Below are positions 1 to 35,719 of a stretch of 35,719 nucleotides of DNA, piece by piece. A model generated the notes under the pieces. That model was not told where the DNA came from and did no database searches. It was given only the letters and a program-made list of their open reading frames with translations. Position 1 is the stretch's first letter, and the number at the start of each line of letters is the position of its first letter. The position numbers and the translations under genes were made by a program. The DNA is from Lachnospiraceae bacterium (GTDB taxonomy: Bacteria > Bacillota > Clostridia > Lachnospirales > Lachnospiraceae), in NCBI GenBank assembly GCA_024687655.1, contig JAILEN010000077.1:1-35719 (forward strand), in the 5' to 3' direction.

Positions 1-1
1 T

Positions 2-127
2 ACTGAGATGCGCGACATGTCCAGCCGAGGATCAGCGAGGCGAACACTAAGCTTAGACGCGGAGCTCATGAGTGGCAACACATACTGTCAGTTACTCGAA
101 GCCGCCCGGAGTAAATTGCGGAACTAA
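2..127 (+). CDS. C-terminal end of an unidentified protein (partial)
   Basis: A reading frame is open from the window edge to a TAA at 125-127, giving about 41 residues ending in LLEAARSKLRN. The other two forward frames close early. I do not recognise the family. The frame could be the tail of a gene starting upstream of the window or a chance open frame. It ends about 30 bp before the consensus promoter of the next gene, which would suit the end of a transcription unit. Confidence 0.35.
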   Translation, partial: TEMRDMSSRGSARRTLSLDAELMSGNTYCQLLEAARSKLRN

Positions 128-155
128 ATAGTAATTAAAAAAACGGTACGGAGTG

Positions 156-184
156 TTGACAAATGCGTTTCCGGGGTCTATAAT
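156..184 (+). promoter_or_regulatory. Consensus sigma-70/SigA promoter for the NlpC/P60 gene
   Basis: TTGACA at 156-161 and TATAAT at 179-184 are both perfect hexamers separated by 17 bp. The expected start is near 190, giving a leader of roughly 65 nt before the ATG at 257. This is the strongest vegetative promoter in the window and suggests high expression of the wall hydrolase. Confidence 0.88.
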
Positions 185-204
185 ATGCATTGTTGGTAAC
201 AAAT

Positions 205-221
205 TGTAACAATAATGTAAC
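205..221 (+). promoter_or_regulatory. WalR-like direct repeat in the leader
   Basis: TGTAAC at 205-210 and TGTAAC at 216-221 are separated by five bases, which fits the Bacillus WalR (YycF) box TGTWAH-N5-TGTWAH exactly. A third partial copy (GGTAAC, 195-200) lies just upstream. The box sits downstream of the -10, so if bound it would more likely block than activate. The match is seen in the sequence; binding by a WalR-type regulator is inference. Confidence 0.45.
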
Positions 222-256
222 ATTTTTGATATAGACATTTAAAGAGGTGTTTTTAC

Positions 257-1504
257 ATGAATCGTAATCGTAAGGTTAGATTAGCAGCAACGATCCTTAC
301 AGCAGGTCTTACAATCACATCCACAGGACTTACCGCATTTGCCAATCCCATCGCAGGAGCTACGGCGATGCTTTCCACAGACGTTTCAATCACACAGACA
401 GCTAACAGTTACACCACACTTTCAGGTATCAATCTGGCCATGGCCAACATGCTTTCTTCAGCCAATGCGGCAGCCAATGCTCCCACAGAGACAGAGGAAA
501 AGGAGACTGACGTGGTGGCGACCTCCAGCAGGCCGGTCAATGATTATTCCAATATCGCCATTGCAAAGGTCAATGATTTTGTCAATGTACGTGCACATGC
601 ATCGGAGGATTCCGAGGTTGTGGGCAAGCTCTACAGCAACGGTGCAGGCACTGTTTTAAAGAAAAAGGGCAGCTGGGTCAAGATCGAGTCCGGCAGCGTT
701 GTCGGATATGTTAAGTCTAAGTATGTAGTAATAGGCGACGAAAAGGCAGTTAAAAAGGCATCCCGCCGTGTGGCCAAGGTTAAGGCCGATACACTTTATG
801 TTCGCGAAAAGGCTACAAAAAAGGCCGATATCATCGGCATGGTTCCCAGGGACGAGGATCTGACCGTTACCAGTGAGAAGAAGTTCGATGACGGCTGGGT
901 CAAGGTTTCTGTTGAGGAGGGTGACGGATACGTATCCACAAAATATGTGGATCTTTCTACAGAATATACATATGCTGAGTCCAAGGCAGAGGAGCAGGCC
1001 AGGTTGGCAGCAGAGGCAGCAGCCCGTGCCGAGGCAGAGAGGGCAGCAGCTGCGGCAGCGGCAGCTCAGGCTCAGAGAGCAGCAGCCACATCTTCTACTC
1101 CCCAGGCAGCACCTTCCGGTGGCGCGAATACACAGCAGCCTTCATATACCGCTCCTTCAGGCGGATCAGGCAGCTCGGTTGTCAACTATGCATCACAGTT
1201 CGTAGGCAACCCTTACGTGTATGGCGGATCATCACTGACCAATGGTACTGACTGCTCAGGCTTTGTGATGAGCGTATACTCCGCATTCGGCGTATCACTT
1301 CCCCACAGCTCTTCGGGAGACCGCAGTGTGGGATATGCAGTGAGCACCAGCGACATGCAGCCCGGTGACATCGTATGCTACAGCGGCCATGTTGCCATCT
1401 ATGCAGGCAACGGCACCATCGTTCATGCCAGCAACCCCCGCACGGGTATCACCTATGGCAACGTTAATTACCGTCAGATTCTGGCAGTGAGACGAGTACT
1501 TTAA
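257..1504 (+). CDS. Secreted SH3-domain NlpC/P60 peptidoglycan endopeptidase
   Basis: This is a 415-residue exported wall hydrolase expected to cut peptide stems of peptidoglycan (D,L-endopeptidase type). A signal peptide covers residues 1 to about 29 (ends TAFA). Two bacterial SH3 domains follow at about 98-155 and 168-233, then an Ala-rich charged helix (about 237-277), a Ser/Gly/Pro linker, and an NlpC/P60 domain (about 309-415). The catalytic set is visible: Cys333 in TDCSGFV, His378 in GHVAIY and His390 in VHASNP. The start is set by AGAGGTG about 8 nt upstream. It lies one gene before ftsEX, and FtsEX is known to activate NlpC/P60 or related hydrolases in Firmicutes, so it is a candidate FtsEX client. 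The short helix is not the long coiled coil typical of CwlO/PcsB, so that link is only inferred. Confidence 0.92.
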   Translation: MNRNRKVRLAATILTAGLTITSTGLTAFANPIAGATAMLSTDVSITQTANSYTTLSGINLAMANMLSSANAAANAPTETEEKETDVVATSSRPVNDYSNIAIAKVNDFVNVRAHASEDSEVVGKLYSNGAGTVLKKKGSWVKIESGSVVGYVKSKYVVIGDEKAVKKASRRVAKVKADTLYVREKATKKADIIGMVPRDEDLTVTSEKKFDDGWVKVSVEEGDGYVSTKYVDLSTEYTYAESKAEEQARLAAEAAARAEAERAAAAAAAAQAQRAAATSSTPQAAPSGGANTQQPSYTAPSGGSGSSVVNYASQFVGNPYVYGGSSLTNGTDCSGFVMSVYSAFGVSLPHSSSGDRSVGYAVSTSDMQPGDIVCYSGHVAIYAGNGTIVHASNPRTGITYGNVNYRQILAVRRVL

Positions 1505-1519
1505 AATGGAATTAATCGG

Positions 1520-1552
1520 GGAGACAGGGGAAGCCCTCTGTCTCCTTTTTTT
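1520..1552 (+). terminator. Rho-independent terminator after the NlpC/P60 gene
   Basis: GGAGACAG pairs with CTGTCTCC, with an inner GGG/CCC extension, and is followed by seven T residues. It starts 16 nt after the stop codon and isolates the hydrolase as a single-gene unit. Confidence 0.92.
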
Positions 1553-1628
1553 ATACAAAAAATATCCTAAAATACTCTTCCATTTTTTAGTGATTTAGTA
1601 TATGATAAGGGCGTATGCTTGGCAACAA

Positions 1629-1637
1629 TGCTATAAT
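1629..1637 (+). promoter_or_regulatory. Extended -10 promoter for the regulator-ftsEX-ctpA unit
   Basis: TGCTATAAT is a perfect extended -10 (TGn plus TATAAT). No good -35 lies 17 bp upstream, as is usual for extended -10 promoters. It gives a leader of about 35-40 nt to the ATG at 1680. Confidence 0.6.
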
Positions 1638-1679
1638 TTGGCGCAGGGTTTTTGTAGATTTTGTATAGAGGGGTTTATT

Positions 1680-2768
1680 ATGATATCTAATCAGATTCTG
1701 CAGAGAGCTGTTGATGGTCTGACCCAGATCACAGGGAGGAAGTGCTGCATATTCGATACCGACGGCAATGCTCTTGCCGGTACTGTGGAGAATGCAAAGG
1801 ATTATTCCGACACGGCCCTGAAGCTGGTCAGCTCCGGCTCTAACAAGAAAAAGACAGGGGGCTGTTATTATTACAAGGTCTTTGACGGGGAGGGGCTGAA
1901 GTTCGTTATCGTTGTTGAGGGCGATGATGACGCAGCGTCCACAGCGGGACAGTTTTTATGCCAGGAGCTTGCCGAGCTTTCCGTGGCATACAGGGATCGT
2001 TTCGACAGAGAGTCCTTTATTAAGAACCTGCTGCTGGACAACCTGCTTCTGGTGGACATTTATAACCGAGCCAAAAAGCTCCACGTTGACGTCGAGGCCC
2101 GCAGGGTCGTGATGGTGGTGGAGATAGGCGAGGAAAAGAGCGGAGACGAGCTGGATCGGGTACGGAGCGTATTCGGCACCCATGCACCTGATTTTGTAAC
2201 AGCCGTTGATGAGAGAAATATCATCGTAGTCAAGCACCTGGGGGAGGATGGCAGCTACGAGGACGTGGAAAAGACCGCCAGAGTCATCCTGGATGCGTTC
2301 AGGGACTATAAAAAGAGTGATGTGAGGATCGCTTACGGTACCATCGTAGGCGAGATCCGCGAGGTGTCCAGATCCTACAAGGAGGCTATGATGGCCTTCG
2401 ATGTGGGCAAGATATTCTTCAAGGACAGAGACGTGATAGCTTATTCGGTTTTAGGTATTGGCAGACTCATTTATCAGCTGCCCCTGCCCCTTTGCCGCAT
2501 GTTCATCAACGAGATATTCGCGGACAAAAAGCCGGATCAGTTTGACGAGGAGACGCTGACCACCATCAGCAAGTTTTTCGAGAACAGCCTCAACGTATCC
2601 GAGACATCCAGGCAGCTGTACATTCACCGCAACACTCTGGTATACAGACTGGACAAGCTGCAAAAGAGCACGGGTCTTGACCTGAGGGTATTTGAGGATG
2701 CCATCACCTTCAAGATCGCTCTGATGGTTGTAGAATATATGCGTTTTATGGAGGGACAGGATTTCTAA
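1680..2768 (+). CDS. CdaR/PucR-family transcriptional regulator
   Basis: The protein has 362 residues. The ORF track begins at 1602, but the ATG at 1680 has a GAGGGG site 6 nt upstream and lies after the promoter, so I use 1680. The N-terminal half resembles a small sensory domain (CCIFDTDGNALAG near residue 20), the middle is the GGDEF-like region seen in CdaR proteins, and the C-terminal 60 residues are a PucR-type HTH_30 (FFENSLNVSETSRQLYIHRN). Family members sense small metabolites such as sugar diacids or purine intermediates; the ligand here is unknown. The stop overlaps the ftsE start as TAATG, so the regulator is translationally coupled to the division genes. That is an unusual partner, since most CdaR genes sit beside catabolic genes. 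Confidence 0.85.
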   Translation: MISNQILQRAVDGLTQITGRKCCIFDTDGNALAGTVENAKDYSDTALKLVSSGSNKKKTGGCYYYKVFDGEGLKFVIVVEGDDDAASTAGQFLCQELAELSVAYRDRFDRESFIKNLLLDNLLLVDIYNRAKKLHVDVEARRVVMVVEIGEEKSGDELDRVRSVFGTHAPDFVTAVDERNIIVVKHLGEDGSYEDVEKTARVILDAFRDYKKSDVRIAYGTIVGEIREVSRSYKEAMMAFDVGKIFFKDRDVIAYSVLGIGRLIYQLPLPLCRMFINEIFADKKPDQFDEETLTTISKFFENSLNVSETSRQLYIHRNTLVYRLDKLQKSTGLDLRVFEDAITFKIALMVVEYMRFMEGQDF

Positions 2769-3454
2769 TGATCAAATTAGAACATGTCAGCAAGACATAT
2801 GAGGCAGGAGTGCAGGCCATCACCGATGTGAACCTGCATATCAGGCCGGGGGAGTTTGTGTTTATCATAGGTGCTACCGGTTCCGGTAAGTCCACGATAA
2901 TCAAGCTGTTGCAAAAGGAGCTCACCCCCACCCACGGCAAGATCATCGTCAACGGCAGGGATATCGCAAAGATCACCAGAAAGCAGATCCCGAAGTTCAG
3001 ACGTAACATCGGCGTGGTGTTCCAGAACTTCAGGCTTTTGCCTGACCGTAATGTATATGAAAACGTGGCCTTTGCCATGAGAGTTGTGGAGGCACCCAAG
3101 CGCGAGATCAAAAAGCGTGTGCCTCAGATGTTGTCACTGGTGGGACTTGCCCACAAGTATCGTTCACTGCCCAAGCAGCTTTCCGGCGGCGAGCAGCAGC
3201 GTGTGGCCATAGCCAGGGCACTGGTCAACGAGCCCAAGATCCTTTTGGCAGACGAGCCCACGGGTAATCTGGACAACCAGCATGCCTGGGAGATCATGCG
3301 TCTGTTGGAGGAGATCAACGAGCGTGGTACCACAGTAGTGGTGGTCACTCACAACATGGACTTTGTGAGACAGATGAACAAGCGTGTTATTACCATTAAA
3401 AAGGGCGTGATAGTCAGCGACGAGCAGGTAGAGGAGGAGACCGATGCGGATTAG
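2768..3454 (+). CDS. ftsE: Cell-division ABC transporter ATPase FtsE
   Basis: This 228-residue ATPase pairs with FtsX at the inner face of the membrane and couples ATP hydrolysis to activation of a peptidoglycan hydrolase. The Walker A (GATGSGKST, about 35-43), Q-loop ([19 protein letters not shown]), signature (LSGGEQQR), Walker B ([12 protein letters not shown]) and H-loop (VVTHN) are all present, and length is normal. The start overlaps the regulator stop by one base (TAATG), and the end overlaps ftsX by 11 bases. Confidence 0.96.
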
Positions 3455-4352
3455 TACATTTTTATATAATGTTCGCCAGGGCTTTGCCAATATCTGGCGC
3501 AACAAGATGTTTTCGCTGGCATCCATAGCTACCATGACGGCCTGCATATTTTTGTTCGGGGTGTTTTATTCACTGGGAGTGAACTTCGGTTCCATGGTCC
3601 GCTCCGCTGAGGAAAATGTGGCGGTTACGGTTTTCTTTGACGAGGGTCTTTCCGATTCCGAGATCGATTCCATAGGAAAGGAGATCAGATCCCGTGAGGA
3701 GGTGGATCACATCAAATATGTTTCCGCCGAGGAGGCCTGGGACTATATGAAGCAGGACTTTTTCGGGGGCAATGAGGAGCTGGCAGAGAGTTTTGCCGAT
3801 GATAACCCCATGAAAAACTCCGACAACTATGAGGTATACCTTAAGGACGTTTCCCGACAGGAGGCTCTGGTCACATATATCAAGGGCATACCCGGAGTCC
3901 GCAAGGTGAACCAGTCGGAGATGGCGGCGAATATATTGACCGATTTTAACAGGCTTATCATATATATATTTGTAGGCATCATTGCCATATTGCTGGCTGT
4001 TGCGGCTTTCCTTATCAGCAACACCATCACCGTGGGTATCTCGGTCCGCAGGGAGGAGATAGCCATCATGAAGCTCATCGGAGCCAAGGACACATTTGTC
4101 AGGCAGCCCTTTATAGTGGAGGGTATCGCCATCGGCCTCATCGGTTCCATAGTACCGCTGCTGCTTTTGCACCTGGTCTATGGCGGCATCGTCAGGTATG
4201 TTTCCGAGAACTTCAATCTGCTTAGTTCGATGATGGATTTCGTGCCTGTCAACGATGTTTTTTCCGTACTGGTTCCCGTGTCCCTGATACTGGGAGTGGG
4301 TATCGGTTTTGTGGGCAGCCGCTTCACGCTTAAGAGACATTTGAAGGTATAG
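3444..4352 (+). CDS. ftsX: Cell-division permease-like protein FtsX
   Basis: This 302-residue membrane partner of FtsE has the FtsX layout: a cytoplasmic N-terminus (NVRQGFANIWRNKMFSLASI), TM1 (about 25-45), an extracellular domain (about 50-165) and three further membrane segments, with the conserved VGISVRREEIAIMKLIGAKD loop between TM2 and TM3. A GAGGAG site lies upstream of the ATG inside ftsE. The extracellular domain would contact a wall hydrolase. No M23 hydrolase gene follows, although one is common at this spot in other Clostridia; ctpA comes next instead. Confidence 0.96.
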   Translation: MRISTFLYNVRQGFANIWRNKMFSLASIATMTACIFLFGVFYSLGVNFGSMVRSAEENVAVTVFFDEGLSDSEIDSIGKEIRSREEVDHIKYVSAEEAWDYMKQDFFGGNEELAESFADDNPMKNSDNYEVYLKDVSRQEALVTYIKGIPGVRKVNQSEMAANILTDFNRLIIYIFVGIIAILLAVAAFLISNTITVGISVRREEIAIMKLIGAKDTFVRQPFIVEGIAIGLIGSIVPLLLLHLVYGGIVRYVSENFNLLSSMMDFVPVNDVFSVLVPVSLILGVGIGFVGSRFTLKRHLKV

Positions 4353-4357
4353 TTTTA

Positions 4358-5617
4358 ATGGATAACGGACAATTCGAAGAGAGCAAGGATCTATCCCGTT
4401 ACGAGGCAGATGAAAAGCCGGGTAACGGGAAAAGTCTGTTTATTAAGGGTATTATCATAGGCATCCTGCTGAGTGCGGCCTTTGTGCTGGGCTTTTTGGT
4501 GGTCAGGAGTCATTTCGTAAAAAAGGAGATCCAGTCTGTTTTGAGTGATGAGACTGAGGTCAGGCTCGCCACACTGCGGGGGCTCATTGACACCTATTAC
4601 TACAAGGACGTGGATGACGCCAAGCTGGCCGAGGGCGTACTCAAGGGCATGGTAGACGGTCTGGAGGATCCTTACTCGGAATATTATACCAAAGAGGAAT
4701 ATGAGCAGGTCAAGATAAACACTACGGGAAACTACGACGGTATAGGTGCCGTGCTTTCCCAAAACAGGGACAGCGGCCTGGTTTCCATTGTTAGGATATA
4801 TGAGGATTCTCCGGCTGAAAAGGCAGGGATTAAGATCGGTGACGAGATCATCTCCGCTGACGGATATCAGGCTTCGGGATCGGAGCTTTCAGATTTTGTA
4901 AAGCATGTCAGAGGCAGAAAAGGGACCAAGGTGCTTCTGGTGATACAGCGGGGCGCTGAGAGGATCACCATGGAGGTGGAAAGGGATGATGTAAATATCC
5001 CCTCCGTGGCACACCACATGCTGGACGATGAGATAGGATATATCATCATTGGCGATTTCTCCAGCAATACCTGCAATGAGTTCGAAGAGGCTCTGGAGGA
5101 TCTCAGGTCCCAGGGCGCGAAGGCCATCGTATACGATGTTCGCAGTAACCCCGGCGGTCTGGTGAAGAGTACCACGGATATCCTGGATATCCTGTTACCG
5201 GAGGGCAATCTGGTATACATGATGGATAAGAAGGGAAAAAAGATCGACTACAACTCCCAGGAGAGTTCCAGGGTGGATATGCCGGCGGCGGTGCTGATAA
5301 ACGGTGATTCGGCATCGGCTTCGGAGATCTTTGCGGGAGCCCTCAGAGATTATGATTATGCCACTTTGATCGGTACCAGGACCTACGGAAAGGGAGTTGT
5401 CCAGAATACCCTTCCTCTCATAGACGGGAGTGCGCTAAAGCTTACTACGGCCACCTACTACACCTCCAAGGGAGAGTGCATCAACGAAAAGGGGATCGAG
5501 CCTGATATAGAGCTGGAATATGAATACACCGGCGAGGGATCGGGGGAGGATTATGAATATGACAAGGACAACCAGGTCCAAAAAGCCCTGGAGGTCCTGA
5601 AGAAGGAATTAAAGTAG
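4358..5617 (+). CDS. ctpA: C-terminal processing protease, S41 family (CtpA/CtpB type)
   Basis: This is a 419-residue membrane-anchored serine protease. A charged N-terminal stretch is followed by one membrane segment (about 30-50), an N-terminal helical region, a PDZ domain (about 125-210, GAVLSQNRDSG onward) and the S41 catalytic core. The nucleophile lies in GDSASASE (about 314-321) and the general base Lys in RTYGKGVVQ (about 345). The tail is acidic. It begins 5 nt after ftsX, with GAAGGT upstream of the ATG. In related bacteria CtpA-type proteases trim or degrade wall hydrolases, which fits the ftsEX context; the substrate here is not known. Confidence 0.94.
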   Translation: MDNGQFEESKDLSRYEADEKPGNGKSLFIKGIIIGILLSAAFVLGFLVVRSHFVKKEIQSVLSDETEVRLATLRGLIDTYYYKDVDDAKLAEGVLKGMVDGLEDPYSEYYTKEEYEQVKINTTGNYDGIGAVLSQNRDSGLVSIVRIYEDSPAEKAGIKIGDEIISADGYQASGSELSDFVKHVRGRKGTKVLLVIQRGAERITMEVERDDVNIPSVAHHMLDDEIGYIIIGDFSSNTCNEFEEALEDLRSQGAKAIVYDVRSNPGGLVKSTTDILDILLPEGNLVYMMDKKGKKIDYNSQESSRVDMPAAVLINGDSASASEIFAGALRDYDYATLIGTRTYGKGVVQNTLPLIDGSALKLTTATYYTSKGECINEKGIEPDIELEYEYTGEGSGEDYEYDKDNQVQKALEVLKKELK

Positions 5618-5656
5618 GACCGCCTGTCATTATGAGTGTGGTGTAAAGAGATTTCC

Positions 5657-5688
5657 GTGTCATTCTGAGGGTCGCGAAGAATCTTTAT
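5657..5688 (+). repeat. Short intergenic palindromic repeat (copy 1)
   Basis: The motif CATTCTGAGGGTCGCGAAG followed by AATCTTTAT is the short form of the dispersed element found several times in this window. It ends immediately before the AGGAG ribosome site of prfB (5689-5693). A decayed second copy (TGTCATTATGAGTGTGGTG) appears to lie just upstream at about 5626-5644. Confidence 0.75.
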
Positions 5689-5699
5689 AGGAGTAACTG

Positions 5700-6836
5700 A
5701 TGATAGAATTAGACAATCTGAAACAGGAACTGGCTGCATACGAAAAGCCTCTGGCGGAGCTGGCCACATCCCTTGATCTGGAGGGCAAGGCTCACCGCAT
5801 AGAGGAACTGGAGCGTGAGATGGAGTCTCCCGATTTCTGGAACGATGCGGCTGCCTCCACCGAAAAGTCAAAGGAGCTTAAGAGCCTCAAGGACGACGTG
5901 GCCATAGTAAACGATCTGAAGCAGCAGTACGAGGACATCGAGGCCTATATTGAGATGGGCAACGAGGAGGATGATGCCGAGATCGCAGCGGAGGCTCAGA
6001 CAGAGTTTGATGATTTCGTAAATAAATACGATTCCATCAGGATGAAGACTCTGCTTTCGGGAGAGTATGACAGCGAGTCGGCCATAGTCACACTCCACTC
6101 CGGTGCCGGCGGTACCGAGGCCTGTGACTGGGTGTCCATGCTCTATCGTATGTATACACGCTGGGCAGAGAGACATGGATTTTCACTGGAGGTTTTGGAC
6201 TATCTGGATGGAGACGAGGCGGGTATCAAGTCCGTCACCTTTGAGGTCCACGGTGAGAATGCTTTCGGTTTCATGAAGTCGGAAAAGGGTATCCACAGAC
6301 TGGTGCGCATATCCCCCTTCAATGCTCAGGGCAAGCGTCAGACATCATTTGCATCCTGTGATATCATGCCTGATATCGAAAAGGATATTGATATAGAGAT
6401 AAAGGATGAGGACATCCGCATAGATACCTATCGTTCCTCGGGAGCCGGCGGACAGCACATCAACAAGACGTCCTCCGCCATCCGTATCACCCACTTCCCC
6501 AGCGGCATCGTGGTACAATGCCAGAATGAGCGTTCCCAGCATATGAACAAGGACAAGGCCATGCAGATGCTGAAGGCAAAGCTGCTTATATTGAAGCAGG
6601 AGGAGGACGCCAAAAAGGATGCGGAGATCCGCGGTGAGGTAGCCGATATAGGCTGGGGCTCACAGATCAGATCCTATGTCATGCAGCCCTATACCATGGT
6701 CAAGGACCTGCGTACAGGAGAGGAGACCGGTAATGTGGACGCCGTTATGGACGGGGCGCTGGATCCCTTCATGAATGCTTATCTCAAATGGCTTTCGCTG
6801 GGATGCCCCAAGCGCAACACACAGGATGCAGAATAG
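5700..6836 (+). CDS. prfB: Peptide chain release factor 2, single-frame (no programmed frameshift)
   Basis: RF2 releases finished peptides at UGA and UAA codons. The 378-residue frame carries the tripeptide SPF at 205-207 (RF2-specific stop recognition) and GGQ at 250-252 (peptidyl-tRNA hydrolysis), the same numbering as E. coli RF2. Most bacterial prfB genes need a +1 shift at CUU-UGA around codons 25-26. Here codons 25-26 read CTT GAT in frame: the same site minus one T, with no internal stop. The AGGGGG-like booster upstream of the shift site is also absent. RF2 autoregulation by frameshifting is therefore lost. An AGGAG site precedes the ATG by 6 nt. Confidence 0.97.
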   Translation: MIELDNLKQELAAYEKPLAELATSLDLEGKAHRIEELEREMESPDFWNDAAASTEKSKELKSLKDDVAIVNDLKQQYEDIEAYIEMGNEEDDAEIAAEAQTEFDDFVNKYDSIRMKTLLSGEYDSESAIVTLHSGAGGTEACDWVSMLYRMYTRWAERHGFSLEVLDYLDGDEAGIKSVTFEVHGENAFGFMKSEKGIHRLVRISPFNAQGKRQTSFASCDIMPDIEKDIDIEIKDEDIRIDTYRSSGAGGQHINKTSSAIRITHFPSGIVVQCQNERSQHMNKDKAMQMLKAKLLILKQEEDAKKDAEIRGEVADIGWGSQIRSYVMQPYTMVKDLRTGEETGNVDAVMDGALDPFMNAYLKWLSLGCPKRNTQDAE

Positions 6837-6846
6837 TTTGCATTTT

Positions 6847-6876
6847 TTGATGTGATGTGTTAAAGTATCGTAGAAT
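6847..6876 (+). promoter_or_regulatory. Probable vegetative promoter for hom
   Basis: TTGATG (6847-6852) and TAGAAT (6871-6876) are spaced by 18 bp, about 30 bp before the AAGGAG site of the homoserine dehydrogenase gene. The match is reasonable but not consensus. Confidence 0.5.
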
Positions 6877-6905
6877 TTTTTGTACCCTAAGGAGTAATAT
6901 ATATT

Positions 6906-8102
6906 ATGAAAGCAGCAGTAATGGGATATGGTACCATCGGTTCCGGAGTAGTGACCGTTTTGGAGACCAACAGAGATGTTATCGCTTCCCGCGTGGGAGA
7001 GGTCATCGAGGTATCCAAGGTATTGGATCTGCGTGACTTTCCCGGAGATCCCATAGAAAAGAAACTGGTCCGTGATTATATGGACATCGTTAATGATCCC
7101 GAGATCAGGATAGTGGTGGAGACCATGGGCGGTGTGGAGCCTGCATATACCTTTGTAAAGGCCATGCTGAAATCAGGCAAGCACGTGACCACCTCCAACA
7201 AGGCCCTGGTAGCCGACAAGGGTGCAGAGCTTATCAGGATCGCCAGAGAGCATAATGTCAACTTCATGTTTGAGGCATCCGTAGGCGGAGGCATACCCAT
7301 TATCAGGCCTATTTTAAAATGTCTGACCGGTGACGTGATCGAGGGAATATATGGTATCGTAAACGGCACCACCAATTATATGCTTACGAAAATGGCAGCC
7401 GAGGGCTCGGACTTTGATGATGTATTAAAGGAGGCCCAGGATCATGGCTATGCCGAAAAGGATCCCACGGCTGATATCGAGGGACATGATGCCCAGCGCA
7501 AGATCGCCATCCTCACATCCCTGGTGGCCGGTCGTCAGATAGATTATCAGGACATCCCCACAGAGGGTATCACGAAAATATCTGCTACAGACATGAAGTA
7601 TGCAGAGGCTATGAAGAGAGTCATCAAGCTGGTGGCTGCCTCCAGAAAGATCGGTGATACATTCAGTGCCAGGGTAGCGCCCCTGATGCTTCCGGAGGGA
7701 CATCCTCTCTATCACGTGGATGATGTGTTCAACGCCATCATGCTCCACGGCAATATGCTGGGAGACGGTATGTTTTACGGATCCGGTGCAGGATCGCTTC
7801 CCACTGCCAGCGCAGTGGTGGGTGACATCGTGGATATGGCTCGTCATATTGATAAAAATGTTTTCATCGGTTGGGATGATAATAAGCTCATACTGGCTGA
7901 TCCCGCCGCAGATACATACAGGTTCTTTATCAGGACAGCTGATGACAGATCTGCCGTGGAGGCAGCCTTCGGATCAGTGGAGTATGTGGATGCAGGCATA
8001 TCCGGTGAGGTTGGTTTTGTGACAGGCGAGATGAAGCAGGGCGACCTGGATGACAAAGTGCAAAGCCTGTCTGATGTCAGGAGCTGCATCAGACTCGCGT
8101 GA
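6906..8102 (+). CDS. hom: Homoserine dehydrogenase
   Basis: This enzyme reduces aspartate semialdehyde to homoserine with NAD(P)H, the branch step toward threonine and methionine. The nucleotide-binding motif GYGTIGSG is at residues 7-14, the catalytic-domain landmarks VTTSNKALVA, FEASVGGGIPII and IYGIVNGTTNYML are intact, and a shortened ACT-like region follows from about residue 330. At 398 residues it is slightly shorter than the classic 430-residue form, with the difference in the C-terminal regulatory part. It is followed by the aspartokinase gene, so the first committed steps of the aspartate family sit together, but thrB, thrC and asd are not in the window. Confidence 0.96.
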   Translation: MKAAVMGYGTIGSGVVTVLETNRDVIASRVGEVIEVSKVLDLRDFPGDPIEKKLVRDYMDIVNDPEIRIVVETMGGVEPAYTFVKAMLKSGKHVTTSNKALVADKGAELIRIAREHNVNFMFEASVGGGIPIIRPILKCLTGDVIEGIYGIVNGTTNYMLTKMAAEGSDFDDVLKEAQDHGYAEKDPTADIEGHDAQRKIAILTSLVAGRQIDYQDIPTEGITKISATDMKYAEAMKRVIKLVAASRKIGDTFSARVAPLMLPEGHPLYHVDDVFNAIMLHGNMLGDGMFYGSGAGSLPTASAVVGDIVDMARHIDKNVFIGWDDNKLILADPAADTYRFFIRTADDRSAVEAAFGSVEYVDAGISGEVGFVTGEMKQGDLDDKVQSLSDVRSCIRLA

Positions 8103-8104
8103 GA

Positions 8105-8131
8105 AAAGATCCTTCGCTGCTTGGGATGACA
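8105..8131 (-). repeat. Short intergenic palindromic repeat (copy 2, reverse)
   Basis: AAAGATCCTTCGCTGCTTGG followed by GATGACA is the reverse-oriented short element. It starts 3 nt after the hom stop and lies in the hom-lysC gap. Here it is about 60 bp from the next start rather than beside the ribosome site. Confidence 0.65.
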
Positions 8132-8190
8132 GAGCGAAGAGAGGTAGTTAATACCGGCAGATACAGCCGTTATAATAGAAGGGAGATACC

Positions 8191-9396
8191 ATGCTGATCG
8201 TAAAAAAGTTCGGCGGTAGCTCGGTGGCAAACAAGGAACGCATCGAGAATGTGGCCAGACGCGTCGCCGAGGATTACAAAAACGGAAACAAGGTGGTGGT
8301 CGTCCTGTCCGCTATGGGCGATACCACGGATGAACTACTGGAAAAGGCGTACGAGATCAATCCCGATGCGCCCAAGAGAGAGATTGATATGCTGCTTGCT
8401 TGCGGCGAGCAGACCTCTGTGGCACTCATGGCCATGGCACTTTCAAAGATGGGCCTGCCTGCCATTTCTCTCAATGCATTCCAGGTGGCCATGCATACCA
8501 CTTCAAAGTATGGTAATGCACGTTTCAAGAGGATCGATTCTGAGAGGATCACAAACGAGCTGGAGTCTGGCAAGATCGTTATCGTTACGGGTTTCCAGGG
8601 AGTGAACAAGTACGACGACATCACTACCCTGGGCAGAGGAGGATCCGATACCACGGCGGTGGCGCTGGCTGCTGCTCTTCGTGCGGATGCCTGTGAGATA
8701 TATACAGATGTTGAGGGAGTATATACAGCAGATCCCAGGATGGTGGACAAGGCTCACAAGATGAAGGAGATCTCATACGACGAGATGCTTGAGCTTGCCA
8801 CTCTTGGAGCAAAGGTACTTCACAACAGATCAGTTGAATTGGCAAAGAAATATGGTGTTCAGTTGGTGGTACGTTCCAGCCTTACAGAGGCAGAGGGTAC
8901 TATCGTAAAGGAGGTGACAAAGGTGGAAGGAATGTTGGTCAGCGGTGTAGCGGTAGACAAGGAGGCGGTCCGTATAGCTCTTGTCGGAGTCGAGAACAAG
9001 CCCGGTATCGCTTTCAAGATATTTGATCTTCTGGCAAAGCATAATGTTAATGTTGACGTTATCCTACAGTCCATAGGACGTGATGATACCAAGGACATTT
9101 CCTTTACCGTTGATCAGACCCAGGCAAAGGAAGCCATGGCACTTTTGAGAGAAAACCAGGAGCGTCTTACCATCCAGAAGATCGAGGAAGAGGTGAACGT
9201 GGCCAAGCTTTCTGTTGTGGGTGCAGGCATGCAGACCCATGCCGGAGTCGCAGCAAAGATGTTTGAGGCACTTTATGATGTGGGCGTAAATATCCGTATG
9301 ATCGCCACATCAGAGATCCGCATCACGGTGCTTATCGACCTTGAGGATGTTCAGGTTGCTACCAAGGCAGTACACGCCAAGTTCCTTGAGGACTAA
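8191..9396 (+). CDS. lysC: Aspartate kinase
   Basis: This enzyme phosphorylates aspartate, the first step toward lysine, threonine and methionine. The kinase domain starts with VKKFGGSSVA (residues 3-12) and has FQGVNKYDDITTLGRGGSDT as the substrate loop. Two ACT domains follow from about residue 265 (VENKPGIAFKIFDLLAKHNV and VVGAGMQTHAGVAAKMFEAL), so end-product feedback is likely. Length (401) fits the single-function monofunctional type. GAAGGGAG upstream of the ATG supports the start. It is separated from hom by a repeat element. I see no lysine riboswitch or T-box in the 88-nt gap. Confidence 0.96.
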   Translation: MLIVKKFGGSSVANKERIENVARRVAEDYKNGNKVVVVLSAMGDTTDELLEKAYEINPDAPKREIDMLLACGEQTSVALMAMALSKMGLPAISLNAFQVAMHTTSKYGNARFKRIDSERITNELESGKIVIVTGFQGVNKYDDITTLGRGGSDTTAVALAAALRADACEIYTDVEGVYTADPRMVDKAHKMKEISYDEMLELATLGAKVLHNRSVELAKKYGVQLVVRSSLTEAEGTIVKEVTKVEGMLVSGVAVDKEAVRIALVGVENKPGIAFKIFDLLAKHNVNVDVILQSIGRDDTKDISFTVDQTQAKEAMALLRENQERLTIQKIEEEVNVAKLSVVGAGMQTHAGVAAKMFEALYDVGVNIRMIATSEIRITVLIDLEDVQVATKAVHAKFLED

Positions 9397-9416
9397 GGGT
9401 CGTTGGTAAAAACTAA

Positions 9417-9481
9417 CGAAAATGATTGCGAAAAAACTTGCGAAATTCTTACTTGAAAAATACAAACCATTGGTTTATATT
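9417..9481 (+). promoter_or_regulatory. Promoter with three 12-bp-phased CGAAA repeats
   Basis: TTGAAA (9453-9458) and TATATT (9476-9481) are spaced by exactly 17 bp. The spacer holds a small palindrome (AAACC-ATT-GGTTT). Upstream, CGAAA recurs at 9417, 9429 and 9441, exactly 12 bp apart, the last two as TTGCGAAA. A separate hairpin (CGTTGGT/ACTAACG, 9401-9418) without a T-run lies at the end of lysC. The arrangement looks like a regulated promoter for the 112-aa gene; the regulator is unknown. Confidence 0.55.
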
Positions 9482-9517
9482 TAATCTAAATAAGCGGACA
9501 GAATACGAGGTGGCTTT

Positions 9518-9856
9518 ATGGATAGTGCCGGATCGGTTCAGAGAGACCTTTTTTCAAAGTTTATAATGGCTTTCAACAGAGCTGAGCGTGAGACATACAA
9601 GGTTGACAGACTGATCCCCGGCCCCGATGAACTGGCTGAGCGCGAAAAGTGCAGGCGTATACCCACCATGACAGGACGCAAGAGACTGTCCAGGGGTATT
9701 ATCGAGGAGCAGCTTACCGAGGTGGAGGGTATCATAGATCATCTGGGTACTCTTACGGAGAATGTTGATGATGCCAGTCAGTTTGCGCAGATGCTAGCAG
9801 ACTCGGAGCCTGTTGAGGGAGCTGAGGAGATTGACATTAAGAGCATCATTGGATAA
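9518..9856 (+). CDS. Conserved-looking hypothetical protein, 112 aa
   Basis: I do not recognise this protein. It is soluble, with no signal peptide or membrane segment. It is basic in the first 65 residues (for example TGRKRLSRG) and acidic at the C-terminus, with predicted helices around 70-95. There are no obvious catalytic motifs. It has its own promoter, a good site (ACGAGGTGG) before the ATG, and its own terminator, so it is a single-gene unit and probably real. Codon use is like its neighbours. Confidence 0.7.
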   Translation: MDSAGSVQRDLFSKFIMAFNRAERETYKVDRLIPGPDELAEREKCRRIPTMTGRKRLSRGIIEEQLTEVEGIIDHLGTLTENVDDASQFAQMLADSEPVEGAEEIDIKSIIG

Positions 9857-9884
9857 AATACGCATAGATAGTTTAGGACGAGCA

Positions 9885-9918
9885 GAGGGATTTTCATTTA
9901 TATGAGAATTCCTCTTTT
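9885..9918 (+). terminator. Rho-independent terminator after the 112-aa gene
   Basis: GAGGGATTTTC pairs with GAGAATTCCTC as an 11-bp stem with two G-U pairs, followed by TTTT. It ends about 20 nt before the next start. Confidence 0.75.
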
Positions 9919-9938
9919 GTTCTCTAAAAGGAAGCCCC

Positions 9939-10805
9939 ATGCAGAGTATCACAAAGGATCAAAACTGCAGATATTCGTTGTTTTTGCATGAGCCCTCCGT
10001 GGACGCAGAGGGCAGACACTACTGTCGTGCCATGAATTTATGTATCGACGATGATTTTGCCCATTGTGATTCATGCCCTTTGTGCGTCAGGGATGATGAG
10101 GGTTCTGTGGGCTGCCAGTATTATGATGTTTCTGCCGGCTACAGTAACGGCCTCGGTCCTGATGAGACCATGAAGCGTGTGGCGGGACTTATAGAGTCCG
10201 GTATGACGGGTGAGTTTCCCGAATACATGCCTGCCGGCACCGATCCTAAGTTTCTGGTTGAGGAGCAGGCTATCAGATATGCTGCTCAGGCACACAGGGG
10301 TACATTCAGAAAGGGCAGCGGCCTGCCTTATATAGTGCATCCCATGGAGGTCATGATGATATGCAAGAACTTAAGCGATGATCCCGATGTCATTGCGGCA
10401 GCAGCTCTTCATGATGTGGTGGAGGATACCCCCCATACCCTCAGGGACTTAGAGGAGGCCTTTGGTACCAGGATAGCCGCCCTGGTGGGACTGGAGTCGG
10501 AGAACAAGCGTGAGGATCAGCCAAAGTCCGATACCTGGAAGATCCGCAAGCATGAGAATCTGGAGAGGGAGAGGACGGCTCCCATTGAGGCTAAAATGAT
10601 AATGCTGGCGGACAAGGTTTCCAATATGCGGGCCACTGTTTCCGACTACCTGGAAGGAACCGGAGATATCTGGTCCAAGTTCAATATGAAGGATCCAGGG
10701 GAGCAGGAATGGTATTACCGCAGTGTGGCCCAGGTGCTTTCCGATCTGTCGGATACGCCGGAGTATGCCGAATATGTCAGAATGCTGGACATGGTATTTA
10801 AATAG
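9939..10805 (+). CDS. HD-domain phosphohydrolase, alarmone-hydrolase-like, with Cys-rich N-terminus
   Basis: The protein has 288 residues. From about residue 108 it matches the hydrolase half of RelA/SpoT and small alarmone hydrolases: AAQAHRG, FRKGSGLPYIVHP, AAALHDVVEDT (HD and ED motifs) and MLADKVSNMRA (distal metal-binding Asp). No synthetase domain is present. The likely role is removal of pyrophosphate from (p)ppGpp or a related nucleotide; the true substrate is not shown by sequence. The first 60 residues hold seven cysteines (C10, C29, C35, C43, C46, C49, C59) with a C-x2-C-x2-C core, suggesting a zinc or iron-sulfur site not found in ordinary members. AAGGAAG precedes the ATG. Confidence 0.85.
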   Translation: MQSITKDQNCRYSLFLHEPSVDAEGRHYCRAMNLCIDDDFAHCDSCPLCVRDDEGSVGCQYYDVSAGYSNGLGPDETMKRVAGLIESGMTGEFPEYMPAGTDPKFLVEEQAIRYAAQAHRGTFRKGSGLPYIVHPMEVMMICKNLSDDPDVIAAAALHDVVEDTPHTLRDLEEAFGTRIAALVGLESENKREDQPKSDTWKIRKHENLERERTAPIEAKMIMLADKVSNMRATVSDYLEGTGDIWSKFNMKDPGEQEWYYRSVAQVLSDLSDTPEYAEYVRMLDMVFK

Positions 10806-10820
10806 TCTGACAATTTATTA

Positions 10821-10849
10821 TTGAATTTTTCCCTTTTTTGGTGTATGAT
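10821..10849 (+). promoter_or_regulatory. Vegetative promoter for the 276-aa/115-aa gene pair
   Basis: TTGAAT (10821-10826) and TATGAT (10844-10849) are spaced by 17 bp, just after the stop of the HD gene. The predicted transcript has a long leader of about 115 nt before the ATG at 10972. Confidence 0.65.
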
Positions 10850-10866
10850 GTATGTACCGTTAGTGG

Positions 10867-10947
10867 GTGGATTGGCAGGTTTTATGCGATCCACGGAGTG
10901 CGATGTCCGTACAGGGCACGCACTGAAACAAGGATGTTATATACATC
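10867..10947 (+). promoter_or_regulatory. Structured 5' leader of unknown type
   Basis: Three consecutive hairpins can be drawn: GTGGATTG with CGATCCAC (10867-10874/10887-10894), GTGCG with CGCAC (10898-10902/10919-10923, with an inner GTCC/GGGC arm), and GATGT with ACATC (10933-10937/10943-10947). The last ends shortly before the GGAGAGG region. It does not match a riboswitch that I recognise, and there is no terminator-like T-run. Confidence 0.35.
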
Positions 10948-10971
10948 GGAGAGGAAAGAAGGGATTTTTTT

Positions 10972-11802
10972 ATGGCAGGATTACAGATCACACCGGTTAC
11001 ACCGGGCATATCCACGCCGACAGCTCCGACCACACGGACCGGGGGCCCCGCAGCAGAGGGCACCACAGTTGATACCGTCAAAAACAGTGCTACAGAGATC
11101 CGCACTCCTGCCCAGCGTGAGGAAAGTGCAGTAGATCGCGCCATCACAGAAAATACCGAGAAGGAACGTACCGACAGGACCAGAGAGACTGAGCAGCAGC
11201 GCAGAGAGGATGCTCTTGAAAATGTAGTTTCGGTTTCTGATGACGGAGACACTGTTCAGGTCAGTGATGAGGGAGCACAGGAGCTTTCGGAGAGCACATC
11301 AGGTGCTGTTATTTCACAGAGACAGTCAGAGGCAGAGGCACTCCGTGATGAGGAGGACATTGAGATCGAGCCTGTAGAGGCGCCGGAGATCGAGCCTATC
11401 GAGGCACCGGAGATTACTCCCGTTACGACGGATACAGACGATGAAAAGAGGGAGATCACCAGCTTTGTCGGATACACGGACCAGCAGGTTGAGCAGATGT
11501 ATCTCAAGGGCGAGATCTCTCAGAACGATTACAACAATGAGATTGCCCGCAGAGAGGAGTTAGAGGCTTCCGACCGGGCTGACAAAGAGCAGTTCAACCG
11601 CGATATGGGCAGGCTCGAGGAGGCAGACTCCCGTACAGAGAGAGCGGACTTTGCCATCGAGAACGCCATTGAAAACGGCAACGAAAGGATCGGACTTGAC
11701 CAGCGTATGCAGGCTGTTGACGATCTGTTCGAGGGCAGGCAGAATGAGGCTCGCCGTCAGGAAGAGGCAGGTAGATTATGGGATTATCAGCTGCAAGTAT
11801 GA
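10972..11802 (+). CDS. Acidic, Pro/Thr-rich hypothetical protein with tandem repeats, 276 aa
   Basis: I cannot assign a family. The N-terminus is Thr/Pro/Gly-rich with no signal peptide, the middle is strongly charged and probably disordered, and residues about 124-150 contain an eight-residue tandem repeat (IEPVEAPE, IEPIEAPE, ITPV). Residues 160-275 look helical and include a short-ORF-like module (VEQMYLKGEISQNDYNNEIA) similar in style to SHOCT helices, and coiled-coil-prone stretches. The stop overlaps the next gene by an ATGA, so the two products are probably made together. Cytoplasmic location is inferred from lack of export signals. Confidence 0.65.
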   Translation: MAGLQITPVTPGISTPTAPTTRTGGPAAEGTTVDTVKNSATEIRTPAQREESAVDRAITENTEKERTDRTRETEQQRREDALENVVSVSDDGDTVQVSDEGAQELSESTSGAVISQRQSEAEALRDEEDIEIEPVEAPEIEPIEAPEITPVTTDTDDEKREITSFVGYTDQQVEQMYLKGEISQNDYNNEIARREELEASDRADKEQFNRDMGRLEEADSRTERADFAIENAIENGNERIGLDQRMQAVDDLFEGRQNEARRQEEAGRLWDYQLQV

Positions 11803-12125
11803 ACCCCATCCAGGGAGTATCCTACAGGAGTCGTGTAGCTCAGGCGTATACCCTTGACAACAAGGCAGACTTTTCGGATGCTTTTGTGGAGTCGGTTAAA
11901 AAGCTTCCTTCCGCTGATGCGGTTGAGTCTGTTGCGCCGGTGGTCTATCCCACGGCACAGATCATGACCCGCAGGATAGGGCAGATACAGGATTCCCAGC
12001 GTGTCAATCAGGGACTCAATTCCATTGCATCGGGTTTTGAGGGTGTCACCACAGGATACGGCAGCAGTGGTGATGGCTCCCGGGGTTATGGGATGACAGG
12101 CTCCCGGATAGATCTTTTCGCTTGA
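11778..12125 (+). CDS. Hypothetical protein, 115 aa, coupled to the 276-aa gene
   Basis: Unknown family. It has no signal peptide or membrane segment; the C-terminal 30 residues are Gly/Ser/Tyr-rich (GYGSSGDGSRGYGMTGSR). Two starts are possible. The ATG at 11778 has AGGCAGGT upstream, whereas the ATG at 11799 forms a classic ATGA overlap with the upstream stop (11799-11802) but has no ribosome site. I list the longer form. The stop codon TGA lies inside the TTGACA of the following promoter. The tight coupling suggests a two-protein complex, but no function can be stated. Confidence 0.6.
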   Translation: MGLSAASMNPIQGVSYRSRVAQAYTLDNKADFSDAFVESVKKLPSADAVESVAPVVYPTAQIMTRRIGQIQDSQRVNQGLNSIASGFEGVTTGYGSSGDGSRGYGMTGSRIDLFA

Positions 12126-12149
12126 CATTATTTTTGGTGGATATATAAT
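12122..12149 (+). promoter_or_regulatory. Consensus promoter for the methyltransferase operon, overlapping stop codon and terminator
   Basis: TTGACA (12122-12127) and TATAAT (12144-12149) are spaced by 16 bp. The -35 includes the TGA stop of the previous gene, and the expected start (about 12156) falls inside the left arm of the terminator at 12151-12184. Transcripts from here would lack the first half of that arm and should not form the full hairpin. Confidence 0.6.
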
Positions 12150-12150
12150 T

Positions 12151-12184
12151 ATCAGGCAGTCAGAATCGGCTGCCTGATTTTTTT
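12151..12184 (+). terminator. Rho-independent terminator
   Basis: ATCAGGCAG (12151-12159) pairs perfectly with CTGCCTGAT (12170-12178), followed by six to seven T residues. It ends the 276-aa/115-aa gene transcript. Confidence 0.9.
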
Positions 12185-12212
12185 AAGATTCTTCGCTACG
12201 CTCAGAATGACA
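12183..12212 (-). repeat. Short intergenic palindromic repeat (copy 3, reverse)
   Basis: TTAAGATTCTTCGCTACGCT followed by CAGAATGACA is a reverse-oriented member of the repeat family, fused to the end of the terminator T-run. A further hairpin CACATC/GATGTG follows at 12217-12236, right before the methyltransferase gene. Confidence 0.75.
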
Positions 12213-12261
12213 CGGCCACATCAAGGCTTCGATGTGAGCGCAAGTGAATAAAAGCAGGTAT

Positions 12262-13440
12262 ATGAATAAGACATTTGAGATATGTGTGCCCTGTCATTTC
12301 GGTATAGAGGCAGTTTTAAAAAAAGAGATATACGATCTGGGATATGAGATCACCAGGGTTGATGACGGCAGGGTTTGTTTTACGGGAGACGCCGAGGCGG
12401 TGGTCCGTGCCAATATGTGCCTGCGCACCGGGGAACGGGTCCTCATGGTGGTGGGCAGATTTTTTGCCACCACCTTTGAGGAGCTTTTCGACGGCATTTC
12501 AGATCTTCCCATAGAGGACTATGTGACCTCGGACGGCAGGTTCTGGGTGACCAAGGCCACCTCCGTAAAAAGCCAGCTTTTTGCCACCTCCTCCATTCAG
12601 TCCATTGTAAAAAAGGCCATGGTGGAGAGGATGAAAAAGGCTACGGGAAAGCCCACATTTTCCGAGACCGGAGAGGACTTCCCTTTTCGGATATTTTTGT
12701 ACAAGGACGAGGTGCTTTTTACCCTGGATACCACCGGTGCATCCCTGCATAAAAGGGGATACCGGACCTGGACCTGGTCGGCGCCCCTTTCCGAGACGCT
12801 GGCGGCGGCATTGATACAGCTCACACCATGGCATCCCGACAGGATCCTGCTGGATCCATTTTGTGGAAGTGGTACATTTCTCATAGAGGCAGCTCTCATG
12901 GCCTGTCATATTGCTCCGGGAGTCAGCCGGGAGTTTACCGCCCAAAACTGGGGACATATTGTGGATCCGACGCTCTGGGACGAGGTCAGGCAGGAGCTTC
13001 GGGCAGAGGAGGACAGGGATATCGAGACCCATCTGTATGGCTACGATATCAGTCCTGAGGCCATAGATATAGCCAGAAAAAATGCCAAAAATGCAGGGGT
13101 TGACCATCTGATCCATTTTCAGGTGAGAGACGTGGCTGAGCTTTCCCATTCGAAAAAATACGGTTTCATCCTGACAAATCCGCCCTACGGCGAGAGGCTG
13201 TCAAAGGACGAGGATGTGGCAGGGCTATACGCCACACTGGGGGAGGCCTACGGCAGACTGGACAGCTGGTCCATGTATGTGATAACATCATTTGAAAAGG
13301 CCTGTGAAGCCATCGGCAAAAGGCCGGACAAAAACCGCAAGATATATAACGGCATGATAAAAACCTATTTTTATCAATTTCTCGGCCCCAAGCCTCCGAA
13401 ACGTAAAAAAGTGACATCCGACGCCATGTCAAAGGAATAG
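12262..13440 (+). CDS. THUMP-domain class I SAM RNA methyltransferase (YpsC / RlmL-N family)
   Basis: This is a 392-residue rRNA guanine-N2 methyltransferase-like protein. A THUMP RNA-binding domain (about 40-155) precedes a Rossmann methyltransferase domain with DPFCGSGTFLIEA as SAM motif I and LTNPPYGERL as the catalytic NPPY motif, matching the family that modifies 23S rRNA. The track starts at a GTG (12244), but homologues as I recall them begin near KTFEICVPCHFG, and AGCAGG stands before the ATG at 12262, so that start is preferred. The C-terminus is Lys-rich. It opens a long operon running to 20927. Confidence 0.92.
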   Translation: MNKTFEICVPCHFGIEAVLKKEIYDLGYEITRVDDGRVCFTGDAEAVVRANMCLRTGERVLMVVGRFFATTFEELFDGISDLPIEDYVTSDGRFWVTKATSVKSQLFATSSIQSIVKKAMVERMKKATGKPTFSETGEDFPFRIFLYKDEVLFTLDTTGASLHKRGYRTWTWSAPLSETLAAALIQLTPWHPDRILLDPFCGSGTFLIEAALMACHIAPGVSREFTAQNWGHIVDPTLWDEVRQELRAEEDRDIETHLYGYDISPEAIDIARKNAKNAGVDHLIHFQVRDVAELSHSKKYGFILTNPPYGERLSKDEDVAGLYATLGEAYGRLDSWSMYVITSFEKACEAIGKRPDKNRKIYNGMIKTYFYQFLGPKPPKRKKVTSDAMSKE

Positions 13441-13444
13441 AATA

Positions 13445-15091
13445 ATGTTGAGTGTGTCCAAAAGATATATGGTGCTTTTTGCACTGATAATCCTTTTGGG
13501 TGGGTTTAAGGCCCTGACCCTTGGCGACGATCTGTCGGAGGTGGAGGCCTTCAGGGGAGCGCAGCTTGAGAACAGCGTTTTCTACCCGCTCATCGCCAGG
13601 AGTATCAATAATGAGGGGATACTGACCGCATCCTTTAATGAAAAGCCTGTCATCCTCCGTGAGAAGGAGCTTTTAGTGGGAGAGGATATGGAGATCCTCG
13701 CCTCACTTCCTTTTATCAGGGAGGAGCTTTCCTGCAGCGCCAGACAGACTGATGACGGCATAGTGCTTTTGGAACACAGTGGCCGTACTGCCACCATCAT
13801 GTCGGAAATGGGATATGTACCACTGCGTCAGGTCTGCGATGAGTTTGGCTTTGATTACAGTTTTAATGCAAAAAATACGAAGCTGTCCCTTTATTCCACC
13901 AGGGAGTCTGAGTTTACCCTTCCCATCAGCTATGATCTGAGGGACAGGGACAGAGTGTCCGCCATCAGGGATCAGGGCAGCTCTTCCACCTGCTGGGCCT
14001 ATGCATCGGTGGGTGCCATGGAATCCTCTCTTTTACCTGAGGAGGAGGTCACATTTTCTCCTGACGCCATGGTTGCGGATCGACCCTTTGACAGAGAGGG
14101 CATCGATGGAGGGGACTACGCCATGGCCCTGGCGAATTTGCTGTCATGGAAGGGGCCGGTCACCGAGGGATCCGGTGAGATCTCAAAGCATGTGTCAGAG
14201 GTCCATCTTTTTACCGAGGATGATATAGACGATATAAAAAAGGCCATCTTTTTGTATGGCGGGGTATCCACTTCCATCTATGCGGACGTGGATGAAAAGG
14301 GACTTTCCGGCTCGCAGTATTACAGCACGGAGAATAATGCCTACTGTTATATGGGCAATGAGGATCCGAACCATGATGTGGTCATCATAGGCTGGAACGA
14401 CAGTTATCCCGCCTCCAGCTTTTTAAACTATGTCCCGGGGGACGGGGCCTTTATCTGCCAGAACAGCTGGGGCAGCTCCTTTGGAGAAAGCGGTGTTTTT
14501 TATGTATCATATTATGACACCCATATAGGTAACCAGACCGTATCCTATGTGAGGCTGGAGGAGGCCCGGGAGTCGGATCGGATCTATCAGGAGGATCTGT
14601 GCGGGTGGACCGGACAGATAGGATATGAGCAGGACAGTGCCTGGGGCGCTGCGCTCTATACAGTGGATGAGGACGTGGATATCACCTCTGCCGGCTTTTA
14701 TACCCTGGGACGTGACAGCCGCTACCAGCTCTATGTGGCGCGGCATTGTTCGGGGCCCCAGGATCTGGCCAACAGGGTCAGGGTCGCAGAGGGAGAGCTT
14801 TCCGACAGCGGTTTTTATACCATACGTTTTTCCAGTCCCATGAGCCTGAAAAAGGGTGAGAGCTTTGCGGTGATACTCTATATCAGCACTCCGGATGTGG
14901 GACACCCCCTGGCCATTGAGATGCAGGCGGCCTCCATTGAGGAGGGGGATGTGGATATCAGCGACGGTCAAAGCTTTAGCAGTAAGAGCGGACTGTCATG
15001 GGACAGCGTGGAAGAAGGAGCAGGCGGGAATCTGTGCCTGAAGGCATACGGCAGGATCCCCGATTCGGATACAGATGCAAAAAAGGATTGA
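13445..15091 (+). CDS. Exported papain-like (C1A) cysteine protease with lectin-like C-terminal domain
   Basis: This 548-residue protein has an N-terminal hydrophobic export segment (about 8-25). Residues 60-155 include a segment like the copper-amine-oxidase stalk domain (GYVPLRQVCDEFGFDYSF). The C1A domain starts with ISYDLRD and shows RDQGSSSTCWAYAS (Cys near 183), NHDVVIIGW (His) and ICQNSWGSSFG (Asn). The final 150 residues match the lectin-like domain found in this Firmicutes group. The usual CGSCW motif reads SSTCW here, so the disulfide Cys before the nucleophile is missing. Its 3' end overlaps the amidase gene by 17 nt. Substrate is unknown; surface protein turnover is a guess. Confidence 0.88.
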   Translation: MLSVSKRYMVLFALIILLGGFKALTLGDDLSEVEAFRGAQLENSVFYPLIARSINNEGILTASFNEKPVILREKELLVGEDMEILASLPFIREELSCSARQTDDGIVLLEHSGRTATIMSEMGYVPLRQVCDEFGFDYSFNAKNTKLSLYSTRESEFTLPISYDLRDRDRVSAIRDQGSSSTCWAYASVGAMESSLLPEEEVTFSPDAMVADRPFDREGIDGGDYAMALANLLSWKGPVTEGSGEISKHVSEVHLFTEDDIDDIKKAIFLYGGVSTSIYADVDEKGLSGSQYYSTENNAYCYMGNEDPNHDVVIIGWNDSYPASSFLNYVPGDGAFICQNSWGSSFGESGVFYVSYYDTHIGNQTVSYVRLEEARESDRIYQEDLCGWTGQIGYEQDSAWGAALYTVDEDVDITSAGFYTLGRDSRYQLYVARHCSGPQDLANRVRVAEGELSDSGFYTIRFSSPMSLKKGESFAVILYISTPDVGHPLAIEMQAASIEEGDVDISDGQSFSSKSGLSWDSVEEGAGGNLCLKAYGRIPDSDTDAKKD

Positions 15092-16169
15092 AAAAAGACT
15101 GACTTATCTATTGGGCACCATCATGGCAGCGGTGACACTGCTGTTTTGGTATGTGCCTGATATACACAGGGTATCTCTGGCTCCCGACACCAGTGGTGTG
15201 GCCACATATTCCGTTATGGATCTTTTGCGTTCCGGGGATGAGGTATACAAGGTAGATACGACTCAGACACCGGAGGAGCACCAGCTCAGGCTGACTCTGC
15301 CCAGGGATGTGGATGGCAGCGCCATCACTTATACGCAGGATGCCATGACAAAAAGCTTTGAGCTTACCATTCCGGGGGTGGACGGATCCTATTTCTATGA
15401 TTATCCCATGGTGGGATCCTCTGACGGGATCAGGGAGCTGACTTTTGCCCATGCAGGAGGTAAGGGTATCCTGGATATCACCACCACAAAGATCAGGATA
15501 CTCAAGCTGACCGTTGAGGACAGCTATGTCTATCTGGATTTTGAGGATCCCCATGATGTATTTGACTCCATCGTGGTGGTGGATGCCGGCCATGGCGGCA
15601 AGGACGTGGGAGCTAACAGAGAGAACATTTTTGAAAAGGATATCAATCTCTCCATCAGCTACAAGTTGTGGTCGTATTTTGCAAAAAGTGACTATAATAT
15701 CGGAGTCTACTATACCAGGGTAGATGACAGCTTTATCAGCTTAGAGGACAGAGTGGCTCTGGCCAATGATCTGAAGGCTGACCTTTTCCTCAGTATCCAC
15801 AACAATTCCACTGCTTCCGGCAGGATGTCAGGTATCAACGGTGCGGAGGTGATGTATCGTGTCAGTGATGAGTCGGGACGTTCCAGGGAATTCGCCGAGA
15901 CCTGTCTGAATGAGCTTTTGGAGGAGCTGGGCTGTAACAGCAAGGGTGTTGTGGCAGGTGATAATATTTACATCATCCGCACATCCGAGGTGCCTGTAGC
16001 CCTGGCGGAGATAGGCTTTTTGACAAACAAAGAGGAGCTTAATGATCTCAGTGATGAAAACTACCAGGACAGGGCGGCTCATGCGCTGTACAAGGGAGTG
16101 ATAAAGACACTTAAAAATAACGGCGTGGATCTGGAAAAGAAGGTCCATCAGGCTGAGACTGCAGAGTGA
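15075..16169 (+). CDS. N-acetylmuramoyl-L-alanine amidase (Amidase_3)
   Basis: This is a 364-residue membrane-anchored or secreted wall amidase that cuts between MurNAc and the stem peptide. An N-terminal membrane segment (about 10-28) is followed by an AMIN-like beta-rich region (about 55-165) and the zinc-dependent Amidase_3 domain. Metal ligands appear in VVDAGHGGKD (His), RENIFEKD (Glu) and LSIHNNS (His), with the catalytic Glu in ALAEIGFLTN. The start lies inside the protease gene, so the two exported proteins are translated together. The C-terminus after the catalytic domain is short, with no separate wall-binding repeats. Confidence 0.94.
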   Translation: MQKRIEKRLTYLLGTIMAAVTLLFWYVPDIHRVSLAPDTSGVATYSVMDLLRSGDEVYKVDTTQTPEEHQLRLTLPRDVDGSAITYTQDAMTKSFELTIPGVDGSYFYDYPMVGSSDGIRELTFAHAGGKGILDITTTKIRILKLTVEDSYVYLDFEDPHDVFDSIVVVDAGHGGKDVGANRENIFEKDINLSISYKLWSYFAKSDYNIGVYYTRVDDSFISLEDRVALANDLKADLFLSIHNNSTASGRMSGINGAEVMYRVSDESGRSREFAETCLNELLEELGCNSKGVVAGDNIYIIRTSEVPVALAEIGFLTNKEELNDLSDENYQDRAAHALYKGVIKTLKNNGVDLEKKVHQAETAE

Positions 16170-16210
16170 CACCACGGACAGTTTGGCGAAGGATCCCACA
16201 AGGAGGATGT

Positions 16211-16795
16211 ATGAAGATCATTTTTGCAACCGGAAATGAAAACAAGATGCGTGAGATAAGGGAGATCTACGGCGACCTGGATTACGAGATCCTTTCCATG
16301 AAGGAAGCCGGTATAGATACGGATATTGTGGAGGACGGCGACACCTTTGAGGCAAATGCTCTCATCAAGGCCCGTGCCGTGGCCGACGCCTATGAGGGAG
16401 AGGCAGTGGTGCTGGCGGACGACAGCGGTCTGGAGGTGGATGCCCTGGGTGGTGAGCCCGGCGTTTATTCCGCCAGATACATGGGTGAGGATACTCCCTA
16501 TTCGGAGAAAAATGCAAAGATAATAGAGCGGCTGGAGGGCGTATCCAAGGAGGATAGGACCGCCAGATTTGTCTGTGCCATAGCAGCGGTTTTCCCCGAT
16601 GGTCATACCGCAGTAAAGCGCGGCACCATAGAGGGTTATATCGGTTGGGAGCCTGCTGGAGAAAACGGATTCGGCTACGATCCCATTTTTTACGTGGATG
16701 AGTATGGCTGCTCCACGGCTCAGATGACTCCCGAGCAGAAGAACGCCATCTCCCACAGGGGCAATGCTCTGCGCATGATGAAGGAGGAGCTTTGA
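16211..16795 (+). CDS. rdgB: XTP/dITP diphosphatase (RdgB/HAM1)
   Basis: This enzyme cleans the nucleotide pool by hydrolysing non-canonical purine triphosphates such as dITP and XTP. The family motifs are complete: IIFATGNENKMREI at the start, DDSGLEVDALGGEPGVYSAR and GENGFGYDPIF. The track starts at 16166, but AGGAGG at 16201-16206 fixes the ATG at 16211 and yields 194 residues, the usual length. The stop overlaps the next start. Confidence 0.97.
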   Translation: MKIIFATGNENKMREIREIYGDLDYEILSMKEAGIDTDIVEDGDTFEANALIKARAVADAYEGEAVVLADDSGLEVDALGGEPGVYSARYMGEDTPYSEKNAKIIERLEGVSKEDRTARFVCAIAAVFPDGHTAVKRGTIEGYIGWEPAGENGFGYDPIFYVDEYGCSTAQMTPEQKNAISHRGNALRMMKEEL

Positions 16796-17286
16796 AGATA
16801 TTAGTGGTAAGTGATACCCATGGCAGTGCGGATGGGTTTTCAAAGGCTGTGGAGGCGGAGCATCCCGACCAGGTCTTTCATCTGGGGGATATCATGGGAC
16901 AGAAGGAACTCTTTGAAGAGATAGCGGGGGTCCCCGTCTATGCGGTAAAGGGCAACTGCGATTCCTTTTTCTCGGACCTGCCTGAGGATCTGTGCATCGA
17001 CATAGGCAGACACAGAGCTTATCTGGCCCACGGCCACAGGCATGACGTACGTTATTCCATGGACATCCTGGTGACGGACGCTCAGGCCAATATTGCGGAT
17101 GTGGCCATCTACGGACACACTCATGTGCCTCAGAATACACCCTCCTACAACGGAGTGACCATAATCAATCCCGGCAGCCTGACCTACCCCCGGCAGCCCG
17201 CAGGACAGCGGACCTATGCGGTGATCGAGGTGGACGATCGCGGCGAGCTTCGGGTTGATATGAAAACTATTGACCAGGGACATTAA
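16792..17286 (+). CDS. YfcE/MJ0936-type metallophosphoesterase
   Basis: This 164-residue phosphodiesterase-like protein belongs to the calcineurin-like superfamily. The dimetal site is spelled out by VSDTHG, LGDIMG, KGNCD, HGHRHD and GHTHVPQ. The start is TTG, overlapping the rdgB stop as TTGA, with AAGGAGG in place upstream. The pairing rdgB-yfcE is very common in Firmicutes. The physiological substrate of this family is not settled. Confidence 0.94.
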   Translation: MKILVVSDTHGSADGFSKAVEAEHPDQVFHLGDIMGQKELFEEIAGVPVYAVKGNCDSFFSDLPEDLCIDIGRHRAYLAHGHRHDVRYSMDILVTDAQANIADVAIYGHTHVPQNTPSYNGVTIINPGSLTYPRQPAGQRTYAVIEVDDRGELRVDMKTIDQGH

Positions 17287-19679
17287 TGAATAAAAAGGTT
17301 TTAAAAACATTAGAATATGACAAGATAGTCAAGCGGCTTTCCGCCCTTGCCACCAGCGACATGGGCAGGAATTTTTGCGAAAAGATATCTCCCCAAAAGC
17401 GTCTTTCCGATGTGACACGTTTTCTGACACAGACGGATGACGCTCTTTCCCGTGTAATAAAATACGGATCATTGAGTTTTTCCGGCGCCCGGGACATAAC
17501 TGAGTATGCCAGGCGGCTGGAGATCGGCGGCACCCTGGGGATGGCGGAGCTATTGCATGTGGCAGGTCTTTTAAACGTGGCGGATCGTGCCAAAAAATAC
17601 GGTATCGGTGATGAGAGAGGCAACGAGATATCCGACAGCCTGTCGGGCTTTTTTGAGGAGCTGGTGACCCTGGATGCCATTAAAAAGGAGATATCCCGGG
17701 TGATACTATCCGAGGATGAGATGGCCGACGATGCATCACCGGAGCTTTTATCCATCAGGAGGAGCCTGTCAAAGGCAGGGGACAGGATACGCTCGGTTTT
17801 AAATGAGATGCTGTCGAAGCAGAGCATCCGTGACGGACTGACGGAGGCGGTGATCACCACCAGAAACGGGAGATACTGTCTGCCCGTGCGCTCGGACTAC
17901 AAGTCCCAGATCCCCGGAATGGTCCATGACCAGTCCTCCTCCGGCATGACACTTTTCATCGAGCCCCAGGCGGTGGTAAACCTCAACAACGAGGTCCGTG
18001 AACTGGAGCTTAAGGAAAAGGAGGAACTCGGCAGGATATTGGCGGAGCTTTCCGCCCGGGTGGCAGAGCATACAGATGAGCTTAAAAACGACCTCACCCT
18101 TTTATCCAGGCTGGACTTCATATTTGCCAAGGCAGCCCTGGCTCTGGAGATGAATGCTGTCAGACCTGAGATGGCCAATGGTGGAGTGCTGGTCCTTAAA
18201 AAGGCCAGGCATCCCCTTCTGGACCAAAAGACGGTGGTCCCCATAGATGTGACCCTGGGAGAGGATTTCCATCAGCTCATCATCACAGGACCCAACACCG
18301 GCGGCAAGACCGTAGCACTTAAGACAGTGGGACTTTTATCCCTTATGGGGCAGTCGGGGCTTTTGATCCCCACGGCCTCAGGCTCCAGGCTGCCGTTTTT
18401 TGACGAGATATATGCGGACATAGGAGACGAGCAGAGTATCGAGCAGTCCCTGTCCACCTTTTCATCACATATGACCAATATCGTAAGTATATTAAAGGGC
18501 CTGGATAAGTCCGAGAAGGGCAGCAGTCTGGTGCTATTTGACGAGTTGTGCTCAGGCACTGACCCCACCGAGGGAGCGGCCCTGGCGGTGGCGATTTTGG
18601 ATCGGGTGAGGAACTGCGGGGCGCTTTCCATGGCCACTACCCACTATGCACAGCTCAAGCTCTACGCACTTTCCACAGAGGATGTGGAAAACGGCAGCTG
18701 TGAATTTGACGTTAAAAGCCTGATGCCCACCTACCGGCTTTTGGTGGGAGTGCCCGGCAAGAGTAATGCCTTTGCCATATCAAAGAGGCTGGGCCTGCCC
18801 AGGGAGATCATCACTGCGGCAGAGGGCACCATGAATGAGGAGGACAGGTCCTTTGAGGATATCCTGACGGACATCGAGATCAGTCGTGCCAATATCGAGA
18901 GGGATCGCAGGCGCATCCAGAGCGAGCGCGCCGAGATAGAAAACCTGAAAAAGAACGCCAAAGACAAGCAGGAAAAAATGGAGGCCCGCCGGGATAAGAT
19001 AATCGCAGAGGCCAACGAAAAGGCGGCCAATATTTTGCGTGACGCCAAGGAGCAGGCTGACGCAGCCATCAGGAATATCCACAAATACGGCGAAGCCAAT
19101 CCCGACATGTCAAAAATGGAGCAGGAGAGGCAGAAGCTGGGTAAAAAGCTAAGCTCTGCCACGGAAAAGTCCATGGAGAAAAAGGGTGGCGGCAAGCACG
19201 TACCTCCCAAAGCATCCGATCTTCATGTGGGAGATATGGTCCGGGTGGTTTCCATGGGACTGACGGGTACGGTGCATACTCTTCCCGACTCCAGGGATGA
19301 GGTGGATGTACAGATGGGGATCATGCATTCCAAGGTAAAGCTCTCCGACCTGGAACTCATACCCGAGGAGGGTGCTGCAAAGAAAAAGAACAGCGGAAAG
19401 GTTGCTCGTGGTGCAGGAGCTTTTTCCAAGGCTGCCAGCATCTCGCCGGAGCTCATGCTCATCGGCATGACGGTAGATGAGGCGGTGATGAAGCTGGAAA
19501 AATATATAGACGATGCCTGCCTTTCTCATCTGACACAGGTACGCATTGTCCACGGCAAGGGCACCGGAGCCCTGAGGAATGCGGTGCATGACAGTTTAAA
19601 GAGAAACAGGCTCGTCACATCCTACAGGCTGGGAGAGTTCGGTGAGGGAGATGCGGGTGTTACCATAGTGGAGCTGTAG
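17286..19679 (+). CDS. mutS2: Endonuclease/ATPase MutS2 with Smr domain
   Basis: This is a 797-residue MutS paralogue lacking the mismatch-recognition domain. It acts on recombination intermediates and, in B. subtilis, on collided ribosomes. It has a core and lever region (1-300), the ATPase with GPNTGGKTVALKT (Walker A) and LVLFDELCSGTDPTEGA (Walker B), a long charged coiled coil (about 510-640), a KOW-like segment (HVGDMVRVVSMGLTGTV) and a C-terminal Smr domain with VRIVHGKGTGALR. The first Smr motif reads LMLIGM instead of LDLRGM, so the acidic residue linked to nuclease activity is absent; as I recall this is frequent in Lachnospiraceae. The start overlaps the upstream stop (TAATG). Confidence 0.96.
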   Translation: MNKKVLKTLEYDKIVKRLSALATSDMGRNFCEKISPQKRLSDVTRFLTQTDDALSRVIKYGSLSFSGARDITEYARRLEIGGTLGMAELLHVAGLLNVADRAKKYGIGDERGNEISDSLSGFFEELVTLDAIKKEISRVILSEDEMADDASPELLSIRRSLSKAGDRIRSVLNEMLSKQSIRDGLTEAVITTRNGRYCLPVRSDYKSQIPGMVHDQSSSGMTLFIEPQAVVNLNNEVRELELKEKEELGRILAELSARVAEHTDELKNDLTLLSRLDFIFAKAALALEMNAVRPEMANGGVLVLKKARHPLLDQKTVVPIDVTLGEDFHQLIITGPNTGGKTVALKTVGLLSLMGQSGLLIPTASGSRLPFFDEIYADIGDEQSIEQSLSTFSSHMTNIVSILKGLDKSEKGSSLVLFDELCSGTDPTEGAALAVAILDRVRNCGALSMATTHYAQLKLYALSTEDVENGSCEFDVKSLMPTYRLLVGVPGKSNAFAISKRLGLPREIITAAEGTMNEEDRSFEDILTDIEISRANIERDRRRIQSERAEIENLKKNAKDKQEKMEARRDKIIAEANEKAANILRDAKEQADAAIRNIHKYGEANPDMSKMEQERQKLGKKLSSATEKSMEKKGGGKHVPPKASDLHVGDMVRVVSMGLTGTVHTLPDSRDEVDVQMGIMHSKVKLSDLELIPEEGAAKKKNSGKVARGAGAFSKAASISPELMLIGMTVDEAVMKLEKYIDDACLSHLTQVRIVHGKGTGALRNAVHDSLKRNRLVTSYRLGEFGEGDAGVTIVEL

Positions 19680-19689
19680 GTTATTCAAA

Positions 19690-20307
19690 ATGAAGGTTAT
19701 TTTTATAAACGAGGAAAAGAGGGATCTGACAGAATATATAGAGGCTGTCAGGAAGGTTGACGAGAGCGCCATGGTCAGGGGCTTTCACGTGGCAGACATG
19801 TACAGGAGGATCGTGGCCAAGGAGATCGCCAACCTAAGCTACCCTGTTTTGGTGGAGGACAAGCGTATCCATGTCAAGACCTTCGGCAATTTTGAAGTAT
19901 TTATAGACGGCGTTCCCATCACCTCCAAGTATAACAAGACCAGGGAGCTTTTCGCCTTTCTCATCGACAAAAACGGAGCGTTGGCGGATCTTCATGAGAT
20001 CGAAACTGCCCTGTGGGAGGGGGACACCGGCGATCATATTTCTTATCTTAAAAACATACGGTCGGATATGATAAACACTTTAAGATCCTTTGGGGTGGAA
20101 GATGTGGTGATCCGACAGCGGGGCAGGATAGGCATCATCCCGGACACCATAGAGAGCGATTATTTTGATATGCTGGCGGGCAAGGATTTTGCCATAAGAA
20201 ACTATAACGGTGAGTATATGTGCCAGTACAGCTGGGCAGAGTTTACCAACGGTATCCTCATGGGTATCAAGGAAGAGTATATGACGCATCAGGGGGACAA
20301 GAACTAA
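19690..20307 (+). CDS. SARP-like winged-helix regulator with truncated receiver domain
   Basis: The protein has 205 residues. Residues about 62-160 form an OmpR/SARP-type winged helix (HVKTFGNFEVFIDG, TRELFAFLIDKNGA, LWEGDTG), ending in the family tail NGEYMCQYSWAEFTNGIL. Related Lachnospiraceae proteins, as I recall them, carry a complete receiver domain in front. Here only its first 45 residues remain (MKVIFINEEKRDLTEYIEAV), and they run straight into the linker (EIANLSYPV), so the phosphoacceptor Asp and the alpha4-beta5 surface are gone. Acidic residues follow beta1 but the pocket is incomplete. It probably binds DNA without phosphorylation. The next gene starts in the TAATG overlap. Confidence 0.75.
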   Translation: MKVIFINEEKRDLTEYIEAVRKVDESAMVRGFHVADMYRRIVAKEIANLSYPVLVEDKRIHVKTFGNFEVFIDGVPITSKYNKTRELFAFLIDKNGALADLHEIETALWEGDTGDHISYLKNIRSDMINTLRSFGVEDVVIRQRGRIGIIPDTIESDYFDMLAGKDFAIRNYNGEYMCQYSWAEFTNGILMGIKEEYMTHQGDKN

Positions 20308-20927
20308 TGGCATTTCCTTTTTTGACATTTTTTATAGCCTTCATTATCGCCCTGGCATTGCGCTACGCCTGGCTGGATAAAAAGCGAAAGGCTGTGGAGG
20401 ACGAGTTCTGGGAAAGGGAGGAGCAGGCCAAGCATGTTCCGAAAAAGGACCTAAGTGAGCTGGATTATATCAAGGTCCCTCTGGAGGAATTTCCCATAGG
20501 AAAATACCAGGAGGATGAGGTGGTGTCATTGGAGGATGCCATTACGGCTCTTTCCAAAAAACGTCTCATCAACATCACGGGCATGACCAACACCGAGGTG
20601 AAGCTGGCCTACGGTACCGACAATCTGGAGGTCCTGTCCGGAATGGAGGAGGACTACAATGAGCTTACGGTTTTGCTGGTGGATTATGCCAAGGCACTTA
20701 TGGAGCATGAGGATTTTGAGGCGGCAAAAAAAGTGCTTTCCTTTGGTGTGGAGACCGGCACGGACGTGAGTACCAACTATGAACTTTTGGGGGACTGCTG
20801 TCTCGCCCTGGATCAAAAAAAAGAGATAGAAGACCTAAAGCAGAAAGTGCTGGAACGACACCTTTTGCTGGAGAGCAAGATCCTCTTTTACCTGGACGAT
20901 CTGCTTGGTCAAAATGAAACAAAATGA
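20307..20927 (+). CDS. Membrane-anchored hypothetical protein, TPR-like, 206 aa
   Basis: The track begins at 20220, but the ATG at 20307 overlaps the upstream stop (TAATG) and starts directly with a membrane anchor (MAFPFLTFFIAFIIALALRY), so it is chosen. The rest is cytoplasmic, charged and helical; residues about 115-190 look like two tetratricopeptide-type helix pairs (DYAKALMEHEDFEAAKKVL, NYELLGDCCLALDQ). No enzyme motif is seen. As last gene of the operon and coupled to the SARP-like regulator, it may act with it, but this is inference. Confidence 0.75.
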   Translation: MAFPFLTFFIAFIIALALRYAWLDKKRKAVEDEFWEREEQAKHVPKKDLSELDYIKVPLEEFPIGKYQEDEVVSLEDAITALSKKRLINITGMTNTEVKLAYGTDNLEVLSGMEEDYNELTVLLVDYAKALMEHEDFEAAKKVLSFGVETGTDVSTNYELLGDCCLALDQKKEIEDLKQKVLERHLLLESKILFYLDDLLGQNETK

Positions 20928-20973
20928 AAGCCCGTTTTTCCGAAATCTTCGTGACAAAATGGGCTTATTTTTT
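20928..20973 (+). terminator. Rho-independent terminator closing the 12262-20927 operon
   Basis: AAGCCCGTTTT pairs with AAAATGGGCTT in an 11-bp stem containing one G-U pair, followed by ATTTTTT. It starts directly after the TGA stop codon. Confidence 0.9.
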
Positions 20974-20984
20974 CGGGTGATCTG

Positions 20985-20993
20985 TGGTATATT
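20985..20993 (+). promoter_or_regulatory. Extended -10 promoter for the VanW gene
   Basis: TGGTATATT is a TGn-extended -10 with no convincing -35 (only T-rich DNA from the terminator at that distance). It gives a leader of about 30 nt before the ATG at 21031. Confidence 0.5.
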
Positions 20994-21030
20994 CTATGGG
21001 ATGATAAGTTGGATTTGAAAAGAGGTTAAA

Positions 21031-22626
21031 ATGAAGTTTAACAGAGGATTCTTAGTTGCGGCTGCCGCAGTGACGGCATCGGTTTTATTTTTCGGTCATC
21101 ATAGTATCATGGCCAAGGATGCCGACGTCATCCCCAATGGTATCACCATCGACGGTCATGATGTATCGGGTATGACTGAGGCTCAGGCAGAGGCAGTTTT
21201 GGATGACATCCTCTCACAGTATACCGGGACCACTTTTACACTGAAGGCTGAGGATCGGACAGTGGAGGTTACCAGTACGGATCTGGGTATCAGACCCAAG
21301 AGTGACGACGTGGTAGCCAAGGCATTAAGCTACGGCAAAGAGGGCAATCTGATAGAGAGGTTCGTAGCCAAAAGCGAGCTGGCCGGCGGACAGACCAAGG
21401 ACTTTGATCTCACCCTTACCGCTGATGTGGGTCAGGTGAGCGAGCTTTTGGAGAACAGGAGCGAAGAACTTGACACCAAGGCAAAAAACTACGGACTGAA
21501 GCGTGAGAACGGACAGTTTGTTATTACCGAGGGTCAGAACGGAGTGGAGGTCAAAATTGACGAGTCAGCTCTGGCCATTGCGGATTATATAAGTGATACA
21601 TGGACCGGCGGCGACGCTACCATCGATCTGGTGACAGAGGTGGAGGAGCCCAGGGGTAAAAAAGAGGACCTTGAGCAGGTGAAGGATGTGCTGGGCACAT
21701 ACAACACCGACTTTTCCACATCATCGGCTGCCAGGGCCAACAATGTCAGCAACGGCACCAGGCTGATCAACGGTTCGGTGCTCTATCCCGGAGATGAGTT
21801 TTCCGTGGCGGCACATCTCAATCCCATGACAGCCGAGAACGGATATCAGCCCGCTCCCTCCTACGAGAATGGAGCTACGGTAGAGACCTACGGAGGCGGC
21901 ATCTGCCAGGTATCATCCACCCTGTACAATGCAGTGATGCGCGCAGAGCTGGAGATAGTCACTCGTTCTGCACATTCCATGATAGTCTCCTATGTGGAGC
22001 CCTCCATGGATGCAGCCATTGCAGGAGACGCCAAGGACTTTGTGTTTAAAAACAACAAGGAATTCCCTGTTTACATAGACGGTTATACCTCAGGCGGCAG
22101 GATCTACTTTACTGTATACGGAAAGGAGACCAGGGACCCTAACCGCACGGTTGAGTTTGAGAGCGAGGTCATCGAGCAGATCGATCCCATCAGCACCTAC
22201 TCTGCCTCAGAGGAGCTCCCCGTGGGCACCATCACCAGGACCTCCGGTTCCGCACATACAGGTTATACCGCCCGCCTCTGGAAGATAGTCAAGGAAAACG
22301 GCAAGGAAGTCAGCCGTGATATATACAACAATTCCAAATACCGCGTCACCAACAATACCTACGTGGTAGGGGTGGCATCGGACAACCCCAAGGCAGTGGC
22401 AGCCATGAATGAGGCCATCGCCACCCAGGATACGGAGACCATCAACGCTGCTGCGGCAAAGTGGGCAGATGGGGCACAGACCGGAGAGGCGGAGGATAAG
22501 ACGGATAAAAAGACCGAGGATAAAAAGAAAAAGGACACGGTCTCCGAGGATACTCCAAGCGAGAGCGTGGAGACTGATGTGGAGGATGACACAGAGGAGG
22601 TCGACACCTCAGATGAGGAGGAATGA
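21031..22626 (+). CDS. VanW family protein with peptidoglycan-binding-like domain
   Basis: This 531-residue exported wall-associated protein has an N-terminal hydrophobic segment (about 6-22), a PG_binding_4-type region (about 35-205), a VanW domain (about 225-360, with GDEFSVAAHLNPMTAENGY and YGGGICQVSSTLYNAV), a short beta region before the tail, and a very acidic Lys/Thr/Glu tail of about 50 residues. VanW proteins occur in some vancomycin clusters but this architecture is a common housekeeping surface protein in Clostridia, and no van resistance genes are near. The exact role is unknown. AGAGG precedes the ATG. Confidence 0.92.
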   Translation: MKFNRGFLVAAAAVTASVLFFGHHSIMAKDADVIPNGITIDGHDVSGMTEAQAEAVLDDILSQYTGTTFTLKAEDRTVEVTSTDLGIRPKSDDVVAKALSYGKEGNLIERFVAKSELAGGQTKDFDLTLTADVGQVSELLENRSEELDTKAKNYGLKRENGQFVITEGQNGVEVKIDESALAIADYISDTWTGGDATIDLVTEVEEPRGKKEDLEQVKDVLGTYNTDFSTSSAARANNVSNGTRLINGSVLYPGDEFSVAAHLNPMTAENGYQPAPSYENGATVETYGGGICQVSSTLYNAVMRAELEIVTRSAHSMIVSYVEPSMDAAIAGDAKDFVFKNNKEFPVYIDGYTSGGRIYFTVYGKETRDPNRTVEFESEVIEQIDPISTYSASEELPVGTITRTSGSAHTGYTARLWKIVKENGKEVSRDIYNNSKYRVTNNTYVVGVASDNPKAVAAMNEAIATQDTETINAAAAKWADGAQTGEAEDKTDKKTEDKKKKDTVSEDTPSESVETDVEDDTEEVDTSDEEE

Positions 22627-23167
22627 TCGATTCAGCCTGGCAGAGGTTACCGGCACGGCACGGTGCGGTATGAGCCTGGTGCTCACCCGGTGGGTTGCCC
22701 TGTCCGGCACGGTACAGCTTTTGAATGAGCATGGGGAGGTTTTGCGGCAGGCTCTGCCGCAGACCCTGATAGACCAGGCATTTTCCTTTTCGGAAATATT
22801 GTCTGATTTTAGTGATACTGAGGTGGCCGTCAGATGCGGGGTCGCCTCATTTTGCGAATCCGGACCGGGTGGTATCTACCATGCACTTTGGGATCTGGCG
22901 GCTGCATCCGGTGTGGGTGTGGAGGCATATATGGACGCGATCCCCATCAGGCAGGAGACGGTGGAGATCTGTGAGGTGCTGGATATGGACCCTTACAAGC
23001 TGGACTCCCGGGGCTGCCTTTTGATGGCATGCCAGGATCCGGAGCCGGTATGTGAGGCGTTTTTTGCAAAAGGGATCGAAGCATCTGTCATCGGATGCGT
23101 GACAGAAGGCAAGGATAGAGTTATAATAACCGGTGGCACAAAGAGATTTATTTCACCAAGGGAATAG
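22613..23167 (+). CDS. Isolated AIR-synthase-like C-terminal domain protein
   Basis: The protein has 184 residues. The track opens at 22409 inside vanW, but an ATG at 22613 with GAGGAGG 12 nt upstream gives a compact protein overlapping vanW by 14 nt; another in-frame ATG is at 22670. The sequence follows AIR-synthase-related (HypE/PurM-like) proteins from a point near the middle (LVLTRWVALSGTVQLL, ASFCESGPGGIYHALWDLAA, KLDSRGCLLMAC, VIGCVTEGKDRVIITGG). The N-terminal ATP-binding half of such proteins (about 150 residues) is missing. It may be a degenerate gene or a shortened regulatory relative. Confidence 0.7.
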   Translation: MRRNDRFSLAEVTGTARCGMSLVLTRWVALSGTVQLLNEHGEVLRQALPQTLIDQAFSFSEILSDFSDTEVAVRCGVASFCESGPGGIYHALWDLAAASGVGVEAYMDAIPIRQETVEICEVLDMDPYKLDSRGCLLMACQDPEPVCEAFFAKGIEASVIGCVTEGKDRVIITGGTKRFISPRE

Positions 23168-23192
23168 GGTGTCGCGAAGCGAAGAATCTTAA
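23168..23192 (+). repeat. Short intergenic palindromic repeat (copy 4)
   Basis: GGTGTCGCGAAGCGAAGAAT followed by CTTAA is a 5'-shortened member of the family. It starts right at the stop of the upstream gene and ends at the AAGGAG site of lrp. Confidence 0.65.
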
Positions 23193-23204
23193 AAGGAGTT
23201 ACAT

Positions 23205-23687
23205 ATGAGGGAAAAGATTTTACATTACATCGAAAAGAATGCAAGGATAGATCTGAAGGATCTGGCAGTGATGCTGGAGACGGACGAGGCAGCAGTTTTA
23301 AATGAGCTGGAGGCCATGGAGTCTGAGCACATCATCTGCGGCTACAATTCTCTCATAGACTGGGACAGGGCCGGTATAGAAAAGGTCATGGCCATGATCG
23401 AGGTGAGAGTCACACCCCAGAGAGGCATGGGTTTTGACAAGGTTGCTTCCCGCATATACAACTACCCCGAGGTCCGCTCCGTATATCTGATATCCGGCGG
23501 TTTTGATTTCATGGTCATTTTAGAGGGCAAGACACTCCGTGAGGTGGCCGAGTTTGTTTCCAATAAGCTCTCCACCCTGGAATCGGTGCTTTCCACCAAG
23601 ACCAATTTCATTCTTAAAAAATACAAGGACTATGGCACCATCATGGTTGAACAGCCTACTGACGAAAGGATGAAGGTGTCACTATGA
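23205..23687 (+). CDS. Lrp/AsnC family transcriptional regulator
   Basis: The protein has 160 residues. An N-terminal winged helix-turn-helix (ILHYIEKNARIDLKDLAVML) is followed by the RAM/ACT-like ligand-binding domain (about 65-145; VMAMIEVRVTPQRGMGFDKV, YLISGGFDFMVILEG). Family members respond to amino acids and often control the gene beside them. It overlaps the aminotransferase start by four bases (ATGA), so aminotransferase expression is probably coupled and may be controlled by this protein. Confidence 0.93.
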   Translation: MREKILHYIEKNARIDLKDLAVMLETDEAAVLNELEAMESEHIICGYNSLIDWDRAGIEKVMAMIEVRVTPQRGMGFDKVASRIYNYPEVRSVYLISGGFDFMVILEGKTLREVAEFVSNKLSTLESVLSTKTNFILKKYKDYGTIMVEQPTDERMKVSL

Positions 23688-24844
23688 GAGATCCCCTGTC
23701 AAAGACCATAGTAGGGATTGAGCCCTCAGGCATCAGAAAGTTTTTTGATGTAGTAAGCGAGATGCCCGATGCCATATCACTGGGCGTGGGCGAGCCTGAT
23801 TTCGACACTCCCTGGAGGGTGAGGGATGAGGCTATCTATTCGTTGGAGCAGGGCCGTACCTTTTATACCTCCAACTCCGGTCTCAAGGAGTTAAAGGAGG
23901 AGATATCCAATTACCTGGAGCGCAAGTACGGGCTTTCCTATGATCCTTATTCGGAGATCTTTGTCACCGTGGGCGGATCCGAGGCCATCGACGTGGGACT
24001 TCGGACCATGCTGGATCCCGGGGATGAGGTTTTGATCCCCGAGCCTTCCTATGTTTCCTACAAGCCCTGCGCCATACTTACCGGTGGAGTTCCGGTGCCC
24101 ATTCCCCTTAGGGCTGAAAATGAGTTCAGACTTACGGGAGCTGAGCTTTTGGAGCATATCACGGACAGGACCAAGATCCTCATTTTACCCTTCCCCAACA
24201 ATCCCACGGGAGCCATCATGGAGAGGCACAACCTGGAGGAGATAGTGGATATCGTCATAGAGCATGACCTTTTTGTCATGACCGATGAGATCTATGCAGA
24301 GCTCACCTATGGGGATGCGGGTCATGTGTCCATCGCTTCCTTCCCCGGGATGAAGGAGCGCACCATATATATCAACGGTTTTTCCAAGGCCTTTGCCATG
24401 ACGGGATGGAGGCTGGGCTATGCCTGCGGTCCCAGGGCCATCATAGAGCAGATGCTGAAAATACACCAGTACGCCATCATGTGCGCACCCACCACCAGCC
24501 AGTATGCTGCTGTGGAGGCACTGCGTTCCTGTGATGATGACGTGCAGGCCATGAGGGAGGAGTATGACGACAGACGTCGCTATCTGATCCACAGATTACG
24601 TGAGATGGGGATGGATTGCTTCGAGCCCTTTGGCGCCTTTTATGCCTTCCCTTCCATACAGGGGTTTGGCATGAGTTCCGAGGAGTTTGCCGAGCGTCTC
24701 CTTCGGGAGAAAAAGGTGGCGGTGGTTCCCGGTACGGCCTTTGGCGACTGTGGAGAGGGCTTTATCCGTATTTCCTATGCATATTCTCTGGAGAGTCTCA
24801 AGACAGCTCTTGATCGTATAGAGGAGTTTGTAAAATCGCTATGA
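23684..24844 (+). CDS. PLP-dependent aminotransferase class I/II
   Basis: This is a 386-residue fold-type I aminotransferase. It has LGVGEPDFDTP near the N-terminus, YTSNSGLKELKEEIS, FPNNPTGA, DEIYAELTY and the PLP-binding Lys in INGFSKAFAMTGWRLGYACG; the Arg that binds the substrate carboxylate is in GFIRISYA. It resembles aspartate/aromatic/alanine aminotransferases of the PatA type; substrate cannot be decided by reading. It forms a tight pair with the lrp gene before it, and its stop overlaps ecfA1 as ATGA. Confidence 0.92.
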   Translation: MRDPLSKTIVGIEPSGIRKFFDVVSEMPDAISLGVGEPDFDTPWRVRDEAIYSLEQGRTFYTSNSGLKELKEEISNYLERKYGLSYDPYSEIFVTVGGSEAIDVGLRTMLDPGDEVLIPEPSYVSYKPCAILTGGVPVPIPLRAENEFRLTGAELLEHITDRTKILILPFPNNPTGAIMERHNLEEIVDIVIEHDLFVMTDEIYAELTYGDAGHVSIASFPGMKERTIYINGFSKAFAMTGWRLGYACGPRAIIEQMLKIHQYAIMCAPTTSQYAAVEALRSCDDDVQAMREEYDDRRRYLIHRLREMGMDCFEPFGAFYAFPSIQGFGMSSEEFAERLLREKKVAVVPGTAFGDCGEGFIRISYAYSLESLKTALDRIEEFVKSL

Positions 24845-25695
24845 GATCCATGATCAACGCCAAACAACTTACACACGAGTTTTTTCGACGTGACGAGGAG
24901 GGCAATGTAGAGGGCATATCCGTTGCATTGGATCACGTGGATCTGGATGTGGAGCCGGGGCAGTTTATCGCCATCCTGGGACACAACGGCTCAGGCAAGT
25001 CCACCCTGGCAAAGCATATCAATGCGCTTTTGACCCCTTCGGAGGGGACCCTCATAGTGGATGGTAAGGACGTGTCCGATCCTGCCAATACTCTTGATAT
25101 CCGTGAGACTGCGGGGATGGTCTTTCAGAACCCCGACAATCAGATCATAGCTACAGTAGTAGAGGAGGACGTGGGCTTCGGACCGGAGAATCTGGGAGTA
25201 CCCACGGATGAGATATGGCAGCGTGTGGAGGCCGCCCTCAGGGGAGTGGGCATGTGGGAGTACCGCAGTCACAGCCCCAACCGACTGTCCGGCGGACAAA
25301 AGCAGAGGGTTGCCATAGCGGGAGTCATGGCCATGGAGCCCAAGTGCATCATTTTGGATGAGCCTACAGCCATGCTGGATCCTGATGGCAGAGCCGAGGT
25401 GATACGTGTGGCCCATGAGCTCAACGAGAAAAAGGGTATCACAGTGATCCTCATCACTCACTATATGGAAGAGGTGGTGGGAGCTGATTATGTATACGTT
25501 ATGGAAAAGGGGCATATCATCATGGACGGTACGCCCACCGAGATCTTTTCCAGGGTGGATGAGCTGATAGCTCACAGACTTACAGTACCCCAGATAACTC
25601 TTTTGGCTCACAAGCTGAAAATGGCAGGGATGGACATTCCCGATGGTATCCTGACACGGGAGGAATTGATAAGAGTTTTATGTCGATTATCTTAG
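24841..25695 (+). CDS. ecfA1: ECF transporter ATPase EcfA1
   Basis: This 284-residue ATPase belongs to the energy-coupling factor module for vitamin or metal uptake. It has GHNGSGKST (Walker A), VFQNPDNQ (Q-loop), LSGGQKQRVAIAG (signature), CIILDEPTAMLDPDG (Walker B) and THYMEE (H-loop), with the ECF-specific C-terminal extension. The ATG at 24841 overlaps the aminotransferase stop; an alternative ATG is 9 nt downstream. It is followed by a 16-nt overlap with ecfA2. No substrate-binding S component is in the window, so the module probably serves S components encoded elsewhere. Confidence 0.95.
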   Translation: MRSMINAKQLTHEFFRRDEEGNVEGISVALDHVDLDVEPGQFIAILGHNGSGKSTLAKHINALLTPSEGTLIVDGKDVSDPANTLDIRETAGMVFQNPDNQIIATVVEEDVGFGPENLGVPTDEIWQRVEAALRGVGMWEYRSHSPNRLSGGQKQRVAIAGVMAMEPKCIILDEPTAMLDPDGRAEVIRVAHELNEKKGITVILITHYMEEVVGADYVYVMEKGHIIMDGTPTEIFSRVDELIAHRLTVPQITLLAHKLKMAGMDIPDGILTREELIRVLCRLS

Positions 25696-26525
25696 ATCAC
25701 GTTACATATACATACAGTGTAGGTACGGCTTATGAGGTCAGGGCCCTGGATGATGTGAGCCTCAAGCTGGATGACGGTGAGTTTATCGGTATCATCGGAC
25801 ATACGGGTTCCGGAAAGTCTACCCTCATTCAGCATTTTAATGGGCTTTTAAAGGCTACTTCCGGTGCCATATATTACAATGGCCAGGATATATATGACAG
25901 GGATTTCGATCTCAAGGGTCTCCGTACGCAGGTGGGTATGGTGTTTCAGTATCCTGAGCATCAGCTATTTGAGACTACGGTTTTTGAGGATGTGAAGTAC
26001 GGACCGAAAAACCAGGGACTGACCGACAAGGAGGCCACCAATCGGGCGTTTGATGCCCTTTCTGCGGTCAATTTTCCCGACGAGTATTTTGACCAGTCAC
26101 CCTTTGAACTTTCCGGGGGACAGAAACGCCGGGCGGCCATAGCGGGAGTGCTGGCCATGGAGCCTGCAGTACTGGTACTGGATGAGCCTACGGCGGGCCT
26201 GGATCCCAAGGGGCAGAGGGACCTTTTGACCCTCATCAAAAGGATGCACAAGGAGACAAACCGGACCATCATCCTGGTATCCCACAGTATGGAGGATGTG
26301 GCGGAGTATGTGGACCGCATCATAGTGATGGACGAGGGCAGGGTATTTTTGGACGGTACTCCGGAAGAGGTTTTTTCACATGTGAAGGAACTGGAGGAAA
26401 GAGGGCTGGCCGTGCCACAGGTGACATATCTCATGGAGGAACTCAGGGCCCGGGGCATCCCGGTGGAGGGACACGCCACCACACTGGAGTCCGCCAAGGA
26501 AGAGATATTGAGATTGTTTAATTAA
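25680..26525 (+). CDS. ecfA2: ECF transporter ATPase EcfA2
   Basis: This is the second, distinct ATPase of the ECF pair, 281 residues. It has GHTGSGKST (Walker A), VFQYPEHQLFE (Q-loop), LSGGQKRRAAIAGVLAMEP (signature) and VLVLDEPTAGLDPKG (Walker B). It begins within ecfA1 (ATG at 25680). In most Firmicutes ecfT follows at once; here it is separated by 132 bp holding two repeat elements. Confidence 0.95.
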   Translation: MSIILDHVTYTYSVGTAYEVRALDDVSLKLDDGEFIGIIGHTGSGKSTLIQHFNGLLKATSGAIYYNGQDIYDRDFDLKGLRTQVGMVFQYPEHQLFETTVFEDVKYGPKNQGLTDKEATNRAFDALSAVNFPDEYFDQSPFELSGGQKRRAAIAGVLAMEPAVLVLDEPTAGLDPKGQRDLLTLIKRMHKETNRTIILVSHSMEDVAEYVDRIIVMDEGRVFLDGTPEEVFSHVKELEERGLAVPQVTYLMEELRARGIPVEGHATTLESAKEEILRLFN

Positions 26526-26528
26526 TTT

Positions 26529-26555
26529 GTCCTTCTGAGGGTCGCGAAGAATCCT
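26529..26555 (+). repeat. Short intergenic palindromic repeat (copy 5)
   Basis: GTCCTTCTGAGGGTCGCGAA followed by GAATCCT is almost the same as copy 1 before prfB. It directly abuts the long reverse copy at 26556-26644, giving a head-to-head pair. Confidence 0.7.
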
Positions 26556-26644
26556 TTAAAGATCCTTCGCTAGGTTGAAGTCATCTCCGATGACTTCTTC
26601 AGGCTTCTGGCTCTGACAGAAGCTTCACCATGCTCAGGATGACA
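26556..26644 (-). repeat. Long three-armed palindromic repeat, left copy flanking ecfT
   Basis: This 89-bp copy is the exact reverse complement of 27486-27574. It has imperfect terminal inverted repeats of about 20 bp and two inner hairpins: a perfect 9-bp stem (GAAGTCATC/GATGACTTC) and a CTTCTG/CAGAAG stem. It ends in GGATGACA, directly followed by the GAGGAG that serves as ribosome site of ecfT. Confidence 0.93.
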
Positions 26645-26657
26645 GAGGAGTGTATAG

Positions 26658-27458
26658 TTGTTCAGAGAGATCACATTAGGACAATATTATCCCGCAGACT
26701 CGATTTTGCATCGGCTGGATCCCAGGGTCAAGCTTTTCGGGACGCTCATCTACATCATAGTATTATTTGTGGCGTCCGAGCCCATATCCTTTGGAGTGAT
26801 AACTGCGGCTTTGATCTGTATCATCGTCATTTCAAAGGTACCCTTTTCCTATATGACAAAGGGACTTTCGGGCATAGTCATGCTTTTGGTGATCGCGGGA
26901 GTTTTTAATCTGTTCTTGACGCCGGGTATCCCCATTTTCAAACTGGGGCCCCTGACCATATCGGATATCGGACTTAAGAATGCGGCCATCATGGTCATCC
27001 GCATGGTGTACCTCATCGTGGGTACCTCACTTATGACACTGACTACCACCCCCAACCAGCTTACGGACGGGCTGGAGAGGAGCATGCGGCCCATGTCAAA
27101 GATCGGGCTGCCGGTACACGAGATCGCCATGATGATGTCCATTGCGCTTCGATTCATCCCTATTCTGGTGGAGGAGACGGACAAGATCATGAAGGCGCAG
27201 ATGGCCCGGGGTGCCGATTTTGAAACCGGAGGGATCATAAAAAGGGCCAAGGCCATGGTGCCCATCCTGGTGCCGCTTTTTGTATCGGCCTTCCGCAGGG
27301 CGTCGGATCTGGCCATGGCCATGGAGGCCCGGTGCTATCACGGAGGTGAGGGCAGGACCAAGATGAAGCCCCTCACATACACGGCTGCGGATCGTGTGGC
27401 GTATCTTATCATACTTTTATTTTTGGCAGGGATAGTAGCATTGTCGATTTTACTTTAG
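26658..27458 (+). CDS. ecfT: ECF transporter transmembrane protein EcfT
   Basis: This 266-residue membrane scaffold of the ECF transporter links the two ATPases to an S component. It has at least four hydrophobic segments in the N-terminal half (for example LFGTLIYIIVLFVA) and a cytoplasmic coupling domain with the two Ala-Arg motifs (AQMARGADFE and MAMEARCYHG). The start is TTG, set by GAGGAG 7 nt upstream, which abuts the end of the repeat. The gene is bracketed by a perfect 89-bp inverted repeat. Its function needs EcfA1/EcfA2 just upstream. Confidence 0.94.
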   Translation: MFREITLGQYYPADSILHRLDPRVKLFGTLIYIIVLFVASEPISFGVITAALICIIVISKVPFSYMTKGLSGIVMLLVIAGVFNLFLTPGIPIFKLGPLTISDIGLKNAAIMVIRMVYLIVGTSLMTLTTTPNQLTDGLERSMRPMSKIGLPVHEIAMMMSIALRFIPILVEETDKIMKAQMARGADFETGGIIKRAKAMVPILVPLFVSAFRRASDLAMAMEARCYHGGEGRTKMKPLTYTAADRVAYLIILLFLAGIVALSILL

Positions 27459-27485
27459 CAGGGGTCTTTGGTCGATATACCACCA

Positions 27486-27574
27486 TGTCATCCTGAGCAT
27501 GGTGAAGCTTCTGTCAGAGCCAGAAGCCTGAAGAAGTCATCGGAGATGACTTCAACCTAGCGAAGGATCTTTAA
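27486..27574 (+). repeat. Long three-armed palindromic repeat, right copy flanking ecfT
   Basis: This copy is identical to the reverse complement of 26556-26644 over 89 bp. Inner hairpin GAAGTCATC (27533-27541), loop GGA, GATGACTTC (27545-27553). Its last bases (TTAA) merge into the AAGGAG ribosome site of the thioesterase gene. Confidence 0.93.
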
Positions 27575-27582
27575 GGAGTTTT

Positions 27583-28287
27583 ATGTACGAAGTAAAAAGC
27601 AGAGTGGGACTGGATGCGGTAGGCCCGAGCGGACTCATAGGAGCTGATGCGATCCTGCGGGAGATGGTCAACTGTGCCGTCTACCAGACCCAGGACTGTG
27701 TTTATGATATCAATGAGATGGCAAAAAAGCACCGTGGGTGGTTTGTGATCTCATGGCAGGTGAGGATACATGGCCGGATGAAGCTGGCAGACGCCCTTAC
27801 GATTCAGACCTTTCCCTATGACTTTATGGGGTTTACCGGAAAGAGGCATTTTAAGATCCTGTCCGATTCCGGAGAGCTTCTGGTGAGCGCCAATTCCCTT
27901 TGGACCTGGATGGATATAGAAAAGGTACGGCCGGTCCGTATACCGGCAGACTTTCTGGATCTTTTTGGACAGGACGGGCCGCCTGAGGAGGAGTGGCCGG
28001 GACGGAAGCTTATGATCCCCGAGGATATGACGGAAAGATACCGCTTTACGGTATCCCCCATGTTTTTGGATACCAATGGTCATATGAACAATTCCTATTA
28101 TGTCAGTGCGGCGCAAAAGTGTCTGCCTGACGGGATGGATCCCAGGGCCTTTTATGTGGAGTACAGGAAGCAGGCCCTGCCGGATGCTGAGGTGGTGGCC
28201 TGTTCATCTGCACCCGGTGATGAGATGACGGTGGTCATGTACGATACGGATGGGGAAGTATATTCAGTGGTGAGATTTGAATGTTAG
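27583..28287 (+). CDS. Acyl-ACP thioesterase
   Basis: This 234-residue double-hotdog thioesterase releases fatty acids from acyl carrier protein (FatA/FatB-like bacterial family). The first hotdog spans about 1-115 (CVYDINEMAKKHRGWFVISW, LTIQTFPYDFMGFTGKRHF). The second starts near 150 and has the catalytic DTNGHMNNSYYV motif (Asn, His). AAGGAG lies 4 nt before the ATG, and the end overlaps cvfB by 7 nt. Why it follows ecfT is unclear; the gap between them is occupied by the repeat. Confidence 0.92.
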   Translation: MYEVKSRVGLDAVGPSGLIGADAILREMVNCAVYQTQDCVYDINEMAKKHRGWFVISWQVRIHGRMKLADALTIQTFPYDFMGFTGKRHFKILSDSGELLVSANSLWTWMDIEKVRPVRIPADFLDLFGQDGPPEEEWPGRKLMIPEDMTERYRFTVSPMFLDTNGHMNNSYYVSAAQKCLPDGMDPRAFYVEYRKQALPDAEVVACSSAPGDEMTVVMYDTDGEVYSVVRFEC

Positions 28288-29120
28288 AAGTCGGAAGATA
28301 TAAAAACTTAACGGTCGAAAAAAAGGTGGAGTTCGGAGTTTATCTGAATGAGTCCGGGGCCAAAGGTGAGGAGCATGTGCTTCTTCCTGCGGCACAGGTG
28401 CCCGAGGGCGTGGGGCCCGGTGATGAGATCAGAGTCTTTATCTACAGGGATTCCAGGGACAGGCTCATCGCCACCACCAACAAGCCGGCGATTTCCATGG
28501 GAGAGGTGGCACCCCTTAAGGTAAAGGAGGTCACCAAGGTGGGAGGCTTTTTGGACTGGGGACTGGAAAAGGATCTTTTTTTACCCTATGCTGAGATGAC
28601 AAAAAAGCCGAAAGCCGGTGATACCATACTTGTGCGGATGTATGCAGACAAGAGCGACAGGCTCTGCGCCAGCATGAAGCATGTCTACGAGGAGCTTTCT
28701 ACCAGATCTCCCTACAATGCAGGAGATGAGGTGACGGGCAGGATATATGAGTTCGGACATGATTTCGGAACCTTTGTGGCAGTGGATGATAAGTTCTCCG
28801 CCATGATCCCCAGACATGAGAATGTGGAGAACCTGAGGATCGGAGATGTGATAAATGCCAGAGTCACACGGGTTTTGGAGGATGGAAAACTGGATCTTTC
28901 TCTCAGGGAAAAATCCTACATACAGATGGAGGACGATGCTGAGGCAGTCATGTCTCTCATCGAGGCCTATGCCGGAGTGCTGCCTTTTTCCGAGAAGGCT
29001 TCTCCGGAGGTGATAATGCGTGAGACAGGATTGTCAAAGGCAGCGTTTAAACGCGCCGTCGGGCGGCTGTACAAGGAGCGCCGCATTGATCTTTCCGATG
29101 GGAGAATTCGCAAGATATAA
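28281..29120 (+). CDS. cvfB: S1-like RNA-binding protein CvfB
   Basis: The protein has 279 residues. It resembles CvfB/YitL: successive OB-fold S1-type domains (GEVAPLKVKEVTKVGGFLDW, LPYAEM, AGDEVTGRIYEFGHDFGTFV) and a C-terminal winged helix (MRETGLSKAAFKRAVGRLYK). CvfB binds RNA and affects virulence-factor expression in Staphylococcus; the role in Clostridia is not defined. Translation is probably coupled to the thioesterase gene through the 7-nt overlap. Confidence 0.92.
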   Translation: MLEVGRYKNLTVEKKVEFGVYLNESGAKGEEHVLLPAAQVPEGVGPGDEIRVFIYRDSRDRLIATTNKPAISMGEVAPLKVKEVTKVGGFLDWGLEKDLFLPYAEMTKKPKAGDTILVRMYADKSDRLCASMKHVYEELSTRSPYNAGDEVTGRIYEFGHDFGTFVAVDDKFSAMIPRHENVENLRIGDVINARVTRVLEDGKLDLSLREKSYIQMEDDAEAVMSLIEAYAGVLPFSEKASPEVIMRETGLSKAAFKRAVGRLYKERRIDLSDGRIRKI

Positions 29121-29161
29121 CCCGGTCGGAGTATTCCCCGTTGCTCTGTGGCGGACTTGAT

Positions 29162-29247
29162 TGTCATCCTGAGCGTGGTGAAGCTTCTGTCAGAGCCAGA
29201 AGCCTGAAGAAGTCATCGGAGATGACTTCAACCTAGCGAAGGATCTT
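29162..29247 (+). repeat. Long three-armed palindromic repeat, third copy
   Basis: This copy is the same as 27486-27574 except for one base near the left end (GCGTGG against GCATGG) and the last few bases. It ends 4 nt before the AAGGAGG ribosome site of ridA. Confidence 0.92.
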
Positions 29248-29266
29248 ATATAAGGAGGAAAACAAA

Positions 29267-29659
29267 ATGAAACAGATAATCTCTACAGACAAGGCACCCG
29301 CAGCCATCGGCCCCTACAGTCAGGCTGCAGTAGTAAACGGATTTTTGTACACATCAGGAGTGATCCCCGTGGATCCTGCTACAGGCAATATCCCCGAGGG
29401 CAGCGTGGCTCAGGCCGAGCAGGCTTTTACTAACATCAAAAATCTCATTGAGGCCGGCGGATCATCCATGGACAAGGTGATAAAGACCACTGTCTTCATT
29501 AAGGAGATGAATGACTTTGCCGCCATCAATGAGGTATATGGCAGATACTTTGTGGAGCCCTACCCCTGCCGCAGCTGCGTCGAGGTGGCCCGCCTGCCCA
29601 AGGACGTGATGCTGGAGATCGAGGCTATAGCTGAGATGAACGATCATCCGGTGGATTAA
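29267..29659 (+). CDS. ridA: RidA family enamine/imine deaminase
   Basis: This 130-residue trimeric enzyme hydrolyses reactive enamines such as 2-aminoacrylate made by PLP enzymes. Family motifs: APAAIGPYSQA, LYTSGVIPVDP, VFIKEMNDFAAINEVY and RSCVEVARLPKDVMLEIEAIA, with the key Arg in RSCVEV. The AAGGAGG site is strong. It ends the + strand block and is followed by a terminator. Its link with the upstream aminotransferase is plausible but not shown. Confidence 0.96.
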   Translation: MKQIISTDKAPAAIGPYSQAAVVNGFLYTSGVIPVDPATGNIPEGSVAQAEQAFTNIKNLIEAGGSSMDKVIKTTVFIKEMNDFAAINEVYGRYFVEPYPCRSCVEVARLPKDVMLEIEAIAEMNDHPVD

Positions 29660-29668
29660 TGAATGCAT

Positions 29669-29714
29669 AAAAAGATCCCCCACACCGCTAAAAAGGTGAG
29701 GGGGATTATTTTTT
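29669..29714. terminator. Bidirectional terminator between ridA and the yjfB-like gene
   Basis: ATCCCCC-A-CACC (29675-29686) pairs with GGTG-A-GGGGGAT (29695-29706) with one mismatch. T-runs follow on the + strand (TATTTTTT) and, through AAAAA at 29669-29673, also on the - strand, so it can stop both converging units. Confidence 0.9.
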
Positions 29715-29730
29715 GGTTTTCCTGAAATCT

Positions 29731-29922
29731 CTACACAGAGACATCGATATTGCCACCGATATTGGGATCAACGGACGGCACGGTGGAGATAAGCTGTGCC
29801 ACCTCGGCGCCCTCCATTTTCATATCGTCCATCTGCATGTCCATGACTGCATATCCGATCTCTGTCAGAGCCTTGCCCTGGGCCATCAATGTCGCCATAT
29901 TTGCTACGCTTGTTACATCCAT
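29731..29922 (-). CDS. YjfB-family putative motility protein
   Basis: The protein has 63 residues, close to the family length. The hallmark C-terminus NIGGNIDVSV and the helical N-terminus (MDVTSVANMATLMAQGKA) match YjfB. The track starts at 29940, but AAGGAG lies 7 nt before the ATG at 29922, so that start is used. Function is unknown; the family name comes from its link with motility genes. A sigma-28-like promoter upstream (29998-30024) supports membership in the flagellar regulon. Some residues are Met-rich (VMDMQMDDMKM). Confidence 0.88.
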   Translation of the reverse strand: MDVTSVANMATLMAQGKALTEIGYAVMDMQMDDMKMEGAEVAQLISTVPSVDPNIGGNIDVSV

Positions 29923-29997
29923 GTTATATCTCCTTATCACATATCTGAAATCTGCTACTACCTATGCGATATGGATAAAAATCCATTTCTATAAATC

Positions 29998-30024
29998 ATA
30001 TCGGATGCATTAGGTTTTTTCTTA
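29998..30024 (-). promoter_or_regulatory. Sigma-28 (SigD/FliA) promoter for the yjfB-like gene
   Basis: On the minus strand TAAG (30021-30024), 16 bp, then CCGATAT (29998-30004). CCGATAT is the B. subtilis SigD -10 consensus, and the -35 fits TAAA at three of four positions. The leader is about 65 nt and contains ATGGAT/ATCCAT as a hairpin (29970-29985). Confidence 0.65.
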
Positions 30025-30042
30025 ACCCCTGAAGTATGAAAA

Positions 30043-31215
30043 TTATATCCCGTACTCCTTTAATACGTCAAGCATTTCCGAAATTCTGATGTTATAGGTG
30101 TGATACTTTTCTGTTTTGGCACGGCCCGAAGCGGCTATACGCTGACGCTGATCATCATGATCTGCATAGTACAGTGCCTTTTCCACCATATCTTCCCTGC
30201 TGAAAAATGAGACCAGATCCTCTCCCTCCTTAAAGTACATGGGAGTCTCTGCCTGGAAATTGGTCAGAAGAAAACCTCCGCTTCCCAGGACATCCCATAC
30301 CCGAAGGGGCAGGCCGCTTTTGATATTGGGAATAGTAAAGTTGAGATTGATATCGGATCCGGCGAATACCAGGGGCATCTCACTCCAATAATCCACTCCC
30401 CCCCGGTAGGTAACATGCAAAAGCTCCGAGGTGTCGCTTCCGGTGTAGATCGTGACCGGGAGCTTTTTTGAGAGCATGGTAAGCCCGCGTTTTCTCTCTA
30501 TCTGAGCGATCTTGTAGCCCAGGGTTGTGGTGGAAAAGATGAGTCCCAGATCGGAAAAGGAGCCGGGTGATTTTTCCAGGGTAAAGTATTCTGAAAGCTC
30601 CGCTAAGATATCTGGTGTGAGGGAGTCCTCCACTACGGAGCTGCCATAGAGATCACTCTGTATCTCCATCACCGCTTCAAAGTATCCTCGCAGATGATCG
30701 GAAAGCTTTGATTCTATCCTGTCATAGGAGTTTCGCTCGTAGAGGCTGCCTACAAAACTGACCTTATTTACGTATGGCCTGATATCCTGGGCAGAGAGTA
30801 CGGCGTCGATCCTGGTGGTATCTACACAAAGAGGCAGATAGTGGATGTTTTTTACACCCATCCCGGAAAATTCGCGGTAGTTGGTCTGGTCAAAGGTAAA
30901 GATGATATTGGTATCGTAGAATACGGACTCATGGTGCATGGATATCAGAGGGTTGTCGCAGCTCCAGGATACATAGGGAATGGACAGGTCGTGACAGACC
31001 TCGGCGATCACTGCGAAGTAATTGACGGTAAAGACGAAATCATATTTTTTTGCACGAAGGGCGGATGATAGCTTCTCGGCAAATTCGGGTGCGATGTCAT
31101 AGCTGTCCAGATGCTGCCAGACTTCATCCACCTCATAGCCCATGGATGTAAAAGTGGCTTTTATGTCTTTGTAGTTGTACGCCCTCCAGCGGTACATGTA
31201 GATCCTTTTTTCCAT
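30043..31215 (-). CDS. CgeB-like glycosyltransferase
   Basis: This 390-residue cytoplasmic GT-B-type protein has the CgeB pattern: an N-terminal half with FVFTVNYFAVIAEVCHDL and IPYVSWSCDNPL, and a C-terminal donor-binding half with INLNFTIPNIKSGLPLRVWD, VLGSGGFLLTNF and the tail glycosyltransferase helices. The acceptor is unknown. An excellent sigma-28 promoter upstream and the adjacent motility gene suggest a role in flagellin or other motility-related glycosylation; this is inference from context. The ribosome site is weak (AGG). It is divergent from the patatin gene. Confidence 0.85.
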   Translation of the reverse strand: MEKRIYMYRWRAYNYKDIKATFTSMGYEVDEVWQHLDSYDIAPEFAEKLSSALRAKKYDFVFTVNYFAVIAEVCHDLSIPYVSWSCDNPLISMHHESVFYDTNIIFTFDQTNYREFSGMGVKNIHYLPLCVDTTRIDAVLSAQDIRPYVNKVSFVGSLYERNSYDRIESKLSDHLRGYFEAVMEIQSDLYGSSVVEDSLTPDILAELSEYFTLEKSPGSFSDLGLIFSTTTLGYKIAQIERKRGLTMLSKKLPVTIYTGSDTSELLHVTYRGGVDYWSEMPLVFAGSDINLNFTIPNIKSGLPLRVWDVLGSGGFLLTNFQAETPMYFKEGEDLVSFFSREDMVEKALYYADHDDQRQRIAASGRAKTEKYHTYNIRISEMLDVLKEYGI

Positions 31216-31272
31216 GAGCCTATAATATCATATTATGTGAGAAGTTATAAAAACAAACAATACCTACTATTA

Positions 31273-31299
31273 TTATCGGCATTTTTTATGTATTCTTTA
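31273..31299 (-). promoter_or_regulatory. Near-consensus sigma-28 promoter for the CgeB-like gene
   Basis: On the minus strand TAAAGAAT (31292-31299), exactly 11 bp, then GCCGATAA (31273-31280). The -10 is identical to the FliA consensus GCCGATAA, and TAAA of the -35 is exact (consensus TAAAGTTT-N11-GCCGATAA). Expected start near 31266. Confidence 0.85.
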
Positions 31300-31303
31300 T
31301 CAG

Positions 31304-31332
31304 TTGAAGTTTTGAGCATTTTCTACTATACT
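31304..31332 (+). promoter_or_regulatory. Vegetative promoter for the patatin gene
   Basis: TTGAAG (31304-31309), 17 bp, TATACT (31327-31332). It is divergent from the sigma-28 promoter, with the two -35 elements only 4 bp apart, so the two holoenzymes could hinder each other. Confidence 0.7.
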
Positions 31333-31361
31333 TAACACTTGTATAAAGAAAGAGGCATAAG

Positions 31362-32240
31362 ATGAAAACTGGACTGATAGTAGAGGGCGGCGGCATGAAA
31401 TGCGCCTATTCAGCCGGAGTGCTGGATGCATTTTTAGACAATGATATAGGCTTTGACTATTGCATAGGTGTGTCAGCGGGAGCCGCCAATGCGGTAAGCT
31501 TCCTGGCCGGCCAGCGGGAGAGGAATCTCAGGTTTTATACAGAGTATTCCAAGTCACCAAAATACTTCGGTGTCAGGAGTTTCATACATACGGGCAATCT
31601 CTTCGGGCTGGACTATATCTACGGAGATCTCTCCGAGGAGGGAGGCTTGGATCCCGTGGACTTTGATGCAGTGATGGCGAACCCCTGCTATTTTGAATGT
31701 GCTGCGACAGATGCCGGGACCGGGAGCCCTCACTACTTTTCAAAGGATGATATGGCGCCGGATGATTTTTCGATAATAAAGGCCACATGTGCGCTTCCTG
31801 TGGCGTCAAAGCCGGTGGAGGTGCAGGGCAGTTTTTATTTTGACGGAGGCGTCTCGGACTCCATACCCATATTCAGGGCAGAGGAGATGGGGTGCGACAG
31901 AGTGGTGGTGCTTTTGTCAAAGCCGAAGGGATTTCGCATGACGCCCCAGGCTCACAAGCCCATTTACAAGAGGTGGCTCAGGGATTACCCCTCTGTGGTG
32001 CATATCCTAAACCACAGGCATGAGAGATATAATGCCCAGATGGATGAGATACTCAAATGGGAGGATGAGGGCAGGTCAATGATCTTTTACACTCCCGACA
32101 TGGAGGACATGGGAACCTATTCAACCGATCCTAAGATAGCCATGATGCTGTACAAGAGCGGGCTGTATGACGGCGGTGAGAGAATCGATGAGATAAAGGA
32201 GTTTTTGAGTAAATGTATAACAGAAGAAGCGGTTTTTTAA
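31362..32240 (+). CDS. Patatin-like phospholipase (bacterial YjjU type)
   Basis: This 292-residue Ser-Asp dyad lipid hydrolase has oxyanion loop EGGGMKCAYSAG (residues 8-19), nucleophile Ser38 in GVSAG and Asp161 in YFDGGVSD. No signal peptide is visible, so the protein is probably cytoplasmic. AGAGGC lies before the ATG. The end overlaps the CPBP gene by 28 nt. Substrate is not known; acyl esters of phospholipids are typical for the family. Confidence 0.92.
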   Translation: MKTGLIVEGGGMKCAYSAGVLDAFLDNDIGFDYCIGVSAGAANAVSFLAGQRERNLRFYTEYSKSPKYFGVRSFIHTGNLFGLDYIYGDLSEEGGLDPVDFDAVMANPCYFECAATDAGTGSPHYFSKDDMAPDDFSIIKATCALPVASKPVEVQGSFYFDGGVSDSIPIFRAEEMGCDRVVVLLSKPKGFRMTPQAHKPIYKRWLRDYPSVVHILNHRHERYNAQMDEILKWEDEGRSMIFYTPDMEDMGTYSTDPKIAMMLYKSGLYDGGERIDEIKEFLSKCITEEAVF

Positions 32241-33130
32241 TGTGTTTGGCGGCACCCTTTTTTGCTTTTTTGGTCCAGCAGGGCCTGTCCATAATGTGGA
32301 TGGAGATCTATATGGGATATTCCCTTTCCCACTATGACGGCGGCGATTATATGGAGTATATGCAAAAGATGTCGGAGGGGATGATGAATGCGGATGCCCT
32401 TGCCATTGTATCCATGATATACGCCATTATCTGTATTGTGTGGTTTGGAGTCTGGTACTACAGGCTGAAATACAATATGCCCCATGATACGGTTACGGGG
32501 CCTGCCATCGTAAAGGATAAGGCTTATGAAGTTATGGATAAGCAGCGGGGGCTTTTCGAGGGCTATTCCTGGACCATCATTCCCGGACTGATACTTCTGG
32601 CTCTGGGGGGACAGGTTGTTTGCAGCTTTTTCATGGAGTTCGTCGGCTCTCTCAGGCCCTCATGGTATGAGTTTTATGAGGAGCTTATGAAAAGCATGGG
32701 CATGGAATCGGACAAGCTGGGTGTGCCTATCATACTTTATGCCCTTATTCTGGGACCTGTCTGTGAGGAGCTTACCTTCAGGGGCCTCAGCTACAACTAT
32801 GCCCGCAGGTCTTTGGGCTTCTGGGCTACCAACATTATCACTGCACTGCTTTTCGGTCTCATGCATATGAATCCCCTGCAGGGGAGCATGGCGGCCCTGA
32901 TCGGACTGGTATTTGGTGCTTTATACGAAAAGAGCAGGAATATCTTTGTGCCCATGGCATTGCATATTTTGTTCAATACGGCGGGTTTACTCGGAGGCCA
33001 GTTTGTCACGCTGGGAGATACGCCCTTTAAGTTCTTTGCCATTTTGCTTGTGAGCCTTTTGGTAAGCTATGTGGGCTATGAGCTGGTCATCAGGGCCATA
33101 CCTCAGAGGATCGATATTGAGATAAGGTAA
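32213..33130 (+). CDS. CPBP family intramembrane glutamic endopeptidase
   Basis: The protein has 305 residues with about eight hydrophobic segments. The CPBP (Abi/CAAX-like) motifs are all present: GPVCEELTFRGLSY (EExxxR), FGLMHMNP and LHILFNTAG. The start at 32213 has AAGGAG 11 nt upstream; the ATG at 32240 would form a TAATG junction with the patatin stop but lacks a good site. Family members process membrane proteins or confer bacteriocin immunity; the role here is open. Confidence 0.9.
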   Translation: MYNRRSGFLMCLAAPFFAFLVQQGLSIMWMEIYMGYSLSHYDGGDYMEYMQKMSEGMMNADALAIVSMIYAIICIVWFGVWYYRLKYNMPHDTVTGPAIVKDKAYEVMDKQRGLFEGYSWTIIPGLILLALGGQVVCSFFMEFVGSLRPSWYEFYEELMKSMGMESDKLGVPIILYALILGPVCEELTFRGLSYNYARRSLGFWATNIITALLFGLMHMNPLQGSMAALIGLVFGALYEKSRNIFVPMALHILFNTAGLLGGQFVTLGDTPFKFFAILLVSLLVSYVGYELVIRAIPQRIDIEIR

Positions 33131-33164
33131 TATTGCAGGATCTTTTGAGGAGGTATCAGACAAC

Positions 33165-33944
33165 ATGAAAAAGTCTCTTAGAATATGTGCATTTTTGACA
33201 GTATTGTCCCTGGCCCTGTCATCCGGTTTTTTCATGGATGCTCAGGCGGCAAAGGGGCCGGCAAAAGGGGATGAAAGCCTGGCATATATCTGCTTTTTTA
33301 ATACCACCGGGACGGATCAGACATATCTGTATATTTCCGATCATATGAAGGATATCCAGACTCAGCAGGGAGTCACTCCCAATGTCGGCAAGGTGAAGGG
33401 CGCCACCTACGATGAAAAGACCAATACGCTGACGCTGGATGGTTATAATGGGCATGCCATGTACATATCTGCCAATATGATGGGAGACAATTTCAAGATC
33501 CTGCTCAAAGGGGATAACAGCGTCCGTAATCTCGCTGTATATGCGGACGGATATGGCGGCAGTGTCACCATCAAGGGCAGGGGCACTCTTACCTGCAACA
33601 AGGATAAAAAGGCGGCTGCATCCGTGTATGGATCGGGGATCCTTTTGGGCGCGGAGGGGACAAAGGCTGCTATTACCATAGCCGATACCTGTACGGTCAC
33701 TTCCTTCGGGAACTCCTATACCGGATATGCTCCGAATGAAAAGAGGGAGTATCCTGGGAAAATGAAGGGGCGCCCGGTTTATGTATACGGCGATCTTTCA
33801 GACAAGGCTGAAGAGGTGATAAAGGCCGGTGGCAAGCTCACCGGTGCAAAGTACAAGACCGTCGCCCGGGAGGGTGAGTTGTATGACATTTATTCCACCG
33901 CCGGCAGATTTGTCAGCAAGGCAGTGAAGAAGGGGAAGAAGTAG
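33165..33944 (+). CDS. Secreted hypothetical protein, beta-helix-like
   Basis: The protein has 259 residues with a signal peptide (MKKSLRICAFLTVLSLALSS, cleavage probably after DAQA). The central part has repeated short beta-strand patterns (NTLTLDGYNG, SVRNLAVYADGYGGSVTIKG, GTLTCNKDKK, AAITIADTCTVTSFG), as in carbohydrate-binding or beta-helix surface proteins. No catalytic residues are recognisable. GAGGAGG lies well placed before the ATG. It probably belongs to the same transcript as the CPBP gene 34 nt upstream. Confidence 0.75.
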   Translation: MKKSLRICAFLTVLSLALSSGFFMDAQAAKGPAKGDESLAYICFFNTTGTDQTYLYISDHMKDIQTQQGVTPNVGKVKGATYDEKTNTLTLDGYNGHAMYISANMMGDNFKILLKGDNSVRNLAVYADGYGGSVTIKGRGTLTCNKDKKAAASVYGSGILLGAEGTKAAITIADTCTVTSFGNSYTGYAPNEKREYPGKMKGRPVYVYGDLSDKAEEVIKAGGKLTGAKYKTVAREGELYDIYSTAGRFVSKAVKKGKK

Positions 33945-33969
33945 GGTGGTAAGCCACTTCGATTTCATG

Positions 33970-33975
33970 TATAAT
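33970..33975 (+). promoter_or_regulatory. Possible -10 element for the small gene pair
   Basis: TATAAT preceded by TG at 33968-33969, without the usual one-base gap and with no clear -35. It lies about 50 bp before the ATG at 34022. Confidence 0.4.
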
Positions 33976-34021
33976 ATTGATGGGAGATAATCACCTGGCA
34001 ATCAATAGGAGTATCGCAAAT

Positions 34022-34294
34022 ATGGTTAATATTATCTATAATCAAAAAATGGGTTGTATTACCTATAGTAGGGACAATTATACGATATCTACCATGCTTG
34101 TAAGCTACGATGATGCGGTAAAAATAGTGAACTTTGAAGGTGGACTGTTAACTATCCTGATGAAGAAGAATGACAGGAATGAAGAGGAATATGTGGACTT
34201 TGCCCATGCTCTTTCTTCACTTTATATGTCGAAAATGTCAAAACAGTATTTTGACGGGATTAAATTGGAAGATATAAAGCTTATCAGGAGATGA
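34022..34294 (+). CDS. Small hypothetical protein, first of a pair
   Basis: The protein has 90 residues. The track starts at a TTG (33977), but the ATG at 34022 has AGGAG 10 nt upstream and is more likely. I cannot assign a family. It is a mixed alpha/beta protein (ISTMLVSYDDAVKIVNFEGG, HALSSLYMSKMSKQYF), AT-richer than the genes before it. The stop overlaps the next start by ATGA, so the two are coupled, as in toxin-antitoxin-like or small accessory pairs. Confidence 0.6.
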   Translation: MVNIIYNQKMGCITYSRDNYTISTMLVSYDDAVKIVNFEGGLLTILMKKNDRNEEEYVDFAHALSSLYMSKMSKQYFDGIKLEDIKLIRR

Positions 34295-34557
34295 AGATTT
34301 ATCTATATTTTACAAGTGCTTGCATTGTAGAAGCCTTTCATGTTCATGCAAGCGATAAGAAGCTTTCTGAATCCGGATCTGCAAAGTTTTATGTTCGTAA
34401 AGACGGAAGTTGTGAGGTCCAGAAGAGAGGGAGACTTAACGATCGGGAAGTCTCTGCAATAGAAGACTTCATCTTTCAGCATAAAGATTAAATGTATGAA
34501 AAATGGATCTCCGGGCAAGGGAAACCGGAGTTTTTTGGCATCAATTCCAAGTCATAA
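34291..34557 (+). pseudogene. DUF4160-like small protein interrupted by an in-frame stop
   Basis: The frame gives 66 residues to a TAA at 34489-34491 and then stays open for 21 more codons (MYEKWISGQ and so on) to a TAA at 34555-34557. The whole resembles small DUF4160-type proteins (AFHVHASDKK, SAKFYVRKDGSCEV, and a Trp-containing tail like KWKEHFGEVKF in relatives as I recall them). The stop therefore seems to cut the conserved tail. One base change (TTA to TAA) would explain it. A terminator lies inside the tail (34509-34536), so a naturally shortened form is also possible. Confidence 0.5.
34509..34536 (+). terminator. Rho-independent terminator after the small gene pair
   Basis: CTCCGG (34509-34514) pairs with CCGGAG (34525-34530), loop of 10 nt, followed by six T residues. 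Confidence 0.85.
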
Positions 34558-34646
34558 TTAGTCATAACATTCCGGCATTCAAACCATCACCCTCACCTGC
34601 CCCGCCTTACAATACCATAAGAAAACCAACGAGTTTTTTAGTTTCT

Positions 34647-34674
34647 TTGGGGAACTATTTTTGTTGCATATAAT
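34647..34674 (+). promoter_or_regulatory. Probable promoter for the O-antigen-ligase-like gene
   Basis: TATAAT at 34669-34674 with a weak TTGGGG at 34647-34652 (16-bp spacing). The leader would be only about 17 nt, and no ribosome site is visible before the ATG at 34698. Confidence 0.5.
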
Positions 34675-34697
34675 CCATTTATTAGTACAATAATAAC

Positions 34698-35719
34698 ATG
34701 GATAAAACAAAAGGGAAAATCAAACAATTCTTAACCAGAGACATTTCACCCGACATAAAAGAAGTGTTCCGTGACTCCAATATGGAACGCATGGCGTTTT
34801 TCGTCATGCTGTTTTTCGCTATTATTCCTTCGATCATATCCATCTACGCAATGATAATCCCTGACTTTGAAAGAATCCTGTCTGTATATTATGCGTTGCT
34901 AAAATCAATTACTTTCAAGATGGTATTAGTGGTTGCATTAATTGTAATGATTCATTCTTTGATATCAAGAAAAAAAGATATCATTCTGCCGACCACATTG
35001 CTTTTTTTCGCAATGATAGTCTGGATGGTATTATCTCATATTTATCAAAAATGCCATGGATGGGAGTGGTATCTGAGCCCATATCTAAACGAGTCCATAT
35101 GGACGCAGATCCTGTATGTGACCGGCTTTTATTTTTTGGCGATCCAAATCAACAGAGAAAACATGAAAATATGGATATGCCGCGTATCAATCATAGTCAG
35201 TGATGTGGTTGCGGTAGCGGCTTTCTATCTGTGGCAGCATATGACGTTCCCGGTGTATTTGGGAGATTATACTATAGGTTTCGCCGGGATCTTTACTAAT
35301 ATAAACTATTATGGCTATTTTTTAACAGTATGTATTATGCTCAGTGCCGGGTCTTTCGTTTCAGAGTCATCAGATGCATGGCGTAAAGTATCGTTAGCCT
35401 CCCTTATATTAAACTCTGTCGCTTTGGGTCTTAACGATACTCTTGGGGCGTGGATTGCCTGTGGGGTTGGGTGTGTTTTTTTAATCATCGTTTATTACAT
35501 AAAGGACGGTCATATTGATCGATCATCAATAATTGCCACCATTGCCTTTGGAGTATCTCTGATTCTTTCAAGTTTATTTGGAGGCACTATCGTTAATAAT
35601 CTAAATTCCATTGGAACAGATATCGAAATGATAATATCTCAGGATGAAATGATGGGGAGAGCCGGATCCGGACGACTGCAAATTTGGATAAAAACACTGG
35701 AATTAATAAATAATAATCC
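34698..35719 (+). CDS. O-antigen ligase / polymerase-like membrane protein (partial)
   Basis: The frame is open from an ATG at 34698 to the window end (340 codons, not in the ORF track because it is incomplete). It encodes many membrane segments (AFFVMLFFAIIPSIISIYAM, FKMVLVVALIVMIHSL, LILNSVALGLNDTLGAWIAC) and the signature GSGRLQIWIKTLELI seen in Wzy_C / O-antigen ligase family proteins just after the large outer loop. These proteins join or polymerise surface glycans. Base composition is clearly more AT-rich than the main part of the window, as is common for surface-polysaccharide loci gained by transfer. Start is uncertain because there is no Shine-Dalgarno sequence. Confidence 0.75.
   Translation, partial: MDKTKGKIKQFLTRDISPDIKEVFRDSNMERMAFFVMLFFAIIPSIISIYAMIIPDFERILSVYYALLKSITFKMVLVVALIVMIHSLISRKKDIILPTTLLFFAMIVWMVLSHIYQKCHGWEWYLSPYLNESIWTQILYVTGFYFLAIQINRENMKIWICRVSIIVSDVVAVAAFYLWQHMTFPVYLGDYTIGFAGIFTNINYYGYFLTVCIMLSAGSFVSESSDAWRKVSLASLILNSVALGLNDTLGAWIACGVGCVFLIIVYYIKDGHIDRSSIIATIAFGVSLILSSLFGGTIVNNLNSIGTDIEMIISQDEMMGRAGSGRLQIWIKTLELINNN

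Follow-up and report, generated by a model that had tools for sequence, protein, structure and literature searches.

What is a cysteine-rich segment doing at the front of a small alarmone hydrolase (SAH)? Bacterial SAHs have mostly been treated as bare, unregulated HD domains. The stretch of DNA analysed here (35,719 nucleotides of a Lachnospiraceae contig, hereafter called the window) encodes a protein in which such a domain is preceded by a segment containing seven cysteines. We asked whether this segment is a conserved part of the protein, where else it occurs, and what it might do.

The hydrolase and its N-terminal extension

The features of the gene are as follows.

9939..10805, plus strand: gene for a small alarmone hydrolase with an N-terminal four-cysteine module (open reading frame, translation, RBS-like site and 17 in-frame module-bearing entries)
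9928-9934: RBS-like AAGGAAG, directly 5' of the ATG
9966..10136, plus strand: four-cysteine module, residues ~10-66, about 57 residues, with the pattern [YF]-C29-R-A-x-N ... C43-x2-C46-P-L ... C59-x-Y (alignments, column statistics, dN/dS 0.2)
10023..10025, plus strand: codon of C29, invariant in 16 of 16 modules
10065..10067, plus strand: codon of C43, invariant in 16 of 16
10074..10076, plus strand: codon of C46, invariant in 16 of 16, next to invariant P47
10113..10115, plus strand: codon of C59, invariant in 16 of 16, within C-x-Y61
10137..10250, plus strand: linker, residues 67-104 (alignments and AlphaFold2 model)
10251..10802, plus strand: SAH-type HD domain, residues 105-288 (HD_4, alignment, model, PDB fold matches)

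The reading frame opens with an ATG at 9939 and encodes 288 residues, with cysteines at positions 10, 29, 35, 43, 46, 49 and 59. The open reading frame list and the translation agree on this with the first-pass annotation, which had further described a 60-residue cysteine segment joined to the hydrolase. The stretch N-terminal to the HD domain is longer than that, at about 104 residues, and residues 1-104 gave no match in Pfam or NCBIfam scans of the whole protein. The linker is variable in sequence, with a predicted helix at residues 74-90 and a conserved F93-P94 right before the HD domain; in the alignment it is absent or shortened in two homologues (L005 and L088).

The hydrolase domain itself is of the SpoT/MESH1 type, as had been proposed. 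Pfam HD_4 (PF13328) covers residues 111-247 with 71.5 bits against a cut-off of 27.2 (E 8.6e-20), and the NCBIfam matches to RelA/SpoT were all partial, confined to the HD domain and under the curated cut-offs. The nearest solved relatives in a PDB sequence search are SAHs and RSH hydrolase domains, headed by Lmo0812 (4yf1). All the aligned SAHs share R124, H134, H158-D159, E162-D163, D225 and N229, which are the metal-ligand and catalytic positions of the family. Fold matches to the AlphaFold2 model of the domain (block-mean pLDDT mostly 85-97) include Corynebacterium glutamicum RelH (7qoc/7qod; TM on the target 0.82-0.89), a Leptospira SAH and human MESH1.

No RelA_SpoT synthetase domain (PF04607) was found within the 288 residues. 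The source genome has a long Rel and, in addition, two RelA_SpoT synthetase genes; PF04607 occurs in it only at loci other than this one. With an RSH-type HD domain, intact H/HD/ED/D/N residues and no synthetase domain, the product of 9939-10805 is, by architecture and catalytic residues, a small alarmone hydrolase.

A module with four invariant cysteines

Sixteen modules from genome contigs and related genomes were aligned (mean pairwise identity 31%, minimum 19%). Seven of 67 positions are invariant (C29, R30, C43, C46, P47, C59 and Y61), and H17, Y28, A31, N33 and D63 are nearly so. Cysteine accounts for four of the seven invariant columns, an overlap that on its own has a hypergeometric P of 0.0014. 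The modules share the signature [YF]-C-R-[AS]-x-[ND]-x(8-12)-C-x(2,3)-C-P-x(8-20)-C-x-Y, from which there is one departure, an Arg in place of Asn/Asp in L133.

The other three cysteines are not conserved: C10 is found in 4 of the 16 modules, C35 in 2 and C49 in 4. The core C-x2-C-x2-C (C43/C46/C49) of the first-pass annotation is therefore not a conserved unit. Poor conservation in orthologues, which that annotation had regarded as evidence against its own proposal, applies to C10, C35 and C49 but not to C29, C43, C46 and C59, each present in all 16 homologues, and the cysteine segment stands as a conserved entity fused to the hydrolase.

Selection on the protein points the same way. The module has a dN/dS of 0.2 against its nearest relative (L145) and of 0.2 against L131, with values for the HD domain of 0.14 and 0.08, respectively; its reading frame is open in all homologues and no indel shifts it. 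Because the cysteines are invariant, the homologues in frame and dN/dS 0.2, we regard the module as translated and conserved, with four cysteines, and the substitution pattern indicates that it is under purifying selection. That the cysteines are instead a chance excess in a weakly constrained N-terminal tail is extremely improbable, for although three of the seven are not conserved, the retention of four in every module at 31% identity, the column statistics, the low dN/dS and the unbroken frame all contradict it.

Cys4 metal sites commonly take the form of a short domain with four conserved cysteines, a CxxC among them, and the four cysteines here, capable of metal ligation as in zinc and iron-sulfur proteins, are present throughout the alignment. 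Since they include a CxxC and lie within a short module, C29, C43, C46 and C59 most likely hold one metal centre. Zinc is the favoured candidate because the module is small, separable and shared with phages (see below); an Fe-S cluster would be possible though less likely, and we keep it open because Pro-Leu follows the CxxC. A proline right after the CxxC cysteine (CxxCPL) fits [4Fe-4S] proteins, for example endonuclease III, just as well. Moreover, the arrangement of a single CxxC and two isolated cysteines differs from the classical two-knuckle zinc ribbon.

Modelled alone, the module has beta strands at residues 10-17, 27-29, 34-36, 49-51 and 57-66, with middling confidence (block pLDDT 61-77 over residues 11-60). 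Pfam scans of 12 members gave only single sub-threshold matches, a PDB profile search gave a best E of 0.48, and a fold search with the low-confidence model gave nothing at E <= 0.001. Neither profile nor structure matched the module to known zinc-finger or zinc-ribbon families, and no profile match related it to the CxxCPL Fe-S families. We also considered the module as a homologue of the ZFD/CC domain of long RSHs and rejected this on finding no profile match in the Pfam or NCBIfam scans. No paper found in the open-access literature describes a cysteine module on an SAH. The earlier remark that no family with this arrangement is described agrees with what Pfam, NCBIfam, the PDB sequence search and that literature hold; judged by these comparisons, the module is a previously undescribed variant addition to a known kind of enzyme.

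Distribution and genomic setting

Among 299 Lachnospiraceae genomes there are 99 SAH-like matches at E <= 1e-27, in 96 genomes. By count of the matches listed, 8 of these 96 genomes carry the module on an SAH, and most other SAHs in the family have their N terminus at the HD domain or close to it. A profile search recovered module-bearing SAHs in 14 of 397 genomes of the family (one of these matches is weak and interrupted by a stop) and in four of the eight genomes of the genus; beyond the family, the rest of the order, class and phylum gave nothing convincing except one stand-alone protein. Weak profile matches at L139-L142, L244 and L245 were rejected on inspection as out of frame, stop-broken or unrelated. 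The association with HD domains that the first-pass annotation had proposed to look for is real in that the module is fused to one in nearly all the cases recovered, but it is carried by a minority of SAHs and has rare stand-alone forms.

In a tree of the HD domains, 15 of the 17 module-bearing entries fall in one group (SH-aLRT 86) and two (L099 and L102) lie near the base; the module label needs only two changes. The SAH extension of L104 (G139) keeps D-x-x-G-x-x-F-C-R without the other module cysteines and is apparently a decayed module; because only this remnant is kept, losses of the module are likely.

The module is also found apart from an active hydrolase. In L134 (G183, ORF 802-2175) it lies between a UDG-like N-terminal domain, named by eye and without a Pfam match, and a truncated HD region that stops short and no longer has the HD and ED residues; all four module cysteines are kept. 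The same genome carries a separate, ordinary SAH. Outside the Lachnospiraceae, the module is seen only as rare stand-alone proteins, in one other Clostridia genome and in Lysinibacillus phages. The first (L243, 1447-1731) has 94 residues from its first ATG and matches the module profile with E 1.5e-5, and the second, also of 94 residues (Lysinibacillus phage vB_LfM_LysYB1 WAB25174.1; L246 1489-1773), matches the first with E 5e-5. Both read C-R-x-x-N ... C-x2-C-P-x-F-x-G ... C-x-W-x-D, with the same order and spacing class as the module. They lack an HD domain and belong to no named family, whereas the module studied here is fused to an SAH. Stand-alone occurrence is the usual look of small zinc-finger-like binding modules.

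Because it is retained on a degenerate HD region and found on its own, the module is, on these alignments, a domain in its own right. Moreover, its role can be separated from hydrolysis, since L134 keeps the four cysteines on a catalytically dead HD region.

Viral contigs and plasmids searched with the 288-residue protein matched only as bare HD domains, and L243 and the phage protein as queries brought no further viral or plasmid relatives. A Subdoligranulum variabile plasmid record (OY725836.1, 146522-147058) contains an unannotated SAH with 50% identity to the HD domain here and no match to the cysteine module.

The surroundings of the gene are conserved. In the window and at six other module loci, the module gene is followed by a gene for a THUMP-type RNA methyltransferase, sometimes with one or two small genes between them. 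Among the genes that follow there is usually one for a papain-like secreted protease; others encode an N-acetylmuramoyl-L-alanine amidase, an XTP/dITP-pyrophosphatase-like protein and a small phosphoesterase (neighbour names were assigned by eye). None of the sampled SAH loci without a module shares this arrangement. By gene order, the module-bearing SAH is inherited vertically at a fixed place. The conserved neighbourhood includes no redox, Fe-S, oxygen or metal gene, and as a clue to function we set it aside: it is conserved, but its content is housekeeping.

Two flanking proteins, one acidic and repetitive (276 residues, window 10972-11802) and one of 112 residues (9518-9856), are conserved in these positions in several genomes and had no Pfam or NCBIfam match. 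Rfam found nothing within the window. One further feature lies before the gene.

9884..9915, plus strand: hairpin with a T-run, between the upstream open reading frame and the hydrolase gene; same place in L004, L145 and L131

This hairpin is conserved within the genus and probably terminates transcription of the upstream gene. A sigma-70-like element (TTGACA-17-TAAAAT, 9831-9859) lies before it, at the 3' end of the upstream reading frame, and because the element precedes the hairpin, attenuation is conceivable.

Elsewhere, SAHs are found in other company. The cluster at L115 475-4354 (G229) encodes a bare SAH together with a PP2C/RsbU-type phosphatase that has a histidine-kinase-like ATPase part, and a protein combining STAS and kinase-like (APH-type) parts; in L013 the SAH, STAS and APH-like parts lie within one open reading frame (domains assigned by eye in both). 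There are hints here of a partner-switching system around some SAHs.

Candidate roles and relation to known systems

We give about an even chance to the following explanation as a whole: the protein is a single-function SAH with an N-terminal Cys4-metal module for docking, oligomerization or allostery. By analogy with the SAHs that have been solved and assayed, the HD enzyme would be Mn2+-dependent and would remove the 3'-pyrophosphate of (p)ppGpp, (p)ppApp or both. Besides this protein, the cells have a long Rel and two more genes for alarmone synthetases. The module would fold as a small beta-rich domain with a single metal centre on C29, C43, C46 and C59, most probably a structural Zn2+ and less probably an Fe-S cluster. 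Because it is fused to a complete hydrolase and retained on a dead one, we infer that it may place or tune the hydrolase. Against this explanation, the module has no sequence or fold match to known metal domains and its model is of low confidence; most members of the family lack it, as do half of those in the genus.

The least doubtful of the alternatives, though still an unlikely one, is a redox switch: a [4Fe-4S] or [2Fe-2S] cluster labile to oxygen, or a reversible disulfide, would raise or lower the hydrolysis of alarmone (or NADPH) according to its state and so tie the stringent response of an anaerobe to its oxygen or iron supply. The hosts are Lachnospiraceae, as a rule strict anaerobes, the module is joined directly to a catalytic domain in almost all the cases recovered, and C43-x2-C46-P-L is similar to the CxxCPL loop that [4Fe-4S] DNA-repair enzymes have. 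But some 92% of the SAH-bearing relatives, equally anaerobic, have no module, the conserved neighbourhood lacks an Fe-S or redox gene, the module is kept on the dead HD region of L134, and its stand-alone form is found in phages of aerobic Lysinibacillus. The sensor function first proposed for the module is a fair hypothesis to raise but unlikely to be right. Slightly more doubtful still is its narrower form, in which a redox- or metal-responsive switch (Fe-S or labile Zn) directly gates alarmone hydrolysis, independently of the ribosome, in a clade of obligate anaerobes.

It is also unlikely that the module is purely structural, a zinc-stabilized N-terminal cap that helps one SAH clade to fold or dimerize without sensing or docking. 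Such a cap could well be lineage-restricted and vertically inherited in a fixed gene neighbourhood, as the module is, and could tolerate the variable linker, which is missing in L005 and L088. However, closely related HD domains manage without the module, and the module is kept on a degenerate HD domain and is also found alone.

Similarly unlikely is an HD substrate other than (p)ppGpp, such as (p)ppApp, NADPH or another phosphorylated nucleotide, which would put the protein outside the stringent response. The base specificity of an SAH cannot be read from its sequence, and alarmone as the substrate here would follow from analogy. Some SAHs favour (p)ppApp (PMC7644958) and some also take NADPH (PMC9765508). 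However, the closest structural matches include C. glutamicum RelH, which hydrolyses (pp)pGpp with Mn2+ (PMC5954133) and prefers ppGpp, and the genome has three alarmone synthetase genes of its own.

Whatever the balance between the docking, oligomerization or allosteric role that we prefer and its rivals, the four-cysteine SAH clade is a direct, testable case for the idea that gut and rumen Lachnospiraceae break down alarmones in a regulated or localized way, and it brings to light a small Cys4 module, undescribed so far, that occurs also alone and in phages. Were the switch reading true, the stringent response would receive an oxygen or metal input where alarmones are degraded, with no part played by the ribosome.

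How does this protein compare with known systems? With RelH (7qoc/7qod), Lmo0812 (4yf1) and MESH1 (3nr1/5vxa) it has in common the HD_4 fold, the catalytic residues, the C-terminal helices and the absence of a synthetase domain. By contrast, the solved SAHs are chains of ~150-205 residues that start at or near the HD domain, and none has a four-cysteine module. The CxxCPL Fe-S loops of endonuclease III and family 4 uracil-DNA glycosylase likewise have a CxxC followed by Pro-Leu and two further cysteines, but the cysteine spacing is 13, 2, 12 in the module and 6, 2, 5 in endonuclease III. The ZFD/CC domain of RelA, SpoT and Rel is likewise a cysteine-bearing regulatory domain on an alarmone enzyme. 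In long RSHs the CC domain has three conserved cysteines and is C-terminal (PMC3153485), and the ZFD contacts the ribosome (PMC6719525), whereas the module described here is N-terminal, has four conserved cysteines and differs in sequence.
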